From Nonlabens tegetincola (lineage in GTDB: Bacteria > Bacteroidota > Bacteroidia > Flavobacteriales > Flavobacteriaceae): a stretch of DNA of 64,000 bases. Made by a program: the position numbers and the translations under genes. The notes beneath the pieces are model-generated. The model did no database searches. It was not told the origin of the DNA and saw nothing but the letters and a program-made list of their open reading frames with translations. Of the stretch, positions 1 to 64,000 are shown one piece after another (position 1 is the stretch's first letter; each line of letters opens with the position of its first letter). The stretch spans positions 124,001 to 188,000 of the forward strand of contig NZ_MQVV01000017.1 of the NCBI RefSeq assembly GCF_002954355.1, in the 5' to 3' direction.

Positions 1-82
1 CTTCATTTAGTAATCATTAAATAACAATTCGTTAAGACAAAAAACTGTGCTTGCATATTAAATTTGAAAAAAAAAGCAAACA

Positions 83-217
83 ATGAAAGAGTACTATCTA
101 ACCAATGGTTATAGTGATTACAAAAGAAAGGTAATGACTGATGACAATTCAACTAAGGAAAAACCCAAAGTTGAACCTCAAGAGCTATTTGATACAAGGT
201 ATCAAAGTAAACTTTAA
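83..217 (+). CDS. small hypothetical protein (44 aa)
   Basis: An ATG-started reading frame of 44 codons, rich in charged residues (MKEYYLTNGYSDYKRK..., ending RYQSKL), with no signal peptide or membrane segment. Its stop codon runs directly into a strong rho-independent terminator, which supports transcription on this strand. A TAAATTTG box at 59-66 fits the Bacteroidetes -7 consensus, though no good -33 TTG was found at the usual distance. I recognise no family. It could be a small cytosolic protein or a chance frame inside a small RNA that ends at the same terminator. Confidence 0.45.
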   Translation: MKEYYLTNGYSDYKRKVMTDDNSTKEKPKVEPQELFDTRYQSKL

Positions 218-244
218 ACGGCTGGTTTCCCAGCCGTTTTTTTT
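217..244 (+). terminator. rho-independent terminator
   Basis: A 9-bp perfect stem, AACGGCTGG (217-225) with CCAGCCGTT (230-238) and a 4-nt loop, is followed by a T-run to 244. It overlaps the stop codon of the small gene at 83-217 and insulates it from the convergent amylase gene. Confidence 0.85.
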
Positions 245-264
245 ATTCTAAAGTATAGTAATAC

Positions 265-1932
265 TTAAAAGGACTCTAATAGGATTGTGTTGTTAACCAC
301 TTGTATGGACACCATTCCATCTTCTACAGAAAGTATTTTATCGGAATAAGCATCTCTAATCTCAGTTGCATTAGGGAATACTTTTTTAACTTCGATAGTA
401 GTTGGACCGTTAGTTAAACCAGTTCCTACTAGTACGTCGTCAACGACTCCATTTTTATTGTAAAAACGGGCGAACAACACGCCTTGGCCATCGTGTTCTA
501 GTTTAAAATGTTTTCCGGCTCCTACAGCAGGATGATTAGATCTAAATGTTCCTAACTTTTGATAATGCGACAACAAATTGTTGTCGATAGCATTCCAATT
601 CATCATAGAACGTAGATTAGCATCACCCAAAGCTCCGTCAACTATCAATTGTCTTGCAGTTTCATCACCGTAGTAGGTTTGTGCCATTCCTGGAGCTAGT
701 AGTAGCTTTGTAGCTGCTTCATACCTTTTTTCTCTTCTAGGATCAAATGGTTGCCCATCATCATGACTGCTTATGTAGTTCATGAAGTAAGCTTTATCAT
801 TTGGATCTTCGTTTAGTAAGCTTTCGCGAAAGCTATCATACTTACTAAATAATTCTTCATAACTAGCCTGTGCATGTCTTTTGAAACCAAAATTGATCAT
901 GCCGTCATAACCATAATCGAAATAATCTACTTGATTCTCGTCACTGAATGGAAAAGGTCTACCACCTGCTACTTCCCAACCATACAACTCACCTAAAACG
1001 AAAAACTCATCGTCATGAATCATTAAATCAGGATGGTTGGACTTCCATTTTTCAAATGCTTTTTTAGATTGATCAATAAAGGTTTGCCATACATCTTCTT
1101 CAACATGTTTAACTGTATCTACTCTAAATCCATCTACACCTGTTTCACGTGCATAATCAGTAACCCATTTAATAAGATAATTAGAAGGTGTACGTGGTAA
1201 ACCGGTTTCCTCAAAGAAGGCATCGATTTCCTGTATTTCTTGTTCGTATCTACCTTCTTTTTTCCATTTCTGGATTAAGATTTCTGGTAACTCGACTTCT
1301 TTACTACTATTCGTTAAAATATCTGGTAAATTGTTAGTTAGTGTACAGTCAACAGCTGTCGCTTGATCTTGATAGGTACAGGTAGGTGTAGTTCGCACCC
1401 AATCTGATGGCCAAACGGGATCTAACTCGGTTACAGGACCTGTGTGGTTAATAACCACATCTAGTAAAACTCTTATATCCTGATCGTGAGCTTTTTGAAC
1501 TATGGTTTTAAATTCCTCGTAAGTTCCATAGCTGGGTTCAATAGCTGTCCAATCCTTTGCCCAATATCCATGAAAAGCATAAGTATTTCCTGTTCCTTCA
1601 TCAACGCTGCCATGAATTTGCTCCCAAATAGGTGTAAGCCATATTGCATTTACTCCTAAATCAGAGAAGTAACCTTCATCTAGCTTTTGTATAATCCCTG
1701 CAAAATCACCACCTCTAAAATCTCTAAGTTTTCCTGTCTCTAGGTCTCTATTTATAATAGTGTCATTAGTGGTATCACCGTTTTTGAATCTATCTGTAAG
1801 TAAAAAATAAACATGTGCGCTTGACCAATCAAACACCTTTTCTGGAACGGCAACATCCGCATTATCTTTTGAATTACATGATGTTATAACCAATGCAAGT
1901 AGCAAAAAGAAAAGTAAATAGATATGTTTCAT
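265..1932 (-). CDS. secreted GH13 alpha-amylase-family lipoprotein
   Basis: Glycoside hydrolase family 13 enzyme of 555 aa, predicted to act on alpha-glucans. The start is set at ATG 1932 because it gives a lipoprotein signal peptide (MKHIYLLFF...LVITSC). The longer reading adds nine residues with no function. GH13 motifs are in order: VVINH near residue 160, GFRVD with nucleophile Asp ~272, LGELYG with acid/base Glu ~315, and SSHDD with the transition-state Asp ~391. The SPII signal suggests anchoring to the outer membrane or periplasmic face. One copy of the GCTTTCGCGAAAGC palindrome lies inside (820-833) and encodes SFRES. Exact specificity (amylase, neopullulanase or cyclomaltodextrinase type) cannot be fixed by eye. 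Confidence 0.92.
   Translation of the reverse strand: MKHIYLLFFLLLALVITSCNSKDNADVAVPEKVFDWSSAHVYFLLTDRFKNGDTTNDTIINRDLETGKLRDFRGGDFAGIIQKLDEGYFSDLGVNAIWLTPIWEQIHGSVDEGTGNTYAFHGYWAKDWTAIEPSYGTYEEFKTIVQKAHDQDIRVLLDVVINHTGPVTELDPVWPSDWVRTTPTCTYQDQATAVDCTLTNNLPDILTNSSKEVELPEILIQKWKKEGRYEQEIQEIDAFFEETGLPRTPSNYLIKWVTDYARETGVDGFRVDTVKHVEEDVWQTFIDQSKKAFEKWKSNHPDLMIHDDEFFVLGELYGWEVAGGRPFPFSDENQVDYFDYGYDGMINFGFKRHAQASYEELFSKYDSFRESLLNEDPNDKAYFMNYISSHDDGQPFDPRREKRYEAATKLLLAPGMAQTYYGDETARQLIVDGALGDANLRSMMNWNAIDNNLLSHYQKLGTFRSNHPAVGAGKHFKLEHDGQGVLFARFYNKNGVVDDVLVGTGLTNGPTTIEVKKVFPNATEIRDAYSDKILSVEDGMVSIQVVNNTILLESF
820..833. repeat. GCTTTCGCGAAAGC palindrome, copy 1
   Basis: Perfect 14-bp palindrome inside the amylase gene, read there as SFRES. 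One of 13 identical cores in the window. Confidence 0.97.
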
Positions 1933-2006
1933 GAAATAAATTTGAGTACTAAAATACATTCACAATTGTTTTTTATGATGTTATCAGATTTATAAATAAT
2001 ACAACG

Positions 2007-2038
2007 TTGTAGTTTGTAATCTAAGGACAATATCTTTG
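2007..2038 (+). promoter_or_regulatory. Bacteroidetes-type promoter
   Basis: TTG at 2007-2009 and TATCTTTG at 2031-2038, separated by 21 nt, match the Bacteroidetes -33/-7 pattern. The -7 box ends 10 nt before the ATG at 2049, so the mRNA of the hydroxylase-family gene would have a very short leader. Confidence 0.6.
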
Positions 2039-2048
2039 TAATCGATTT

Positions 2049-2927
2049 ATGAATAAATATGTAGACGTTTTTATAAGTAGTTTTAAAGGCTATTTTAATT
2101 ATATAATTCATGAGGTTACACATCCTGAATGGGGTAGCTATTTTTATGGATTGTTATTACTATCCATGGTTGTTTATGTCTTGGAAATAATTATTCCATG
2201 GAGAAAAAAGCAGTCGGTAGTTCGCAAGGACTTTTGGTTGGATCTTTTTTACTTACTATTTAATTTCTTTTTGTTTTCACTTATAGGCTATAACGCAGTC
2301 AGTGATGTTTTTGTGACCCTGTTTAATGATGGATTGCGAGGTATAGGCATTACCAATCTAGTAGCTATTGAAATACAATCTTGGCCAGTATGGGCACAGT
2401 TGCTAACGATGTTTATAATAGCAGACTTTATCCAATGGAATATTCATAGGTTGCTTCACAGAGTGCCTGCTTTGTGGCGTTTTCATAAGGTGCATCATAG
2501 TGTTAAGGAAATGGGTTTTGCCGCTCAATTTAGATTCCATTTTATGGAAACTATAATATATAAGAGCTTGCAGTATATACCACTGGCAATGATAGGATTT
2601 GGAATACAAGAGTTTTTTGTGGTACACATGATTGCGATTTTAATTGGTCATTTAAATCATGCTAACTTAAACTGGGATTATGGACCATTAAAATATGTTT
2701 TTAACAATCCCAAGATGCATTTATGGCATCATGCAAAAAAGCTTCCTAAAGAACATCCTTATGGTGTTAATTTTGGTCTATCCTTAAGTATATGGGATTA
2801 TTTATTTAAAACTGCTCATCAACCCTACAATGATCCTTATTTAGAATTGGGATTTGAAGGTGATGAGAATTATCCTGATGACTTTATTAAACAAACCATA
2901 AAAGGATTTGATAAAAATCAATCCTAA
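2049..2927 (+). CDS. sterol desaturase / fatty acid hydroxylase family membrane protein
   Basis: A 292-aa integral membrane protein of the fatty acid hydroxylase superfamily, whose members use a di-iron centre to hydroxylate or desaturate lipids or carotenoids. The histidine clusters are visible: HRLLHR, HKVHH, HLNH and HLWHH. Several hydrophobic segments precede and separate them, as expected for an active site facing the cytoplasm. It stands alone with its own promoter and is divergent from the amylase gene. Its stop abuts the end of the convergent gene at 2928. The lipid substrate cannot be inferred from the sequence. Confidence 0.88.
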   Translation: MNKYVDVFISSFKGYFNYIIHEVTHPEWGSYFYGLLLLSMVVYVLEIIIPWRKKQSVVRKDFWLDLFYLLFNFFLFSLIGYNAVSDVFVTLFNDGLRGIGITNLVAIEIQSWPVWAQLLTMFIIADFIQWNIHRLLHRVPALWRFHKVHHSVKEMGFAAQFRFHFMETIIYKSLQYIPLAMIGFGIQEFFVVHMIAILIGHLNHANLNWDYGPLKYVFNNPKMHLWHHAKKLPKEHPYGVNFGLSLSIWDYLFKTAHQPYNDPYLELGFEGDENYPDDFIKQTIKGFDKNQS

Positions 2928-3404
2928 TTAGATTCTTCCTGGACTAAATATTCGTTTTTTAAAGCCAAAAAGATCTGCTAGTTTTTCAGCCTCGTATTGG
3001 GCTGCTTGTTCATCTTCAAGTTGTAATAGCAATAATCTTTGATAATGATTTTCAGTGAGTAAGCAAATTCTAAAAACTTGTTTTTTGGAACTGCTAGTAA
3101 CCATTGATCTACTTGTCAAGGTCGTTTTTTCTGTAAAGGAAAGTACCGATATATCCGTGTATGGGCTTAATGTTTCCCATGTTCCAAATTTGATAAATAA
3201 TACTTGAGTGTATGATTTTAATCTATTTTGATTCTTGTCTAATAAAACGCCTTTACGTGAAAGTAATATAGCAAAACCAACAAGTGTGATACAAATTCCA
3301 ACAACAACATTTGAAGTAATCCCTACCAAACCGATTATGATAAATAATCCACTTAAAATTCTTGTAACAGGTGGAAAAAGCCAACTTGTTTTAAAATTAT
3401 GCAT
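2928..3404 (-). CDS. small membrane protein of unknown function
   Basis: A 158-aa protein with two closely spaced hydrophobic segments near residues 10-50 (PPVTRILSGLFIIIGLVG..., VGICITLVGFAILLS). A soluble C-terminal part of about 100 residues follows, ending in a helical stretch. Its ATG shares one base with the stop codon of the upstream SDR gene (TAATG), so the two are probably co-translated. I do not recognise a family. A membrane-anchored PH-like fold is possible but unproven. Confidence 0.7.
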   Translation of the reverse strand: MHNFKTSWLFPPVTRILSGLFIIIGLVGITSNVVVGICITLVGFAILLSRKGVLLDKNQNRLKSYTQVLFIKFGTWETLSPYTDISVLSFTEKTTLTSRSMVTSSSKKQVFRICLLTENHYQRLLLLQLEDEQAAQYEAEKLADLFGFKKRIFSPGRI

Positions 3405-4207
3405 TACAAACCATAGTGTTTTTTAAGCATGTTCTCATACATTTTTTCAGGTAGTATTTTTTTGAGAACGATGGAGAACTTTTGTAAAAAGCTACCTACT
3501 TTATAATGAATTCCGGGATTCTTTGCTTTTAATATTTTTTCGACTGTATATGCAACCTCCATTGGATCATTACCGTCATCCACATGTTCATCTATGAGCT
3601 TTAAGGTGTGTGAATAACCTTTTTCATAATCACTACCAGCAACAACGGGTGCGTGGTACCTACCTGCTGCGATATTTGTTGCAAAATCTCCAGGTGCTAG
3701 GTTACTAAAATGAATATTGAGGTGAGCACACTCCATACGATATGCTTCAGTCGCTATTTCTAGCGCTCCTTTTGAAGCACTGTAAATCCCTCGATAAGGT
3801 AATCCCATGTATCCAGCGATACTGGTTATATTTATCACTTGTCCCCTTTTTTGTTTACGCATTATTGGTAAAACCGCTTTTAACACCCTAAGAGGACCAT
3901 AAAAATTAGTTTCCATAGCATGTTTTACCTCATCAATCGGAGTTTCCTCAATTGGTCCTGTAATACCTACACCTGCATTATTAATTAAGACGTCAATGGT
4001 AGTTTCTTTTTGTAAAATAGACGCAACACAGTTGTGCGCTGATTCTAAATCATGAACATCAAGTGCGACTAATTCAAAAGGTAAATTAGAATACTTATTA
4101 GGATTTCTACTTGTACCATACACCTTATAATCTAGTGATGAAAGATGTGTAGCTATGGATTTACCAATACCAGATGAAGCGCCAGTAACAAGAACCACTT
4201 TATTCAT
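3404..4207 (-). CDS. short-chain dehydrogenase/reductase (SDR)
   Basis: Classical SDR oxidoreductase of 267 aa. The N-terminus carries the nucleotide-binding motif TGASSGIGKS (residues ~7-16). NNAGVG lies near residue 87 and the catalytic YSASK (Tyr-x-x-x-Lys) near 150. The C-terminal third is longer and basic (KFSIVLKKILPEKMYENMLKK), which resembles membrane-associated SDRs acting on lipids or retinoids. Cofactor and substrate are not determined. It is transcribed with the small membrane protein downstream, and the SRP RNA gene lies just upstream on the same strand. Confidence 0.9.
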   Translation of the reverse strand: MNKVVLVTGASSGIGKSIATHLSSLDYKVYGTSRNPNKYSNLPFELVALDVHDLESAHNCVASILQKETTIDVLINNAGVGITGPIEETPIDEVKHAMETNFYGPLRVLKAVLPIMRKQKRGQVINITSIAGYMGLPYRGIYSASKGALEIATEAYRMECAHLNIHFSNLAPGDFATNIAAGRYHAPVVAGSDYEKGYSHTLKLIDEHVDDGNDPMEVAYTVEKILKAKNPGIHYKVGSFLQKFSIVLKKILPEKMYENMLKKHYGL

Positions 4208-4256
4208 ATTAGTCTTAATATCAGGTAGTTAAATTTCAATGAAGTGTACAAAAAAA

Positions 4257-4352
4257 GGCAAGCTACCTACATCACACCGCTACGACCGCTTACCTTTGCT
4301 GCGTTCCCGCCCTGGAGGAGTTCAGCAGGAGCTGGTTGTGTAGGACTTGCCC
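4257..4352 (-). ncRNA. ffs: signal recognition particle RNA, small bacterial (4.5S) type
   Basis: Read on the minus strand, the ~96-nt transcript folds into one long hairpin. The 5' end GGCAAG pairs with CTTGCC at the 3' end, and CCTACA pairs with TGTAGG. The apical part contains CAGGGCGGGAACGCAGCAAAG, which corresponds to the conserved SRP domain IV that binds Ffh (compare GGAAGGAAGCAG in E. coli). The 3' end is followed by a T-run at 4251-4256. With Ffh it targets membrane and secreted proteins co-translationally. Ends are approximate by a few bases. Confidence 0.93.
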
Positions 4353-4438
4353 GGTGCAAATATATAATCTTGTATGGCTGTCACAAAGGATTAACTGTAT
4401 TTTTATGAGTATATTTCGACTGAATTTTAAGTTGTACT

Positions 4439-5484
4439 ATGAAATTAAAATCGATCGCTATAATTGCGACAATAGCACTCTCATTATCAGGATGTAAGAC
4501 TGAACTGGAAAAATTCTCTTCAAACTACAGTTTAGAAATTTCCAACCCAAAATCGGTATATACACAGAATGATGAAATAAAAATTAGCCTTATCGATGAC
4601 GCTGGTATAGGTATGGACAGTATAAAATGGTACCGCAATGCTCAACTTTTAAAAGAGGTTTCGGGTAGTACGCTTTCGCGAAAGCTGGCTAACGAACCTT
4701 TAGGTAACATTACCTATAAAGCTCGTATTTATAAAGACGGGAAAATAACGGCTGCCACAACACAGGTTACTCAGTATTCCAACAAACAGCCTAATATGAT
4801 TAAAACTGTAGTGACTAATAGGTTTCCACATTTGACTGAAGCTTATACACAAGGTCTAGAGTTTTATGGAGATAGTTTATATGAAAGTACCGGACAATAT
4901 CGTGAGAGTGATTTAAGAATCACCAATCCAACTACCGGTGAGGTAATTAAAAAAATCGAATTACCTGCCAATGAATTTGCAGAAGGTATGACCATTTTAA
5001 ACAATAAAATTTATCAACTTACCTGGCGCAGTAACAAAGGATATGTTTATGATCTTAACTTGAACAAGTTAGATGAATTTAGATACAACGAGAGTAAAGA
5101 AGGCTGGGTCTTACTAACGATGGCAAACATTTACTGAAAAGTGATGGTAGTGCCAAAATTTGGAGGATAGATCCAAACACTTATGAAGAGTTAGGGTACA
5201 TTGAAGTTACTAGTAATGATCGACGCATTGATAAGATCAATGAATTGGAATTTGTAAATGGTAAAATTTATTGCAATGTGTATCAAAATGATTTAATCAT
5301 GGTTGTAAATCCAGAAAATGGCGCTGTAGAATCATTTATAAATGTTAAGGATTTACGCAATGAGATACCTAATTGGGATAAAGACAATAACGTACTTAAT
5401 GGAATCGCTTACCGTAATGAAACTGGTAAGTTCTATGTAACAGGAAAAAGATGGAACACTCTTTTTGAAATTGAATTACAATAG
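4439..5484 (+). pseudogene. glutamine cyclotransferase-family lipoprotein, interrupted by a frameshift
   Basis: Glutaminyl-peptide cyclotransferase (bacterial/plant beta-propeller type), which turns N-terminal Gln into pyroglutamate. The first frame (4439-5137) has a lipoprotein signal (IALSLSGC) and the family's AYTQGLEF and LYESTGQY motifs. It then reads EGWVLLTMANIY and stops. The second frame continues the family sequence as LTNDGKHLLKSDGSAKIWRIDP through to 5484. Adding one G to GGG at 5106-5108 restores EGWGLTNDGK and a 348-aa protein. The break may be a sequencing error or a real lesion. The palindrome copy at 4672-4685 encodes LSRK. The stop overlaps the next gene's GTG by one base. 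Confidence 0.9.
4672..4685. repeat. GCTTTCGCGAAAGC palindrome, copy 2
   Basis: Perfect 14-bp core inside the glutamine cyclotransferase gene, read as TLSRKL. Confidence 0.97.
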
Positions 5485-5888
5485 TGAAAGAGGAACTTCC
5501 TATCTACTCCAAAGAGCTTTTTGTAACGGACGAACATATAGATCAAAATGGGCATGTAAATAATGTAATCTATGTGCAATGGGTTAATGATATCGCACTG
5601 GAGCATTGGTTTTCAAAGTCCAACCAAAAACAACAAAAAGAGGTATTATGGTTTTTAGTAAAGCATACCATTAACTATAAAAGTCAAGCGGTTATCGGTG
5701 ACCGAATTATTATTAAGACTCAGGTAGGACGAGCAACAAATGTGAGATATGAACGTTTGGTAAATATTTACAATGCAGATAGTAATCAATTACTAGCAAG
5801 CTCAAAAACAGATTGGTGCGCTGTAAATCCTGATGGAAAAATTATTAAAATCTCTCAAGAAATTAGAGATTTATTTGAAGTGAAATAG
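5484..5888 (+). CDS. acyl-CoA thioesterase, 4-hydroxybenzoyl-CoA thioesterase (hotdog) type
   Basis: A 134-aa cytosolic hotdog-fold protein. The hallmark D-x-x-G-HVNN-x-x-Y-x-x-W is present near residues 18-31 (DQNGHVNNVIYVQW), with the catalytic Asp region at its start. Family members hydrolyse acyl- or aryl-CoA thioesters. The GTG start overlaps the TAG of the cyclotransferase gene (TAGTG), and the next gene follows after one base, so a three-gene operon is likely. The exact acyl chain is unknown. Confidence 0.85.
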   Translation: MKEELPIYSKELFVTDEHIDQNGHVNNVIYVQWVNDIALEHWFSKSNQKQQKEVLWFLVKHTINYKSQAVIGDRIIIKTQVGRATNVRYERLVNIYNADSNQLLASSKTDWCAVNPDGKIIKISQEIRDLFEVK

Positions 5889-5889
5889 T

Positions 5890-7425
5890 ATGAAGAACTT
5901 TTTAGGCGTCTTAGGAATTCTAATTTTATTGATCACAGGAACCTCGTGTAGGGATGATTTTTCGTTTGAACCTAGTACAGGAAATCTAGAATTTTCTCAA
6001 GATACTGTGTTTCTAGATACTGTATTTTCTACAATTGGAAGCAGCACTAGAACACTCAAAGTTTACAATAGAAGTTCAAACAACATAGTAATTCCTAGAG
6101 TTGCACTAGCCGATGGTACTAATTCAAAATACCGATTAAACGTTGATGGAATACCTGGTCAAGTGTTTGAAAATGTCGAATTACTAGCAAAGGATTCCTT
6201 GTTTGTTTTTATTGAAACAACTGTAGATATTACTGATTTTACAAACGACACTCAATTTGTTTATGAAGATCAAATTGAATTTGATAGTGGCGCGTTGCAA
6301 CAAAAAGTAGAATTAGTAACTCTTATACAAGATGCTATCTTCTTATTTCCTGAACGTGATGCCGATGGAGTAATAGGAACATTACCTCTAGGAACTACAC
6401 AGGATGGTGAGGAAATTAGAATTCAAGGTTTTGTTCTAGATGACAGTCAACTCAATTTTACAAATGAAAAACCTTATGTAATATATGGTTATGCAGCAAT
6501 CCCTAATAATAGGACCATGACTATTCAACCTGGGGCAAGACTTCATTTTCACGCTAATAGTGGGATAATAGCCACTAATGAAGCTACCGTAAAAGCTTTG
6601 GGAGATTTCTCCTCAACAGAAGATCTAGAAAACGAAATTATAATTGAAGGTGATAGACTTGAACCATCATTTGCAGACTTACCTGGTCAATGGGGAACAA
6701 TTTGGCTTACTCAAGGTAGCTTAAATCATGAATTCAATCATGTTACTATCAAAAATGCCAGTGTAGGGATTTTGATGGATAATTCTAATCCTAATTCTAC
6801 AGGTGCTACCTTAAAGATAAATAATAGTCAGATTTTAAACAGTTCAAATAGTGCTTTAATCGCAACTACTGCCGATGTTGATTGCTCTAATAGTATTTTT
6901 CATAACAGTGGTCAAAGTACCGTGATAGCAAGACTAGGTGGTTCTTACAACTTTAATAATTGTACCATTTCAAATTACTGGCGTAATAGCTTTAGACAAG
7001 ATGCAACATTATTAATAACAAACGGCTTTCCTAATTCTGAATTAAGTGAAGATCTTATAGAAGCTACGTTTTCTAATTGTATCGTATATGGAGATAGGAA
7101 TATTGAGATTGCCCTAGCTGATACTGAAAATAGTTTGTTCAATTTTAATTTTAACCATAGCTTGTTAAGAATCAATGATGTATTTAATGATTTAGACGGT
7201 AATCCTAATTACGATTTTAACAACCCATTACTTTACGAGAACAACATTCTAAACATCGATCCGGAATTTGAAAACCCTGCCAGATTTTTGATGAGAATTG
7301 ACAATTCATCTGGTGCTAATGGCATTGCCAATCCAACTACAGCTAGTAACACTGATATTCTAAACATTACGCGAGGAAGCAATCCTGATGCTGGTGCTTA
7401 TGAAAGTCAAGATCTTAATAATTAA
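5890..7425 (+). CDS. surface lipoprotein with predicted beta-helix region
   Basis: A 511-aa predicted lipoprotein. The signal peptide ends LLITGTSC. An immunoglobulin-like beta region follows (about residues 30-150, with LDTVFSTIGSSTRTLKVYN). Residues ~220-440 are rich in Asn-containing short repeats (INNSQILNSSNSALI, NCTISNYW, FSNCIVYG), typical of a right-handed parallel beta-helix. Similar proteins are common in Flavobacteriaceae, but I know no assigned function. It could be a surface adhesin or a polysaccharide-binding protein. It is the third gene of the run starting at 4439. Confidence 0.8.
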   Translation: MKNFLGVLGILILLITGTSCRDDFSFEPSTGNLEFSQDTVFLDTVFSTIGSSTRTLKVYNRSSNNIVIPRVALADGTNSKYRLNVDGIPGQVFENVELLAKDSLFVFIETTVDITDFTNDTQFVYEDQIEFDSGALQQKVELVTLIQDAIFLFPERDADGVIGTLPLGTTQDGEEIRIQGFVLDDSQLNFTNEKPYVIYGYAAIPNNRTMTIQPGARLHFHANSGIIATNEATVKALGDFSSTEDLENEIIIEGDRLEPSFADLPGQWGTIWLTQGSLNHEFNHVTIKNASVGILMDNSNPNSTGATLKINNSQILNSSNSALIATTADVDCSNSIFHNSGQSTVIARLGGSYNFNNCTISNYWRNSFRQDATLLITNGFPNSELSEDLIEATFSNCIVYGDRNIEIALADTENSLFNFNFNHSLLRINDVFNDLDGNPNYDFNNPLLYENNILNIDPEFENPARFLMRIDNSSGANGIANPTTASNTDILNITRGSNPDAGAYESQDLNN

Positions 7426-7452
7426 CAACTAAAAACAACTAAAAAAATCGAT

Positions 7453-8325
7453 ATGTTAAAGAGAACTTTACCTTTTTTAATTTTAATTCTTTCTGTTGTA
7501 GCATGTACTACAGATATAGAACCACTGGATCCAGGATTAAATCCTAACGGTGGTAATAATGGTGGTGGTAACTTAAATGCCGTTTTCACCGCAGAAATTG
7601 ATGGTCAATTCAATGACTATTCAAGTACAGTCGAAGCTGAGGAAACTGAAGATGGTTTTACCGTAGGTACTTTGGGAAATCCTACTCTAGCCATTCAAGT
7701 ATTTAATCCTGCTGTTGGCTCCTTTAATGTAGACGCAAATAACACAAATACTGGTGCACTTATACTCTATTCTTCTGGTCCTAACAGCCTCTATGTTCCA
7801 ATGAGTGGTACTGTAACAATCACTTCCTATGATACTACAAATCAAATTGCAAACGGTACATTTGAAGGTGTCATGTCGGATATTGCAGGAGTAGATCCTG
7901 ATGTAATAATTACAAATGGTGTTTTTCAAAACATTACATACAACATCACAACCTCTTTTGATGAATGTGAAGCTCTATTAGACGGTAATCAGTTTGTAGC
8001 CGACGTTTTTGCATCAGCTGAAATCAATAATCAACTAAGTATTGCTTTCAGTAATAGCTTAAATGAACAAATCAACATTCAATTTCCATTGAATATTACT
8101 CCTGGCACTTATGATATAGAAGGTTTAGGAGGTACTTATATTGGTCGTTACACCGACACTAACGGAGTTGATTACACCTCTGTGCCAATGAGTGGTGAAT
8201 TAGTAATTACTAGTTCTTCTAACCTCATATTTGAAGGTACATTTGAATTTACAGTAGCCGAAGATGGAAATCCTGCTAATGTTATTGTCATAACCGCTGG
8301 AACATTTATCTACGACTATAATTAA
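7453..8325 (+). CDS. lipoprotein of unknown function with internal duplication
   Basis: A 290-aa lipoprotein (signal ends LSVVAC). A low-complexity linker of Asn and Gly (NPNGGNNGGGN, residues ~29-40) follows the lipidated Cys. The remainder contains two related beta-rich units: SVPMSGELVITSSSNLIFEGTFEF near residue 250 echoes YVPMSGTVTITSYDTT...NGTFEG near residue 115. A fold repeated twice is therefore likely. No family name or activity is recognised. It follows the beta-helix lipoprotein by 27 bases and is closed by a terminator. Confidence 0.78.
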   Translation: MLKRTLPFLILILSVVACTTDIEPLDPGLNPNGGNNGGGNLNAVFTAEIDGQFNDYSSTVEAEETEDGFTVGTLGNPTLAIQVFNPAVGSFNVDANNTNTGALILYSSGPNSLYVPMSGTVTITSYDTTNQIANGTFEGVMSDIAGVDPDVIITNGVFQNITYNITTSFDECEALLDGNQFVADVFASAEINNQLSIAFSNSLNEQINIQFPLNITPGTYDIEGLGGTYIGRYTDTNGVDYTSVPMSGELVITSSSNLIFEGTFEFTVAEDGNPANVIVITAGTFIYDYN

Positions 8326-8341
8326 TAAGAATTAACAGTAT

Positions 8342-8372
8342 AAAAAAACCGAGCTTGAAGCTCGGTTTTTTT
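8342..8372. terminator. bidirectional terminator
   Basis: Symmetric hairpin AAACCGAGC-TTGAA-GCTCGGTTT with A-run and T-run on either side, so it can end transcripts from both directions. It separates the convergent lipoprotein gene (ends 8325) and GlcNAc-kinase-like gene (stop codon at 8371-8373). Confidence 0.9.
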
Positions 8373-9243
8373 ATACATTTTGTTGTTGTTTGATTTTGTC
8401 AATGTGATAATCCACTAAACCTTCAATTGGCCTGCGCACAATGTTACCCACTTCATAATCAAACTCATTTGCAACTTGCTTGATTCTCTTTTCAGCAAAA
8501 TGAGCAATACTTCCTACAAAATGAACTTTATACTGTTTTAATTCTTCTTGAAATTGTAAAATCATGTTACGTGAGAACTTTCGTAATCCTTTACGCAACA
8601 ATTTTTTGATGTATCGTTCTTCTAGATTTTTAAAAATAAACTCAGCGTGCTTTGCTAGATAGGCATTAGGATTTGGTAGTTTATACAAATTGTACTTAAT
8701 GTAATCCGGATCTGTATTATATTCTGCCGCAAATCGTTCCATTAATACTCCTGGCATTTTACCGTAATTGTAATCTTTGAGCAACTGCTTACCATACCAG
8801 TTACCACTTGCATCATCCATTAAGGTATAGCCTAATGAAACCACGCGTTGTTCAATATGAGTACCATCGCTAAAACAGCAATTAGATCCAGTTCCCAAAA
8901 TACAAACAATACCTGGCCTGTCTCCTACTGCGGCATATACGGCAGCTGCAGTATCTTCTTTAACAACGACCTCATTTGCTTGTTGAAAATAATTCTCCAA
9001 TAAATTTTGAAGCGCCAATCTAGGTTTTTCGGTACCACAACCAGCACCGTAGAAAAAGATTTTTTCAACCTTTTCTTTCGAAGCAATGAGCTCACTTGAT
9101 TCATTTATGCGATCTTCTAGTTGTTCCAGAGTTAGAATAGCCGGATTCATACCTTTTGTCCTAGACTTGAATAATTGATTTCCATCATTATCAAGAGCTA
9201 TCCAATCACATTTTGTAGAACCACTATCGGTGATAAGTATCAT
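8371..9243 (-). CDS. BadF/BadG/BcrA/BcrD ATPase family, N-acetylglucosamine kinase-like
   Basis: Sugar kinase of the ASKHA fold, 290 aa. The phosphate-1 loop ILITDSGSTKCDW lies at the N-terminus and the second phosphate motif VCILGTGSNC near residue 120. Members in Bacteroidetes are annotated as N-acetylglucosamine kinases. The start is placed at ATG 9243. A longer reading to 9282 would begin inside the gapA terminator hairpin and adds 13 unconserved residues. It lies downstream of gapA and pfkA, which suggests a role in feeding amino sugars into glycolysis. The sugar is inferred, not shown. Confidence 0.85.
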   Translation of the reverse strand: MILITDSGSTKCDWIALDNDGNQLFKSRTKGMNPAILTLEQLEDRINESSELIASKEKVEKIFFYGAGCGTEKPRLALQNLLENYFQQANEVVVKEDTAAAVYAAVGDRPGIVCILGTGSNCCFSDGTHIEQRVVSLGYTLMDDASGNWYGKQLLKDYNYGKMPGVLMERFAAEYNTDPDYIKYNLYKLPNPNAYLAKHAEFIFKNLEERYIKKLLRKGLRKFSRNMILQFQEELKQYKVHFVGSIAHFAEKRIKQVANEFDYEVGNIVRRPIEGLVDYHIDKIKQQQNV

Positions 9244-9265
9244 AAGGGTTAGTTTTAAGGGTAAA

Positions 9266-9304
9266 ACAAAAAACGGCCGCAATCAAATAGTTGTGCAGCC
9301 GTTT
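9266..9304 (-). terminator. gapA terminator
   Basis: On the minus strand, AACGGCTGCACAA pairs imperfectly with TTGCGGCCGTT across a short loop and is followed by TTTTTTG. It lies 12 bases after the gapA stop. Confidence 0.7.
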
Positions 9305-9315
9305 TCTTTTAATCA

Positions 9316-10320
9316 TTATAATGAATTTACCTTTTCAGCTAGGTCTACCAATTTGTTTGAGTAACCAAACTCGTTGTCGTACCAACTCACCAACTTGAAA
9401 AATGTTGAATTAAGTTCGATTCCTGCAGTAGAATCATAAATACTAGTGCGGTCATCACTTACAAAATCCTGAGAAACTACAGCCTCATCGGTATAACCTA
9501 CTATCCCTTTGTATTCGTTTTGTGCCGCTTTCGCGAAAGCGGAATTAATTTCCTCTAAACTAGTCTCCTTACTTAGTTTTACTGTTAAATCAACAACCGA
9601 AACGTCTACAGTAGGTACTCTAAATGCCATACCAGTAAGTTTACCTTTAAGTTCTGGGATTACTTTAGTAACAGCAACTGCTGCTCCTGTAGAAGTTGGA
9701 ATAATGTTATTCATAGCACTACGACCCAATCTATAGTTCTTTTTGCTAGGTCCGTCAACAGTGGCTTGTGTTGCAGTTGTTGCATGAACGGTAGTCATAA
9801 GCGCCTCTTCAATACCAAAATTGTCATCAAGGATTTTTGCCATAGGTGCCAAACAGTTTGTTGTACATGAAGCATTCGAAACGATATGATGATCCGCAGT
9901 AAGTTTATCATCATTTACACCCATTACAAACATAGGTGCAGTCTTTGATGGTGCAGATATTACCACTTTTTTTGCACCAGCATCGATATGAGCTTGTGCT
10001 GTATCTAGGTCGGTAAAAATACCTGTACAATCTGCCACTACATCAACGTTAACATCGTTCCATGCAAGATTTTTTGGATCTCTTTCACTCGTTACTCTTA
10101 CCTCTACACCATCTACGATTAAATTTCCATCCTTTATTTCGATAGTACCGCCATAACGACCATGTACTGAGTCATATTCTAATAAATAAGCTAATTGTTC
10201 TACTGGAACAAGGTCATTGATAGCAACTACTTCTACATTTTCTCTTTTTAGAGTTGCTCTAAAAACGATTCGACCTATTCTACCAAAACCGTTTATTCCT
10301 AATCTTAATTTTTTACTCAT
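9316..10320 (-). CDS. gapA: glyceraldehyde-3-phosphate dehydrogenase, type I
   Basis: Glycolytic enzyme of 334 aa, the normal length. It converts glyceraldehyde-3-phosphate, phosphate and NAD+ to 1,3-bisphosphoglycerate. The Rossmann motif [10 protein letters not shown] lies at residues 8-17, the catalytic Cys ~152 in SNASCTTNC, and the conserved C-terminus [11 protein letters not shown] is present. Asp in VVAINDL favours NAD+. The palindrome at 9526-9541 is accommodated in a surface-helix region as SAFAKAAQ, so a core metabolic enzyme tolerates it. pfkA lies upstream on the same strand after an 80-base gap. Confidence 0.98.
9527..9540. repeat. GCTTTCGCGAAAGC palindrome, copy 3
   Basis: Perfect core within gapA, extended to a 16-bp palindrome CGCTTTCGCGAAAGCG (9526-9541), read as AFAKA. 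Confidence 0.97.
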
Positions 10321-10400
10321 TTTATTGTAATTAAATGTTGTTTTTGAAATATTAACTTGTTAGCGCTTTTCCATAGATAATAAACATCTTGAAAAGCATT

Positions 10401-11387
10401 TTATATTGTCACTATATCACTTACTCTAAGTAATTCTGTGTCAATTTCTGTTTTACCTTTAACGGCTTTATCTAGTGGACATAAGGCCATTTTATTATTT
10501 TGAATTCCTACCATGTAATTAGTCTTACCTTCCAGTAAACTCTCCACAGCTTTTACACCCATACGGCTAGCTAAAACACGGTCAAAACACGATGGAGTTC
10601 CACCACGTTGCATGTGTCCAAGTACAGATACTCTTACCTCATATTCTGGCATATTTTGAAGTACATAATCTTTTAGGTCAAAAACATTCTCACCTGTCGT
10701 ATCTCCTTCGGCTACTACAACTATACTCGATGATTTTCCATTTTTACGACTGCGTTTTAAACTTTCTACAAGCCTATCCTTTCCCATATCCTCTTCTGGA
10801 ATAAGAATCTCTTCAGCTCCAGCTCCTATCCCAGCATTTAGTGCAATATGTCCCACATCACGACCCATGACCTCAACAAAGAACAACCTGTTATGTGAAC
10901 TCGCTGTATCTCTAATTTTATCAATAGCATCAACTACTGTGTTCAATGCGGTATCATATCCTAAAGTAAATTGAGTACCGTATATATCATTATCAATAGT
11001 TCCAGGTATTCCCATTACGGGAAAATCAAACTCCTCGTTAAAAACCATTCCACCAGTAAATGAACCATCACCACCTATGACAACAAGAGCTTCCATTCCC
11101 GATGCTTTAACTTGTTCATAAGCTTTCTTACGACCTTCTACAGTTCGAAACTCTTGTGAACGTGCACTTTTAAGAACCGTTCCTCCTTTATTTATAATGT
11201 TATTGACACTACGTGGTGTCATTTCCTTGAAATCACCTTCAATAAGTCCTTGATATCCACGGTATATACCCAAACACTCTACTTGATGGTAGGCACATGT
11301 TCGAACCACCGCTCTTATTGCTGCATTCATTCCTGGAGAATCACCTCCAGAGGTCATTACACCTATTTTTTTAAAGCTTTTGTTCAT
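10401..11387 (-). CDS. pfkA: ATP-dependent 6-phosphofructokinase
   Basis: Glycolytic phosphofructokinase of 328 aa, the size of bacterial PfkA. The ATP-binding GVMTSGGDSPGMNAAIR lies at the N-terminus and VIGGDGSF near residue 100. The fructose-6-phosphate/catalytic motif PGTIDNDI lies near 125 and MGRDVGHIA near 170. Gly after GGD in GGDGS indicates ATP rather than pyrophosphate use. The start is set at ATG 11387 (MNKSFKKIGVMT). The seven extra upstream residues of the longer reading are not conserved. It is divergent from the symporter gene and upstream of gapA. Confidence 0.97.
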   Translation of the reverse strand: MNKSFKKIGVMTSGGDSPGMNAAIRAVVRTCAYHQVECLGIYRGYQGLIEGDFKEMTPRSVNNIINKGGTVLKSARSQEFRTVEGRKKAYEQVKASGMEALVVIGGDGSFTGGMVFNEEFDFPVMGIPGTIDNDIYGTQFTLGYDTALNTVVDAIDKIRDTASSHNRLFFVEVMGRDVGHIALNAGIGAGAEEILIPEEDMGKDRLVESLKRSRKNGKSSSIVVVAEGDTTGENVFDLKDYVLQNMPEYEVRVSVLGHMQRGGTPSCFDRVLASRMGVKAVESLLEGKTNYMVGIQNNKMALCPLDKAVKGKTEIDTELLRVSDIVTI

Positions 11388-11503
11388 TACGTTTTTAATA
11401 AAAACCAAGCTAATCTATTAACTTTTCCTAAAAAAATGATCGCTATTAATCTATATTTAGCGTTTAGAGAAAATTCAAACGTTATCGTTAATAACTTTTT
11501 TAC

Positions 11504-13246
11504 ATGAAACTGGAATTCATAGACTTTACGCTCATAATCAGCTTCTTTTTAATCTCACTTTTAGTAGGAATTTGGGTCTCAAAAAGCAGTGGAAAAGACA
11601 GTTCTTCCTTCTTTTTATCCAGTAGAAATATGCCGTGGTGGTTACTAGGATTTTCTATGGTCGCCACCACCTTTGCTGCCGACACTCCAAATTTAGTAGC
11701 AGGATTAGTTCGTACCGATGGTGTTTCGGGTAATTGGGTGTGGTGGGCTTTTTTACTAACTGGTATGCTTACTGTATTCTTTTATGCGCGATTATGGCGT
11801 CGCAGTGGTGTTACCACCGATTTAGAATTTTATGAATTAAGGTACTGCGGCAAAAGCGCTGCTTTCCTTAGAGGTTTTAGAGCATTATACTTAGGTGTAG
11901 TTTTTAATATCATTATAATGGCTACTGTATGCCTTGCTGCTATAAAAATTGGTCACGTTATGTTTGGTTTTGATGCAACCACAACTCTAGTATACGCTTG
12001 TGTAGTTACAGTTGCCTATTCGCTTTTAGGAGGATTAAAAGGTGTATTAATAACAGATTTCATACAGTTTATTATAGCAATGGTAGGTTCGATATGGGCT
12101 ACATGGTATATTCTAGATCTACCTGAAATAAATGGTATGAAAAACTTAATTGCTCATCCTAACGTCCAAGATAAATTAGACTTAATACCCGATTTTTCTA
12201 ACACTGATATGGTGATGGGTATTTTTCTTATTCCTATCGCTGTTCAATGGTGGAGCACTTGGTATCCAGGTGCAGAACCTGGTGGTGGAGGCTATATAGC
12301 GCAGCGCATGCTTGCCGCAAAAGATGAAAAAAACGCTACATGGGCTGTTCTATTTTTTAATCTAGCACATTATGCATTGAGACCGTGGCCATGGATCATT
12401 ATAGGACTAGCTTCTCTAATTATTTATCCCAACCTCGAATCGTTATCACTTGCATTTCCTAATCTAGATCCTTCATTCATAAAGGATGACCTCAGTTATC
12501 CAGCTATGCTTACTTATTTGCCTGCTGGTTTACTTGGGCTAGTTGTTACCTCGTTAATCGCAGCATTTATGAGCACCATTTCTACACATTTGAATTGGGG
12601 TTCTAGCTATGTTGTCAATGATTTTTATGCTAGGTTTTTATATCCAGAAGCTACTGAAAAAGAAAAAGTTATTGTAGGTAGAGTTTCCATGCTAGTAATG
12701 ATGTTATTAGCCGCATTGCTTTCCTTTGTTTTGGAGGAAGCAAAATTTGCATTTGATCTTATCATTCAAATAGGTGCTGGATCTGGATTACTATTTATTC
12801 TTAGGTGGTTTTGGTACAGGATAAATCCATGGTCAGAGATAACAGCCATGACCATTTCCTTCCTGGTGGCATTAGTTTTTTTCTTAAACAACAGTGACCT
12901 CACATCATTACAATATCAAATATTTGGAGAACTCGCTAGCTGGAAAATGATTTGCATTAATGTTTTAATAACATCTATTGCATGGTTAACGGTTACGTTC
13001 TTGACTGAAAAAAGTGACAGCGAAACCTTAAATAGGTTTAATAATCTCATCTATGGCAAAGAATCAAAATTCCATAATTTCCCTGCTAAAACTTTAGGGT
13101 TCCTTCTCGGAATAACAGGTGTATATAGTTTACTATTTGCCACAGGAAAACTACTTTATGGTGAGACCGTAATTGGTTTAACATTACTATTAATCTTTAT
13201 CGCCTGTACATTGGGTATTATTTTAATGAGAAAAAAATTGTTTTAA
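11504..13246 (+). CDS. sodium:solute symporter (SSF family)
   Basis: A 580-aa inner-membrane protein with about 14 hydrophobic segments. It has SSF features such as SSFFLSSRNMPWWLLGFSMVATTFAADTPN near residues 35-65, where the unwound first core helix and sodium site lie. It imports a small solute with Na+. The nearby glycolytic and GlcNAc-kinase-like genes suggest a sugar, but the substrate is not evident from sequence. It is divergent from pfkA, with a 116-base shared upstream region. A GCGTG...CACGC hairpin and one palindrome copy follow the stop. Confidence 0.9.
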   Translation: MKLEFIDFTLIISFFLISLLVGIWVSKSSGKDSSSFFLSSRNMPWWLLGFSMVATTFAADTPNLVAGLVRTDGVSGNWVWWAFLLTGMLTVFFYARLWRRSGVTTDLEFYELRYCGKSAAFLRGFRALYLGVVFNIIIMATVCLAAIKIGHVMFGFDATTTLVYACVVTVAYSLLGGLKGVLITDFIQFIIAMVGSIWATWYILDLPEINGMKNLIAHPNVQDKLDLIPDFSNTDMVMGIFLIPIAVQWWSTWYPGAEPGGGGYIAQRMLAAKDEKNATWAVLFFNLAHYALRPWPWIIIGLASLIIYPNLESLSLAFPNLDPSFIKDDLSYPAMLTYLPAGLLGLVVTSLIAAFMSTISTHLNWGSSYVVNDFYARFLYPEATEKEKVIVGRVSMLVMMLLAALLSFVLEEAKFAFDLIIQIGAGSGLLFILRWFWYRINPWSEITAMTISFLVALVFFLNNSDLTSLQYQIFGELASWKMICINVLITSIAWLTVTFLTEKSDSETLNRFNNLIYGKESKFHNFPAKTLGFLLGITGVYSLLFATGKLLYGETVIGLTLLLIFIACTLGIILMRKKLF

Positions 13247-13263
13247 GGCGTGGTGAGTATCAC

Positions 13264-13277
13264 GCTTTCGCGAAAGC
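13264..13277. repeat. GCTTTCGCGAAAGC palindrome, copy 4
   Basis: Perfect core, intergenic, 18 bases after the symporter stop codon. No T-run follows, so it is not an ordinary terminator. Confidence 0.97.
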
Positions 13278-13351
13278 ATACTTATTACAACCTCAATTGC
13301 ATTTCATCAAACTTGATTAAATAGCTATCCAAACTTCCTGTTAAAGGCTTT

Positions 13352-13379
13352 TTGAACGATTTTTTAAAAACTAAATTTG
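13352..13379 (+). promoter_or_regulatory. Bacteroidetes-type promoter
   Basis: TTG at 13352-13354, 17-nt spacer, TAAATTTG at 13372-13379. This is the best match to the Bacteroidetes consensus in the window. It places the start of transcription about 12 bases before the ATG at 13398. Confidence 0.7.
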
Positions 13380-13397
13380 CACGAGAAACGATAAACA

Positions 13398-15245
13398 ATG
13401 CAGAAAGAATCTATATTTTCCTTTATTCAAAAGGTATTGGTAAACATGCCTGAAGGATGGGTAAAAACTACTACACACCGATTAGACATATATAACGAAG
13501 CTCTTGCAAAAACCGAGTTTTTAATGCAGTTTGAACAACTGTTTGAAAAAGGAGATGCTTCAAGAAAATCATTAGAGGAATTACCTACAGCCTATGATTA
13601 TATAAGACTGGGACATCCTTTGTCGTGTGTGCTAGAATGGACTCTAGCAAAGATTAATGACGTTGATGCTCATCAAGTTATTTCCTTTTCCTCTCGTACG
13701 GCTCCTATACTAGCCGTATTACGTAAAAACTTACTAGAAAATAAAAACACAAGACTAGTATTTAATAAGGATTTGCCAGCATTCATTGACCTTGAAAAAA
13801 TAAGAGAGGTTTATGGATATAATTTTAAAGCGATTAAAATAGATAGCTTATCAGCATTAGACAATTACGCTGGTAGTACGGTTCATATAAAACAGGATGG
13901 CAACAACTTGTCTACAACTTTAGAATCTGCCGCTGATTTTACTATAACTACTCATGGAAGATTAGGTAGCATCATAAGTATAAATAATGACTCTAATAAA
14001 CATTATATAGCAGATATTCAACACGTGCGCCGTAGAGAAACTATCGCTATGACGCCTGCTGATTCACTTAAAGTTTTAAAATCATTAGTGAATAATTCTA
14101 ATCTTTCAATTCCATCAATTGACACTGACGTCAAGAAAAAAGTTCTTAAAACTATACAGGAAGTCGCAGGAATAAATGAAGCTCCTGTTGTAGGATCCAG
14201 TGGACTTTCTATTCAGTATGCTATTATGATGGGATTAATTGACCATGCAAATGAAAACCATCCTGGGAAACCCATAAAATTTGTTGTACCACCTAATTGT
14301 TACGGTGGTACCAATGATCAAGCTAGAAGAGTTGCAGCAACGCTGGACCATGTTGAAATTATGGATTTACCAGTGGATGGTGAAAACGACATGGTAAATA
14401 GTACCGAAAAAGTACTTGTTGAAATCGCTAAACAAGATGCTATTCCCTACATTATAGCAGAAATACCAACAAATCCTAGAGTTGAAGTTCCTGAACTTGA
14501 TGCGCTCAAAAAAGTTTTATTACAAGAAAGAAAAACACCAACAGGAAGTGTTGCTGTAGATCCGGTTTTTATTCTTGATCAAACTTTTTGCCCCAACATC
14601 CAGTTCATGAAAGCTGGAGAACTCTTAGAAAATGTGCGTAGTATTTCATATGCCAGTGGATCAAAATTTCCTAGCGGTGGAAAATGTACGGCTGGTTATT
14701 GTATAGGTAATCCTAATGCAAAATCTTTAATGCTTAAGGTAAGTGAGCATCTTAATTTATGCGACAACGAGGCTACTGACTTGCAATATGAATTACTAGC
14801 AGAACAATTACCAGGAATGAATGATCGTATTAAAGGCGCTTATCTCAATACCAGAGAGTTTGTAAATTTTATAGAAGACACACTTCCTGAAGCAAAAATC
14901 AACTTTGTTTCTGAAGAATTAGCACAACGAGGATTCACACCTTCAGTATTTTCCTTAGATCTTCCTACCCAAGGGAACACTCCTGAAGAACGAGAAAATT
15001 ATAAACGTAATTTGAATCTTAAGTTGATTCACCTTATGATTAATAAAATACCGCATGAAAGTAAGTTTTGTGTAAGCTATGGACAATTGAAAGGTTGTTA
15101 TTGGACGGTGCCAGCAACTTCAACCCAAGGAACAACTAAAGAAGAGGATAAAGACTATATCGTGCGAGCTTCCTTATCTGCAAGCATGAATCTAGAGCTG
15201 CACAAGCAAGTTTTTAAAGAATTTGTTACTACTCACATTCATTAA
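13398..15245 (+). CDS. large PLP-dependent enzyme, Cys/Met metabolism-like
   Basis: A 615-aa cytosolic protein. The C-terminal half looks like a fold-type I PLP enzyme of the cystathionine synthase/lyase group: AEIPTNPRVEVPELDAL near residue 355, AVDPVFILDQTF near 390, and the probable PLP-lysine SYASGSKFPSGGKCTAGY near 420. The first ~200 residues are an extra domain not found in ordinary ~390-aa members of the family. The reaction is probably C-S bond chemistry, but this is inferred from the family only. It stands alone behind a strong promoter. Confidence 0.75.
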   Translation: MQKESIFSFIQKVLVNMPEGWVKTTTHRLDIYNEALAKTEFLMQFEQLFEKGDASRKSLEELPTAYDYIRLGHPLSCVLEWTLAKINDVDAHQVISFSSRTAPILAVLRKNLLENKNTRLVFNKDLPAFIDLEKIREVYGYNFKAIKIDSLSALDNYAGSTVHIKQDGNNLSTTLESAADFTITTHGRLGSIISINNDSNKHYIADIQHVRRRETIAMTPADSLKVLKSLVNNSNLSIPSIDTDVKKKVLKTIQEVAGINEAPVVGSSGLSIQYAIMMGLIDHANENHPGKPIKFVVPPNCYGGTNDQARRVAATLDHVEIMDLPVDGENDMVNSTEKVLVEIAKQDAIPYIIAEIPTNPRVEVPELDALKKVLLQERKTPTGSVAVDPVFILDQTFCPNIQFMKAGELLENVRSISYASGSKFPSGGKCTAGYCIGNPNAKSLMLKVSEHLNLCDNEATDLQYELLAEQLPGMNDRIKGAYLNTREFVNFIEDTLPEAKINFVSEELAQRGFTPSVFSLDLPTQGNTPEERENYKRNLNLKLIHLMINKIPHESKFCVSYGQLKGCYWTVPATSTQGTTKEEDKDYIVRASLSASMNLELHKQVFKEFVTTHIH

Positions 15246-15250
15246 AATAT

Positions 15251-15314
15251 ACCGTTATTTTTAAACTGGACGCAACCAATTAAAAGGTTTTACATCTATT
15301 TTAAAAATAACGGT
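15251..15314. repeat. 15-bp inverted repeat with 34-nt spacer before a lipoprotein gene
   Basis: ACCGTTATTTTTAAA (15251-15265) is perfectly complementary to TTTAAAAATAACGGT (15300-15314). The right arm ends one base before the ATG at 15316, so in the mRNA the hairpin would sit directly against the start codon. Its run of A/T and lack of a following T-run argue against a simple terminator. Confidence 0.85.
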
Positions 15315-15315
15315 T

Positions 15316-15693
15316 ATGAATAAACTACTTATACTATTTATCATCCCTTTGCTATTTTCTTGCCAAGAAGATGATGAGGTCCAGATAGAAACAGATGTAA
15401 TTGGTGAATGGGAAATTGTGGCAAGATACGCTGATCCAGGAGATGGCAGCGGATCCTTTCAACCTACCACAGGTAAGTTTCTCACCTTTAGCAACAACAA
15501 TGTTCTATTTTGTAACCAAGGATTTTGCTTTGCATCACTCACACAAGCAACAACTACTGGTAGTTTTGATGATAGCAACAAAACCATAACTACATCAGAC
15601 TGTGATGCTACTTATAGTTTTAACGGCATGTTTTTAGAAGTATCTTATCTATGTATTGAACATTGTATTGAACGATATATAAGAATTAATTAA
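15316..15693 (+). CDS. small lipocalin-like lipoprotein
   Basis: A 125-aa lipoprotein with signal IIPLLFSC. The mature part begins with the lipocalin-like phrase IGEWEIVARY and continues as beta strands with six cysteines that may form disulfides (FCNQGFCF, SDCDATY, YLCIEHCIERY). Similar small lipoproteins are frequent in Bacteroidetes and have no known role. Its last four bases overlap the convergent GlmU-like gene. The inverted repeat at the start codon hints at translational control. Confidence 0.7.
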   Translation: MNKLLILFIIPLLFSCQEDDEVQIETDVIGEWEIVARYADPGDGSGSFQPTTGKFLTFSNNNVLFCNQGFCFASLTQATTTGSFDDSNKTITTSDCDATYSFNGMFLEVSYLCIEHCIERYIRIN

Positions 15694-16859
15694 TCCTTAC
15701 GGTACTTTTTTGTGTTTTCAAAAACAGAATCTAAAATACGTTGTTCTACATCGTTAAAACTCAATTTACGCCTTTGCATGACCACATCGGCAACCTCATA
15801 AGCTTTAGCAGGTTTGTAAGTCATTGTTCCTTGCGGTCCACCCCATGTGAATGATGGAATAAAATTACGTGGGTATCCTGCTCCATAAATATTAGCACTC
15901 ACGCCTATCACCGTACCAGTATTAAACATGGTGTTAATACCACATTTACTATGATCTCCCATCATTAAACCACAAAATTGTAAACCAGTTTTAGCAAATC
16001 TACCTGTATTATAATCCCATAATTTAACCTCGGCGTAATTGTTTTTAAGGTTGCTAGTGTTCGTGTCGGCACCTAGATTACACCATTCTCCAAGTACAGA
16101 GTTACCCAGATAACCTTCATGACCTTTATTTGAATATCCGAGTAATACAGAATTACCAACCTCACCACCGATTTTACTGTGAGGTCCTACAGTAGTCGGA
16201 CCATATACTTTAGTTCCTAATTTTGTCGAGCTATTATCACATAATGCAAATCCACCTCGTATAATACTACCTTCCATAACCTCAGCATTTTTACCTATAT
16301 AAATAGGACCATCTGTAGCATTAAGAATGCAGAATTGTAATTTGGCGCCTTCTTCAATAAAAATGTTTTCACTAGCTATTGTTTGAACTCCTTCAGGAAT
16401 AGGTTGTGAGCTTCTATTTTGAGTTATTCTATTAAAGTCGGCTTTTAATTGATCACCATTTTTTGAAAAAATATCCCAAGTGTGATACAAGCCATCAACA
16501 TCTTCTTCATAAATCACTTGTTCTAATTCAATAGTAGGTATTGAAATAGTTGAAGATCTGTAAGCAATAATCTCATCATTTGCGACCAGTTTTTGATTAG
16601 GTTTTAATGATTGTATAGCTTCAACTAACGATTGTGAGGCAAAAATGTGTCCTGCAATTACCGTGTTATCATCCTTTTCAACAAGAGGATATTTTTCTTG
16701 TAAATAATCCTGTGTATAATAACTAACAGAGCTTTTCAAATACGCTTCCCATTTTTCTTGTAAGGTTTGTATACCACATCTAAGTAACGATGTAGGTCGA
16801 GTATACGTAAATGGTAATAAGGATAAATGCTGATTAAAGTCGGCAAGGATGTAATTCAT
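15690..16859 (-). CDS. GlmU-like sugar nucleotidyltransferase / left-handed beta-helix acyltransferase family protein
   Basis: A 389-aa protein of the GlmU-like family common in Bacteroidetes. The N-terminus (ILADFNQHLSLLPFTYTRPTSLLRCGI) resembles a degenerate nucleotidyltransferase. Residues ~180-340 show hexapeptide-type repeats (IYIGKNAEVMEGSIIRGG, KIGGEVGNSVLLG, YLGNSVLGEWCNLGAD) of a left-handed beta-helix. It probably acts in UDP-sugar or cell-envelope precursor metabolism, but the reaction is unproven. The start is set at ATG 16859. The longer reading uses a TTG three codons upstream. Confidence 0.82.
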   Translation of the reverse strand: MNYILADFNQHLSLLPFTYTRPTSLLRCGIQTLQEKWEAYLKSSVSYYTQDYLQEKYPLVEKDDNTVIAGHIFASQSLVEAIQSLKPNQKLVANDEIIAYRSSTISIPTIELEQVIYEEDVDGLYHTWDIFSKNGDQLKADFNRITQNRSSQPIPEGVQTIASENIFIEEGAKLQFCILNATDGPIYIGKNAEVMEGSIIRGGFALCDNSSTKLGTKVYGPTTVGPHSKIGGEVGNSVLLGYSNKGHEGYLGNSVLGEWCNLGADTNTSNLKNNYAEVKLWDYNTGRFAKTGLQFCGLMMGDHSKCGINTMFNTGTVIGVSANIYGAGYPRNFIPSFTWGGPQGTMTYKPAKAYEVADVVMQRRKLSFNDVEQRILDSVFENTKKYRKD

Positions 16860-17080
16860 AGTGATCAATTATTATTCAAAGGTCGGTAAAAGATTTTGTA
16901 ATCTCATATCAAAATAGCCCTTCTTCGTTTGATTTTTAAAACTACATGCATCGATACCTTGCTACTGTATTGTTTTAAAAGTAGTAAGAACTTGCCACCT
17001 GAAATGAGTGATTTTAAATGCTTACATGAAGTTTACAACCAATACATAACTATAGAAAAACATTGTGTAAAACAGTGCAT

Positions 17081-17110
17081 AAAAAAACTGCCCTGGGTAA
17101 CAGGGCAGTT
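17081..17110 (-). terminator. terminator of the gene at 17140
   Basis: ACTGCCCTG-GGTAA-CAGGGCAGT hairpin followed on the minus strand by TTTTTTT, 30 bases after the stop codon at 17140. The rest of the 270-base gap up to 16859 shows no convincing gene. Confidence 0.85.
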
Positions 17111-17139
17111 GAATCAAAAACAAAATCTATATCGAGAAA

Positions 17140-17859
17140 CTAAGCATTAAAATACTTACTATTCCATATAGCAACATTAAAATTCTTACCAGTAGCAAAG
17201 GAATAATACAAGACTATACTAGCCACTGATTTGAATGTAAAAAAGAATATTAAAAGGTATTCTACAGATGTAGTATCATTACTAAAAAGACCGTTTGGAA
17301 TCATGTAAGCCAGTAAACCACTTACTACCAATGTAGTTAATATTAAGTTTTCAAAACTCTTTACACACCAAGCCCATGCTTTTCTAAATGGATTTAAGTC
17401 ATTTCCCCATTTATGAATGAGGTAAAAGTAGCCATTACCGATAGGTGCAAAAAGTAAAGGGTCATCCTTATCTTCTAACTTGAAAAGTTTTGAAGGAGCG
17501 ACAATTTTAAAACCGCTCATCGTCATTTGATGGTCTTTTTCTAATTGCTTGATTTCATTAAGAGCTTCTTGAGGAATCTCGTTTTTAAAATACTTTGTAT
17601 CTAAAAAACGTAATCTATAATCCACACAAATCTTTCTAATTTGGTCAACGTGATAAATTCGATCAGCATCTAATAAATCAATATCAAATTGATTGCGTGG
17701 TGTAGGTTTTTGAGGACTCTTCATCCTTGCTATAATAGCATCTTCCCGTTTATTGTCTTCAGCTAGAATAGCATAAACTTCTTTTAAAACATCTTCGCTA
17801 GTGGTTGCCTTATTTCTCACCTTGCGCAATTGATCCTCAATGTTTGTTCTACTAAGCAT
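17140..17859 (-). CDS. membrane protein of unknown function
   Basis: A 239-aa protein. About 165 N-terminal residues are charged and mainly helical (QLRKVRNKATTSEDVLKEVY...). Two hydrophobic segments follow near residues 172-192 (ENLILTTLVVSGLLAYMI) and 203-222 (VEYLLIFFFTFKSVASIVLYY). A short C-terminal tail ends the protein. The topology suggests a cytoplasmic N-terminal domain anchored by a hairpin. No family name or function is recognised. It lies downstream of pheT but is separated from it by that gene's terminator. Confidence 0.75.
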   Translation of the reverse strand: MLSRTNIEDQLRKVRNKATTSEDVLKEVYAILAEDNKREDAIIARMKSPQKPTPRNQFDIDLLDADRIYHVDQIRKICVDYRLRFLDTKYFKNEIPQEALNEIKQLEKDHQMTMSGFKIVAPSKLFKLEDKDDPLLFAPIGNGYFYLIHKWGNDLNPFRKAWAWCVKSFENLILTTLVVSGLLAYMIPNGLFSNDTTSVEYLLIFFFTFKSVASIVLYYSFATGKNFNVAIWNSKYFNA

Positions 17860-17906
17860 ACTCTTTTAATTCTTAAAATTAGAATTGAAGTTTCAATTTA
17901 AAACAA

Positions 17907-17938
17907 AACTCCTTCACAACCATAGTCGCAAAGGAGTT
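17907..17938 (-). terminator. pheT terminator
   Basis: AACTCCTT pairs with AAGGAGTT across a 16-nt loop. On the minus strand it is followed by TTGTTTT. It lies 27 bases after the pheT stop. Confidence 0.65.
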
Positions 17939-17964
17939 AAAAACTTTACTTAAAATAACAAATC

Positions 17965-20391
17965 TTATCTAAGAACTGCTCCAGTTTGTTTTTCAAGTGA
18001 TTGCTGTATCTTATTCATCACCTTGTCGATTTGCTTATCAGTTAAGGTTTTATTCTCATCTAATAATGAGAAACTAAGGGCATATGATTTTTTGCCAGCT
18101 GGAAGATTTTTACCTTGATATACATCAAATAATTTAACCTCCTTAAGCAATTTACGTTCTGCGTTTAAAGCAACCGTTTGTAATTCTTTAAAGCTTACTT
18201 CATCATTAACTAATAAGGCAAAGTCACGTTGCACGACAGGGAATTTTGGTATCGATGTTATCGGTTTATTTTCTGTTTGAACTAATTTAATAACCTCGTC
18301 CCAGTAAAGATTTGCGTAATGCACCGTTTGATCAATGCCAAACTCTCTGGTGAACTTCTTGCTTATCACACCTAGATCAGCAATTTTAGCTCCGCTATTA
18401 AGTGAAATACCTTCACCCAGAAATTCCAGTTTAGTAGCTTTTTCATTTAAAGTGGTAATTCCCAATCGATTTAAAACCGCCGTAACAGCACCTTTCAAAT
18501 AGAAAAAGTCTGCTGGTTGATCTCCACCTATCCATGAATTTGAATGTACGTTACCCGTAGTAAATAGGGTTAAATGTTGTTGTTCTGTAAATTGACCACT
18601 AGAATATTGGTGATAGGACTTTCCAAATTCAAATAATTTAAGGTCTTCTTGTCTTCTATTGATATTGTATGCAATAGCCTCTAATCCTCCATAGATAAGA
18701 CTTTGACGCATTACCGCTAGATCACTGCTTAATGGATTCAACATGCGTACCTCGTTATCAGCCGAAATTTGTTCACCTAAATGATGATATTTTTCAGCAG
18801 TAAGAGAATTTGCCATCATTTCATAAAATCCTAATCCAACTAATTGCTGCGCTGCAATATTTTGAATACGGTTATTTTCTTTTCTTGAAGTGGTAGCGAT
18901 AGTAGCATTAAGTTTAGTCCCTACTTCGATGCGATCATAACCATAAACGCGTAGTATTTCTTCTATTACATCGGCAGGACGAGTAACATCATTACGATAA
19001 GCAGGAACGGTGAGTCCGATACCAGCATCGGTTGCGTGATTCACATTAATCTCCAGCGAACTTAATATTGTAGTAATTTCCTCGCGAGGAATTTCTTGAC
19101 CTATTAAATTATTAATTTGTTCAAAGGTCACGTACACCTCATGATCTTCTAGTTTTACAGGGTAATGATCTACTATATCACTACTTACGTGTCCACCAGC
19201 ACATTCTTCAATAAGAGTAACCGCTCTTTTAAGAGCATATTCCGTAATATTAGGATCTATACCACGCTCAAATCTAAAGCTAGCATCGGTATTAAATCCG
19301 TGACGTTTGGCAGTTTTACGTACGCTTACAGGATCAAAGTAAGCACTCTCCAAAAATATACTAGTTGTACCTTCTGTTACGCCACTGTTTTCTCCACCGT
19401 AAACTCCTGCGATGCATAAGGGTTTTTGATCATCACAAATCATAAGGTCTTCCTCATGTAATTTGTGTTCCACTCCATCAAGAGTAATAAATGGCGTGTC
19501 CTTTTCGACTGTTTTGACAATTATTTTGTTACCAGTAATTTTATTGGCATCAAAGGCATGTAACGGCTGTCCTAACTCATGCATCACATAGTTGGTAATA
19601 TCAACAATGTTATTTTTAGGTGCTAGACCTATGGCCTTTAATCTATTTTTCAACCACTCTGGTGATTCTTTTACCTGTAAGCCCGTTAAAGTTACACCGC
19701 AATATCTTGGTGCTTTTTCAGGGTTTTCAACTTCTACATCGATACGTAATGTGCGATCATCAACATGAAAACTACTTACCGATGGTGTGATAAACTCGGT
19801 AAGTTCACCAGTTTCTACTGCAAGACCAGCTCTTAAATCTCGAGCTACACCCATGTGCGACATAGCATCTGCACGATTAGGAGTAAGTCCAATCTCAATC
19901 ACATGATCTTGCTCAATTTTATAAATCTCGCTTAATGGAGTTCCTACTTCACAAGAATCATCTAGGACTAAGATCCCATCGTGAGATTCTCCCAATCCTA
20001 ATTCATCCTCGGCACATATCATTCCGTGACTTTCCTCACCACGTATTTTACCTTTTTTTATCTTCCACGCCTCACCTTTATCATCGTAAAGTACCGTTCC
20101 TATTGTGGCAACAGGAACCTTTTGACCGGCTTCTACATTGGGCGCTCCACAAACTATTTGTACTGTCTTTTCACCTAGGTTGACAGTGGTAATTTTTAAT
20201 TTATCGGCATTTGGGTGCTTTTCACAAGTTTCTACATGACCTACAACCACGCCTTGTAATCCACCTTTTACACTTTCAAATTTCTCAACGCCTTCAACCT
20301 CAAGCCCCAGTGAAGTCAATAGGGCTGTATGTTTATCAATGTCGTGAGGTATGTTTATAAATTGTTTAATCCAGTTGTAGGATACTCTCAT
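17965..20391 (-). CDS. pheT: phenylalanine--tRNA ligase beta subunit
   Basis: An 808-aa subunit of the alpha2-beta2 phenylalanyl-tRNA synthetase, full length for the family. The N-terminal MRVSYNWIKQFI is followed by a tRNA-binding (EMAP/OB) domain at ~40-150 with the typical HPNADKLKI. The B3/B4 editing domain lies at ~210-400 (NIVDITNYVMHELGQPLHAFDA), the B5 domain at ~405-480, and the anticodon-binding FDX-ACB domain ends the protein (FPVVQRDFALLV...LFDVYQG). pheS is not adjacent in this window. A palindrome copy lies 42 bases upstream of the start. Confidence 0.98.
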   Translation of the reverse strand: MRVSYNWIKQFINIPHDIDKHTALLTSLGLEVEGVEKFESVKGGLQGVVVGHVETCEKHPNADKLKITTVNLGEKTVQIVCGAPNVEAGQKVPVATIGTVLYDDKGEAWKIKKGKIRGEESHGMICAEDELGLGESHDGILVLDDSCEVGTPLSEIYKIEQDHVIEIGLTPNRADAMSHMGVARDLRAGLAVETGELTEFITPSVSSFHVDDRTLRIDVEVENPEKAPRYCGVTLTGLQVKESPEWLKNRLKAIGLAPKNNIVDITNYVMHELGQPLHAFDANKITGNKIIVKTVEKDTPFITLDGVEHKLHEEDLMICDDQKPLCIAGVYGGENSGVTEGTTSIFLESAYFDPVSVRKTAKRHGFNTDASFRFERGIDPNITEYALKRAVTLIEECAGGHVSSDIVDHYPVKLEDHEVYVTFEQINNLIGQEIPREEITTILSSLEINVNHATDAGIGLTVPAYRNDVTRPADVIEEILRVYGYDRIEVGTKLNATIATTSRKENNRIQNIAAQQLVGLGFYEMMANSLTAEKYHHLGEQISADNEVRMLNPLSSDLAVMRQSLIYGGLEAIAYNINRRQEDLKLFEFGKSYHQYSSGQFTEQQHLTLFTTGNVHSNSWIGGDQPADFFYLKGAVTAVLNRLGITTLNEKATKLEFLGEGISLNSGAKIADLGVISKKFTREFGIDQTVHYANLYWDEVIKLVQTENKPITSIPKFPVVQRDFALLVNDEVSFKELQTVALNAERKLLKEVKLFDVYQGKNLPAGKKSYALSFSLLDENKTLTDKQIDKVMNKIQQSLEKQTGAVLR

Positions 20392-20432
20392 GTCCTTTGT
20401 TTTTTTGGGTCGGTAAAGATAATGCTATGGTC

Positions 20433-20446
20433 GCTTTCGCGAAAGC
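20433..20446. repeat. GCTTTCGCGAAAGC palindrome, copy 5
   Basis: Perfect core, extended to a 16-bp palindrome, in the 111-base divergent region between pheT and the sirtuin gene. Confidence 0.97.
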
Positions 20447-20502
20447 GTAACCACCACAATCCACAACAACTATTTTATATATCTTTATCCTAAAAGAAAT
20501 AC

Positions 20503-21198
20503 GTGAAAAATTTAGTGGTTTTAACTGGAGCTGGAGTAAGTGCAGAAAGTGGTATTTCAACCTTTAGAGATGCTGGTGGTTTGTGGGAAGGACATGATAT
20601 TATGGAAGTAGCTTCACCACAAGGTTGGGAACGCAATCCTGAGCTGGTACTCGACTTTTACAATAAACGTAGAGCTCAATTAAAAACGGTTGAACCTAAT
20701 GAAGCTCATCATATTATCGCAGGGCTAGAACGCAATTTTCAAGTTACTGTAATCACCCAAAATGTAGATGATTTACATGAACGCGCTGGCAGTAGTAGCG
20801 TTTTACATTTACATGGAGAATTACGCAAAGTACGCAGTACGGTAAATCCAGATGATATCGCACACCATGATGATGATCTACATCTAGGTGATTGTTGTGC
20901 AGCTGGTCATCAATTAAGGCCACATATTGTATGGTTTGGCGAGGATGTTCCTGCCATGAGTAAGGCCATCGACATCACCAGTAAAGCCGATTTGTTTTTA
21001 GTAGTTGGAACTTCATTACAAGTATATCCGGCTGCCGGTTTGATAGATTACACTCCTATTAATTGCCAGCATTTTTTAGTAGATCCTAATCCTGCGCTCT
21101 CCTCAAAAAATGGTCTTACGGTAATAGAAGATGTAGCAAGTACTGGAATGAGAAAAATCGAGGAATTATTGTTCTTACATCATGATAAAAAAGATTGA
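20503..21198 (+). CDS. cobB: NAD-dependent protein deacylase (sirtuin, CobB/SIRT5 type)
   Basis: A 231-aa class III sirtuin that removes acyl groups from lysines using NAD+. The NAD motif TGAGVSAESGISTFRD lies at residues 6-21, TQNVDDLHERAG near 85 and the catalytic His in HLHGEL near 103. FYNKRR near residue 50 carries the Y-x-x-R pair that in CobB and SIRT5 reads succinyl or malonyl lysine. The usual zinc cysteines appear reduced (only DCCAAGH is seen), which is normal for this subgroup. The start is GTG. The last 17 bases overlap the next gene. Confidence 0.94.
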   Translation: MKNLVVLTGAGVSAESGISTFRDAGGLWEGHDIMEVASPQGWERNPELVLDFYNKRRAQLKTVEPNEAHHIIAGLERNFQVTVITQNVDDLHERAGSSSVLHLHGELRKVRSTVNPDDIAHHDDDLHLGDCCAAGHQLRPHIVWFGEDVPAMSKAIDITSKADLFLVVGTSLQVYPAAGLIDYTPINCQHFLVDPNPALSSKNGLTVIEDVASTGMRKIEELLFLHHDKKD

Positions 21199-21748
21199 TC
21201 TCGAGACTGAATTAAACGCATTAAAGGCGTACAAAAAAGAGCGTGTGCGTATAGGAACACTGGTTGTAAAAGAAAATTGTATACCAGAGCTTGTCTCATT
21301 GTGCACAGTTGACAGTAAAGTAAGTCATCAGGCATGCTGGTGCCTAGAACAGTCTTTTTTACTGTTCCCAGATGCTACTATGAAGCATATTGATGGGATC
21401 GCAAACTTATATAACCAAGAGCTCAACTCGTCGGCTATGAGGTCTTTATCAAAAATAGCTTCAGTAATAACTAAAAAGTATTATTCTAAAAGGTCACATC
21501 CATTTCAAAAACAACTAACAAAAGAGCATCGTGAACATTTTGTAACGGGTTGTTTCTATACGTTGATAACGCATACTGATTGCACAGCAAATATGGCAAT
21601 GGCCACAAGCAGCCTGTATGAGTTAGGTAAGGAGTTTGAATGGATTTATCCTGAATTAGTTCCCACTATTGAGAGACTGCTTACTCAAACAAAAACTAAG
21701 GGATATCGTGCTAGTGCTGCCAAAGTATTAGATGCTATAAACACCTAA
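21182..21748 (+). CDS. hypothetical helical-repeat protein linked to purB
   Basis: A 188-aa, predominantly helical protein with no signal peptide or membrane segment. Alternating helices such as NCIPELVSLCTVDSKVSHQA and LNSSAMRSLSKIAS suggest an armadillo/HEAT-like repeat. The ATG lies inside the sirtuin's last codons (17-base overlap), so translation is probably coupled. Proteins of this sort commonly sit before purB in flavobacteria, but I know no demonstrated function. A protein-binding scaffold is the safest guess. Confidence 0.75.
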   Translation: MIKKIDLETELNALKAYKKERVRIGTLVVKENCIPELVSLCTVDSKVSHQACWCLEQSFLLFPDATMKHIDGIANLYNQELNSSAMRSLSKIASVITKKYYSKRSHPFQKQLTKEHREHFVTGCFYTLITHTDCTANMAMATSSLYELGKEFEWIYPELVPTIERLLTQTKTKGYRASAAKVLDAINT

Positions 21749-21767
21749 TACTCTCGGAAATTTAGCG

Positions 21768-21775
21768 TACTTTTG
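21768..21775 (+). promoter_or_regulatory. -7 box of purB
   Basis: TACTTTTG matches TAnnTTTG. No TTG at the -33 distance is evident. It overlaps a TTG that could be mistaken for the purB start, so the ATG at 21797 is preferred. Confidence 0.55.
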
Positions 21776-21796
21776 CGTGCTTTAAAGACAGAAATT

Positions 21797-23137
21797 ATGC
21801 CTACTGCTTTACAAGCTATCTCTCCTGTAGATGGTCGTTATCGATCAAAAGTTGAACCACTAGCCGATTACTTCTCAGAATATGCTCTTATTAAATATAG
21901 AGTTCTAGTTGAAGTAGAATATTTTATCGCTTTAAGCGAAAGCGGAATACCTCAACTACAGCCGCTTGATGAAGCGACACAAGAGGAACTTAAAAATCTA
22001 TATCGCAACTTTACTGAAGAAAACGCTCAAGAAGTAAAAGACATTGAAAAGGTTACTAACCACGATGTCAAAGCAGTGGAATATTTCTTGAAAAAGGCGT
22101 TTGATCGATTAGGTCTAAGCGATGTAAAAGAATTTATACATTTTGGTCTTACTTCACAAGATGTAAATAATACAGCCATTCCATTATCCATTAAAGATGC
22201 TGTTGAGAATGCTTACTTACCTATATTAGACGAGGTTAAGGATAAATTAAATAATTTATCTATAGAGTGGAAAGATATTCCAATGCTAGCCAGGACTCAT
22301 GGACAACCTGCCTCGCCTACACGATTAGGTAAAGAATTTTATGTGTATGTAGTTCGTTTAGAAGAACAACTTAACATGCTAGAGCATGTGCAGCACGCGG
22401 CAAAATTTGGTGGTGCTACTGGAAATTATAACGCTCATCACATTGCTTATCCAAACATTGATTGGCAAAAATTTGGTGAAGATTTTGTGGAAAATCGATT
22501 AAGATTGAAACACAGTTTTCCGACTACACAAATAGAGCATTACGATCATATGGCCTCACTTTTTGATACCTTAAAAAGAATTAATACCATTTTAATAGAT
22601 CTGGATCGTGATATCTGGACCTACATTTCTATGGATTATTTTAAGCAAAAGATTAAAAAAGGTGAAGTAGGTTCAAGTGCAATGCCTCATAAAGTAAATC
22701 CTATTGATTTCGAAAATTCTGAAGGTAATCTAGGAATTGCTAATGCACTTTTTGAACATTTGAGCGCAAAACTTCCTGTATCTAGACTGCAGCGAGATTT
22801 AACAGACTCTACAGTTTTAAGAAATGTAGGAATGCCACTAGCTCATACTTTAATTGCTTTTCAAGCAACATTAAAAGGTTTAGGTAAATTATTATTGAAC
22901 GAGCAGGCGATAGCACAAGATTTAGAGAATAACTGGGCGGTAGTAGCTGAAGCTATTCAGACCATCCTGCGTCGTGAGGCATACCCAAATCCTTATGAAG
23001 CACTAAAAGAACTTACTAGAACCAATGAAAAAATCACTGGTAAGAGTATTGCGCAATTTATTGACACGCTTAATGTAGATGAATCTGTTAAGGAAGAGAT
23101 GAGAGGAATATCGCCATCCTCGTATACCGGTATTTAA
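21797..23137 (+). CDS. purB: adenylosuccinate lyase
   Basis: A 446-aa purine enzyme of the aspartase/fumarase superfamily. It splits SAICAR and adenylosuccinate, releasing fumarate. The N-terminal ISPVDGRY is diagnostic of bacterial PurB. TSQDVNNTA near residue 120 and HGQPASPT near 165 carry active-site residues, and the flexible signature loop GSSAMPHKVNPIDFE lies near 295. The start is ATG 21797, since an upstream TTG lies in the promoter's -7 box. A degenerate palindrome (CGCTTTAAGCGAAAGCG) at about 21928-21944 is read as ALSES. A terminator follows the stop. Confidence 0.97.
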   Translation: MPTALQAISPVDGRYRSKVEPLADYFSEYALIKYRVLVEVEYFIALSESGIPQLQPLDEATQEELKNLYRNFTEENAQEVKDIEKVTNHDVKAVEYFLKKAFDRLGLSDVKEFIHFGLTSQDVNNTAIPLSIKDAVENAYLPILDEVKDKLNNLSIEWKDIPMLARTHGQPASPTRLGKEFYVYVVRLEEQLNMLEHVQHAAKFGGATGNYNAHHIAYPNIDWQKFGEDFVENRLRLKHSFPTTQIEHYDHMASLFDTLKRINTILIDLDRDIWTYISMDYFKQKIKKGEVGSSAMPHKVNPIDFENSEGNLGIANALFEHLSAKLPVSRLQRDLTDSTVLRNVGMPLAHTLIAFQATLKGLGKLLLNEQAIAQDLENNWAVVAEAIQTILRREAYPNPYEALKELTRTNEKITGKSIAQFIDTLNVDESVKEEMRGISPSSYTGI

Positions 23138-23165
23138 CTAGTAACATATAAAATCACATATTATT

Positions 23166-23194
23166 AAACCATCTCATATTGAGATGGTTTTTTT
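23166..23194 (+). terminator. purB terminator
   Basis: AAACCATCTCA pairs with TGAGATGGTTT across a 3-4 nt loop, followed by a T-run. It lies 28 bases after purB. The 190 bases beyond it are AT-rich and show nothing else. Confidence 0.88.
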
Positions 23195-23385
23195 GTGAAA
23201 ATTTCCCATTAAAGTTTTACTGCGTTGAGTTAGAAACACCAGTAATACTTTAATAATTAAAATCACCTTACCTATTTTTAAGTTAATTTATTACAAAATA
23301 AGTTAATAGTTTTTCAATTGATTAGATTTTAATAATATTATCAATATTGGGATAGTAATTTAGAATCGAATCAAAAACAAAAACT

Positions 23386-23541
23386 ATGTCAATTTTAACT
23401 ATCATCTTAAACATTTTTATCCCACCATTAGGAGTAGGACTAGCCAAAGGTTTTGGCAAAGATTTTCTTATCAACCTGATATTAACTCTAATATTTTTTA
23501 TCCCAGGAGTTATACATGCGTTCATTGTTACAAGTAGATAA
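23386..23541 (+). CDS. Pmp3/YqaE-family small membrane protein
   Basis: A 51-aa hydrophobic protein with two membrane segments. ILNIFIPPLGVGLAKG and LILTLIFFIPGVIHAFIV are the Pmp3/YqaE (UPF0057) signature, including the PP-x-G turn. Family members are small proteolipids of the inner membrane tied to salt, cold or membrane-potential stress. The gene lies 48 bases before the lipoprotein gene at 23590 and may be co-transcribed with it. It is short enough to be missed by length-filtered gene calling. Confidence 0.9.
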   Translation: MSILTIILNIFIPPLGVGLAKGFGKDFLINLILTLIFFIPGVIHAFIVTSR

Positions 23542-23589
23542 GCTTTAATAAGAAAACAGAAATTAATAAATACATTAAATCAAAAAAAC

Positions 23590-24165
23590 ATGAAAAAATA
23601 TATTATACCATTTTTTATAAGTGCAGCCATATTAACTAGTTGCGATGTAAAAAAGACAGAAGAAGGAAGTTTACCCGAAGTAGATGTTGATGTTGAAGCT
23701 GAAGCAGGGAATTTACCAGAGTATGAAGTTAACTGGGCAGATGTCGATCTAACGACAGAAACTAGAATGGTAGAGGTTCCTAAAGTGGTCGTAGTAATGG
23801 AAGAAGAAGAAGTTGAAGTTCCGGTTATTGACGTAGATATGCCTGGTGAAGATAAGAATGAACGTACCTTACTTGTAGAGGCAGAGGTATCTGATTATGA
23901 TCATGAATTAAAAATTGAAGAGGTACGTGCTGCCAATAAAAAATTATATGTTATTGCGTCTCTAGAAAAAACAGAAACTAGTTTAGACGGGAAGACTATA
24001 AGAAAACAAGATCAAATAGACCTCAATGCTCCAGCTATGGATGTGGAATACATAATTATAGGAGAACGTCCAGACAGAGTATTTAATAAGAATAATACTT
24101 ATGTAGCAAGTAAAGCAAATCTTAACGATGCTATTAAGAATGCCACTGTAATTTATTCAGAATAA
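23590..24165 (+). CDS. acidic lipoprotein of unknown function
   Basis: A 191-aa lipoprotein (signal SAAILTSC). The mature N-terminal half is very acidic, with Val/Glu-rich stretches (VDVDVEAEAGNLPEYEVNWADVD; VVVVMEEEEVEVPVIDVD). The C-terminal half looks like a compact alpha/beta domain (VIASLEKTETSLDGK, VEYIIIGERPD). No family is recognised. It follows the Pmp3-like gene and precedes a bidirectional terminator. The acidic stretch could bind cations, but that is speculation. Confidence 0.75.
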   Translation: MKKYIIPFFISAAILTSCDVKKTEEGSLPEVDVDVEAEAGNLPEYEVNWADVDLTTETRMVEVPKVVVVMEEEEVEVPVIDVDMPGEDKNERTLLVEAEVSDYDHELKIEEVRAANKKLYVIASLEKTETSLDGKTIRKQDQIDLNAPAMDVEYIIIGERPDRVFNKNNTYVASKANLNDAIKNATVIYSE

Positions 24166-24185
24166 AGACAGTTAAAATCAGTATG

Positions 24186-24217
24186 AAAAACGCGCCTTTT
24201 TAGGGCGCGTTTTTTTC
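24186..24217. terminator. bidirectional terminator shared by convergent genes
   Basis: AAAAACGCGCC-loop-GGCGCGTTTTT. On the minus strand it contains the last codons and TAA stop (24200-24202) of the gene at 24200-24901. Confidence 0.9.
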
Positions 24218-24901
24218 TTCTACAATTTTTACATCAATACTAGGAATATGATGTTTAAAGAACATTTTAAGCTTCAATAATGAATTCTTTTCAAAATCAA
24301 AAAAATATAAATAATCTACTCTATTTTCAATGGAAGTAACAGCTACAAATTTCTCAGACAATCTTATTTCTTTGAAATTAATAATAGTATCAAAGTACTC
24401 AATATCATTTTTCCTAAAAATAAGTTGATTCTCATTTATCGCAACTATAGCTTGCTCCTCAATTTGAATTTTATAACTAGCGATAACTAAAATGATTAAG
24501 ATTACAATAAGATAAAAAATATTATTTTCAAGCCAATCATCGACTCCAAATTCAATTATATCTTTAAATAAAACAATATATAGAAAGACACAAAGCAAGA
24601 ATAGTAACCATCCAAATTTTGAGAAATGGTTTACTTTTTTTTCGGGTTTTTTAAAGCCAGCTTTATCTGTATTTACTTTATTTATTTTGACTATGATTTG
24701 AAAAACCAGAATAAATATTGCAGAAATCAGTATGTAATAAGGTCCATAAACCTCGAAGTGTTTATTGTACAAGATTTGAATTAATAAAATCAAGTATGCT
24801 GTATAATGTAAAACCCTTAACCAGATATTTTGTCGCCTCCTTTTTAAGAAGTATCGTTGATCAAATATGCTGTCTATGTACTGTAAAAAACGAGCTATCA
24901 C
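24200..24901 (-). CDS. membrane protein of unknown function
   Basis: A 233-aa protein with four predicted membrane segments (about residues 27-47, 53-72, 95-112 and 125-142). A soluble C-terminal domain of ~85 residues follows (IQIEEQAIVAINENQLIFRKNDIEYFDTI...), possibly a PH-like beta domain. The start is GTG, sharing one base with the TAG of the upstream gene (TAGTG), so the two are probably coupled. Its final codons and stop lie within the terminator hairpin. No function is recognised. Confidence 0.7.
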   Translation of the reverse strand: MIARFLQYIDSIFDQRYFLKRRRQNIWLRVLHYTAYLILLIQILYNKHFEVYGPYYILISAIFILVFQIIVKINKVNTDKAGFKKPEKKVNHFSKFGWLLFLLCVFLYIVLFKDIIEFGVDDWLENNIFYLIVILIILVIASYKIQIEEQAIVAINENQLIFRKNDIEYFDTIINFKEIRLSEKFVAVTSIENRVDYLYFFDFEKNSLLKLKMFFKHHIPSIDVKIVEEKNAP

Positions 24902-25599
24902 TATCTTACATGCTTCAACGTTCTTATAAAGCCGTTAGAATCCTCTATACGTGTAACATAAATCCCTGAAACTAGATCGGTTTTTAACTCATAAGTAGTA
25001 CCTACTAGAACCTTTTCATCTGCAATCAATTTACCAGTAAGGTCATAAGTCGATAATCGGTAAGTATCTGGTCTAGAAAAATAAAAGGTATCCTCCACTA
25101 CCCTAACATCAAATTGAGCCATATTTGGACTCTGTACACTCAGAGTACTTGGTTGCCATCCATAGTCTGACCCTTTCAAATCAGGGCTTTGTCTAGATAA
25201 GTCGGTGGTTATAATTAAAAAATACCAATCATTTACTTTTGTTCCAGTTGGAATTGTTGTCAAATTTAAATTAGGCTCCTCTTGATAAGTGCGGTTTGCA
25301 ATATCAATTTGTGCCACATAAGCGCCTGCAGTAGCGTCATAATTAAATACGACAAAGGTAGACGCGTCACTGAAGTCATCATGATAATCCCAAGTACTAG
25401 GAACACCATCAGTTTCTAATCCAGTATAGAGAAGCAAGTTAGGATCTCCCATAGGGTCAAATAATGAATAATCGCCTTGAGCTCCATAAGTTATAGTTAT
25501 AGTACCACTATTTATATCAGCTGGGTTTGGATTCAATTGAATTTGACCGTGAGCAGTAATACTTAGTGTGATGAAAAAGAAAAGTAATTTTAGCCTCAT
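24901..25599 (-). CDS. secreted protein with type IX secretion (Por) sorting domain
   Basis: A 232-aa protein. A Sec signal peptide (LLFFFITLSITAHGQ) is followed by a beta-rich domain, residues ~20-150, that begins IQLNPNPADINSGTITITYGA and resembles starch-binding/SusE-like modules. The C-terminal ~70 residues have the pattern of type A T9SS sorting domains (YRLSTYDLTGKLI, LVSGIYVTRI, KHVR end). This predicts export through the outer membrane by the type IX system and cell-surface attachment or release. Glycan binding is inferred only from the fold resemblance. Confidence 0.8.
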   Translation of the reverse strand: MRLKLLFFFITLSITAHGQIQLNPNPADINSGTITITYGAQGDYSLFDPMGDPNLLLYTGLETDGVPSTWDYHDDFSDASTFVVFNYDATAGAYVAQIDIANRTYQEEPNLNLTTIPTGTKVNDWYFLIITTDLSRQSPDLKGSDYGWQPSTLSVQSPNMAQFDVRVVEDTFYFSRPDTYRLSTYDLTGKLIADEKVLVGTTYELKTDLVSGIYVTRIEDSNGFIRTLKHVR

Positions 25600-25693
25600 A
25601 AAAATCTTTTAATGATCTCTAAAAATAGAAAAAACCTAATTGTGAGACAACTAAGTTTTTTATTTAAGCTATAACAAAACCTTCTTAAAGATA

Positions 25694-25822
25694 TTATTTC
25701 ATTTTATCACCTTTAGCTAAATTCATAACTATGGCAACCATAGCTATACAAACCAGCACAAAGACTCCAATAATTACAGCTCCATAAGTCCAATTCACAA
25801 GTGGTAGCATATACATATTCAT
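25694..25822 (-). CDS. small single-pass membrane protein (42 aa)
   Basis: A short frame with one strong hydrophobic segment (GAVIIGVFVLVCIAMVAIVM, residues ~15-34) between MNMYMLPLVNWTY and a charged tail NLAKGDKMK. It starts 17 bases after the stop of the TauE-like gene at 25840 and on the same strand, at the end of the ccoG-ccoH-tauE run. I recognise no family. Its size and position suggest a small accessory subunit or assembly peptide of the cbb3 system, but this is inference. Confidence 0.6.
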   Translation of the reverse strand: MNMYMLPLVNWTYGAVIIGVFVLVCIAMVAIVMNLAKGDKMK

Positions 25823-25839
25823 AGTAAAATATTATAAAA

Positions 25840-26547
25840 TTAATGACATTTATATTGAGAGCTTACCTGCTCTACAGTTACATTTTCTGATGGTGAAACA
25901 TAGGGTATATCTAACCCTAAACCTCTTAATACAAACAAAGCTCCAATCACTACAACAACCACAGGGATCATTTTAATTACCCGTTTTTTGACCTGTCCAG
26001 TTAAAAAATTTCCTAGATAAATAGCAGTAGTCATCATAGGAATTGTTCCTAGACCAAACATCAACATATAGATTCCGCTTGCGCTCACACTGTTCATAGC
26101 AACAGAAGCAAATACGGCCATGTAAACTAAGCCACATGGTAAAAATCCATTAAGAAAACCCATCATAAAAAAGTTTTCATAACCTCTTTTTTTAAGCTGT
26201 TGGGATAAACTAGATTTCACCTTACCAATAAGTAAATAAACTGGTTTTGTTATAGAAAATCTCTGTAAAAATTTAGAAGGTAATACCACAGTAGCGATCA
26301 TTAATATTCCTACACCAATAGAAATATATTGCTGAAATCCGAATAAATGAGCACCACGTCCTATATACCCAAGCATCATTCCTATCGTAGCATAGGTAAA
26401 CAATCTACCACTATGATAACTGATTAATTGTCCCCACCTTTTAGTACGGCTTTTTCTATCCAATGGCAGTAAAAAAGCTATTGGACCACACATTCCTACA
26501 CAGTGAAAACTCCCTAATAGACCCAGTATGAAAGCAGTATATATCAT
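25840..26547 (-). CDS. TauE/SafE-like membrane protein of cbb3 oxidase loci
   Basis: A 235-aa protein with six predicted membrane helices. It contains the motif GSFHCVGMCGPIAF at residues ~12-25 and NGFLPCGLVYMAV near residue 137, where His and Cys residues could bind copper. These are marks of the DsbD/UreH-like family often annotated as sulfite exporter TauE/SafE. In Bacteroidetes it accompanies ccoG and ccoH and is thought to help metal supply or maturation of the oxidase; sulfite export is unlikely here. Its ATG overlaps the ccoH stop (TAATG). Confidence 0.85.
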   Translation of the reverse strand: MIYTAFILGLLGSFHCVGMCGPIAFLLPLDRKSRTKRWGQLISYHSGRLFTYATIGMMLGYIGRGAHLFGFQQYISIGVGILMIATVVLPSKFLQRFSITKPVYLLIGKVKSSLSQQLKKRGYENFFMMGFLNGFLPCGLVYMAVFASVAMNSVSASGIYMLMFGLGTIPMMTTAIYLGNFLTGQVKKRVIKMIPVVVVVIGALFVLRGLGLDIPYVSPSENVTVEQVSSQYKCH

Positions 26548-26993
26548 TAATACAAAATAGATTCTTTATACAGATAATCATTATCTTTAGTAGTCCATTC
26601 AATAGTAATGTTCCAACGACCGTCCACCAGCTTGTTATCAGGTATGAGCAAGTGAGAACCAGATAATTTCAAATCAAATTGAGTATCTAGTTTTTGGTTG
26701 GACGGTCTATATAGGAACACTGTGCCAGAACTATTAATCTCGTTTATTTCTTCAGGGAACTCTATTAACCAACCTTCCTTAGTTCGCTTTCCATTAATTT
26801 TTTTGGATAAACTTTCAAGACGCTTTTCCTGATCAATTTCATCTTGATATGCCATCTCCTTTGCGTAGTAATTTTCAGTTACAAGATCGTGATCATAATC
26901 GCTATCAGTAAGCATGGTTATTACCATAAACATGATAAAGGCAATAAATCCTATCATTCCTAGAACAATACCGGTTCCCCAATTCCATTTCAT
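26547..26993 (-). CDS. ccoH: cbb3 oxidase assembly protein FixH/CcoH
   Basis: A 148-aa protein with one N-terminal membrane anchor (GIVLGMIGFIAFIMFMVITML). The FixH motif DYDHDLVTENYYAKEMAYQDEID is present in full. The remainder forms a periplasmic beta domain. CcoH/FixH proteins help stabilise and assemble cbb3 oxidase. It overlaps the TauE-like gene by one base and lies 144 bases after ccoG, with one of the two structured repeats between them. Confidence 0.92.
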   Translation of the reverse strand: MKWNWGTGIVLGMIGFIAFIMFMVITMLTDSDYDHDLVTENYYAKEMAYQDEIDQEKRLESLSKKINGKRTKEGWLIEFPEEINEINSSGTVFLYRPSNQKLDTQFDLKLSGSHLLIPDNKLVDGRWNITIEWTTKDNDYLYKESILY

Positions 26994-27031
26994 ATTTTAT
27001 TCTTTTTAACTCTTATATTATTTGTGCATGC

Positions 27032-27135
27032 CAGCTACCCTACTTTAGGTAGCTGTCGGGCTATACGTTACAATTCCTCGCTATTAGTTATTGTATAACC
27101 ATAGCTGCGGGATTTTCACTACTATCCCTCATGCG
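27032..27135 (+). repeat. structured intergenic repeat, copy A
   Basis: Read on the plus strand it begins with a perfect hairpin, CAGCTACC (27032-27039) with GGTAGCTG (27048-27055). TCGGGCTATACG follows, then a middle segment, then GGGATTTTCACTACTATCCCTCA. Copy B at 28597-28674 has the same order of parts (hairpin, TCGGGCT, second segment, ATCCCT) on the other strand. Elements of this look recur between genes in many Bacteroidetes, as far as I recall. Copy A lies between ccoG and ccoH, ending three bases from the ccoG stop. Confidence 0.75.
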
Positions 27136-27137
27136 TT

Positions 27138-28556
27138 TTAATTAAAACTTCTAGGTCCCAAAAAGGTAGTTGTTGTAGTTTCAATTAAATGTGAACCACT
27201 GTAAATACCTATTTCAACTTTATCTTTTTCTTCTTTAAGTAAGTTTGAGTCAATTTCAATAAACAATGTCCCTTCTGCGAGCTCTTGCGCTGGTACATTA
27301 ACCTCATCATTCACCACTTTTATAAAACCGTCATGCGATAATAACTTAAAGCTAACATCCTCAATATTTTGAGTGGTTTTATTCACTAATTTGTAGGTAA
27401 AAACATTACTTATATTACTACCTTCTTTATGCTCATACAATTGACCAGGTAGACGTAGGATTCTAGCCTCAATATCATTACGTAAAAACAACATACCGAC
27501 TAGCACCGCAATTAATACACCTAGCACCACACTATAACCTTTAAGCCTAGGAGTAAATTCAAATTTTGTTTTTTTCTCTATATTTTCCTCACTTGCATAG
27601 CGTATGAGACCTTTAGGCAATCCCACCTTTTCCATCATGCTATCACAGGCATCGATACATGCGGTACAGTTGACACATTCCAGTTGTGTACCATTTCTTA
27701 TATCGATACCAGTCGGACAAACATGAACACACTGTGCACAATCAATACAATCTCCTTTACCACTGGCTTCACGATTTTCTGATTTTTTAAACTTTGCTCG
27801 CCCTTTTTCTTTTTCACCTCGCTTATAGTCATAAGCTACTACTATAGATTTATTATCCAATAAAACTCCTTGTAATCTACCGTAAGGACACGCTATAACA
27901 CATACTTGCTCTCTAAACCAAGCAAAGACAAAGTAAAAAACTGCTGTAAAAATTAATAATGAAATAAATGTGCTTAGGTGGTACTTGGGTCCATCAATCA
28001 TATACTTAAGTAATTGATCACTACCTATCAAATAAGCTAAAAAAACATTAGCTATTAAAAACGAAATAATAAAGAAGACAATCCATTTAATGACTCTTTT
28101 CTTAATTTTTTCGGCATTCCATGGAGCTTTTTTCAGTCGAATTTGCTTACCACGATCGCCTTCAATCCAGTACTCGATCCTTCTAAATACCATTTCCATA
28201 AAAATGGTTTGAGGACATATCCAACCGCAAAAAATACGACCATAGGCTACAGTGAAAAACACCACAAAAAGAACACCTATAAGCATACTTATGACTACTA
28301 GGTGAAAATCTTGAGGCCAGAATGGTTGACCAAAAATATTAAACCTTCTTTCAAGAACATTTATCATGATAAACTGATTACCATTTATCTTGATAAAAGG
28401 AGAAATAAATAATATCGTAAGCAGAAAATAGCTTACAATCTTACGCCAATTGTAATACCTACCAGAAGGTTTTTTAGGAAATATCCATGCGCGTTTCCCG
28501 TCTTGGGTAACGGTGCTTATACTGTCTCTAAAAACTTCAGCTTCTGGCGATTTCAT
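27138..28556 (-). CDS. ccoG: cbb3 oxidase accessory protein CcoG (FixG), ferredoxin-type
   Basis: A 472-aa membrane protein with about five transmembrane segments. It carries two 4Fe-4S cluster motifs near residues 265-310 (CIDCAQCVHVCP and CVNCTACIDAC). An Ig-like periplasmic C-terminal domain ends the protein. The conserved FCGWICPQTIF and ACPYGRLQG stretches also carry cysteines. CcoG reduces copper for insertion into cbb3 oxidase in characterised bacteria. It lies downstream of ccoP, from which structured repeat B separates it, and repeat A follows it. Confidence 0.96.
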   Translation of the reverse strand: MKSPEAEVFRDSISTVTQDGKRAWIFPKKPSGRYYNWRKIVSYFLLTILFISPFIKINGNQFIMINVLERRFNIFGQPFWPQDFHLVVISMLIGVLFVVFFTVAYGRIFCGWICPQTIFMEMVFRRIEYWIEGDRGKQIRLKKAPWNAEKIKKRVIKWIVFFIISFLIANVFLAYLIGSDQLLKYMIDGPKYHLSTFISLLIFTAVFYFVFAWFREQVCVIACPYGRLQGVLLDNKSIVVAYDYKRGEKEKGRAKFKKSENREASGKGDCIDCAQCVHVCPTGIDIRNGTQLECVNCTACIDACDSMMEKVGLPKGLIRYASEENIEKKTKFEFTPRLKGYSVVLGVLIAVLVGMLFLRNDIEARILRLPGQLYEHKEGSNISNVFTYKLVNKTTQNIEDVSFKLLSHDGFIKVVNDEVNVPAQELAEGTLFIEIDSNLLKEEKDKVEIGIYSGSHLIETTTTTFLGPRSFN

Positions 28557-28596
28557 ACTATTTATTTTATTCGTAAGAACTAGGATACTTTTGAGT

Positions 28597-28674
28597 TAGG
28601 GATTGAGACGGCATCCTCTTGTGGTAGCAAGAGATATAGTCGAAAGCCCGACCCAAAGTCCCAAGGACTTTGGG
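28597..28674 (-). repeat. structured intergenic repeat, copy B
   Basis: Read on the minus strand: perfect 10-bp hairpin CCCAAAGTCC/GGACTTTGGG (28652-28674), then TCGGGCTTTCGAC, a second hairpin (CTCTTG...CAAGAG) and finally AATCCCTA. The order of parts matches copy A, in inverse orientation. It occupies most of the ccoP-ccoG gap and starts eight bases from the ccoP stop, so it could act as a 3' mRNA structure. Confidence 0.75.
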
Positions 28675-28681
28675 AAACTTC

Positions 28682-29653
28682 CTAATTAAATTTTGAATTA
28701 GTTACTACACTATTTTGTAAACTATCGGTTACTATCGTTTTGTCTGGATTTTCAATTATCATTTTATCAGGAGCATCAGGATTGTTCCATATTTCTCCTT
28801 GAGGTTCTTTAGGTTCGGCTGGTGTGGTTCCCTCAAACTGCATGACATAACTGGCTACTTGAGCAATTTGTGCTGGCTTAAGTTCAGTCTTCCATGGCAC
28901 CATTCCTTTGCCACTACGACCACCTTCTGAAATGGTATTGAAAATATTTTTTATGCCACCACCAAGTATCCAGTAGGAATCTGTTAAATTGGGACCTATT
29001 CCACCACCACCATCAACCTTGTGACATGCAGCACAGTTTTGATTAAAAATTTCCTTACCAGCGTTTAAATCACTTGCGTCGGTCAATAATGTAACTGTGT
29101 TTACATCTACTAGATCTTTTGCCGTTTTTTTCCATTCTTCTACTTGTGCTCGAGCAATTTCCATTTCAGTTTCAAACTCTGATGCTTGGTCATACTCATT
29201 AAATACATGGAATCGCGCCAAGTAAACTACACCAAAAATGATAGTTGCATAAAACATGTAAAGCCACCATGGTGGTAAGTTGTTATCTAATTCTTGTATA
29301 CCGTCGTAATTATGATCGAGTACAATCTCATGCTCGCTTTCAATAGGTTTGCTATCTAGAGATTTTTTATACACTCTTTTTATTCTAGCAAATTGATTTT
29401 CCTTACGTGTTTTTTCGGCAAGGTCATAGCGCTCTTTTGCTTCTTTATCAAGGGTGTTGTATAGGACCGCTTTTAAAGTTGAAATACTGGCCTCACCGGC
29501 AATCATAAGTGTTATCAAAAGTGCAACCAGCGGCCAAAACCATACTTTTTCAAATGCTGAAAATGGTTGGTCTGGTGAAGCTACAAACATGAGCAAGCCT
29601 GATGCAACGACTGCAAAAACACCAACTCTTATATAGGATGATAAGGTTCTCAT
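28682..29653 (-). CDS. ccoP: cbb3-type cytochrome c oxidase subunit III (CcoP), mono-haem
   Basis: A 323-aa subunit with an N-terminal membrane region and the CcoP signature DGIQELDNNLPPWW before a transmembrane helix near residue 130. The C-terminal cytochrome c domain has a single CAACH haem site (~residue 210) and a probable axial Met in GKGMVPW. Proteobacterial CcoP has two haem c sites. Only one is seen here, so this subunit passes electrons through one c-type haem. It overlaps ccoQ by four bases. Confidence 0.94.
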   Translation of the reverse strand: MRTLSSYIRVGVFAVVASGLLMFVASPDQPFSAFEKVWFWPLVALLITLMIAGEASISTLKAVLYNTLDKEAKERYDLAEKTRKENQFARIKRVYKKSLDSKPIESEHEIVLDHNYDGIQELDNNLPPWWLYMFYATIIFGVVYLARFHVFNEYDQASEFETEMEIARAQVEEWKKTAKDLVDVNTVTLLTDASDLNAGKEIFNQNCAACHKVDGGGGIGPNLTDSYWILGGGIKNIFNTISEGGRSGKGMVPWKTELKPAQIAQVASYVMQFEGTTPAEPKEPQGEIWNNPDAPDKMIIENPDKTIVTDSLQNSVVTNSKFN

Positions 29654-29844
29654 TGTTTATTAATATTTGTAGTTAAAGAATCATCTAAGGGTATGTTACT
29701 CACCTCTTCAATATGTTGCTTTTTTGCTGTTGCTACCCAAAAGAAGAGTGCTACAAAAAAGACGAAGAATATGAGTAAGGAGATCATGGGATAAATACTT
29801 ACCCCATCAATCTGTTCTAAATTTTGTTTTACAAACTTGAGCAT
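29650..29844 (-). CDS. ccoQ: cbb3 oxidase small subunit CcoQ
   Basis: A 64-aa protein with one hydrophobic helix (MISLLIFFVFFVALFFWVAT, residues ~20-39) and a polar C-terminus. Size, topology and position between the catalytic subunit and ccoP identify it as CcoQ, which stabilises the complex. It overlaps ccoP by four bases (ATGA-type coupling) and follows ccoNO after six bases. Confidence 0.88.
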   Translation of the reverse strand: MLKFVKQNLEQIDGVSIYPMISLLIFFVFFVALFFWVATAKKQHIEEVSNIPLDDSLTTNINKQ

Positions 29845-29850
29845 GACTTA

Positions 29851-32049
29851 TTAATTTGATGCAGTTTGCGCTGCGTTACTTATAACTTTTATATCAGTCC
29901 CTAATCGCTGTAAATAAGCAATAAGAGCGGTTATCTCACGATCTTTAATTTCTACAAACTCCTCACCTTGTTGTTGCTTTCTAGTTTTATCTGCCTCGTA
30001 AGTTTTTAAGAAATCTGGATCTTCAGATAGGTTGCTTTGTATTTGACTACCTTGTTCGTCCATCCATTCTTGAGCTCGATCTACATCATCCTGTGTATAG
30101 GGAACGCCTAGTGAAATCATGGCTTCCATTTTAGCCTCGGTATTTGATTTATCAAGTTTTGATGTGATTAACCATTTATAAGCTGGCATTATGGAACCAT
30201 CTGATGTACTTTGAGGATCATACATATGATTAAAGTGCCAATTATCGTTGTATTTCCCTCCTATCCTAAGCAAATCAGGACCTGTACGTTTACTACCCCA
30301 AAGAAATGGGTGATCATATACAAATTCACCAGCCTTAGCATACTCTCCATATCGCTCAACTTCACTACGGAAAGGACGTACCATTTGAGAGTGACAATTA
30401 TTACAACCTTCTCGTATGTATATATCACGACCTTCTAGCTCAAGAGGTGTATATGGTTTTACACTCGAGATAGTTGGAACGTAATCATCAACCAGTAAGG
30501 AAGGTATAATTTGGACTGCACCACCAATTAAAATTGCTATTGTAGCGTATATAGTCAATTTGACTGGTCTTCTTTCTAACCATGTGTGATATCCTTCTTT
30601 GGCAGTTCTACTAGAGGTTACAGCAGGTAGAGCCGCAGCTTCTGCAAGTTCATCGGTAACTTTTTTACCAGAACGAGCTGTCATAATCACATTATGGACT
30701 CCTACTAACGCACCTACTATATATAAACTTCCTCCTATAGCACGCATCCAGTACATAGGCATAATTTCATTTACAGTCTCTAGGAAATTACCGTAAACTA
30801 AGGTACCGTCTGGATTAAATTGTTTCCACATAAATGCCTGTACAAATCCAGCTACATACATGGGTAATGCATAAAGCATGATTCCTAATGTACCTATCCA
30901 AAAATGAACATTTGCTAATTTATTAGACCACAATTTTGTTTTGAACAGTTTAGGCACTAACCAATATATCATACCAAAGGTTAGGAAACCGTTCCAGGCT
31001 AAAGCTCCTACGTGTACGTGAGCTACAATCCAATCGGTAAAATGGGCAATAGCATTAACGTTTTTAAGCGATAACATAGGTCCTTCAAATGTGGCCATAC
31101 CATATCCTGTGATAGCTACCACCATAAATTTAAGTACTGGACTAGTGCGCACTTTATCCCATGCACCGCGTAACGTAAGCAGTCCGTTTATCATTCCACC
31201 CCATGATGGAGCGATCAACATTACTGAAAAAGCTACTCCTAAATTTTGCGCCCAATCTGGTAGTGCAGAATATAACAGATGGTGAGGACCAGCCCATATG
31301 TAGATGAAAATCAAAGACCAAAAGTGGACTATGGACAACCTGTATGAATACACTGGTCTATTGGCTGCTTTAGGAACAAAATAATACATAAGTCCTAAGA
31401 AAGGTGTAGTTAAGAAAAAAGCAACTGCATTATGACCATACCACCATTGAACTAGAGCATCCTGAACACCTGCATAGGCTGAATAACTCTTTAAAAAGGT
31501 TACAGGCAGCTCCATGCTATTAACAATATGAAGTACCGCAACAGTAACAAATGTTGCTAGATAAAACCAAATAGCCACATACAAATGTCGTTGTCTTCTT
31601 TTAAGTATAGTTCCTATAAGATTTGCTCCAAAAGCTACCCACACAATTGCAATTGCAATATCTATAGGCCACTCCAACTCGGCATATTCTTTGGAACTTG
31701 TATAACCTAATGGTAAGGTTATAGCCGCTGCAACAATAATAAGTTGCCATCCCCAAAAATTGAAATTACTTAAAAAATCACTCCACATACGAGCTTTTAG
31801 CAGTCGTTGGGTAGAGTAATAAACACCTGCATAAATTGCATTACCTACAAATGCAAATATCACTGCATTGGTGTGAAGAGGCCTTAACCGACCAAAGCTT
31901 AGCCATGAAATACCGTCGGTTACATTAGGAAAAATGAACATGAATGCGAGTAATAACCCTACACTCATACCTACGACACCCCAAACTAGAGTTGCGACTA
32001 TAAATTTGCGTACAATCTTGTTATCGTAGTAAAATTGTTGCAGTTCCAT
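29851..32049 (-). CDS. ccoNO: fused cbb3 oxidase subunits I and II (CcoN-CcoO)
   Basis: A 732-aa fusion. Residues ~1-480 are the 12-helix haem-copper catalytic subunit CcoN, with conserved histidines in RPLHTN, QWWYGHNAV, GPHHLLY and HVHVGALAWNG. Residues ~510-732 are CcoO, a membrane-anchored cytochrome c with one CNNCH haem site followed by SQMVRPF. It reduces O2 to water at high affinity and pumps protons. The CcoNO fusion is the usual arrangement in Bacteroidetes. The start follows the ccoS stop by 34 bases, and the pair shares an upstream operator. Confidence 0.97.
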   Translation of the reverse strand: MELQQFYYDNKIVRKFIVATLVWGVVGMSVGLLLAFMFIFPNVTDGISWLSFGRLRPLHTNAVIFAFVGNAIYAGVYYSTQRLLKARMWSDFLSNFNFWGWQLIIVAAAITLPLGYTSSKEYAELEWPIDIAIAIVWVAFGANLIGTILKRRQRHLYVAIWFYLATFVTVAVLHIVNSMELPVTFLKSYSAYAGVQDALVQWWYGHNAVAFFLTTPFLGLMYYFVPKAANRPVYSYRLSIVHFWSLIFIYIWAGPHHLLYSALPDWAQNLGVAFSVMLIAPSWGGMINGLLTLRGAWDKVRTSPVLKFMVVAITGYGMATFEGPMLSLKNVNAIAHFTDWIVAHVHVGALAWNGFLTFGMIYWLVPKLFKTKLWSNKLANVHFWIGTLGIMLYALPMYVAGFVQAFMWKQFNPDGTLVYGNFLETVNEIMPMYWMRAIGGSLYIVGALVGVHNVIMTARSGKKVTDELAEAAALPAVTSSRTAKEGYHTWLERRPVKLTIYATIAILIGGAVQIIPSLLVDDYVPTISSVKPYTPLELEGRDIYIREGCNNCHSQMVRPFRSEVERYGEYAKAGEFVYDHPFLWGSKRTGPDLLRIGGKYNDNWHFNHMYDPQSTSDGSIMPAYKWLITSKLDKSNTEAKMEAMISLGVPYTQDDVDRAQEWMDEQGSQIQSNLSEDPDFLKTYEADKTRKQQQGEEFVEIKDREITALIAYLQRLGTDIKVISNAAQTASN

Positions 32050-32083
32050 ACTTGAATTAATTAGTGGTTTTAAAAATTACATT

Positions 32084-32239
32084 TTAGTCTTGAAGCACAT
32101 CTTCATCATCAAACAACATGCGAACTGATGGTGTGTACGTGTCGTCATATTGACCGCTGCGTACAGAGATCACAAAGGCTATAAAAAATCCTATAGCAAC
32201 AACCACGCTTATGGCTAGTAATAAATAAATGATGTTCAT
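32084..32239 (-). CDS. ccoS: cbb3 oxidase maturation protein CcoS
   Basis: A 51-aa single-pass membrane protein: MNIIYLLLAISVVVAIGFF..., then FVISVRSGQYDD, the CcoS signature, and an acidic tail (RMLFDDEDVLQD). CcoS is needed for cofactor insertion into cbb3 oxidase. It is the first gene of the ccoS-ccoNO-ccoQ-ccoP run and lies 21 bases downstream of a -7 box with an operator upstream. It is short and easily missed by automatic calling. Confidence 0.93.
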   Translation of the reverse strand: MNIIYLLLAISVVVAIGFFIAFVISVRSGQYDDTYTPSVRMLFDDEDVLQD

Positions 32240-32259
32240 ACCTGACTTATTTTATACGG

Positions 32260-32304
32260 TAAAATTAGATCTAGATGCCACCTTGAAATGGTGACTTTTG
32301 TCAC
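32260..32304 (-). promoter_or_regulatory. cco operon promoter with Crp/Fnr-type operator
   Basis: A perfect inverted repeat, GTGAC-TTTT-GTCAC (32291-32304), lies 23 bases upstream of TAATTTTA (32267 down to 32260 on the minus strand), a near match to TAnnTTTG. If transcription starts about 7 bases past the box centre, the operator centre falls near -41.5. That is the class II position for Crp/Fnr activators. The same repeat lies upstream of ccoI. Confidence 0.75.
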
Positions 32305-32329
32305 TTAATACCTATCTTTTTTTGTTGTT

Positions 32330-32575
32330 TTAAACAAATGCATACATGGCTATAAGTTGAGTTTCATAGCGCAGTTTGGTCCATTGGTTTAACATTGCGA
32401 CATCTTCTTGGAGTAGCAATGAGTTTTTTATTTGAAGTAGTTCTTGTTGCAGCAAAAAATATTGGGAAGACAGTTGATCCAATTCAGGAACAAGGTCTGA
32501 CTTCTCCCGAGAAACATAACACTGTGTTCTCAGTGCCTGTATCTTAGATGCGAGTATCGATAATTGGTTATTCAT
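32330..32575 (-). CDS. small helical protein between ccoI and ccoS
   Basis: An 81-aa soluble protein predicted to be almost entirely helical, with heptad-like Leu/Gln stretches (QLSSQYFLLQQELLQIKNSLLLQ). It starts seven bases after the ccoI stop, so it is probably translated from the ccoI mRNA. The cco operator follows its stop. I recognise no family. Position alone suggests a link with cbb3 assembly or copper handling. Confidence 0.6.
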   Translation of the reverse strand: MNNQLSILASKIQALRTQCYVSREKSDLVPELDQLSSQYFLLQQELLQIKNSLLLQEDVAMLNQWTKLRYETQLIAMYAFV

Positions 32576-32582
32576 AATTTAA

Positions 32583-35045
32583 TTATGGTTTGATTTTATT
32601 TGAAGCGTAATAAGAAAACAAGGTGGTAAACACCACAATGCTTATGGAACTCAAAGGCATTAAAATAGCAGCAATAACTGGTTTCAAATGACCGGTTACA
32701 GCAAAACCTAAGCCTATAAGATTATAGAGTAATGAAAAGATAAAAGCGTATGAAATAATAGATCTTGCCTTATTAGCTAGTTGTAAATACTGAGGTAAAA
32801 AATGAAATTGTGAAGCATCGATGATACCATCACATGCAGGAGAAAAAACATTTACATTTTCAGATATGGCGATACCCACATCACTTTGTTTAAGAGCTCC
32901 TGCATCATTTAAACCATCTCCTATCATCATTACTTTGCTACCATTATTTTGTAATTCTTTTACAAATCGCATTTTATCATCAGGCCTTTGATTAAATAAA
33001 AAGCGAGTACTTTCTGGTAGTATTTTTTTCAAAGCCTGTAATTCACCTTCATTATCACCAGATAAAACCACAATTTGATATGATTTCTCAAGTTCTTTAA
33101 AAGTTTCAGCCATTCCAGGGCGATATTCTGTTTGAAAAATGTAGCATCCTTTATAAGAAGAATCTGTTGCTATATGAACTGCCGTCTCTTTACTGGCACT
33201 TACATCAATTGAATTTGAAGAATCAATACCAACATATCGCGCCGATCCTATTTTAATAGTTTGAGATGCAATGGAACCAGTAATTCCTTGTCCTACATGT
33301 TCTTGAAAAGTGTCTAACGTTTGAATGTTATTCTCCTGTAAAATTTTATATAAGGATCTACTCAAGGGATGGTTTGATGCCTTAAGAGTACTGGACAATA
33401 ATTGTTTTTCCATATCATCCAGTGCAATTCCCTCATAATGAACTGTATTTTTAGAAGCGCTGGTTAAAGTACCCGTTTTGTCAAAGATTATGGTATCTAA
33501 CTCAGACATCTTTTCTATAACATGACTGTTTTTAAGATATAGCTTTACCTTACCATAAAATCGTAATACATTACCTAATGTAAAAGGAGCGGCAAGTGCA
33601 ATGGCACAAGGACAAGCTACTATAAGCACCGCTGTAAATACATTAAGCGCCATACTATTGTCGTAAAACAACCAGAATAAAGCAGCAATGATCGCTACAC
33701 TTAAAATACCAATTGTAAATCTTTTACTTATTCGATCAGTTATAGATTGTAACCGTGTACTATCCTCTTCTTTAAAAATTTCGTTGGACCATAATTGAGT
33801 CAAATACGATTGCTCGACTCCTTTAATCACCTCTAGCTCAAGCAAGCCAGATTCCTGCCTACCACCTGCATAAATTTTATCTCCTGATTGTTTAGGCACT
33901 GGCTGTGCCTCGCCAGTTACAAAACTATAATCTATAAGCGCCTTTCCCTTTATCAGAATAGCATCCACAGGGATAAGTTCCCCATTCCTAATCAGAATTC
34001 TATCACCAGGTTGTAATTCATAAACTGGCGTTTGCACCTCGCGGTCTAGGTTACTCTTGTTAGGTTGATTTATTGTGTTGTCGATCTCGCTTTCGCGAAA
34101 GCGTAATTCTTCACATTCCCGAGGTTTTACAATCTTTGTAACACCAATAGGGAAATAGCTTTTGTAATCACGTTCAAACGAAAGATAGGCATAGGTTTTT
34201 TGTTGAAAAAATTTACCCAACAAAAGAAAAAAGACGAGTCCTGCAAGACTATCCAGAAAGCCCGTACCCCAATCCATTATAATTTCTATAAGTGACCTTA
34301 AGAAAAGTACACTTATCCCTATCGCGATAGGCACATCTATATTTAAAATCCTTGATTTTATACCTTTAAAAGCCGAAATGAAGTAGTCTACACCACTATA
34401 AAACACCACAGGTATAGAAAAAGCAAGCATCAACCATCTAAATACATGTTTAAATTGATCTAGCCAGTATTCATTGACTTCAAAATACTCAGGAAAGGAC
34501 AAGAACATTATATTGCCAAATGCAAATCCAGCTACACCTAATTTATAAATCAGACTGCGGTCTTTTACTTTTTTTGATTTTTTTGAATCTTCAAGAGAAA
34601 TGTAAGGTTCGTATCCTAGATTAGATAATAGTATTACCAAAGATTTTAAATTAAGATGCTCTGGTTGATAAACTATCCTTACCGTTTTTTCAGGAAAATT
34701 AACCTGAGATTGTGTAACAGCTGGGTTGATTTTATGCAAATGTTCCAGTACCCAAATGCAACTACTGCAATGCATAGAAGGGATAAGGAGCTGTACAATT
34801 TGTGTATCTTGTTCATTAAACTCTAAAATGGAATTAACAATATCCTGATTTTCTAAAAAATCAAATTTTCCTTCAAAATCTCTCGGACTCACTCCTGGAT
34901 GTTGTTCAAGATCGTAGTAATAGGATAAATTGTTTTCATTCAAAATATCATAAACCGTCTTACAACCATGACAACAAAATACCTTGTGATCATGTTCAAT
35001 AGCACCCGTAATACACGGATCACCACAGTGGAAACATTTTTCCAT
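32583..35045 (-). CDS. ccoI: copper-transporting P-type ATPase of cbb3 biogenesis (CcoI/FixI)
   Basis: An 820-aa P1B-type ATPase. The N-terminal cysteine-rich part (CFHCGDPC, FCCHGCKTVY) precedes an HMA-like domain with MHCSSC near residue 92. Eight membrane helices are expected. CPCAIALAAP is the copper-site motif, DKTGTLT the phosphorylation site and GDGLNDAGAL the hinge. CcoI exports copper for insertion into cbb3 oxidase. An insertion of about 30 residues before VYELQPGDRI contains the palindrome copy, read as RFRES. A GTGAC-N4-GTCAC operator lies 65 bases upstream. Confidence 0.95.
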   Translation of the reverse strand: MEKCFHCGDPCITGAIEHDHKVFCCHGCKTVYDILNENNLSYYYDLEQHPGVSPRDFEGKFDFLENQDIVNSILEFNEQDTQIVQLLIPSMHCSSCIWVLEHLHKINPAVTQSQVNFPEKTVRIVYQPEHLNLKSLVILLSNLGYEPYISLEDSKKSKKVKDRSLIYKLGVAGFAFGNIMFLSFPEYFEVNEYWLDQFKHVFRWLMLAFSIPVVFYSGVDYFISAFKGIKSRILNIDVPIAIGISVLFLRSLIEIIMDWGTGFLDSLAGLVFFLLLGKFFQQKTYAYLSFERDYKSYFPIGVTKIVKPRECEELRFRESEIDNTINQPNKSNLDREVQTPVYELQPGDRILIRNGELIPVDAILIKGKALIDYSFVTGEAQPVPKQSGDKIYAGGRQESGLLELEVIKGVEQSYLTQLWSNEIFKEEDSTRLQSITDRISKRFTIGILSVAIIAALFWLFYDNSMALNVFTAVLIVACPCAIALAAPFTLGNVLRFYGKVKLYLKNSHVIEKMSELDTIIFDKTGTLTSASKNTVHYEGIALDDMEKQLLSSTLKASNHPLSRSLYKILQENNIQTLDTFQEHVGQGITGSIASQTIKIGSARYVGIDSSNSIDVSASKETAVHIATDSSYKGCYIFQTEYRPGMAETFKELEKSYQIVVLSGDNEGELQALKKILPESTRFLFNQRPDDKMRFVKELQNNGSKVMMIGDGLNDAGALKQSDVGIAISENVNVFSPACDGIIDASQFHFLPQYLQLANKARSIISYAFIFSLLYNLIGLGFAVTGHLKPVIAAILMPLSSISIVVFTTLFSYYASNKIKP
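34089..34102. repeat. GCTTTCGCGAAAGC palindrome, copy 6
   Basis: Perfect core in ccoI, read as RFRES within an apparent insertion ahead of the actuator domain. Flanks give ATCTCGCTTTCGCGAAAGCG. Confidence 0.97.
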
Positions 35046-35109
35046 TTATCTAGTTCTTAAAATTGCTTATACCTGGGATAAAGGTGAGCACAAGACAAGC
35101 AATAAAACG

Positions 35110-35123
35110 GTGACTTTTGTCAC
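35110..35123. promoter_or_regulatory. Crp/Fnr-type operator upstream of ccoI
   Basis: GTGAC-TTTT-GTCAC, identical in all 14 bases to the operator at 32291-32304 and extended here to GGTGAC...GTCACC. On the minus strand a weak -7-like CACCTTTA (35086 down to 35079) follows after 23 bases, the same spacing as at the cco promoter. Confidence 0.72.
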
Positions 35124-35194
35124 CCTAGAACAATAAATTATGAAATGATTAGTAATTAAAAAACTGTATTTCAGTATTTTAAAACAAAAATTCT

Positions 35195-35416
35195 ATGAAA
35201 ACTAATGCACTATTTTGGGTTTATTTGGTGACGGCAGTATTAGTAATCCTCACCGTTTCTAGTCAACTAGGTACTTCCTTTAAATGGATTTTTACAGGTA
35301 CCTTAATTGGTCAACTATTATTACTTACTATGGTATATAAAATTTTGACCGATGATTATGAGACTGATAAAACTTTTGAAGATTTCTATGAAGATCGCCC
35401 AGACTTGGGTAAATAA
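35195..35416 (+). CDS. small two-helix membrane protein of unknown function
   Basis: A 73-aa protein with two hydrophobic segments (LFWVYLVTAVLVILTV, residues ~6-21, and WIFTGTLIGQLLLLTMVYKI, ~31-50). An acidic C-terminal tail follows (DDYETDKTFEDFYEDRPDLG). It is divergent from ccoI and shares its upstream region with the operator at 35110. The position between ccoI and the Crp/Fnr gene suggests membership of the respiratory regulon. No family is recognised. Confidence 0.65.
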   Translation: MKTNALFWVYLVTAVLVILTVSSQLGTSFKWIFTGTLIGQLLLLTMVYKILTDDYETDKTFEDFYEDRPDLGK

Positions 35417-35524
35417 AAACTTTTGTTACTGTTTTGTTGTTCAAGTGTAGTACGCCTGATTTTTATTTAATTGAACATTAGTAGATGTTTTATTAATTTT
35501 ACACATTGTTTGATCAAGTATAAT

Positions 35525-36226
35525 ATGAATCATCATAAAGAAAGTCGTTGTGAGAATTGTGTAATAAGACAGCTTAACTCTCTCAAGGCTTTATCAAAGG
35601 AACAGCTCAAAGAAATAAGTGACAGTAAAGTAACTAAATCTATTAAAAAAGGTGAAGTCATATTTGCTGAAGGTGAGCGACTACACGGCGTTTTCTGTGT
35701 AAGAAATGGTGTTTCTAAATTGTCCAAGACTAGTGAGAACGGTAAGGACCAAATTGTAAAAATTGCTACTAAGGGTGAAGTATTAGGACAGCGATCGGTT
35801 ATTACCGAGGAATCGGCCAATTTAAGTGCTGTTGCATTAAATGACATGGAAATGTGCTACATTCCAAAAACACATTTAATCAATAATATAAATCGCAACC
35901 CAAAGTTTACAAAAGCTGTTCTTATTCAAATGGCCGATGATTTGAAGTTTGCTGATGATGTAATTGTAAATATGGCGCAAAAATCGGTGAAGCAGCGCAT
36001 TGCAGAAACATTAATGTACTTAGAGAAAAATTTTGGAATTGATCAAGAAGGCTATATTTCTATGACTCTAACCAGAGAAGATATAGCTAACGTAGTTGGT
36101 ACTGCCAAAGAAGCCTGTATACGTACCTTGACTAGTTTTAAAAAGGAGGAATGGATTATTACCGATGGTAAGCGTATTAAAATTACCGATAAAAACGCTC
36201 TCTTAAAATTGAGTAAAGGATTTTAA
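35525..36226 (+). CDS. Crp/Fnr-family transcriptional regulator
   Basis: A 233-aa regulator. An N-terminal Cys pair (ESRCENC) precedes a cyclic-nucleotide-binding-like beta-roll (KGEVIFAEGERLHGVFCVRNG, residues ~40-60). A long dimerisation helix and a C-terminal winged helix-turn-helix (LTREDIANVVGTAKEACIRTL, ~185-205) follow. The recognition helix KEACIR keeps the Glu and Arg used by CRP to read GTGA half-sites. This makes it the best candidate to bind the GTGAC-N4-GTCAC sites nearby. The Cys pair could hold an Fe-S cluster, but the full Fnr cysteine set is not clear. ATG 35525 is preferred to an upstream TTG. Confidence 0.9.
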   Translation: MNHHKESRCENCVIRQLNSLKALSKEQLKEISDSKVTKSIKKGEVIFAEGERLHGVFCVRNGVSKLSKTSENGKDQIVKIATKGEVLGQRSVITEESANLSAVALNDMEMCYIPKTHLINNINRNPKFTKAVLIQMADDLKFADDVIVNMAQKSVKQRIAETLMYLEKNFGIDQEGYISMTLTREDIANVVGTAKEACIRTLTSFKKEEWIITDGKRIKITDKNALLKLSKGF

Positions 36227-36816
36227 TTGTAACACCACTCATCTATTTTTGACCAAACGTGATTAGGGTCAACCTTGTAAATTTCGCTTTTTTGTATCCT
36301 ACTCTTTAAGGAAGTAATGAATATAAATTCCTTTGGTCGGATAGTAATTCCACCCCAATGGCTTGGACGCTCAATATCTTTATTTGCATTCATTTGAGTA
36401 ACCTTATTAAGATTATCAAATAAACATTTTCTTGAGTAGATGATAGCACTTTGGTTACTAGCCAATGCACTTAATTGACTTTCTCTAGGTCTTCTGAAAA
36501 AATAATTGTCAGAAATTTCACTTTCTGTTTGAGAAGCTAGACCTTTTACAATAATCCTCCTAGAGATATTAGGCCAATTGAACTCCAAGCTGCAATTAGG
36601 ATTAGATATTAAATCCATAGCCTTGTTACTGTTGTAATTAGTAAAAAAAGTAAGACCTTTCCAATTGTATTCTTTTAGAAGCACTACTCGATTACTGATT
36701 TCAAGGTCGTTACTTATCGTTGTTAATCTCATGGCATTACACTCGGGAACATGTGGATGATCCCGAGCGGTAACTAGCCATTCATGAAATAATTGTAAAG
36801 GGTTACAATCGTCCAC
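36223..36816 (-). CDS. pyridoxamine 5'-phosphate oxidase-like flavoprotein
   Basis: A 197-aa protein of the PNPOx-like split-barrel family. It follows PdxH closely: NRVVLLKEYNWKGLTFFTNYNSNKA (FMN-binding region, residues ~42-66), LEFNWPNISRRIIVKG, and YFFRRPRESQLSALASNQS near 105-123. It is shorter than PdxH, and the C-terminal substrate motif (usually RLHDR) is replaced by SLKSRIQKSEIY. It may therefore not make pyridoxal phosphate. It follows the usp gene after two bases and probably shares its Crp/Fnr-type promoter. It overlaps the regulator gene by four bases. Confidence 0.8.
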   Translation of the reverse strand: MDDCNPLQLFHEWLVTARDHPHVPECNAMRLTTISNDLEISNRVVLLKEYNWKGLTFFTNYNSNKAMDLISNPNCSLEFNWPNISRRIIVKGLASQTESEISDNYFFRRPRESQLSALASNQSAIIYSRKCLFDNLNKVTQMNANKDIERPSHWGGITIRPKEFIFITSLKSRIQKSEIYKVDPNHVWSKIDEWCYN

Positions 36817-36818
36817 TT

Positions 36819-37658
36819 TTACAATTTCAATGTTAGTACAGGTAAAATTGAATGGTTTGCTATATCTTCACTTACACTGCCTTTAAGTAATCGAGAAACA
36901 CCTGTTCTTCCATGTGTAGGTATAGCGATAACATCTACTTGTGAAAGCTGTGCGTAAGACATGATGCCTTCTTCAATACTGTAATCTGCTATTCGATTCA
37001 CTTTTTTGATAGCACTCAGTGGTTCAGGATGATTAAGCTTTGTAAAGAAATTGAGTAAAATTTCATCCATTTCATTAGTACTCTTAAAGTTTGAACCAGG
37101 TAAATTGACGTATACTAATTCCACTCTTGATTCAAACATTTCAGCTATTTCTAGAACTTTTTTGTAGGCAGGAATCACTTCTTCATCAAAGTTACTAGCC
37201 AGTACTATTTTTTCTGGATTAAAATTAAGGTCGTTTTCCTTGACCACTAGAACAGGAACCTGAGAGCTGCGTACCACTTTTTCGGTATTACTACCAGATA
37301 TCACCTCTTTGAAGCCATTTGCGCCATGCGTACCCATTACTATTAAGCTGGCATCTACATCGCTTGCAAACTCACCTATACTTTCAAAGTTCAATTCTTT
37401 TTGTAAAACTGGCTCTACAACTAATCCTTCTAAATACTCCTTATCAGTAAATTCACTAAATTGTTTCTCGGCTAGTTTTAGTTGAAAAATGTTTTGTTGA
37501 ACAGCTTGTGCTTGGTTTTGATTAATGACTAGTTCTTCAATACCAGCCATGTGACATAACAGTAATTTTGCATTTATTTTATGTGCAACTCGTGCTGCTA
37601 CTTGTAATGCTTTTTCTGATTCTTTTGAAAAATCTACCGGAATTAAAATGGATTTCAT
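36819..37658 (-). CDS. universal stress protein, tandem UspA domains
   Basis: A 279-aa cytosolic protein with two UspA domains. The first is residues 1-140 (start MKSILIPVDFSKESEKAL; nucleotide motif VMGTHGANGFKEVISGSNTEKVV). The second is ~148-279, with a clear end motif IPTHGRTGVSRLLKGSVSEDI. G-x-x-G-x9-G-S/T patterns in both suggest ATP binding. The divergent control region upstream has a Crp/Fnr-type operator and a good -7 box, so low-oxygen induction is plausible. Confidence 0.92.
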   Translation of the reverse strand: MKSILIPVDFSKESEKALQVAARVAHKINAKLLLCHMAGIEELVINQNQAQAVQQNIFQLKLAEKQFSEFTDKEYLEGLVVEPVLQKELNFESIGEFASDVDASLIVMGTHGANGFKEVISGSNTEKVVRSSQVPVLVVKENDLNFNPEKIVLASNFDEEVIPAYKKVLEIAEMFESRVELVYVNLPGSNFKSTNEMDEILLNFFTKLNHPEPLSAIKKVNRIADYSIEEGIMSYAQLSQVDVIAIPTHGRTGVSRLLKGSVSEDIANHSILPVLTLKL

Positions 37659-37684
37659 GCTCTACCTGTTTTAAAATTATAGAA

Positions 37685-37758
37685 CAAAATTATTCTTGAT
37701 ATAATTTTCTCAAGGTGACAATTATCATCTTTTTCCCAATATTCTAGAATTAATTTTA
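37685..37758. promoter_or_regulatory. divergent promoter region with central Crp/Fnr-type operator
   Basis: An imperfect operator, GTGAC-AATT-ATCAT (37715-37728), is flanked symmetrically. TAATTTTG on the minus strand (37692 down to 37685) serves usp, and TAATTTTA on the plus strand (37751-37758) serves the HMA gene. Each box begins exactly 22 bases from the operator edge. This matches the spacing at the cco and ccoI sites within one base. Confidence 0.68.
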
Positions 37759-37776
37759 CACAGTAAATTATCCTTT

Positions 37777-38049
37777 ATGGAAACAAGTTTATTGTTACAA
37801 AACCTGAAATGTAGCGGTTGTAAAAATGCTATACTTAAACGTATATCAAAATTGGATGGAATAAAAAACATTCAATTAGATGTCCCATCTAGTAAGCTTT
37901 CATTTGAATACACCAGTCATAATGCATTGGAAGGATTACGCAGTAATCTAGCTGATATGGGTTATCCAATCAGTGGTGAATCTAATACCATTGTTGAGAA
38001 AACAAAATCCTACATTCAATGTGCCGTGGGCAGGTTATCCAAAGAGTAA
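37777..38049 (+). CDS. HMA-domain metal-binding protein (copper chaperone-like)
   Basis: A 90-aa protein with a ferredoxin-like HMA fold over residues 1-65. The metal-binding loop is LKCSGCKNAI (C-x-x-C), followed by KRISKLDGIKNIQLDVPSSKLSFEY. A C-terminal extension of about 25 residues has one more Cys. Such proteins carry Cu(I) to ATPases or sensors. Its location beside the cbb3/CcoI island and behind the shared operator suggests copper delivery for oxidase assembly. The metal is inferred. Confidence 0.85.
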   Translation: METSLLLQNLKCSGCKNAILKRISKLDGIKNIQLDVPSSKLSFEYTSHNALEGLRSNLADMGYPISGESNTIVEKTKSYIQCAVGRLSKE

Positions 38050-38077
38050 GATAATTACAGGTTAATTTTTAGGGTTT

Positions 38078-38115
38078 AAAAGCCGGTTGTAAACGTGATC
38101 TAGCAACCGGCTTTT
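38078..38115. terminator. bidirectional terminator
   Basis: AAAAGCCGGTTG (38078-38089) pairs perfectly with CAACCGGCTTTT (38104-38115). It serves the HMA gene and the convergent hemJ gene. Confidence 0.85.
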
Positions 38116-38116
38116 A

Positions 38117-38686
38117 TTACGCTTTTCTATATCGTTTGTAGATTTTAAAAAGAATCATAAGAATCACTGCAAGTGCAAATAATCCTATTACTCCATAAAT
38201 CCAATTGAGTGCACTTTTTAAAATAACTAGAAATACTACTGCAAATAAAACAAGAGTAGCACCTTCATTATATAACCTCATACCGTTTGAAGTCCACTTA
38301 ACCACATTCTTATCTAACTCTTTAAGTATACTATTTGTCTTAATATGATAAATAATCAATGCAAGTACAAAGGCAAGTTTAACATGCATCCACCCTTGTT
38401 CTAGATAGTAAGGTCTTATCAACAATAGCAAAATTGCAAAAGTTGTAGCAAGAATAGCACTAGGCCATCCTATTATAAACCAAAGTCTTCTGGACATAAT
38501 TTTTAATTGATCTAAAAGGATCGTTTTATTGGGCTCTGGTTTATCATGAGCTTCAATTTGATAAACAAATAGTCTAGGAATATAAAATAAAGCCGCAAAC
38601 CACGTCACAACAAAAATCAAGTGCAACGACTTAATATATCCATAGAAATTTTCAAAATAATCTGGTAAAACAGGCTCTAATTCCAT
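38117..38686 (-). CDS. hemJ: protoporphyrinogen IX oxidase HemJ family
   Basis: A 189-aa membrane protein with about four or five helices. The N-terminal YIKSLHLIFVVTWFAALFYIPRLFVY is the HemJ (UPF0093) signature with the conserved histidine. A conserved Arg/Lys-rich loop and WMHVKLAFVLALIIYH near residue 100 complete the family pattern. HemJ oxidises protoporphyrinogen IX in haem synthesis. Its place next to the haem-rich cbb3 island fits. It ends at the shared terminator. Confidence 0.88.
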   Translation of the reverse strand: MELEPVLPDYFENFYGYIKSLHLIFVVTWFAALFYIPRLFVYQIEAHDKPEPNKTILLDQLKIMSRRLWFIIGWPSAILATTFAILLLLIRPYYLEQGWMHVKLAFVLALIIYHIKTNSILKELDKNVVKWTSNGMRLYNEGATLVLFAVVFLVILKSALNWIYGVIGLFALAVILMILFKIYKRYRKA

Positions 38687-38735
38687 AGTAGGACAAAGGT
38701 AATATGAAAACAGTTACCGATCATTTCAAATAGCT

Positions 38736-39703
38736 CTATGAGTACTTTTTGAGCGTCTCTATTTGCTTTTCAATAGCCGTTTTAAATTCAGATTTCATTC
38801 TATCTATAAGTTCACCAGCTGGTATAGAATCCTTAATAGTTGCAGATCCTTGTCCTGCACTCCAAATAGTTTTCCAGGCTTTTGCCTCAGTATCCATTTC
38901 TTTTCCAAAATCAATTTTGGCAGTTGCCTTAAGTTGTTCTTCAGTAATACCTGCAGCTTGTAAACTAGCCCTAAAAAATTAGCATGCACACCTGATATAG
39001 CAGCCGTGTAAACGATATCACTAGCGCCAGATTGAATAATCATCTCCCTATACTCATCAGTAGCTTTAGACTCATGGGTATTAATGAATCTTGTTCCCAT
39101 ATAAGCAAGATCGGCTCCCATTTGCATGGCACTTGCTACATCTTGTCCTGAACTCATAGCTCCAGATAATAAAATAGCTCCGTCATAGAACTCCTTTACT
39201 TCTCTCACAAACGGCATAGGGTTAAGAGTTCCCGCATGACCACCAGCACCAGCACATACTAGGATTAAACCATCAACACCAGCTTGAGCCGCTTTTTGCG
39301 CATGACGTTTTTTAATAACATCATGAAATACTAATCCACCATAACTGTGCACAGCATTTACAACCTCACTCACTGCACCTAGAGATGTAATAATTAATGG
39401 TACTTGATGTTTAACACACAATCTTAAATCGGCCTCTAATCTAGGATTGCTACCGTGAACTATAAGATTTACCCCAAACGGCGCTGCCTTTTTACCGGTT
39501 TCTTCTTCCCACTGCTTCAGGCTAGATTTAATCTCAATCAACCATTCTTCAAAACCTTCACTACTACGCTGGTTAAGAGCAGGAAAAGTACCTACTATTC
39601 CATTTTTACAACATTCTATAACCAGTTGTGGACCAGAAATTAAAAACATCGGCGCTGCCACCACTGGCAATTCTAATTGATCAATTAAGGATTGTGCTTT
39701 CAT
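38736..39703 (-). pseudogene. nitronate monooxygenase-like FMN enzyme, interrupted by a frameshift
   Basis: TIM-barrel FMN oxidoreductase of the 2-nitropropane dioxygenase/NMO family. VVAAPMFLISGPQLV at the start, VCAGAGGHAG near residue 150 and ILLSGAMSSGQDVASAMQMGADLAYMGTRF (FMN phosphate site, ~175-205) are intact. After SGVHANFL the direct frame turns into unrelated sequence and ends at 38804. One base more in the T6 tract (38973-38978 as A6 on the plus strand) restores RASLQAAGITEEQLKA..., through to a stop at 38736, giving 322 aa. It is an error or a recent lesion. Confidence 0.88.
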
Positions 39704-39829
39704 GAATAGATTTGTTTTGGGTAAAGATAAGTATTATGCATGCATAAAGAAAAGAACCTGTATCAACTTTGTGCTACAATAATAAACTGTGTTTAAGGTT
39801 TTACTAACACATTAAATACAAGTGTAGTT

Positions 39830-39837
39830 TACATTTG
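39830..39837 (+). promoter_or_regulatory. -7 box of the TonB receptor gene
   Basis: TACATTTG matches TAnnTTTG and lies 19 bases before the TTG start at 39857. No clear -33 TTG. A weaker TATCTTTA box on the minus strand (39729 down to 39722) could serve the NMO-like gene. Confidence 0.5.
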
Positions 39838-39856
39838 TTTTTGAAAAATATAGGTT

Positions 39857-42214
39857 TTGAAAAAAAATATCCTCCTAGTTTTTTTTGTTCTCGCTTTCGC
39901 GAAAGCGTACTCACAAAAAGCTACTCTTTCTGGCACTGTTACCGAGGCAGCCACAAGTGAAACATTGCTCAATGTTAATGTGATTATTAAGGAATTAAAA
40001 ACAGGAACAATCACAAATGAATATGGCTACTACTCTATTAATCTTCCTGTAGGGTCATACACCGTACAGTTTACCAGTTTAGGATTTACTAGTCAAGAAA
40101 AAATTATTTCCTTAAATAAGGACACTGTCCTTGACATAGCTCTAGATGAAGCCAATGAAGAATTAGAAACTATTGTAATTAAAGCTGATGTAGAAAAATT
40201 AAATACAAGATCACCTCAAATGAGCGTGAACGCTCTAAATATAGATACCGTAAAAAAAATACCAGTCGTTCTGGGAGAGACCGACCTTATAAAGGCACTT
40301 ACTTTGTTACCGGGCGTGAGTAATGCTGGTGAAGGAGCTGCTGGATTTAATGTACGTGGTGGCGCCGCAGATCAAAATTTGGTTTTACTGGATGAGGCTA
40401 CTTTATACGGTAGTGATCACCTTTTTGGGTTCTTTTCTGTATTTAATCCAGATGCGATTAAAGATTTAAAATTGTATAAAGGTGGAATTCCTGCTAGATA
40501 TGGTGGTCGTGTTTCTAGCGTGCTTGAAATATACCAACGTGATGGAAACAAAAAGGAAATAAGTGGTACAGGTGGAATTGGGTTAGTCGCTAGTAGGCTT
40601 TTATTAGAAGGACCAATAAAAAAAGACAAGTCGTCCTTTTTAATAGGTGGTCGTAGTAGTTATGCTCATTTATTTTTACCTCTTTTTGATATAGATAACA
40701 AGGCTTATTTCTATGATTTGAATGCTAAATTAAGTTTTAATTTAAACGATAAGAATAGATTATATTTTTCAAGCTATTTTGGAAGAGACGTGTTTAATGT
40801 CAATGATTTATTTGGAAACACCTTTGGAAACTCATTTGTAAATGCAAGGTGGAATCATATTTATAACAGTAAATTATTTGCCAATGCATCATTAATTTTT
40901 AGTGACTACAATTATGGCCTTGAATTAGATTTTGTCGAATTTCAATTCGATAGTGGTATTACAAATCTAAATGCTAAATACGACCTCACCCATTACCTCA
41001 ATGACAAGGTCAAATTACGTTATGGAGTGAACTCAATATATTATGAATTTGATCCTGGGAAAATTGTTCCTACAACACAGGAAAGTGGAGTTAATGAACG
41101 ACAACTTACTAAAAAATATGCTTGGGAAAATGGATTATATATAGATGGCGAATTCAAAATTAATGACCAATTGAATATTAATGCAGGAATGAGGTATAGT
41201 AGCTTTAATCGATTAGGTCAAGATCGTTTAAGCACGTATGATGGTGATCCTGTTGTTTACAATGAAAGCCAGGGAATTTATGAAGGTGCAGAACCTACAG
41301 GAGAGACAAGTAACAGCCGTGGTACAACAATTGAATTTTTTGATGCTTTTGAACCTCGTTTTTCGGTAGCTTACTCTCTTAATGATGATACGAGTATTAA
41401 AGCTAGTTATCAACGTATTGTTCAATACATTCACTTAATTTCAAACACCAATGCTCCTACTCCTTTTGATCTATATGCTCCTAGTGGAACTTATATAGAG
41501 CCTCAAGATGGTCATCAAGTTGCAATAGGATATTTTAAAAATTTCAATACTTATAGTTTAGAGATTGAAAGTTTTTATAAAACCGTGGACAATCGTCTAG
41601 ATTATATTGATGGCGCCGATTTAATTGCTAATGATGATGTGGAACAAATACTGCTCGCCGGAGAAGCTCGCGCTTATGGACTTGAATTACTTTTTCGTAA
41701 AAATGAAGGTGATTTGCAAGGTTGGATAGCATATACCTTGTCTCGCAGTGAGCAACGCACTCCAGGTCGCAATGAAATAGAACCTGGAATTAATAATGGA
41801 GAGTGGTACAGTGCTCCGTGGGATAAAACTCATGATATCACCATTACTGCAAATTACGACTGGAATAAAAAATGGGATTTTGGAGCAAACTTTACCTTTC
41901 AAACAGGTCAACCTGTAACATTTCCTAACGGTCAATATAACTTTGACAATTTATTTATTCCTACTTATGGCGAACGTAATAGCAATAGATTGTCAAACAT
42001 TCATAGGCTGGATTTGAGCGCAACTTACACACCAAAACCTGATCTAACAAAGGGATGGAGATCGAGTTGGGTTTTTAGTTTATACAACGTATACAATAGA
42101 AGAAATGCAGTGAGTATAAACTTTGGAGAAAATGAAGATACCGCTAGAAATGAAGCAACCAGACTATCGATTTTTGGTATCGTACCTGCGGTTACTTATA
42201 ATTTTAAATTTTAA
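39857..42214 (+). CDS. TonB-dependent receptor with N-terminal carboxypeptidase-regulatory-like domain
   Basis: A 785-aa outer-membrane receptor. A signal peptide (KKNILLVFFVLAFAKAYSQ) precedes a CarboxypepD_reg-like domain, residues ~22-100. The plug follows at ~115-225 (LPGVSNAGEGAAGFNVRGGAADQNLVLLDEA). A 22-stranded barrel ends FGIVPAVTYNFKF. The start is TTG, since no ATG lies upstream. The palindrome forms part of the signal peptide (AFAKA), right before the cleavage site. It is followed after three bases by the DUF4249 gene, a common pair in Bacteroidetes. The ligand is unknown. Confidence 0.93.
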   Translation: MKKNILLVFFVLAFAKAYSQKATLSGTVTEAATSETLLNVNVIIKELKTGTITNEYGYYSINLPVGSYTVQFTSLGFTSQEKIISLNKDTVLDIALDEANEELETIVIKADVEKLNTRSPQMSVNALNIDTVKKIPVVLGETDLIKALTLLPGVSNAGEGAAGFNVRGGAADQNLVLLDEATLYGSDHLFGFFSVFNPDAIKDLKLYKGGIPARYGGRVSSVLEIYQRDGNKKEISGTGGIGLVASRLLLEGPIKKDKSSFLIGGRSSYAHLFLPLFDIDNKAYFYDLNAKLSFNLNDKNRLYFSSYFGRDVFNVNDLFGNTFGNSFVNARWNHIYNSKLFANASLIFSDYNYGLELDFVEFQFDSGITNLNAKYDLTHYLNDKVKLRYGVNSIYYEFDPGKIVPTTQESGVNERQLTKKYAWENGLYIDGEFKINDQLNINAGMRYSSFNRLGQDRLSTYDGDPVVYNESQGIYEGAEPTGETSNSRGTTIEFFDAFEPRFSVAYSLNDDTSIKASYQRIVQYIHLISNTNAPTPFDLYAPSGTYIEPQDGHQVAIGYFKNFNTYSLEIESFYKTVDNRLDYIDGADLIANDDVEQILLAGEARAYGLELLFRKNEGDLQGWIAYTLSRSEQRTPGRNEIEPGINNGEWYSAPWDKTHDITITANYDWNKKWDFGANFTFQTGQPVTFPNGQYNFDNLFIPTYGERNSNRLSNIHRLDLSATYTPKPDLTKGWRSSWVFSLYNVYNRRNAVSINFGENEDTARNEATRLSIFGIVPAVTYNFKF
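39893..39906. repeat. GCTTTCGCGAAAGC palindrome, copy 7
   Basis: Perfect core inside the signal-peptide codons of the TonB receptor, read as AFAKA. Context CTCGCTTTCGCGAAAGCGTA. Confidence 0.97.
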
Positions 42215-42217
42215 ACC

Positions 42218-43015
42218 ATGAAGTATCTTTATATAATCATGTTTTTGTTCTTAGGCATTGTTTCCTGTGAAGACGTAGTAGAAGTCGATTTAGACACCGC
42301 AACGCCTAGATTAGTTATAGATGCAGCTCTAGAACTCAATGAAGATGGAAGTACCACTAGCACAGTATCACTTTCTAGAACTGCTGGCTTTTATGAAGAA
42401 AATAACCCTATAGTTACAAATGCCAGTGTAGTCATTAATGAAAGTAATGGAACAACACACAACTTCAGACACATAGGTGGTGGAGTTTATGAATCTAATA
42501 CTATCAACCTAATAGATAACGAGGTTTACACATTAATCGTTGAAGATGGTAGTGATATTTATACAGCATCACAAACTTTGGAACGCACAGTACCTATCGC
42601 AACGGTCGAGCAGCTCGTACTGGATAATTTAGATCCAGAAATTACACGCATTACAGTTCTTTATGATGATCCGGTAGGATTAGGAGATAATTATCTATTC
42701 ACGTATCAAGATCAATACAATGATGAGCTAGATGTGGGTGATGATGAATTTACCGATGGTAATAGAGCACCATCCATTTTCTTTATGGAGGATCTGCCAG
42801 TGGGCACTGTTATCACACTAGGGATTAAAGGTATTGACTCTGATTGTTATCGCTTTTATGAAACACTACTTCAACAAACTGAATCGGGTGGACCATTTGA
42901 TACTCAACCAGCAACAGTAAGAGGAAATATTGTTAATAGTGTAAATGAAGAAAATTTTCCTTTTGGTTATTTCAGAATATCTGAAGTGTTTTTCACGGAA
43001 TATACCGTTCAATAA
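42218..43015 (+). CDS. DUF4249 lipoprotein partner of the TonB receptor
   Basis: A 265-aa lipoprotein (signal FLFLGIVSC) with the typical DUF4249 opening EDVVEVDLDTATPRLVIDAAL. A beta-rich domain follows with ASVVINESNGTTHNF and VYTLIVEDGSDIYTASQTL, then a C-terminal FPFGYFRISEVF. DUF4249 proteins sit beside TonB receptors of this class and are presumed surface-exposed partners. It is probably co-transcribed with the receptor (three-base gap). The substrate is unknown. Confidence 0.88.
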   Translation: MKYLYIIMFLFLGIVSCEDVVEVDLDTATPRLVIDAALELNEDGSTTSTVSLSRTAGFYEENNPIVTNASVVINESNGTTHNFRHIGGGVYESNTINLIDNEVYTLIVEDGSDIYTASQTLERTVPIATVEQLVLDNLDPEITRITVLYDDPVGLGDNYLFTYQDQYNDELDVGDDEFTDGNRAPSIFFMEDLPVGTVITLGIKGIDSDCYRFYETLLQQTESGGPFDTQPATVRGNIVNSVNEENFPFGYFRISEVFFTEYTVQ

Positions 43016-43023
43016 GAAGATTA

Positions 43024-43527
43024 TTAAAATCTAAAAATCTTTTCATTTTCCGCCATGAAGTTCCAGTGGTATCTTGCATCGCCACCTGAAAAGTTTTCAA
43101 TTCTGTTTTTCTCTTTACCCTTGTGATCTAGCGCAAGAAGCGTAGGGTATCGACTATTGTTATACTTTTCAAATAATTTTTTGTTAGCTTTTTTCTCTTG
43201 TGGACTTACAATATCATCTCTAAAAGGTATATCTAGATAAACCAAAATATAATTCTGACTCTCATTAATAAAACGAGGTGTATTAAAAAATTTTTGTTCT
43301 AGATTTTTACAAGGCGTGCACCAGTCACTACCGCTGAAATAAACCAACATAGGTTTCCTTGATTTTCCCGCATGTTTTAATGCCTTATCAAAATCTGTGT
43401 ACCAATCTAAAGAATCTACCGTAATTTGGTTTTCAATTTCAACTTCGTATTGCGTATTATTCTCATCTTGAGCAATAAGGCCAAAAGTTGCGACTAGGAA
43501 TAGCAACAAAACAAAATACTTCATCAT
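43024..43527 (-). CDS. secreted thioredoxin-family protein
   Basis: A 167-aa protein with a cleavable signal peptide (KYFVLLLFLVATFGLIAQ) and a thioredoxin-like domain. The redox site is SDWCTPCKNLEQKFF (C-x-x-C) near residue 67, and RYPTLLALDHKG holds the cis-Pro loop. It resembles periplasmic thioredoxins that reduce or isomerise disulfides in exported proteins. It is convergent with the DUF4249 gene, nine bases apart. Confidence 0.88.
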   Translation of the reverse strand: MMKYFVLLLFLVATFGLIAQDENNTQYEVEIENQITVDSLDWYTDFDKALKHAGKSRKPMLVYFSGSDWCTPCKNLEQKFFNTPRFINESQNYILVYLDIPFRDDIVSPQEKKANKKLFEKYNNSRYPTLLALDHKGKEKNRIENFSGGDARYHWNFMAENEKIFRF

Positions 43528-43587
43528 AATTCAGTTATCAGTTCAAATGTAAACAATAACGACTAAAAGTCAATTATCTTGCCAAAC

Positions 43588-44220
43588 CTACTTAAACATA
43601 ACCATTTCCTTCAATGGCAGTCGTACTTTCTTTAAAGATGCCATATAATCCTCACTTGATCTGTAGCCTATAGGAAGCATTAAAACACTTTTCAACCCAA
43701 GAGATTCAAGACCTAGCAATTGATCAATTTCCTTTGGTAAAAAGCCTTCCATTGGACAAGCATCAATTTTAAGTTGCGCACATACTGTGAGTAAATTACC
43801 TAATGCTATATAAGCTTGTTTTTGAGCCCAAAGTTCAATTTCGTCTTCCTTCTTTTTTGAAAAAGAATCAAGGAGAAATTCCTTGAAAGGATTCAAAATA
43901 TCATCAGCAGTTCCTCTCACATCCTTCACTGTATTAAAATAAGTAACGATCTCATCTCTCCCTATCTTACGAGTACAAAACACCAGAACGTGACTAGCCT
44001 GTTCCACTTGTTTTTGACCGTAACTTTTCTCTACCATCATCGATTTTAAGGCTTGGTCTTTAACCACCATTAATTTAACCGGTTGAAGTCCATAACTAGT
44101 TGCAGTTAAATTAAAAGCTTCAACGAGAGTCATTAACTTATCATTATCTACCTTTTTAGTACTATCAAATTGTTTAACGGCATAGCGCCATTTTAAATTG
44201 TCAATAATTTCCATGCTCAA
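43588..44220 (-). CDS. NAD(P)H-dependent nitroreductase-family flavoprotein
   Basis: A 210-aa FMN-dependent oxidoreductase of the NfsB group. WRYAVKQFDSTKKV near the start carries the FMN phosphate-binding Arg. ATSYGLQPVKLMVV, HVLVFCTR and IDACPMEGF near residue 155 match the family. Substrates are typically nitroaromatics or quinones; the physiological one is unknown. It is a single gene; upstream lies a palindrome copy and the divergent thioesterase gene. Confidence 0.9.
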   Translation of the reverse strand: MSMEIIDNLKWRYAVKQFDSTKKVDNDKLMTLVEAFNLTATSYGLQPVKLMVVKDQALKSMMVEKSYGQKQVEQASHVLVFCTRKIGRDEIVTYFNTVKDVRGTADDILNPFKEFLLDSFSKKKEDEIELWAQKQAYIALGNLLTVCAQLKIDACPMEGFLPKEIDQLLGLESLGLKSVLMLPIGYRSSEDYMASLKKVRLPLKEMVMFK

Positions 44221-44254
44221 TTAACGTTCTATTAAAAGTATTTTGTGTAATCTC

Positions 44255-44268
44255 GCTTTCGCGAAAGC
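44255..44268. repeat. GCTTTCGCGAAAGC palindrome, copy 8
   Basis: Perfect core in the 141-base divergent region between the nitroreductase and thioesterase genes. Left flank ATCTC. Confidence 0.97.
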
Positions 44269-44361
44269 ACCATAAATACAAACAGTGATTGTAAATATAT
44301 ACGGATTCAAAGGTACAATCCCTATAAGTTTAAAATCGCCGAAGTCCTATAATTTAAGTCT

Positions 44362-44748
44362 ATGACTCAAACAGAAGAACGTATACAAAAATCTGTTACT
44401 CAAATTTTCAAAGCTGTATTTCCAAATACAACAAATCATTATGACACTCTTTTTGGTGGAACTGCACTACAGCTTATGGACGAATCTAGTTTTATATGCG
44501 CCACACGATTCTCAAGAAAAAAAGTAGTCACAATAAGCACTGATCAAATTGATTTTAAAAAACCAATTCCACAAGGAAGTATCATTGAATTAGTAAGTAA
44601 AGTGATTAAAGTAGGGACAACAAGCTGCGTAGTAGAAACCGATATTTTTATGGAAGATATGTACAGTTACAATCGAGAAAAGGTGGTAACAGGTGTTTTT
44701 ACATTTGTAGCAGTTGATGACGATAAAAAACCAGTAAGTATTTTATAA
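44362..44748 (+). CDS. acyl-CoA thioesterase (hotdog, YciA/BACH type)
   Basis: A 128-aa cytosolic hotdog thioesterase. NHYDTLFGGTALQLMDESSFICATRFSRKKVVTISTDQIDF contains the family pattern N-x-x-G-x-LFGG-x-x-L-x-x-MD with the catalytic Asp. It hydrolyses acyl-CoA, with chain preference unknown. The stop shares bases with the ATG of the SanA-like gene (TAATG), so the two are coupled. Confidence 0.88.
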   Translation: MTQTEERIQKSVTQIFKAVFPNTTNHYDTLFGGTALQLMDESSFICATRFSRKKVVTISTDQIDFKKPIPQGSIIELVSKVIKVGTTSCVVETDIFMEDMYSYNREKVVTGVFTFVAVDDDKKPVSIL

Positions 44749-45403
44749 TGAAACGTTTATTAAACATACTAGTATTTTTAGTTATTGGTGTAATTGTCTT
44801 TGCCATAGGGCTTCAATTTCATATTAAAAGACTTGCTCAACCTATAACTCACACATCAGTTCTTGAAGCTCCTCATGCATATACTGGGATTGTATTAGGT
44901 GCTAGTGTAAAAGCAAATGGTAATTTGAGCGCAATATTACAAGATCGTGTAGATGCTGCACTAATGGCCTATCAAGAAAAAAAATTGAGAGATTCCTGTT
45001 GAGTGGTGATCATGCCCAAAAAGGGTATGATGAAGTAAATGCTATGAAAAAGTACTTGAATAAAAAAGGTGTTCCAGATTCAGTTATATTTCTAGATCAT
45101 GCAGGATTAGATACATATGATTCTATGTTTAGAGCAAAAAATATTTTTCAAGTTGACACGGCTTTAGTCTTTACCCAAGAATTTCATCTACCAAGAGCGC
45201 TATACATAGGAAAAAACATGGGGTTAAATATCAATGGCGTTATAGCAGACGCAAGGATTTATGAAGGAAATTCTCATTTTAAAAGACGAGAATGGGCAGC
45301 TAATATTAAAGCATGGATGGAAATTAACGTAGAAAATCCACCAAAAATTGACGGTTCTGCAATTCCGATTACAGGAAAATCACAACTCTCTCATGATAAA
45401 TAA
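44748..45403 (+). pseudogene. SanA/YdcF-family (DUF218) membrane protein, interrupted by a frameshift
   Basis: The family is represented by E. coli SanA, which affects envelope permeability. The first frame (44748-45002) has the N-terminal membrane anchor and YTGIVLGASVKANGNLSAILQDRVDAAL, then stops at RDSC. The second frame carries the continuation LLSGDHAQKGYDEVNAMKKYL, QEFHLPRALYI and the C-terminus. One extra A in the A8 tract at 44977-44984 would join them as YQEKKIERFLLSGDH, giving 218 aa. As sequenced the gene is broken. It may be a homopolymer error. Confidence 0.9.
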
Positions 45404-45445
45404 AATTTTTATTGCATTTGCGCTTTTCTAATTAAAAAAAGAAGT

Positions 45446-45453
45446 TATATTTG
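45446..45453 (+). promoter_or_regulatory. -7 box of tRNA-Ser
   Basis: TATATTTG matches TAnnTTTG, 34 bases before the mature tRNA. No TTG at a standard distance. Confidence 0.5.
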
Positions 45454-45487
45454 CACCCGCAAAAGCAGTTAGCTTTTCGACAAATCT

Positions 45488-45571
45488 GGAGAAATGGCAG
45501 AGTGGTCGAATGCACTGGTCTTGAAAACCAGCGAGGGTCACACCTCCGGGGTTCGAATCCCTCTTTCTCCG
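45488..45571 (+). tRNA. tRNA-Ser (anticodon UGA)
   Basis: The acceptor stem GGAGAAA pairs with TTTCTCC. The anticodon stem CTGGT/ACCAG encloses the loop CTTGAAA with anticodon TGA, which reads UCN codons. The long variable arm (CGAGGGTCACACCTCCG) is typical of serine tRNAs, and the T-arm GGGGTTCGAATCCC is intact. The discriminator is G. CCA is not encoded. Confidence 0.97.
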
Positions 45572-45578
45572 CAACATG

Positions 45579-45613
45579 AAAAACCCGTTTTCTAAATAGA
45601 AAACGGGTTTTTT
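45579..45613. terminator. bidirectional terminator
   Basis: A 16-bp stem, AAAAACCCGTTTTCTA with TAGAAAACGGGTTTTT and a 2-nt loop. It ends the tRNA transcript and probably also the convergent M1 peptidase gene. Confidence 0.9.
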
Positions 45614-45636
45614 GATTTCTTACTTTAATTATTTAA

Positions 45637-47727
45637 TTACTGACTCAAAACTCGTTCTACTTTTAATTGATCAGTATCAGACATTTCAGTCATTAAATTT
45701 TTAATAATCTCGCGTCCTGTTTCTGTCTTAAATCCAGTTCTTAAATGCTCTCGCGAAGTCTTATAAAATCGCCAAACATGATGAAAACAGGCCGCGATTA
45801 AATCACGATAATTCTCCTCAGACATAATATCCAATTGAATTAAGTAATCAAACGCAGCTTGTCTTGTAATCATACTGTGTTTAGAATCTGTGTAATCACG
45901 TAATAAACTTAAATAAAGCTTTTTTTCTGCATTAGTAAATTCTGGTGTACTTAATGCTAGAACTAACCAAGACATATTTAATTCCGGACTTAATGTATCC
46001 CAGCGACTTTTTAAATCTAAAAGAAGTTCTTTCTTATTCTTTGTATCCTGCCATAATAAAAACATGGCACTTTCTCTAGTTACATAACTTGGTTCGTCAA
46101 CTAAAGTTTGAATTACACTACGGTTGTAATCGTTTATTTGCTGGGTACTCAGAACAATTGCTCTATTCACTTCAAGAAGGTCATAATTAGAAACTTTTTT
46201 GATCAAGTCATATTTCCTAATATCATCATGAAGCGTTAACTGTTGAATCATCTCAATTAGAGCAGGAATGTTGTCCCTTTCATTTGCAACTTCCTTGAAA
46301 CTTGTAAAACTCTCATTAAAATTTGAAATACTTCTAGCTTTTAGTTGAAAAAACTCTTCCATTTCTGGATATGATCTTAATATTTGCAGTGCTTCTTTTG
46401 CAGGGAAAGATTTATTTAACAACCACCTCTCTCTGAAATCTAGTAAATCTAGCCCAGTTATTTCGGTAACTTTTTCAAGAAAATCAAAAGTAGTTACATT
46501 GTCATAGGCATTAGTGGTTAAATAATGTCGTATAATAGTTTTAAAAGCTTTATCGCCTACTTTAACCTTTAATGCGTGTAAAGCCCAAGCACCGTGATCA
46601 TAAAAAGTTAATGAGCTAGATCCCGGATTAAGCAGCTCGGTAGATTTACCCGTGCGTGATTGCTCTACAAGATTTTCTGCTTTGGTATACAGTAGATTTA
46701 GGAAATGATTGTCTCCATATAAATATTGCTCGGCTAGCATGGAGTAATAAGTGGCAAAACCTTCATGTAACCAGTGATGCTGTGATTCTGTTTCAGTAAC
46801 TAAGTTTCCAAACCACTGATGCGCCATTTCATGAGCATTTACCGTAACATAACTTCTATCGTTTGATCCTATTTCATCGTTAAAAAAGCTATCACTGTAA
46901 ACTGTTAAACCAGTATTCTCCATTCCAGAATACAGAAAATCCTTCACTGGGACCTGTCTATAAACTTGCCATGGATACGGGTAACCAATTTCTCTTTCTA
47001 AAAAATCAAAAACTTCCTTTGTTTTTTTATAGGTAGCGAGTGCTTTATTTTTTTCCCCTTTGTAATAATATAACTCAATTGGAACTCCTGTTTCACTAGA
47101 TAGCTTATAGCTATCATATTCACCAATCACAATGGCAACTAAATAACTACTCATGGGTTGATCCATGCTATAATTCCATTGTATTGCATTACCTAATTCC
47201 TTTTTTTGAGTAAGAACACCATTTGATAAAGAAGTTAAATGATTAGGAGCTGTAATTTGTAAATTCCATAACATTTTATCATTCATATCATCAATACTAG
47301 GTAACCAGTTACTGGTATATTTACCTTGTCCTTGAGTCCAAATTTGATTCCAAGACCCATCTCCAGTGGCATCAATAAAATACATGGCTTTTTTAGGCTC
47401 ACTGGTGAAATTTATGAGTAGGTTAATAGTATCGCTTTCGCGAAAGCGAGAACGCAACAAGATACGCTCACCATTATAATCTGACTTGACAAGATTGCCA
47501 TTGAGAAACACCTCGTGCTCTTTCAAACTCTTGGCATCTACAAATAAAGAATCAGTTGTAGATGTTATTAGAATATCAAACGATATTTCTCCGGTTACAT
47601 TTTCAGAATCGTTCTGGAATTGAAGTCGCGCAGTTGCAGACAAAAAATCGGCATAGGTCTGTGATGGTATGTTTTGAGAATAAACCCAAAAGCTTACAAA
47701 CGACATTATAAGAGCAAGGTATTTCAT
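45637..47727 (-). CDS. M1 family zinc aminopeptidase, exported
   Basis: A 696-aa peptidase. A signal peptide (MKYLALIMSFVSFWVYSQ) sets the start at ATG 47727. The longer reading adds 48 residues that lie in the divergent promoter. The substrate motif GMENTG lies near residue 268. The zinc site HEMAHQWFG lies at 299-307, with the third ligand Glu in HEGFATYYS about 20 residues on. A helical C-terminal domain follows. It cleaves N-terminal residues from peptides in the periplasm or at the surface. The palindrome copy encodes SRFRES near residue 95. A -7-like GACTTTTG lies upstream. Confidence 0.94.
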   Translation of the reverse strand: MKYLALIMSFVSFWVYSQNIPSQTYADFLSATARLQFQNDSENVTGEISFDILITSTTDSLFVDAKSLKEHEVFLNGNLVKSDYNGERILLRSRFRESDTINLLINFTSEPKKAMYFIDATGDGSWNQIWTQGQGKYTSNWLPSIDDMNDKMLWNLQITAPNHLTSLSNGVLTQKKELGNAIQWNYSMDQPMSSYLVAIVIGEYDSYKLSSETGVPIELYYYKGEKNKALATYKKTKEVFDFLEREIGYPYPWQVYRQVPVKDFLYSGMENTGLTVYSDSFFNDEIGSNDRSYVTVNAHEMAHQWFGNLVTETESQHHWLHEGFATYYSMLAEQYLYGDNHFLNLLYTKAENLVEQSRTGKSTELLNPGSSSLTFYDHGAWALHALKVKVGDKAFKTIIRHYLTTNAYDNVTTFDFLEKVTEITGLDLLDFRERWLLNKSFPAKEALQILRSYPEMEEFFQLKARSISNFNESFTSFKEVANERDNIPALIEMIQQLTLHDDIRKYDLIKKVSNYDLLEVNRAIVLSTQQINDYNRSVIQTLVDEPSYVTRESAMFLLWQDTKNKKELLLDLKSRWDTLSPELNMSWLVLALSTPEFTNAEKKLYLSLLRDYTDSKHSMITRQAAFDYLIQLDIMSEENYRDLIAACFHHVWRFYKTSREHLRTGFKTETGREIIKNLMTEMSDTDQLKVERVLSQ
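47434..47447. repeat. GCTTTCGCGAAAGC palindrome, copy 9
   Basis: Perfect core in the M1 peptidase gene, read as RFRES. On the minus strand the context is TTCTCGCTTTCGCGAAAGCG. Confidence 0.97.
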
Positions 47728-47835
47728 AGACCGTGAAAGTACAAAAGTCGTGCCTGTATAGCTACACAAAGGCTCGAGCTTAACACACATTAACGAGTTA
47801 AAATCATTATACTTGCAGGTAGAAATTGACCCAAC

Positions 47836-48357
47836 GTGTACGAAAATAGCTTCCCTAAAAAAAGATTTCAAATAACCCTTGAGTTTTTAGAAAAACATCT
47901 AGAAAAAAACAGCAGCATTCTTGATTTAGGAGTTGAAAACCCATTTAGTAAAATAATGAGCGATGCTGGCTATAAGGTCGTGAATACAAGTGGTGAGGAT
48001 CTAGATGATGAACTTACTGCTATTTCTGGTTTTACAGGCGATGCTGTTACTGCATTTGAAATATTTGAGCATCTAGTAGCTCCTTACAACGCCTTAAAAG
48101 CGATCAAAACCAAAAAGCTCTTTATAAGTGTTCCTATGAAATTATGGTTTGCAAGCGCCTATCGTAATAAGAATGATGTACGAGATCAACATTATCACGA
48201 GTTTGAGTCTTGGCAACTGGATTATGTTTTAGAAAAAGCGGGATGGGAAGTTATCGATAGTATTAAATTCACAAATCCCGTTAAGAAATTTGGAATTAGA
48301 CCTTTTTTGAGAAGGTTTACACCTAGGTATTACTTAGTTTATTGTGAAAAAAGGTAG
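47836..48357 (+). CDS. SAM-dependent methyltransferase-like protein
   Basis: A 173-aa protein with a class I methyltransferase pattern: SSILDLGVENPFSKIM (residues ~26-41, motif I region), VVNTSGEDLDD, and VTAFEIFEHLVAPYNALKAI near 70 (motif IV/post). The glycine-rich loop is reduced, so activity is uncertain. The C-terminus is like that of methyltransferases of glycan or small-molecule pathways. The start is GTG. It is divergent from the M1 peptidase gene and stops one base before the convergent M90 gene. Confidence 0.75.
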   Translation: MYENSFPKKRFQITLEFLEKHLEKNSSILDLGVENPFSKIMSDAGYKVVNTSGEDLDDELTAISGFTGDAVTAFEIFEHLVAPYNALKAIKTKKLFISVPMKLWFASAYRNKNDVRDQHYHEFESWQLDYVLEKAGWEVIDSIKFTNPVKKFGIRPFLRRFTPRYYLVYCEKR

Positions 48358-48358
48358 T

Positions 48359-49288
48359 CTATTCAACAGTCCAATCTAGCCATTCATCCTTGTATAATAA
48401 GGCTGTTTGATAGCATTTAAAAAGGATAGGAAAATTACTTTTGAACTGTTTAGGTGACTCAATAAAATATTCAGTTAATACCGCCATGAACTCATACTGA
48501 TTGGTAAAAGCGTATTCTCTAAAAAACGCTGTGTTATCCAATCGTTTTTTGACTTCTGGATCCATCAATCTACGCAAGATAAGTTGATGTTGTTTATGAA
48601 ATCTTTGTGCATCAACATTGGTACTATGTTCACTTTCAAAATGCAACACATGGCAAAACTCATGTAATCCTAAATGCAAGTTGTCATTTGAATCGGCCAT
48701 TCCATGTAGAAAATCAGGCCAACTCATCGCAAGTACTCGAGCACTTGGGTTGTACTCTCCTTTATGCAATGCGTTATTAGTAGGACTAGTAAATGGCTCT
48801 GGAAAAAACAATAGGGTATCCAGCATTCCATATGTGTACTGTCTTCTACCAAAAGTGAGCTCACAAGCTACACATGCAGGAAGGACAAATTGTTCATCGG
48901 TGACGCTCTCACCGTATCGATTTTTAAAATTCTTTTGACTTATAAAATGAGCTACTCGATGTTCAAATTGCTTTTGATACTTACTAGACAGGCGTTTATA
49001 GAACGGATAGTTTTCTAGAATACGCTTTCGCGAAAGCGGTAACTTCTTATACACAAACATTTGCCTATACCAGATGAAGTCTTTTTTGCGCTGTAATTTT
49101 ATCAATATTAATTGTGCAAAAAACAGTACAATCAACAATCCTAAGGCTCCTAGAACATACGGCGCAAGCCACTCTGAGCTTTTCTCAATTAATATGAATA
49201 CCTTTAAGTTAATCGCGAGAAAGGAAAATATTAATGATATACCAGAATAACAACATAAGGCTAGCAAACAATCCAAGTGCTGCGCCAA
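48359..49288 (-). CDS. M90-family (MtfA-like) zinc metallopeptidase
   Basis: Up to 309 aa. One membrane anchor (LGALGLLIVLFFAQLILI) precedes a cytoplasmic or periplasmic peptidase domain. LHEFCHVLHFE carries the H-E-F-x-H zinc motif of MtfA, and EFMAVLTEYFIE supplies the further Glu ligand. E. coli MtfA interacts with the Mlc glucose regulator; the role here is unknown. The start is uncertain, because the only ATG (49288) overlaps the Bax-inhibitor gene by 80 bases and its first ~27 residues look non-conserved. The palindrome copy is read as LSRK. Confidence 0.85.
   Translation of the reverse strand: MAQHLDCLLALCCYSGISLIFSFLAINLKVFILIEKSSEWLAPYVLGALGLLIVLFFAQLILIKLQRKKDFIWYRQMFVYKKLPLSRKRILENYPFYKRLSSKYQKQFEHRVAHFISQKNFKNRYGESVTDEQFVLPACVACELTFGRRQYTYGMLDTLLFFPEPFTSPTNNALHKGEYNPSARVLAMSWPDFLHGMADSNDNLHLGLHEFCHVLHFESEHSTNVDAQRFHKQHQLILRRLMDPEVKKRLDNTAFFREYAFTNQYEFMAVLTEYFIESPKQFKSNFPILFKCYQTALLYKDEWLDWTVE
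49024..49037. repeat. GCTTTCGCGAAAGC palindrome, copy 10
   Basis: Perfect core in the M90 peptidase gene, read as PLSRKR. Confidence 0.97.
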
Positions 49289-49931
49289 TGTACTGATCCG
49301 TATGATATTTGTGAACTAAATTTGATGTTTGATACAATATCGATCCTGCTGCTAGAATAACCATAGCACCAGAAAATATCAAGCCTAAATCAAATCCAAA
49401 AATCATAGAGGCTATAATGATTCCTATAGCTACAAAAAAACCTACTACAAGAATACTACGTAAGAAGGAAAAATCTTTTTTTGTAAATAAAACAACCGCA
49501 CTTAATCCAGTAAATAAACCTAAAGTTACTACTGCAGCTTGATTGAGTAAATTTGATTGTTGTAATTCACCCACGTAAATTGCAACTGTGATTAGAGGAA
49601 CAAAAATAACAGCCTCGGCAACGACAAATAGTAGTAAAGCCAAATATTGCTGTGTTTTATCATGACTAGTATGCGCAATTTTTTCGGCATAGTTTGTCGC
49701 CAGCATAAATACTCCTAGAACCAGTAACCATCGCCAGCCATTAAGCATGCTCATCATAAATTCAACAAGCGGAGTTATTCTGATAAAAACAGCTTCAACT
49801 ATAATAAAAAGCAATACTGCAAGGGCAACATGCATGTAAGTTTTTCTGTAAAAAGTGGCTTTAGTTGAGTCGTTGACCTGAATTAATGATTCAAATTGAG
49901 AATCGTACTGCTCATTGTGTTGTGATTCCAT
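49209..49931 (-). CDS. Bax inhibitor-1/YccA family membrane protein
   Basis: A 240-aa protein with seven predicted membrane helices. The family pattern is visible in TYMHVALAVLLFIIVEAVF, VVTLGLFTGLSAVVLFTKKDFSFL (residues ~125-150) and GFDLGLIFSGAMVILAAGSILYQTS. Members are pH-sensitive calcium leak channels or FtsH modulators. The start is set at ATG 49931 (MESQHNEQ). The longer reading adds 20 residues that look untranslated. Its 3' end overlaps the M90 gene's possible start, so the two are probably one transcript. Confidence 0.9.
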   Translation of the reverse strand: MESQHNEQYDSQFESLIQVNDSTKATFYRKTYMHVALAVLLFIIVEAVFIRITPLVEFMMSMLNGWRWLLVLGVFMLATNYAEKIAHTSHDKTQQYLALLLFVVAEAVIFVPLITVAIYVGELQQSNLLNQAAVVTLGLFTGLSAVVLFTKKDFSFLRSILVVGFFVAIGIIIASMIFGFDLGLIFSGAMVILAAGSILYQTSNLVHKYHTDQYIGAALGLFASLMLLFWYIINIFLSRD

Positions 49932-50131
49932 ATAACTGTGGTTGGTATTTTTAAGATGACTAAAATAATGATTAATAATTATGGATATCATATTATACTG
50001 AAATATTTAAGCATATTCTGAAAGGACAACGTTTTTGAAATTCAATTTTAAAAATTGTACTAATTTAAATGCAGTAATAAATAATTTTTAATCGTTAAAC
50101 CTTTGAAACTTTCTATAGTCAAAGAGTAAGT

Positions 50132-50698
50132 ATGAGGGCAATTTCTGATCAGGAAATTTTAGAGAACATCAACAATCCGCAGCGCATGCAGTTAGGATAC
50201 AAGCAACTTGTGCAGTGCTACAGTAAAAGAATATACTGGCAGGTACGTAAACTTGTAATAACTCATGAAGATGCTGATGATGTTGTACAAAATGTTTTTA
50301 TCAAAATATTTAAAGGTATTAAGAATTTTAAAGGAGACAGTAAATTGAGCACTTGGATGTATCGTATTGCTTATAATGAAAGTATGACCTTGCTTAATAA
50401 GAAAGCTCGTTCCATGCAAATTACTAGTGAAGAATTGGTTCAAAAGCTCACTCAAAACCTAACAGCCGATGTATATTTTACTGAAGACGAAGTATTGATA
50501 GCTTTACAAAAAGCCCTAGCAAGTCTACCAGATAGACAACGTGAAATTTTTAATATGAGGTACTACGACTCAATAAAATTTAGTGAGATCGCTCACATAC
50601 TAGAACTGTCAGAAGGTGCTGTGAAAAGCAGCTACCATCTCGCAGCAAAAAAAGTAGAACAGTTTATAAAGACTCATCAAACTATTGAGCTGGATTAA
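50132..50698 (+). CDS. RNA polymerase sigma factor, ECF type
   Basis: A 188-aa sigma-70 family factor with only regions 2 and 4. Region 2 lies at residues ~20-90 (DADDVVQNVFIKIFKGIKNFKGDSKLSTWMYRIAYNESM). Region 4 lies at ~125-178 (LPDRQREIFNMRYYDSIKFSEIAHILELSEGAVKSSYHLAAKK). It directs transcription of an envelope or stress regulon. It leads a tight three-gene run with a single-span membrane protein (a likely anti-sigma) and a Spy-like periplasmic protein. Confidence 0.93.
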   Translation: MRAISDQEILENINNPQRMQLGYKQLVQCYSKRIYWQVRKLVITHEDADDVVQNVFIKIFKGIKNFKGDSKLSTWMYRIAYNESMTLLNKKARSMQITSEELVQKLTQNLTADVYFTEDEVLIALQKALASLPDRQREIFNMRYYDSIKFSEIAHILELSEGAVKSSYHLAAKKVEQFIKTHQTIELD

Positions 50699-50713
50699 AG
50701 TCTAAGAAATAGA

Positions 50714-51211
50714 ATGATAAAGAAAAATCAACATAACGGTTTTAATATCCCTGATGGATACTTTGACAATCTTGAGTTTAAGCTCCATAAGATTGCCGAA
50801 GATACAGATAGGAAACAATCCATGCACGGTGGCTTTCAGGCTCCTGAAGATTATTGGGAGCAACTGGATAAAAAATTAATGAATCAACCGCTTTCTATTA
50901 ATGATGAATCTAAAAGAAGTAAGGTAATTTCATTACTTACTCCTTTACTGGCTGTAGCTGCTACTATTGCAGTATTATTATACCTATTCCCAACTATCAA
51001 TGAACCTAGTGATGAATTAGTGACTACCGATGGTTTAACCGGGACTGAGCTTGCTGATTATCTTGCTCCAGATGACATATTATCATCCGACTATCAATGG
51101 GCAGAGATACTTACCGATGATTTTATAGAACAAGTTGAAGTAAATGTGCAAGATGATGACCTGCATGAATACTTAAATGATGTAGAACTACAAGAACTAT
51201 TTATAGAATGA
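50714..51211 (+). CDS. single-span membrane protein, putative anti-sigma factor
   Basis: A 165-aa protein. The cytosolic N-terminus has two copies of one motif, GFNIPDGYFDNLEFKL (residues ~9-24) and GFQAPEDYWEQLDKKL (~41-56). One membrane helix lies at ~74-92 (LLTPLLAVAATIAVLLYLF). The C-terminal periplasmic part is very acidic (DDFIEQVEVNVQDDDLHEYLNDVELQE). Position after the sigma gene and topology suggest an anti-sigma factor. No known anti-sigma domain (ZAS, RskA) is evident. It overlaps the next gene by four bases (ATGA). Confidence 0.7.
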   Translation: MIKKNQHNGFNIPDGYFDNLEFKLHKIAEDTDRKQSMHGGFQAPEDYWEQLDKKLMNQPLSINDESKRSKVISLLTPLLAVAATIAVLLYLFPTINEPSDELVTTDGLTGTELADYLAPDDILSSDYQWAEILTDDFIEQVEVNVQDDDLHEYLNDVELQELFIE

Positions 51212-51666
51212 AAAATATTATAATTCTGGCTGTGCTTTTAATAAGTACAACCGCTATTGCACAACGAGGTGATAGATCAAACAGAGAAGAAAGGGAAAAT
51301 CGCATTGAAACTTTATTCATTGCCTATGTTACCGATAAATTAGAACTCACTACTGATGAGGCTGCAAAGTTTTGGCCCATCTACAATGAAATTAAACAGG
51401 AGCGTCGAGCTCTTGAAAAGAAAAAACGAGCTCTAATCAATGAAATTGATGACAACATGCAAGCAATGAGTGATCAACAAGCACAATCCTACGTAAATAA
51501 GGTAATTGCTCTTGAAAAAGAAATAAATTTAAAAAGCTTTGAGAATCGCAGTAAGGAAATAATTGCTGTTGTCGGAGCAAAAAGATTTTTACTACTCAAA
51601 AAAAGTGAAGTAGAATTTAGACGTAAAATGATATCTGAATTTAAAAAGAAACGACGTCGGGACTAG
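51208..51666 (+). CDS. periplasmic Spy/CpxP-like protein
   Basis: A 152-aa exported protein. The signal peptide ends STTAIAQ. The rest is helical and highly charged, with LELTTDEAAKFWPIYNEIKQERRALEKKKRALI near residues 43-75 echoing the LTxxQ-type motifs of Spy/CpxP chaperones and related zinc sensors. A basic tail KKKRRRD ends it. As the third gene of the sigma operon it may sense or buffer misfolded envelope proteins. A terminator follows. Confidence 0.78.
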   Translation: MKNIIILAVLLISTTAIAQRGDRSNREERENRIETLFIAYVTDKLELTTDEAAKFWPIYNEIKQERRALEKKKRALINEIDDNMQAMSDQQAQSYVNKVIALEKEINLKSFENRSKEIIAVVGAKRFLLLKKSEVEFRRKMISEFKKKRRRD

Positions 51667-51722
51667 GTTTGAGGATATATATTTTGGTTTTCATTTGGAT
51701 TGAAATAAAACCCGATGCCTTT

Positions 51723-51754
51723 AAAAACTCTCAGAGCTACCTGAGAGTTTTTTT
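51723..51754 (+). terminator. sigma operon terminator
   Basis: AAAAACTCTCAG pairs with CTGAGAGTTTTT across a 6-nt loop and runs into T's. It lies 57 bases after the Spy-like gene. Confidence 0.9.
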
Positions 51755-51853
51755 CATTAGATAAAATTCTGATACTACTATCTTACCCCTTAAAAGAAAT
51801 TGAAATTAATCAAGTTGATTCCTATTTTTACGACCAATTAAAAAACAAATCAA

Positions 51854-52198
51854 ATGAGAAAATTAATTTTTATTCTAGGATCATTTTTAATTCTTTCATG
51901 TAACCAGGATAGCAGTAAGCAAAGTGATCAAACTGTTCTTGATGAGGTTACCCAGAGTGCAGATTATCAAAGATACGTTCAAGCCTATAATGAATATGCA
52001 GCTTGTAAGCGAGAACGTCCTAAAATCACGGAAGATTACATATCCAATAAAATAGACGACAAGGAATTTAAAAGGAGGATTGAAGTTAATAGTCAGACAT
52101 GTGCCATTAAGAAGGATATTTTCAATAAATACTATCAATTACTCGAGGCACAATTTGATAAAGAGCTTGTAGTCGCTCACAAAATAATGCCTAATTAA
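51854..52198 (+). CDS. small lipoprotein of unknown function
   Basis: A 114-aa lipoprotein (signal GSFLILSC). The mature part is helical and charged (SADYQRYVQAYNEYAACKRERPKITEDYISNKIDDKEFKRRI) with two further cysteines that may pair. No family is recognised. It stands alone after the sigma operon and overlaps the convergent DUF4230 gene by four bases. Confidence 0.7.
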   Translation: MRKLIFILGSFLILSCNQDSSKQSDQTVLDEVTQSADYQRYVQAYNEYAACKRERPKITEDYISNKIDDKEFKRRIEVNSQTCAIKKDIFNKYYQLLEAQFDKELVVAHKIMPN

Positions 52199-52809
52199 GG
52201 TATAACTAACTCTAGAGCATCTAGTGAATCAACTGGATTCTCATTATATATTAAAGTCCAACCTAGCGAATTGCTCAAAACATAGATTTGTGTGAGTTCA
52301 CTCAACAATCTGTTTTGAGCATTTTTCATAGCATCAGAATTTTGAACCTGGCGTTTAATATCTGCTTTGACACTACGTTGAATTTTATTCAAATCCCTAG
52401 CAGTAAATTTATTTAAGATTCCTTCCTCAATATCATAATAGGTTAAATTTGGATCTACCTTAATTTCAGGTTCAGGAATTGATGTAATTCTTATTTCTTT
52501 TAGGCTTTCGTTAATTTCAACCTTTAGGCCACTTAAATCATAAGCAATTTGAACTTCTGCATTTGAAATAAGCAAGGCCTTTTTCTTACTGTAAAAAAGG
52601 TCCAATCCATACTCTTTAGTATCCTCATAATTAAAAACCTTGGCATAATTAATTTCGGTAACCACCAGTTTACTCACATGATTAATTTGCTCTTGAATTA
52701 AAGAGGTTTGCGCGATCAATTGTTCCCTTTCAGAGTTTCTTTGGTTCCAATAATAAAAACACCCAACTAGGATCGATCCCAATAAAACACCTAATACATA
52801 TTTTCTCAT
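52195..52809 (-). CDS. DUF4230 domain protein, membrane-anchored
   Basis: A 204-aa protein with an N-terminal hydrophobic anchor (YVLGVLLGSILVGCFYYW), which could also be a lipoprotein-like signal. The DUF4230 domain spans ~40-200 (LVVTEINYAKVF, ALLISNAEVQIAYDLSGLKVEI, PEPEIKVDPNLTYYDIEEGILNKF). The role of the domain is unknown, but it is widespread in Bacteroidetes and Firmicutes. It overlaps the GSCFA gene by four bases and is co-transcribed with it. Confidence 0.85.
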   Translation of the reverse strand: MRKYVLGVLLGSILVGCFYYWNQRNSEREQLIAQTSLIQEQINHVSKLVVTEINYAKVFNYEDTKEYGLDLFYSKKKALLISNAEVQIAYDLSGLKVEINESLKEIRITSIPEPEIKVDPNLTYYDIEEGILNKFTARDLNKIQRSVKADIKRQVQNSDAMKNAQNRLLSELTQIYVLSNSLGWTLIYNENPVDSLDALELVIP

Positions 52810-53723
52810 TTCAATTGTACCTTGGGATATAAGGATATCACTTTATCCTTCATTTCTTTTACCATTTCCTCGTGTTTCAATTTATTTTGAGGTTTGTGAG
52901 CTTCCAACCTTCTAAATTTCTCAACAATAGACATTTGTTGATCGAGTTTTGTATCTATTACGCTTTCGCGAAAGCGAGACCACACATACTCTATTCCAAC
53001 TTCATTTAAGTGAATCATATCCGACTTGAAAAATCGATAGTCTCTTAACTCATCAAGGACAATCTCATAAGCTGGGAAATAGGAAACCTCGTTTGATACG
53101 TGTTCCAAAACACCTTCATGTAATCGGGATTTACTTCTGGTATTTTCCACCATTCCATCTCGTGTATGACGTACTGGTGAAACAGTATATATAATTTTCA
53201 CATTTGGATTGTGAGTTTTAGCTACTTGCTCTATCGTGTCAAGTGCCTGATTAATCTCTTGCATGGATAAAAGCAGTTTCTCAAATATATACTGTGGTTG
53301 TTTATGACAATTTGCAACTATTTTTTTTGATTCTTTATGCTTGTAAACCCATGCGGTTCCCAGTGTCACAAATAAATGTGAGGTGTTACTAAGCTGTTTT
53401 TTAAGTTGTTTTAATTGATGATTTAAATTTTCAAGTAATTGTGTTTCATCCTCGTGATTCATTTGAGAATGAACCTCGTAACAAAAAGGTGTTTCAACAT
53501 CGGTTGATTGATACCATCTTTTATCTCGTACTCGTTCAAAAATTCTAGCTATACTTACTGGATTAAACAATATACCCATGGGATTTATCAAGGTAGGGAA
53601 ACCAAAGTAAATACATTTTTCACCAATATTTTGAGCAAAACAACTTCCTATAAATATCAATTGTGAGTCATTATTTATAGGTGTTGATGATGGTTTTATT
53701 GTAACTGGTGTAGTAAGCTGCAT
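52806..53723 (-). CDS. GSCFA domain protein
   Basis: A 305-aa protein named for its motif FIGSCFAQNIG near residue 27. TLGTAWVY, VSPVRH and DMIHLNEVGIEYVW follow. This order of Ser, Gly, Asn and Asp-x-x-His blocks is that of SGNH/GDSL-like hydrolases, so an esterase or acyltransferase activity on glycans or lipids is plausible but unproven. The palindrome copy is read as SRFRES near residue 250. It is co-transcribed with the DUF4230 gene. Confidence 0.87.
   Translation of the reverse strand: MQLTTPVTIKPSSTPINNDSQLIFIGSCFAQNIGEKCIYFGFPTLINPMGILFNPVSIARIFERVRDKRWYQSTDVETPFCYEVHSQMNHEDETQLLENLNHQLKQLKKQLSNTSHLFVTLGTAWVYKHKESKKIVANCHKQPQYIFEKLLLSMQEINQALDTIEQVAKTHNPNVKIIYTVSPVRHTRDGMVENTRSKSRLHEGVLEHVSNEVSYFPAYEIVLDELRDYRFFKSDMIHLNEVGIEYVWSRFRESVIDTKLDQQMSIVEKFRRLEAHKPQNKLKHEEMVKEMKDKVISLYPKVQLK
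52962..52975. repeat. GCTTTCGCGAAAGC palindrome, copy 11
   Basis: Perfect core in the GSCFA gene, read as RFRES. On the minus strand the context is TCTCGCTTTCGCGAAAGCGTAA. Confidence 0.97.
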
Positions 53724-53792
53724 AATAATCTGTATCTATCAAAAATAGCAATTTTAGTAGCAACAACTTCATTAGGATAAGTAGGTTTCCAT

Positions 53793-53800
53793 TATTTTTG
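53793..53800 (+). promoter_or_regulatory. -7 box of the glycosyltransferase gene
   Basis: TATTTTTG matches TAnnTTTG. It contains the TTG that would be the longest start, so translation more likely begins at GTG 53807, on or next to the first transcribed base. Confidence 0.55.
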
Positions 53801-53806
53801 AAACTT

Positions 53807-54664
53807 GTGAAAATAGCAATCATCATACCAGCCCATAACGAGGCAGACTATATCAAATCAACCCTAATAAGCTTAAAGAATCAATCTCACAAGGCTTCTA
53901 AAATCATACTAGTTGATGATAATAGCACTGATGATACCAGCAATATTGCTCATGAATTTTCTGCCGACTTACCCTTAGAAATCTTAACTAACAAATCAAG
54001 CAATCAAAATATACCTGGAAGTAAGGTTATACGTGCCTTTGAAAAAGGTTTATCCCGATTAAAATTAGATGAATTTGATGTTGTTTGTAAGTTTGATGCA
54101 GATCTTATTTTCCCTGCAAACTACTTGAAAACTCTGGTTTCAACATTTAAATCAAATGAACAAATTGGTATGGTAGGTGGTCATTGCGTTATCCATCAAA
54201 AAGGACATTGGATACTTGAAAATCAAAATAATCCAGACCATATACGTGGAGCATTAAAAGCTTATCGAGTTTCTTGTTTCAAGCAAATAAATGGTTTACG
54301 ACCATCGATTGGATGGGATACTATTGACGAAATGCTAGCGCGATATTATGGCTTTAAGGTTATCACGGTGCCAAACTTACATGTGAAACATCTTAAACCT
54401 ACTGGTGCAGCTTATAGAAAAGGATCTTGGCAACTTCAAGGTGAAGCATTTTACAAAATGCGTTACGGTTGGTGGTTAACGATGATTACGGCTTTAAAAA
54501 TGAGTTTAAACAAAAAGAAGTTCTCTTTGTTTTTCTCTTACCTCTCAGGATACCTATCAAGTAAAAAAAACAACCTTGATCCATTAGTAACAGAAGATCA
54601 AGGTCGTTTTATACGCCGGTATAGATGGCGTGGAATCAGAAAGAAATTGAGATTTAAAAATTAA
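53807..54664 (+). CDS. family 2 glycosyltransferase
   Basis: A 285-aa GT-A fold enzyme. KIAIIIPAHNEADYI opens the protein, LVDDNSTDDT lies near residue 37, and CKFDADLIFP near 90 is the DxD-type nucleotide-sugar and metal site. GWDTIDEMLARYYG near 175 replaces the usual ED loop. The start is GTG 53807, because the alternative TTG lies in the -7 box. Donor and acceptor sugars are unknown. It overlaps the convergent beta-barrel gene by 11 bases. Confidence 0.88.
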   Translation: MKIAIIIPAHNEADYIKSTLISLKNQSHKASKIILVDDNSTDDTSNIAHEFSADLPLEILTNKSSNQNIPGSKVIRAFEKGLSRLKLDEFDVVCKFDADLIFPANYLKTLVSTFKSNEQIGMVGGHCVIHQKGHWILENQNNPDHIRGALKAYRVSCFKQINGLRPSIGWDTIDEMLARYYGFKVITVPNLHVKHLKPTGAAYRKGSWQLQGEAFYKMRYGWWLTMITALKMSLNKKKFSLFFSYLSGYLSSKKNNLDPLVTEDQGRFIRRYRWRGIRKKLRFKN

Positions 54665-55145
54665 AACTCATTCCTATATTAAATACAAACTGATTGTATA
54701 ATTCTTCGGCTGGAGTAAGATCTTCTGTTTTATACTTAGCAAGAGGAAATCCAGCTTCAGTGTAAAGACCAAATCCATTTGTAAAGAAATAACGTGCACC
54801 TACGTGACCGCCAAAATTCTTTGTAGAGAAATGAAGACCTGGATAAAAATCAAAGTTCTCATCAAGGTTTATTACATTTCCAATATTGGCATTAAATCGT
54901 AATGCAAGAGTAGATCTCTCATCAAAATCTGCATCTACCGCATCGTCTAGACCAAGTGCATAATTTGCAGCTAGACCTAAAGAAAAGTTCTCTCCTACTC
55001 CATAATCATAGGTTACACCTATTCCAGTAGCATTTTCCTGAAAACTAGCACCTACTTGAATTTTTTGATCTCCTTTACCGCGATATGCTTGTGCATAGAC
55101 AGTAGTTCCTGCGATCAACGCTAAAATTAAAAGTATGTTTTTCAT
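54654..55145 (-). CDS. small outer-membrane beta-barrel protein
   Basis: A 163-aa protein with a signal peptide (ILLILALIAGTTVYAQ), then eight or so amphipathic strands (KIQVGASFQENATGIGVTYDYGV, FSLGLAANYALG, FGLYTEAGFPLAKY) and a C-terminal FVFNIGMSFNF ending in Phe, as in outer-membrane barrels. It resembles OmpW/OmpA-barrel proteins of Bacteroidetes. Ligand and role are unknown. The start is set at ATG 55145. Confidence 0.8.
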   Translation of the reverse strand: MKNILLILALIAGTTVYAQAYRGKGDQKIQVGASFQENATGIGVTYDYGVGENFSLGLAANYALGLDDAVDADFDERSTLALRFNANIGNVINLDENFDFYPGLHFSTKNFGGHVGARYFFTNGFGLYTEAGFPLAKYKTEDLTPAEELYNQFVFNIGMSFNF

Positions 55146-55193
55146 TTTGTTTGTTTTGAATGACAAATATATTAGAGTTCTCGTATTAACTCG

Positions 55194-56870
55194 TTATTTT
55201 TCAAATAAAGCTTCGTTAATTGGAGTTCCTGTACAGCCATTAGGAAAAGCTATACCTAACAGTGTTGAAACTGTAGGTGCTATATCTGTTATAAAAATAG
55301 GCCTTGCTGTACGACCGGCATTTATTCCTGCTCCATAAAAAATGCAAGGCACATGTGTATCGTAAGCATGAGCACTTCCATGAGTAGAACCTGTTTTTGA
55401 ATAAGATATTACCGCATTATCTAGTACGTACATGACATCACCACTACGTTTTTGATGAAATCCTTTTTGTATGAGAGCTGCTGTACCTTCTGTAAAACTA
55501 CCTTGTGTCATTTCATACCTAGTAAACACTTTTTGTACGTTATCTAATCCCAAAAGATAATCGGCAATGTAACGTTGGATGTACTTATGATCAATATTTA
55601 TATCATTTAAAACTTTATAATTTAAAAAGACTTGTTCGTTGGATACATTTTCAATGATGGCATCATTACCAAACTCTTTTTTTACATGATCCTTAAGTTT
55701 TTCCCTTAATGTTCTAGAATCAAAATAACCTGCTTGTAAGCCTTCATCATGTAAGTATGCTGGTACGTGTACTGCACCGTGATCGGCAGTAAGAAATAAG
55801 GTATAATTTCCTACACCTACTTTATCATCTAGTTCTTTCAAAAATCTTGCTATTTCCAGGTCTAGTCGCAAATAAGTATCCATTACCTCGACAGAGTTAA
55901 CACCATATTGATGTCCTATATAATCTGTACTAGAAAAACTTACTGCAAGAAAATCTGTTACATCATCCTTTCCTAGTTGTTCACCTTCAAGAGCTGCAAT
56001 AGCAAGATCTGCAACCACAGTATTTCCAAAAGGTGTTGCTTTGAGTAAATCGTAATTTCCGTTTTCTGCTGCTAGTTCTTTTAAATCATAAGGAAACACA
56101 GCTTTTTCTTTACCTCTAGGTGGTTTTTCATAATTATTAAGATCGGTACCGCTAGCTTTATAAGTTTCTATTGGATAAAGCGTGTTCCATTCAGTTAAGT
56201 ATGATTTTGCCTTACCACTATCATTATAGTCTGCTACCCATTGTGGTAACTCTTCTTTGTAAAAGTTACTGGTAATAAATCTAGCCTCATCTTTTCCTTT
56301 AAACCAGAATGCAGCATCGGCTAGATGACCTGCAGGTAAAATAGCTCCACGGTCCTTAATGCTTATTCCAATAACCTTGGCACGATCTTGTGTATGTAGT
56401 TTCAATTCGTCGGTAACGGTTGATGTCAACAAACGTTCAGGTGACATTTTACCGTCTTCTCCATTAGTTCCAATAGAAACACGATTATTATCATAAACGT
56501 TGTAGATGGACTGTTTTGCTACCTTATCGTACCAATTGTTTCCAATTATTCCATGATTTGCAGGTGTTGTACCCGTATAAATACTTGCATGACCTGGAGC
56601 CGTATAGGTAGGTACATAATTAAAATGATGATTAACGGCATTAAATCCATTATTCATAAGACGCTTAAAACCATCATCTCCATAGTAATCATAAAATTTA
56701 GTGAGATAATCGTACCTCATTTGATCTACAACGATTCCAACTACTAATTTAGGTTGTTGAATTCCTGTAGATGATGTTGACGATACTTGGTTTGCATCAC
56801 GCTTTCGCGAAAGCGTACTACAACCTATAACCAGTGTTAATAATACTAAAAGAACTGATTGTCGTTTCAT
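55194..56870 (-). CDS. PafA-type alkaline phosphatase family lipoprotein
   Basis: A 558-aa phosphomonoesterase of the alkaline phosphatase superfamily. The signal LVLLTLVIGC marks a lipoprotein. The metal site VGIVVDQMRYDYL (Asp) and nucleophile Thr in YVPTYTAPGHASIYTG are present. ISIKDRGAILPAGH has the Lys-x-Arg pair characteristic of Flavobacterium PafA, and TADHGA and GSAHAYDTHVP supply the other metal ligands. It releases phosphate from organic monoesters. The start is ATG 56870, since the longest reading starts in the -7 box. The palindrome copy gives STLSRKRD just after the lipid site. Confidence 0.95.
   Translation of the reverse strand: MKRQSVLLVLLTLVIGCSTLSRKRDANQVSSTSSTGIQQPKLVVGIVVDQMRYDYLTKFYDYYGDDGFKRLMNNGFNAVNHHFNYVPTYTAPGHASIYTGTTPANHGIIGNNWYDKVAKQSIYNVYDNNRVSIGTNGEDGKMSPERLLTSTVTDELKLHTQDRAKVIGISIKDRGAILPAGHLADAAFWFKGKDEARFITSNFYKEELPQWVADYNDSGKAKSYLTEWNTLYPIETYKASGTDLNNYEKPPRGKEKAVFPYDLKELAAENGNYDLLKATPFGNTVVADLAIAALEGEQLGKDDVTDFLAVSFSSTDYIGHQYGVNSVEVMDTYLRLDLEIARFLKELDDKVGVGNYTLFLTADHGAVHVPAYLHDEGLQAGYFDSRTLREKLKDHVKKEFGNDAIIENVSNEQVFLNYKVLNDINIDHKYIQRYIADYLLGLDNVQKVFTRYEMTQGSFTEGTAALIQKGFHQKRSGDVMYVLDNAVISYSKTGSTHGSAHAYDTHVPCIFYGAGINAGRTARPIFITDIAPTVSTLLGIAFPNGCTGTPINEALFEK
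56801..56814. repeat. GCTTTCGCGAAAGC palindrome, copy 12
   Basis: Perfect core near the 5' end of the phosphatase gene, read as LSRK right after the lipidated Cys. Confidence 0.97.
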
Positions 56871-56885
56871 TTTTATCATTTTGCG

Positions 56886-56893
56886 CAAAGGTA
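56886..56893 (-). promoter_or_regulatory. -7 box of the phosphatase gene
   Basis: TACCTTTG on the minus strand matches TAnnTTTG. It overlaps a TTG in frame with the gene, so the ATG at 56870 (or 56879) is the likely start, with a very short leader. Confidence 0.6.
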
Positions 56894-56967
56894 CAAAGTG
56901 AATTTTCCATTAAGTTTAAGAAGGCATTAAATCACAAGGTTATTTTTTTAGCTACTTTTACCAACGC

Positions 56968-57705
56968 ATGAGATTTTTAAGGCATATAGGTACATACATG
57001 ATGATGCTTTTAGGTGTTTTTAAAAGACCTACCAAAGCTATCGTTCTTAAAGAATTGATTTTAAAGGAAATAGATGATCTAGTAATAGGATCCATAGGTA
57101 TAACCGCCTTTATTTCTTTATTTATGGGTGCGGTTGTAGCATTACAAACAGCGCTCAATCTAGACAATCCTTTAATTCCTAAATCATTGATTGGATTTGC
57201 CACGAGGCAATCAATAATCCTAGAATTTGCGCCTACATTTATTAGTGTAATTATGGCTGGTAAAGTAGGTTCTTATATTACATCGAGTATAGGAACCATG
57301 CGAGTTACTGAGCAAATTGATGCCCTTGAGGTGATGGGAATTAACCCTTTGAATTATTTGATATTTCCTAAAATTGTAGCGCTTGCATTCTATCCATTTT
57401 TAATTGCTATTATCATGTTTATAGGAATTTTTGGTGGGTTTTTAGCCAGCGTTTATGGTAATCTAGTTAGTCTAGAAGAATTTGTAGTTGGTTTACAGGA
57501 TACATTTATACCGTGGCATGTTGCCTATGCTTTTATAAAAACAATCGTTTTTGGGTTTTTGCTCGCAACCATTCCTAGCTATCATGGTTATTATATGAAA
57601 GGAGGCGCACTAGAAGTTGGGAAAGCAAGTACGACAAGTTTTGTATGGACCTGCGTCTCGATTATAATTGCAAATTATTTACTCACTCAATTATTATTGA
57701 CATGA
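56968..57705 (+). CDS. mlaE: MlaE-type ABC transporter permease
   Basis: A 245-aa inner-membrane permease of the MlaE family with five or six helices. ELILKEIDDLVIGSIGITAFISLFMGAVVALQTAL and the EQIDALEVMGINPLNYLIFPKIVAL signature (residues ~115-140) are clear. With MlaF it moves phospholipids between the membranes to maintain outer-membrane asymmetry. The TGA stop overlaps the mlaF ATG (ATGA). No mlaD-type gene lies directly after mlaF in this window. Confidence 0.94.
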   Translation: MRFLRHIGTYMMMLLGVFKRPTKAIVLKELILKEIDDLVIGSIGITAFISLFMGAVVALQTALNLDNPLIPKSLIGFATRQSIILEFAPTFISVIMAGKVGSYITSSIGTMRVTEQIDALEVMGINPLNYLIFPKIVALAFYPFLIAIIMFIGIFGGFLASVYGNLVSLEEFVVGLQDTFIPWHVAYAFIKTIVFGFLLATIPSYHGYYMKGGALEVGKASTTSFVWTCVSIIIANYLLTQLLLT

Positions 57706-58466
57706 TAGAAGTTAAAGGTTTAAAAAAAGGCTTCAATGGTGAGGAAATTCTTAAAGGAATAGATGCTACTTTCCTTAAGGGAAAGACCAATATGATAATA
57801 GGTGCCAGTGGTTCGGGAAAGTCGGTTTTCCTTAAAAATATGCTGGGTTTATTTGAGCCTGATGCTGGTGAGATTATTTACGATGGCGAGCGTTTAGGAG
57901 AGATGGAAATTGAGCGTAAAAGCGATTTACGTAAAGAAATGGGTATGCTATTTCAACATAGTGCACTATTTGATAGCATGACGGTAGAAGAGAATGTTAT
58001 GTTCCCGCTGCGCATGTTTACTAAAATGAAAAAGAACGAACGACAAGAGCGAGCAAATGAAATTTTGGAACGTGTAAATCTTCCTGGACTTAATAAAAAA
58101 ATGCCTAGTGAAATTTCTGGTGGTCAGCAAAAACGTGTTGCACTTGCCAGAGCTGTTGTTAATTATCCTAGATACTTGTTTTGCGATGAACCCAATAGTG
58201 GTTTGGATCCAAAAACAGCAACAATAATCGATAATTTAATACAGGAAATCACTCATGAACGTGATATCACTACAGTGATTATTTCCCACGACATGAATTC
58301 CGTAATGGAAATAGGTGAAACTATTGTGTTTTTAAAAGATGGGCTTATTGCTTGGGAAGGAACGAATAAAGAAATATTTAAGACCGATAACAAAGCTGTA
58401 ACCGACTTTGTATATAGTTCTGAGCTATTTAAAAAGGTACGTATCGCTCAAAACGAAGGACTTTAA
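57702..58466 (+). CDS. mlaF: MlaF-type ABC transporter ATP-binding protein
   Basis: A 254-aa ATPase. Walker A is GASGSGKS near residue 35, the Q-loop lies in MLFQHSALFDSMTVEENV, the signature is SGGQQKR near 137, Walker B is YLFCDEP and the H-loop is VIISHD. It powers the MlaE permease. ATG 57702 is chosen over an upstream in-frame start because it gives the ATGA overlap and the typical MIEVKGLKKGF beginning. The last four bases overlap the convergent glycosyltransferase. Confidence 0.95.
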   Translation: MIEVKGLKKGFNGEEILKGIDATFLKGKTNMIIGASGSGKSVFLKNMLGLFEPDAGEIIYDGERLGEMEIERKSDLRKEMGMLFQHSALFDSMTVEENVMFPLRMFTKMKKNERQERANEILERVNLPGLNKKMPSEISGGQQKRVALARAVVNYPRYLFCDEPNSGLDPKTATIIDNLIQEITHERDITTVIISHDMNSVMEIGETIVFLKDGLIAWEGTNKEIFKTDNKAVTDFVYSSELFKKVRIAQNEGL

Positions 58467-59578
58467 AGAAGTTTTTCAATCTCATAATCAAATTTATCTA
58501 GTGTGTATTGCCTAGACCAGTTTGCCGCATTGTTAGACATTTCATCAAGTTTATTAGTACGATTTAAATACTCTTTAATAATTTCACTTGCGTTGGATAA
58601 CTCTTTGATTAAAATTCCTCTTGTTTGATTATCATCACCTGTTAACATCCAAGGCACGCAACTTACAGCTGTCGCAATTGGAATACAACCCCAAAACATA
58701 GGTTCGGCAACGGCTTTGGGCCATCCTTCACTACGCGATAATAAAAATGCAAAATGTGCTTTTTTATACGCCTGAGTAACGGATGACAATGGTTGGTTTC
58801 CATGTAAGTGAATAAATGGATTCAGTTTATTTTTTTTGACATAATCATTCAAAGATTCAAAAAGCGGTCCATTACCATAAATATCCAAGGTGACTGGCAC
58901 ACCTTCATTTCTTAAGTCTTCTACGATTTGGACAACTTTTAAAGGCCTTTTGTTTTCACTAAGCGTGCCAACAAATAAAGCATTCAATTCACCGGTATAA
59001 CCCCTTTTAACAATAGGTTCTTTATCTTTTTCATAATAAGATGCTGTGAAAAAAGGCTTTATATTTTTGGTTTGATTGACATAGTTCCCATACGCTAAAA
59101 CCGTAATATTTTTACTTAAAAAGGTGTTGGATAATATTAGTTTCTGCCATCTATAAGCCATAGGTTGTCGTGCTTGAGGATCCCAATTTCCGGCATATTT
59201 CACTGTTTTCTTTTTTCTAGGAAAGAGTATTTGAACAAGACATGAAAGTAGTGCCAGATTACCAGGACAACGCAAGTGAATATGGTCTGCTTTCGCGAAA
59301 GCGAAACACAAAACCACCAACTGGTATGGCATAGTAAGAAGACTTACAACAGCCATACTTATCCTGTGGAATTCCAACCGACGCAAGCTAGTTACTTGAA
59401 TATCCTGAAGATCAAATGGCTGTGTAAGAAGAGGTTTATTATATCGAGTAGGTGCGATGATTTGCACCTCATCTACTTTACTGAACCATAAATTCATCTC
59501 CTTGACGTAGGGTGCATAAGCTACTAGCTTACCATCATTCCTTAAATGGTGAGCATCTGATATAACTAGAAATCTCAT
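58463..59578 (-). CDS. family 4 glycosyltransferase
   Basis: A 371-aa GT-B glycosyltransferase. The C-terminal domain has the GT4 patterns ELNALFVGTLSENKRPLKVVQI (residues ~200-220), IYGNGPLFESL and the donor-site SRSEGWPKAVAEPMFWGCIPIAT near 290. The N-terminal domain (ISDAHHLRNDGKLVAYAPYV) is the acceptor half. It is the last gene of the glycan cluster. The palindrome copy is read as CFAFAKADH near residue 95. It overlaps the methyltransferase gene by four bases. Confidence 0.92.
   Translation of the reverse strand: MRFLVISDAHHLRNDGKLVAYAPYVKEMNLWFSKVDEVQIIAPTRYNKPLLTQPFDLQDIQVTSLRRLEFHRISMAVVSLLTMPYQLVVLCFAFAKADHIHLRCPGNLALLSCLVQILFPRKKKTVKYAGNWDPQARQPMAYRWQKLILSNTFLSKNITVLAYGNYVNQTKNIKPFFTASYYEKDKEPIVKRGYTGELNALFVGTLSENKRPLKVVQIVEDLRNEGVPVTLDIYGNGPLFESLNDYVKKNKLNPFIHLHGNQPLSSVTQAYKKAHFAFLLSRSEGWPKAVAEPMFWGCIPIATAVSCVPWMLTGDDNQTRGILIKELSNASEIIKEYLNRTNKLDEMSNNAANWSRQYTLDKFDYEIEKLL
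59289..59302. repeat. GCTTTCGCGAAAGC palindrome, copy 13
   Basis: Perfect core in the GT4 gene, read as AFAKA. No further copy occurs in the remaining 4.7 kb. Confidence 0.97.
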
Positions 59579-60399
59579 AGTTTTCTAGCAACTATATACA
59601 AAGTTGAACCGTGATAGTTACCAACTAACGACTTAAGAGATGAAATAATATAATTTAGGCTTTTGTTGAAATAAGGAAATTTCTTTTCTTTCAATCTAAG
59701 AATTTCAAAACCGTTTCTAGTTAAAGTATTTGATAGGCTTTCCTTCGTGAAAAAATTCAAATGAATAGGTGGTCCACTTTGGAATAATTCGTCTTCAGGT
59801 GTTTTAAAATTCTTGCGCTTATTGTAGTTAGGAACTGAAGCAATAAACAAACCACCTTTATTCAATTTATCATTAACTAAAGTAAATAGTTCTTCTATTT
59901 CTTGTATGTGCTCTAGAACTTCCCACATCATTACTATGTCAAAAGCACCATCTATTGCGCTCATCATTCTAAAATCTCCGTTTTGAGAGTTAACACCTAA
60001 TTGTACCGCTTTCAAATGAGATTGCTCATCAATTTCAATACCTGTATAACGAGATATTTTTGCAATGTTAGTTAAATAATAACCAACTAAACCAATTCCT
60101 GATCCAATTTCTAATACTTTACTTGATTTTTTTACATATCGGTTTATTATTGTTTTTCTATTATAACCCAACCTAACGACTCCCGAATTAATCTGATTAA
60201 ACTCTGTGATTGAGTGTTTTTTGTATTGAGGGTTTTCATAGTTATAAAGTTTATCATAACATGCTTTGAAATCTTCTAAACCGTATTGAAAATCACAAAA
60301 AACCAATTCGCAAGAAGTACACTTTACCAGATTATACTTCTCGTTTACCCTGTACACTGAACTACTGCACACCTTACATTTTTTATATCTGTTTTTCAT
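59575..60399 (-). CDS. SAM-dependent methyltransferase with N-terminal zinc ribbon
   Basis: A 274-aa protein. The N-terminal C-x-x-C pairs (CKVCSS, CTSCELVFC) form a small zinc ribbon. The class I methyltransferase core follows, with motif I VLEIGSGIGLVGYYL near residue 95, an acidic YTGIEIDEQ, and FDIVMMWEVLEHIQEIEELF near 155. This type accompanies sugar or polysaccharide clusters and may methylate a glycan or a nucleotide sugar. It overlaps both neighbours by four bases, so it is one operon. Confidence 0.88.
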   Translation of the reverse strand: MKNRYKKCKVCSSSVYRVNEKYNLVKCTSCELVFCDFQYGLEDFKACYDKLYNYENPQYKKHSITEFNQINSGVVRLGYNRKTIINRYVKKSSKVLEIGSGIGLVGYYLTNIAKISRYTGIEIDEQSHLKAVQLGVNSQNGDFRMMSAIDGAFDIVMMWEVLEHIQEIEELFTLVNDKLNKGGLFIASVPNYNKRKNFKTPEDELFQSGPPIHLNFFTKESLSNTLTRNGFEILRLKEKKFPYFNKSLNYIISSLKSLVGNYHGSTLYIVARKL

Positions 60400-61172
60400 G
60401 GGAAGAAAGAATGATTAGTAATTGCTATACGATTTTGATCATTTATTTTTTGAAAGAAATTATTTACTATACTTCTACTGTTTAATGAATTAACACTGTG
60501 ACCTACTTTATGTGATTTTGAATTGAAATAGGCTCTTGATCCATTCCCCATATCTAAACCATAAATTTCAAGTTCTTTTTTGCTGCAATATGCAATGACA
60601 AAAGCTAAAACAGTAAGTACAAAACCAGAATTAACACCATAAAAGGAGAAGTTAAATTCATTTTTAAGGAGAAGAGAAATTTCTTTAAACAACTGATGAT
60701 TCGTACTCTTGTTTTCTTCGTTACTAAGTAATAGTTCAGGGTAGTCGCGTTGATATTTAGATAAAAACTTTTTAAACCTAATTAAAGACGGGTTTAACAA
60801 GTTCTTGGGAGTTGCATAGTACCAAGACAGCATTGCTACGATCCCTTTATGCTTATGACAAGTTTTCATATACTTTTCTAGGTAATAACTATCGTTTACC
60901 GAATATATACATGGATGATTTTTAATTAATTCAATTGATGCATTAGTAGAAAAATACAAGGTGCGATTTTCAAGTATTAAATTACTAGATGAAGGACCAC
61001 TAGAAACCGCTACAATTTTATCGTAGTCATTAATGTTTATTAAATCTAATAATTCTTGGATTGTTAAAACCTCAAGAAATTCAGTTCTAGTCTTAATTGA
61101 CTTAGGAAACCTTTTGAACCTATAAAAAGCATATTCGTAATTCCGTTTGTTTAAAATTGAGCTCAATTTCAT
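60396..61172 (-). CDS. unknown protein of the glycan cluster, possible GT29/DUF115-like transferase
   Basis: A 258-aa soluble protein without an evident named domain. Features recall the Rossmann-like transferases of the DUF115/sialyltransferase kind: IVAVSSGPSSSNLIL (residues ~53-67; compare G-x-GPS), then FSTNASIELI, and VNSGFVLTVLAFVIAYCSKKELEIYGLDMG near 185-215 (compare NSG...EI-x-GLD). A nucleotide-sugar or lipid-linked transfer is possible, but this rests on weak pattern resemblance. Low-GC composition and operon position fit the cluster. Confidence 0.6.
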   Translation of the reverse strand: MKLSSILNKRNYEYAFYRFKRFPKSIKTRTEFLEVLTIQELLDLININDYDKIVAVSSGPSSSNLILENRTLYFSTNASIELIKNHPCIYSVNDSYYLEKYMKTCHKHKGIVAMLSWYYATPKNLLNPSLIRFKKFLSKYQRDYPELLLSNEENKSTNHQLFKEISLLLKNEFNFSFYGVNSGFVLTVLAFVIAYCSKKELEIYGLDMGNGSRAYFNSKSHKVGHSVNSLNSRSIVNNFFQKINDQNRIAITNHSFFP

Positions 61173-61174
61173 TT

Positions 61175-62158
61175 TTATCTTCTAGTAAACAAGATTAACC
61201 AACCAACTAATCTTCCTAAGACCTCAGTTAGTGATTCTTTGCGTTTATTGGTGGTAAATATATTGAGAATCCTAATTAAAATAAGAATAAGCGTAATGCT
61301 ATGCCACTTCAATTTATTTTTAAAACTTGGATTAGGATATTTTGTACGCCATACAAACCATCCATTACGAACCACCATTTTACCATATTTGTAATGATTA
61401 GGTCTACCATCAGGTGCATGAAAGTGCTGACAGGTTGCTAGTGTATTCACATACAAGCTACCTTCATTGCTCAATCGCAAGGTATACTCGGCATCTTCGT
61501 ACAATCCATAGCCTTCAAAAAAAGTTGAAAATTTATGAGCATCTACAATTTGTTTAGGGTAACTAGCTACACCACCCATAAATAAATCTACTTTATAGGT
61601 TTTTCCGGATGGTGGTAAAAACCCTATTGATCTACCGTGACCAAATGGTGGATAAGTGCCTGGCTGTGTATGATGATCCAGACCTAACTTTTTACGTAGC
61701 TTATACCTACTACTTTCTTTTCTTACGTAACCATCAAAATTATAGAAATCTGGTCCATTACTGTTTTCATTTTGAAGTTGCCATGCTACCTCATTAGTTA
61801 TGTAGCCACCTACTCCAAGAGCATTAGGATACTCTTGATACGTTGATGCTAACTGTTTGAAGTATTGATTATCCAATACAACATCATCATCTAAAAATGC
61901 AACAACATCTATATCTTGAGAAACTCGATCAATACCAAAATTACGTTGTTTGGTCAAACCACGATCTTCATTTCCTACCTTAAAATATTCTAATCCATTA
62001 AGAGAAAATGTTTTTAGTTCATTTAAGGAATCATCGTTCAAACTTCCATCTACAATTATTACTTGAGACGGAAGTAATGTTTGAGATCGTACACTGTGTA
62101 ACAACCTCATCAAAGGCTGTGGTCGCATGTAGGTACAAACAATTAGAGCAAATTTCAT
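61175..62158 (-). CDS. family 2 glycosyltransferase
   Basis: A 327-aa GT-A enzyme. FALIVCTYMRPQPLMRLLHSV opens it, VIIVDGSLNDDS lies near residue 35, and VVAFLDDDVVLDNQYF near 87 holds the DDD metal site. FEGYGLYEDAEYTLRL near 217 holds the acceptor-site ED motif. A C-terminal hydrophobic stretch (ITLILILIRILNIF) may bind the membrane. It overlaps the exostosin-like gene by four bases. Confidence 0.93.
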   Translation of the reverse strand: MKFALIVCTYMRPQPLMRLLHSVRSQTLLPSQVIIVDGSLNDDSLNELKTFSLNGLEYFKVGNEDRGLTKQRNFGIDRVSQDIDVVAFLDDDVVLDNQYFKQLASTYQEYPNALGVGGYITNEVAWQLQNENSNGPDFYNFDGYVRKESSRYKLRKKLGLDHHTQPGTYPPFGHGRSIGFLPPSGKTYKVDLFMGGVASYPKQIVDAHKFSTFFEGYGLYEDAEYTLRLSNEGSLYVNTLATCQHFHAPDGRPNHYKYGKMVVRNGWFVWRTKYPNPSFKNKLKWHSITLILILIRILNIFTTNKRKESLTEVLGRLVGWLILFTRR

Positions 62159-63177
62159 ACGTCAATTTGATTTTTTACGTGGTAAAAGAAATTATGCCTC
62201 ACTAAATAATTTTCAAACAGTTTACGATTATTCTGCTGTAGTTCTATAAAACGTTCCTCTGAGCATGAATCATGAAATTGAACTAATTTATTAATTATAC
62301 TCTCATCCTTTTTTATAACACATACATGATTGGACCAATTAATCTCGTTTTCTAGTGGTAGCACATTATTAGTTTCAATCAAAACAGGGATTCTTCCTAA
62401 AGCTAATGCTTCGTAAAATCTTACGGAAAAATTTCCTGCTCCTCTCATGCAAAAGGCATAAGGTGAGTTGTTCAAGTTATCAAAAAACTCTTGAGTGGTT
62501 TGTTGCCTTTCCTGTTCTGAGGTCGCTCCTGCCCTATATCGATCTCTATAAATGAATCGAGTCGCAATTTGTTGATCTCTCTCTAACGCCTTGAGTTTGA
62601 GAAATCTTTGTTTTGCAGCATTAAAGAATATAGGCCTATCAGAATTGAGTGATCTAAATGATGTCATCAAGTTTTTTAAATAGCTTAAGTTGTATCTAAA
62701 ACGTTCCTTCCTACTATGCGTGGCAAATCCAGTAAATGAAATTTCAGGTTTTTCCTTCTTTGCAATCCATTTTAATTGTCTAACATGGATTCCAATGGGA
62801 TCTGCTATAAAACTAGGTATGATTATGGTGTCTTTTTGATTAGTATTTCGATATCCTGAATTACGCCAAGTTACTATATAATCCTTGCTAAATGTTTTAC
62901 CATAATCACCACCTGTATAAACGTGAAGCTTCTTACCGTTTGAAATAGCTAAATGGTTCAAAAACTTCCAAGACTGCTGTTCTTCCTTCGTATTTATTCT
63001 TAAATAATCGATAGGAAAGACAATTATATCTGCCTTTTCTATGGTGTTCACCAGTTGATAGTATTTGTGTACTATTGGATGCGTATGCTCAAAATAATGC
63101 AAGTCAAAAAGTAAGGGATGAACCTTGCCTCTATTTTTAGTTGACAGGATCTCAACATCGGTAAAAACGCTAATCAT
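62155..63177 (-). CDS. exostosin-family (GT47-like) glycosyltransferase
   Basis: A 340-aa protein with the exostosin pattern. Its N-terminal half has ADIIVFPIDYL near residue 50 and ISFTGFATHSRKERFRYNL near 148. In the C-terminal half YAFCMRGAGNFSVRFYEALALGRIPVLIETNNVLP (residues ~236-270) is the donor-binding signature. Bacterial members build capsular or O-antigen glycans. It overlaps both flanking GT2 genes by four bases. Confidence 0.9.
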   Translation of the reverse strand: MISVFTDVEILSTKNRGKVHPLLFDLHYFEHTHPIVHKYYQLVNTIEKADIIVFPIDYLRINTKEEQQSWKFLNHLAISNGKKLHVYTGGDYGKTFSKDYIVTWRNSGYRNTNQKDTIIIPSFIADPIGIHVRQLKWIAKKEKPEISFTGFATHSRKERFRYNLSYLKNLMTSFRSLNSDRPIFFNAAKQRFLKLKALERDQQIATRFIYRDRYRAGATSEQERQQTTQEFFDNLNNSPYAFCMRGAGNFSVRFYEALALGRIPVLIETNNVLPLENEINWSNHVCVIKKDESIINKLVQFHDSCSEERFIELQQNNRKLFENYLVRHNFFYHVKNQIDV

Positions 63178-64000
63178 AAACTATTTGCATACTTTTTACT
63201 TGATTCCCATGCTTTATTAAAGAGTCTATTATGTCTCCAAGGCAAAAACGACCCTAGTTTCCCATAATTTTTAAACCATTGCACCAATTTATAACCTTTC
63301 AATTGATTTTCAGAATAGTTTTTCTTTCTAAAATACATGATATGAGGAGATGGTTTGGGCTGAATGTTATCAGTTGACCAGGGAAAAATACGTTTCTCTC
63401 TAAATCCACCTACAGGCGCTTTTAAGTGTAGAATTTGAATTTGTGGTGCATAAATCACGTCATATCCTGCTCTCCTAATTTGCATTCCAAAATCTACATC
63501 TTCGCCGTACCCATGTTCAAGAGCTTTGTCAAATTTACATCGGTCAACTATTTCTCGATGAACTAAGGAACAACCAGAACCAAAATAGGGCCATTGTTTA
63601 ACGGTTTGCTGTGTTTCTTTTTCTCCTTTTTGCAGGCACGCGACGGTGATCGCTTTTACTTTAGTACTTATTAACGTGTGTTGCAATTGTGCCATAAAAT
63701 CTACTGGTACGCGCACATCGTCATCAAATAGTAAAATCCAGTCTGCAGTGGTTTTACCCAATGAAATGTTCCTAGCATTACAGGCACCCGTTTGATGTGT
63801 AAATAAGTGTTTGATGGTAAAAGACCAGTCATCAAAGATATAATCTAATTCAGAATTACTTTCAGGATCAGCATTTTGCTCTACAATGATTACTTGATTA
63901 GGTTTGATTTCTTGGTTTGATAAGTCCGTTAGCACATCAAATAAGTATTGCTTACGACCCATAGTCGGGATGACCACATCGTAGTTGATTGCCTCCTTTT
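63174..64000 (-). CDS. family 2 glycosyltransferase, 5' end beyond the window
   Basis: At least 275 codons. The frame stays open to the window edge as KEAINYDVVIPTMGRKQYL, so the true start lies beyond 64000. An internal GTG at 63977 is the first start inside. GT-A motifs are DVVIPTMGR, QVIIVEQNAD, DWILLFDDDVRVP near residue 95 (DDD metal site) and ALEHGYGEDVDFGMQIRRAG near 155 (ED acceptor motif). It is the most upstream gene visible in the minus-strand glycan cluster. Confidence 0.9.
   Translation of the reverse strand, partial: KEAINYDVVIPTMGRKQYLFDVLTDLSNQEIKPNQVIIVEQNADPESNSELDYIFDDWSFTIKHLFTHQTGACNARNISLGKTTADWILLFDDDVRVPVDFMAQLQHTLISTKVKAITVACLQKGEKETQQTVKQWPYFGSGCSLVHREIVDRCKFDKALEHGYGEDVDFGMQIRRAGYDVIYAPQIQILHLKAPVGGFREKRIFPWSTDNIQPKPSPHIMYFRKKNYSENQLKGYKLVQWFKNYGKLGSFLPWRHNRLFNKAWESSKKYANSL

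Follow-up and report, generated by a model that had tools for sequence, protein, structure and literature searches.

The window, a stretch of 64,000 nucleotides of Nonlabens tegetincola DNA, contains a cbb3 oxidase operon on the reverse strand that starts with ccoS (32084–32239; NCBIfam TIGR00847, 40.3 bits against a cut-off of 28.35) and continues with a ccoNO fusion for oxidase subunits I/II (29851–32049; NF011053, 1337.7 bits, cut-off 1080). The genes ccoQ, ccoP, ccoG and ccoH and a gene for a DsbD_2-like protein follow on the same strand (25840–29844); a search of relatives for ccoP, ccoG, ccoH and the DsbD_2-like gene showed the order kept. CcoG scores above its NCBIfam cut-off and CcoP below its own; the names ccoQ and ccoH are our assumption, from position. 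A copper-type P-type ATPase (Pfam PF00122, PF12156 and PF00403) is encoded by ccoI (32583–35045, reverse strand), which exceeds the cut-off of the NCBIfam heavy-metal P-type ATPase family TIGR01525 (348.5 versus 346.25 bits). Beyond it lie a small open reading frame of 73 amino acids on the forward strand (35195–35416), without a Pfam match and with similar reading frames near some cco loci; a forward-strand gene for an FNR-like Crp/Fnr regulator (35525–36226); usp on the reverse strand, which encodes a universal stress protein with two Usp stretches (36819–37658; PF00582); and, on the forward strand, a gene for an HMA-domain protein that may be a copper chaperone (37777–38049; PF00403).

The palindrome GTGACTTTTGTCAC occurs at 32291–32304 and again at 35110–35123, and GTGACAATTATCAT at 37715–37728. 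On the reverse strand, the cco operator GTGACAAAAGTCAC (32291–32304), in a place that is conserved at ccoS loci, would serve the ccoS-NO-Q-P-G-H operon; its −7-like box TAATTTTA (32260–32267) follows at a gap of 23 nt, counted from the edge of the 14-mer to the box, with a predicted start near 32255 if the box is assumed to span −12 to −5. The ccoI operator, also GTGACAAAAGTCAC on the reverse strand (35110–35123), lies between ccoI and the 73-amino-acid reading frame, and its degenerate box CACCTTTA (35079–35086, reverse strand), with CA in place of TA, is again 23 nt away. The third operator (37715–37728) is a single site shared by the divergent promoters of usp and the HMA gene, whose boxes TAATTTTG (37685–37692, reverse strand) and TAATTTTA (37751–37758, forward strand) both lie at a gap of 22 nt. 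A recount confirmed the positions of the three palindromes and the four gaps (23, 23, 22 and 22 nt) given in the original prediction, which did not include the regulator gene, the family consensus or the family norm of 22 nt. In F. psychrophilum, the sigma-A promoter box TAnnTTTG of Flavobacterium is placed at −12 to −5 in the text of PMC9723704; if this position holds here, the operators are centred at −41.5 (22-nt gap) or −42.5 (23-nt gap).

Within the window, GTGACN4GTCAC with up to two mismatches has 13 matches, compared with 11.4 in shuffled sequences, so the loose palindrome is not enriched there. Of the 3 exact copies in the 3.03-Mb genome, 2 fall within the window. Genome-wide, the bare palindrome is not enriched over reversed controls, either with one mismatch (22 versus 42) or as RTGAYN4RTCAY (72 versus 93), and the 14-bp matrix without the box was therefore rejected as a regulon finder. 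Operator plus box was found 5 times versus 1 in the control for the CAAANNTA form and 5 times versus 4, barely above its control, for the TAAA-type TAAANNTA form. A congeneric genome, in which we found no ccoN and neither regulator type at the cut-offs used, does not discriminate as a control, with a strict site count of 1 there and 1 in the window genome.

It is conservation that establishes these as real sites. Upstream of ccoS, a two-fold symmetric Crp/Fnr-type operator, xTGAY-N4-RTCAx, is present in 113 of 114 loci (the window included), and TAnnTTT[GA] lies exactly 22 nt past it in 111 of these 113. A second count found the pair in 92 of 93 loci, the box again exactly 22 nt from the operator, compared with 0.6% for the operator and 0.0000 for operator plus box in a Markov control. 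Relatives carry the operator upstream of ccoI in 97 of 98 loci; where it lies within 140 nt, TTTG stands at a constant offset in 90 of 95, the boxes at 22 nt being mostly nnnnTTTG, without TA. Across 149 family genomes, operator plus box was found 555 times, compared with 16 for the reversed pattern, and among the family matches listed, 98 of 150 (recounted from coordinates) fall at a single gap out of the 31 allowed. In the cco loci analysed, the 22-nt gap has 114 matches and the next commonest, 8 nt, has 15; three rarer control words have 0 at 22 nt. Family genomes with neither the regulator nor cco average 0.85 sites, against 0.07 in the control. Conservation and spacing together rule out chance palindromes, which could not have been dismissed from the numbers of bare palindromes in the window and the genome.

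The family consensus operator is (A/C)TGAY-N4-RTCAT, and the longer palindrome reads AAAnATGAYNNNNRTCATnTTTT in relatives; the window genome has GTGACNNNNGTCAC, with G as the outer base. The 23-nt gap departs from the family norm of 22, and this shift of +1 is common to the cco, ccoI, hemN and thioredoxin promoters of Nonlabens tegetincola.

Ten matches to operator plus box were found in the window's own genome. Five stand upstream of ccoS, usp, the HMA gene, a thioredoxin gene, and a small reading frame with hemN; another, in the interval that separates cydA from a TonB receptor gene, points to the latter, about 450 nt off, cydA being only flanked. Three matches inside open reading frames were taken as chance, and one intergenic match has no link to respiration. 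In relatives, sites precede cco, ccoI, hemN, nirK (in one relative), feoA, a pta-like gene, and Usp and thioredoxin genes, and also genes without an evident link. The enrichment at respiration genes that the original prediction required is thus present, and its proposal of one regulon over oxidase, copper supply, stress protein and chaperone is supported. According to the text of PMC9723704, oxygen limitation strongly induces the cbb3 oxidase in F. psychrophilum, with heme-synthesis enzymes also increased; from this and the gene content we infer that the signal is low oxygen.

The candidate reader of the operators is the adjacent regulator. Its domains, PF00027 (cNMP-type) and PF13545 (Crp HTH), are those of the Crp/Fnr fold, and its structure model (pLDDT 84.1) matches holo-FNR 5e44 with a TM score of 0.75; 2gau was the first match, and A. 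fischeri FNR was among the top matches. NCBIfam Fnr is its best family, with 103.2 bits, below the cut-off of 228. FNR holds its cluster with cysteines 20, 23, 29 and 122. In the regulators, C9, C12, C58 and C111 are invariant in all 81 sequences; C9, C12 and C111 match three of the FNR cluster cysteines, the place of Cys29 is taken by Asn (71 of 81) or Ser (10 of 81), and C58 is invariant at a new place, so the four cysteines do not all stand at FNR positions. C58 and C111 lie in strands 55–61 and 108–114 of the model, which the strand order of the fold would bring close together. The regulator may sense oxygen through an Fe–S cluster on C9, C12, C111 and possibly C58. A comparison of ten proteins showed E196 and R200 of the HTH domain in every one. 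Residue 195, which we take to occupy the place of CRP Arg180, is Lys in the window genome, and the outer G of the operator accompanies it: half-sites with outer G number 8 of 40 where residue 195 is Lys, 0 of 342 where it is not and 1 of 74 where the locus has no regulator (Lys195 versus other residue, Fisher 7e-9, with 4 of the 8 being the window's own sites and the loci being related). Judged from sequence, the protein encoded at 35525–36226 most likely reads the operators by direct binding.

The regulator, a receiver–Crp fusion or both are present in 115 of 116 genomes with cco, compared with 6 of 33 without. Nineteen genomes without a regulator of the adjacent type (searched at E up to 1e-44) carry the fusion and keep the operators in 18 of 19 ccoS and 19 of 19 ccoI regions; linkage alone therefore does not name the binder. 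The fusion joins receiver and Crp domains in one protein, and its partner kinase has PAS, HisKA and HATPase domains (Pfam). We considered FixL-like heme sensing by this kinase; the Pfam domains come with no stated heme ligand, and the PAS domain seems to lack the FixL heme histidine. In lineages without the regulator, the fusion, paired with its PAS kinase, probably reads the same operators.

In many relatives, the ccoI operator has a second face. Where ccoI and the regulator gene are close, 71 of 73 intergenic regions contain one operator. In 46 of 65 relatives, a box directed towards the regulator gene stands 8 nt away from it; from the end of the operator to the regulator ATG the median distance is 37 nt. 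This would centre the operator near −27.5 of the regulator promoter, a position at which the polymerase should be blocked, and the regulator probably restrains its own production in this way. The 8-nt layout is absent from several of the nearest relatives, and the window has lost it; between 35123 and 36259 there is no operator within two mismatches of GTGACN4GTCAC. We therefore propose auto-repression for relatives only.

The repressing position in those relatives would also suit a view of the cco, ccoI, usp and hemN sites as repressor operators that keep the genes off under ample oxygen. We regard this as very improbable, because the ccoS, ccoI, usp and hemN sites lie 22–23 nt upstream of the box rather than over it, which fits activation, and because TA is missing from most ccoI boxes, which may be a feature of activator-dependent promoters. 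A different Crp/Fnr protein could read class II activator sites here, with the adjacent FNR-like gene a mere neighbour; the persistence of operators in genomes without the regulator is compatible with this, as are three further HTH_Crp_2 matches in the window genome (one under the Pfam cut-off). Yet these three proteins, as read from their sequences, lack Glu at the E196 place, the motif E-x-x-I-R is common to the adjacent regulator, the receiver–Crp fusions and paralogue B, a search at E up to 1e-60 found no fusion in the window genome, and Lys195 goes with the outer G, which together make another reader unlikely. Somewhat less doubtful, though still improbable, is a signal other than low oxygen, such as carbon, nitric oxide or redox state. 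A Flavobacteriales Crp/Fnr homologue was assigned MalR-like carbon sensing in the text of a metatranscriptome paper (PMC8510549), one relative has a site ahead of nirK, and the PAS domain of the fusion's partner kinase has no assigned ligand. Against these stand the classical FNR-type targets among the neighbours (cbb3, hemN, feoA and the pta-like gene), the invariant cysteines and the cbb3 induction in F. psychrophilum described in the text of PMC9723704.

We conclude that these operators very probably belong to a low-oxygen regulon conserved among flavobacteria, in which they serve as class II activator sites, read here most likely by the 35525–36226 protein. A dimeric Crp/Fnr protein, here likely that product, would bind the palindrome, whose centre would lie 41.5 (or 42.5) bp upstream of the start. 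Placed beside the RNA polymerase that occupies the TAnnTTTG box, it would activate the cbb3 oxidase operon, the copper ATPase, heme synthesis through hemN, and the Usp and HMA proteins. In many relatives the ccoI operator would also block polymerase at the regulator promoter, and in lineages without the FNR-like protein the PAS kinase and receiver–Crp fusion would take over the operators. We lean, by a small measure, towards a history in which operator and geometry were kept and the sensor was exchanged (an FNR-like protein with C58 for C29, a PAS kinase and receiver–Crp protein with a similar recognition helix, or both), in which one operator has two functions through two fixed spacings in many relatives (22 nt for ccoI activation and 8 nt for regulator repression), Lys195 and the outer G changed together, and four promoters moved one base in step. 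If true, sensor exchange on one conserved operator would show how a regulon outlives its regulator. Because 111 of 113 loci have a gap of precisely 22 nt, class II activation on TAnnTTTG promoters can be modelled quantitatively, and the gap is a handle for finding low-oxygen genes across the whole family.

In titles and the beginnings of abstracts, which cover subscription journals thinly, we recognised no description of this operator, of flavobacterial activator sites of this kind or of a receiver–Crp regulator of cco. The Crp/Fnr fold and a palindromic TGA/TCA site are shared with the regulons of E. coli FNR and alphaproteobacterial FnrL/FixK, which combine class II placement with cbb3 oxidase and hemN as targets. 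Here, in contrast, the promoter is the TAnnTTTG type of Bacteroidota, Asn or Ser replaces C29, C58 is invariant, and the protein scores below the NCBIfam Fnr cut-off; compared with the FNR site, TTGAT, the outer bases are A/C in the family and G in the window genome. The GTGA half-site resembles that of CRP class II promoters, with Lys where CRP has Arg180; the CRP site has another spacer between its arms, and the FNR-like features that set the regulator apart from CRP are its N-terminal CxxC and C111. In some lineages a PAS kinase and a receiver protein appear to be tied to cbb3 control, as in the FixL–FixJ–FixK cascade, with the difference that receiver and Crp domains are here fused in one protein. 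The words 'Crp' and 'Fnr' have 0 occurrences in the main text of PMC9723704; the TAnnTTTG box described in that text for Flavobacterium sigma-A promoters is shared by the promoters reported here, its position being assumed equal.

Three Crp/Fnr-type palindromes lie at 32291-32304 (upstream of ccoS), 35110-35123 (upstream of ccoI) and 37715-37728 (between usp, a universal stress protein gene, and the divergent gene for an HMA-domain protein), and re-reading of the window confirmed both their positions and the four gaps between operator edge and the -7-like box given in the original prediction. The palindrome alone is not enriched, either in the window (13 versus 11.4 in shuffles) or in the whole genome (3,028,293 bases in 21 contigs; nearest relatives in Flavobacteriaceae), in which we counted 22 versus 42 for the reversed pattern and, in a second count, 72 versus 93. 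Operator plus box shows modest enrichment in this genome (5 versus 1 in the control; 5 versus 4 for another form of the box). The strong evidence against chance is comparative.

We read 80 loci from relatives, some cut by contig ends. In 75 of them ccoN, ccoS, ccoI and a Crp/Fnr gene occur together within the stretch read, and 64 have the full set that includes ccoP, ccoG, ccoH and DsbD_2. Within 200 nt upstream of ccoS, the operator was found in 92 of 93 loci, every one of the 92 with TAnnTTT[GA] at exactly 22 nt; Markov controls gave 0.6% for the operator and 0.0000 for operator plus box. Adding the window and 20 further genomes brings the set to 114, of which 113 have the operator (L193 being the exception). 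The box stands at 22 nt in 111 of these 113, and those that depart from this are L236 (TAATTTCG) and the window (23 nt). Ahead of ccoS the loci share the consensus AAAcaTGAcAAAtgTCATnTTTT, then a weakly conserved A-rich spacer and TAnTTTT. At ccoI, 97 of 98 loci have the operator and TTTG lies at a constant offset in 90 of the 95 with the operator within 140 nt; TAnnTTT[GA] occurs at 21-24 nt in only 5 of 98, and in this genome the ccoI operator is present and the TA box absent. Across 1.9 Mb of cco loci, 114 TAnnTTTG boxes lie 22 nt from an operator, the next commonest gap being 8 nt (15 boxes), and each of three control words, which occur two to five times less often than the operator, gave 0 boxes at 22 nt. 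Operator plus box matched 555 times in 149 family genomes, versus 16 for the reversed pattern; with 31 gap values allowed, a single value accounted for 98 of the 150 matches listed, the next above for 9 and the next below for 5.

In a study of Flavobacterium psychrophilum (PMC9723704), the sigma-A box TAnnTTTG is assigned to -12 to -5. On that placement, an operator at a 22-nt gap covers -48 to -35 and is centred on -41.5, and a 23-nt gap centres it on -42.5. Exactly one operator separates the facing ccoI and regulator genes in 71 of 73 relatives in which the two are within 700 nt. Among the 65 intergenic regions of L046-L125 with an operator and a clear regulator ATG, 46 have TAnnTTT[GA] exactly 8 nt from the operator on the regulator side. 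In such relatives the operator has two fixed spacings in opposite directions, 22 nt toward ccoI (centre -41.5) and 8 nt toward the regulator (centre -27.5, over the promoter). The simplest reading is that this single operator would activate ccoI and repress the regulator gene, which would then be auto-repressed. In the window, a 73-amino-acid open reading frame (ORF; 35195-35416) sits between the two genes and the two-spacing layout is absent, as in several of the nearest relatives. This ORF has no Pfam match; similar ORFs occur in the cco stretches of L049, L052, L054, L181, L190, L191 and L195. An 81-amino-acid ORF (32330-32575) between ccoI and the ccoS operator also has no Pfam match, and tblastn at E 1e-4 found no relatives of it in the 80 loci. 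Another palindrome, GCTTTCGCGAAAGC, has 13 exact copies in the window from 820 to 59302 (0.00 in shuffles), one of them (34089-34102) inside the ccoI reading frame.

Two types of protein are candidates for reading the operator. Among the 149 genomes, 116 have ccoN, 91 the regulator type adjacent to ccoI (E up to 1e-44) and 65 a receiver-Crp fusion (E up to 1e-60). The ccoN genomes divide into 52 with the regulator only, 28 with the fusion only, 35 with both and one, G048 (82% complete), with neither; 6 of the 33 genomes lacking ccoN carry either protein. Of 19 genomes with the fusion and no adjacent-type regulator, 18 retain the ccoS operator and all 19 the ccoI operator. Fusions of around 350 amino acids occur in L203, L206, L207, L217 and L230-L235; in all six of the last, the fusion gene lies after a kinase gene and ahead of Usp-like genes that have operators at 22 nt. 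Pfam, run on two kinases and two fusions (the others were assigned by resemblance), found PAS, HisKA and HATPase in both kinases. The four cysteines of the regulator are absent from the fusions compared, and no fusion was found in the window's genome (E up to 1e-60). Both protein types have E and R at equivalent places of the recognition helix, which we take to be those that read TGA. Site, helix and co-occurrence suggest that the fusions control cco and that the sensor has been exchanged on a conserved operator. At position 195, presumably the counterpart of CRP Arg180, 10 of 102 sequences carry Lys and the others Thr or Val. In the Lys195 group 8 of 40 half-sites have an outer G, versus 0 of 342 in the non-Lys group, an association whose p-value exaggerates its strength because four of the eight come from the window itself and the loci share ancestry; the agreement with CRP is pointed nonetheless.

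In this genome, operator plus box precedes ccoS, usp, the HMA gene, a Thioredoxin_9 gene and a 95-amino-acid ORF followed by hemN (TIGR00538, 401 bits; cut-off 325), with one further site between cydA and a TonB receptor gene; the gap is 23 nt at the ccoS, ccoI, hemN and thioredoxin promoters and 22 nt at those of usp and the HMA gene. We took 30 family matches as loci, one per genome, two of which lacked an ORF. Five sites precede Usp genes (two by Pfam, three by resemblance) and three Thioredoxin_9 genes (all by Pfam); by resemblance, two precede ccoS, one ccoI and one hemN (also Radical_SAM). One site each precedes feoA (by Pfam), nirK (by TIGR02376) and a pta-like gene, whose match to NF004167 falls below the cut-off and which is cut by the locus end. 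No link is evident for the remaining genes, among which are IS200-like transposase genes in L142 (by Pfam) and L152 (by resemblance). Binding at the sites of the regulon would be expected to activate transcription. In the relative F. psychrophilum, low oxygen is reported to induce cbb3 and heme genes (PMC9723704).

The adjacent regulator is encoded at 35525-36226 (+), within the interval of the original prediction, where it was unnamed. Among NCBIfam families it scores highest against Fnr, with 103 bits (cut-off of 228 not reached). The predicted structure (mean pLDDT 84) best matches 2gau, a Porphyromonas Crp/Fnr protein, and holo-FNR (5e44) is also among the top matches. Two more positions, 34 and 64, each carry Cys in 69 of 81 sequences; the window has Ser at both, which looks like a paired gain or loss. 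Some relatives (L208 and L209) have a second cysteine-rich Crp/Fnr paralogue, with CxxC-x4-C and a later Cys, and the same E-x-x-I-R helix as the regulator. C9, C12, C58 and C111 are invariant in all 81 regulator sequences, and the protein probably senses oxygen. C9, C12 and C111 align to cluster cysteines of FNR; at the place of FNR Cys29, however, 71 of the 81 sequences have Asn and 10 have Ser, and C58 may be a cluster ligand or could have a structural role.
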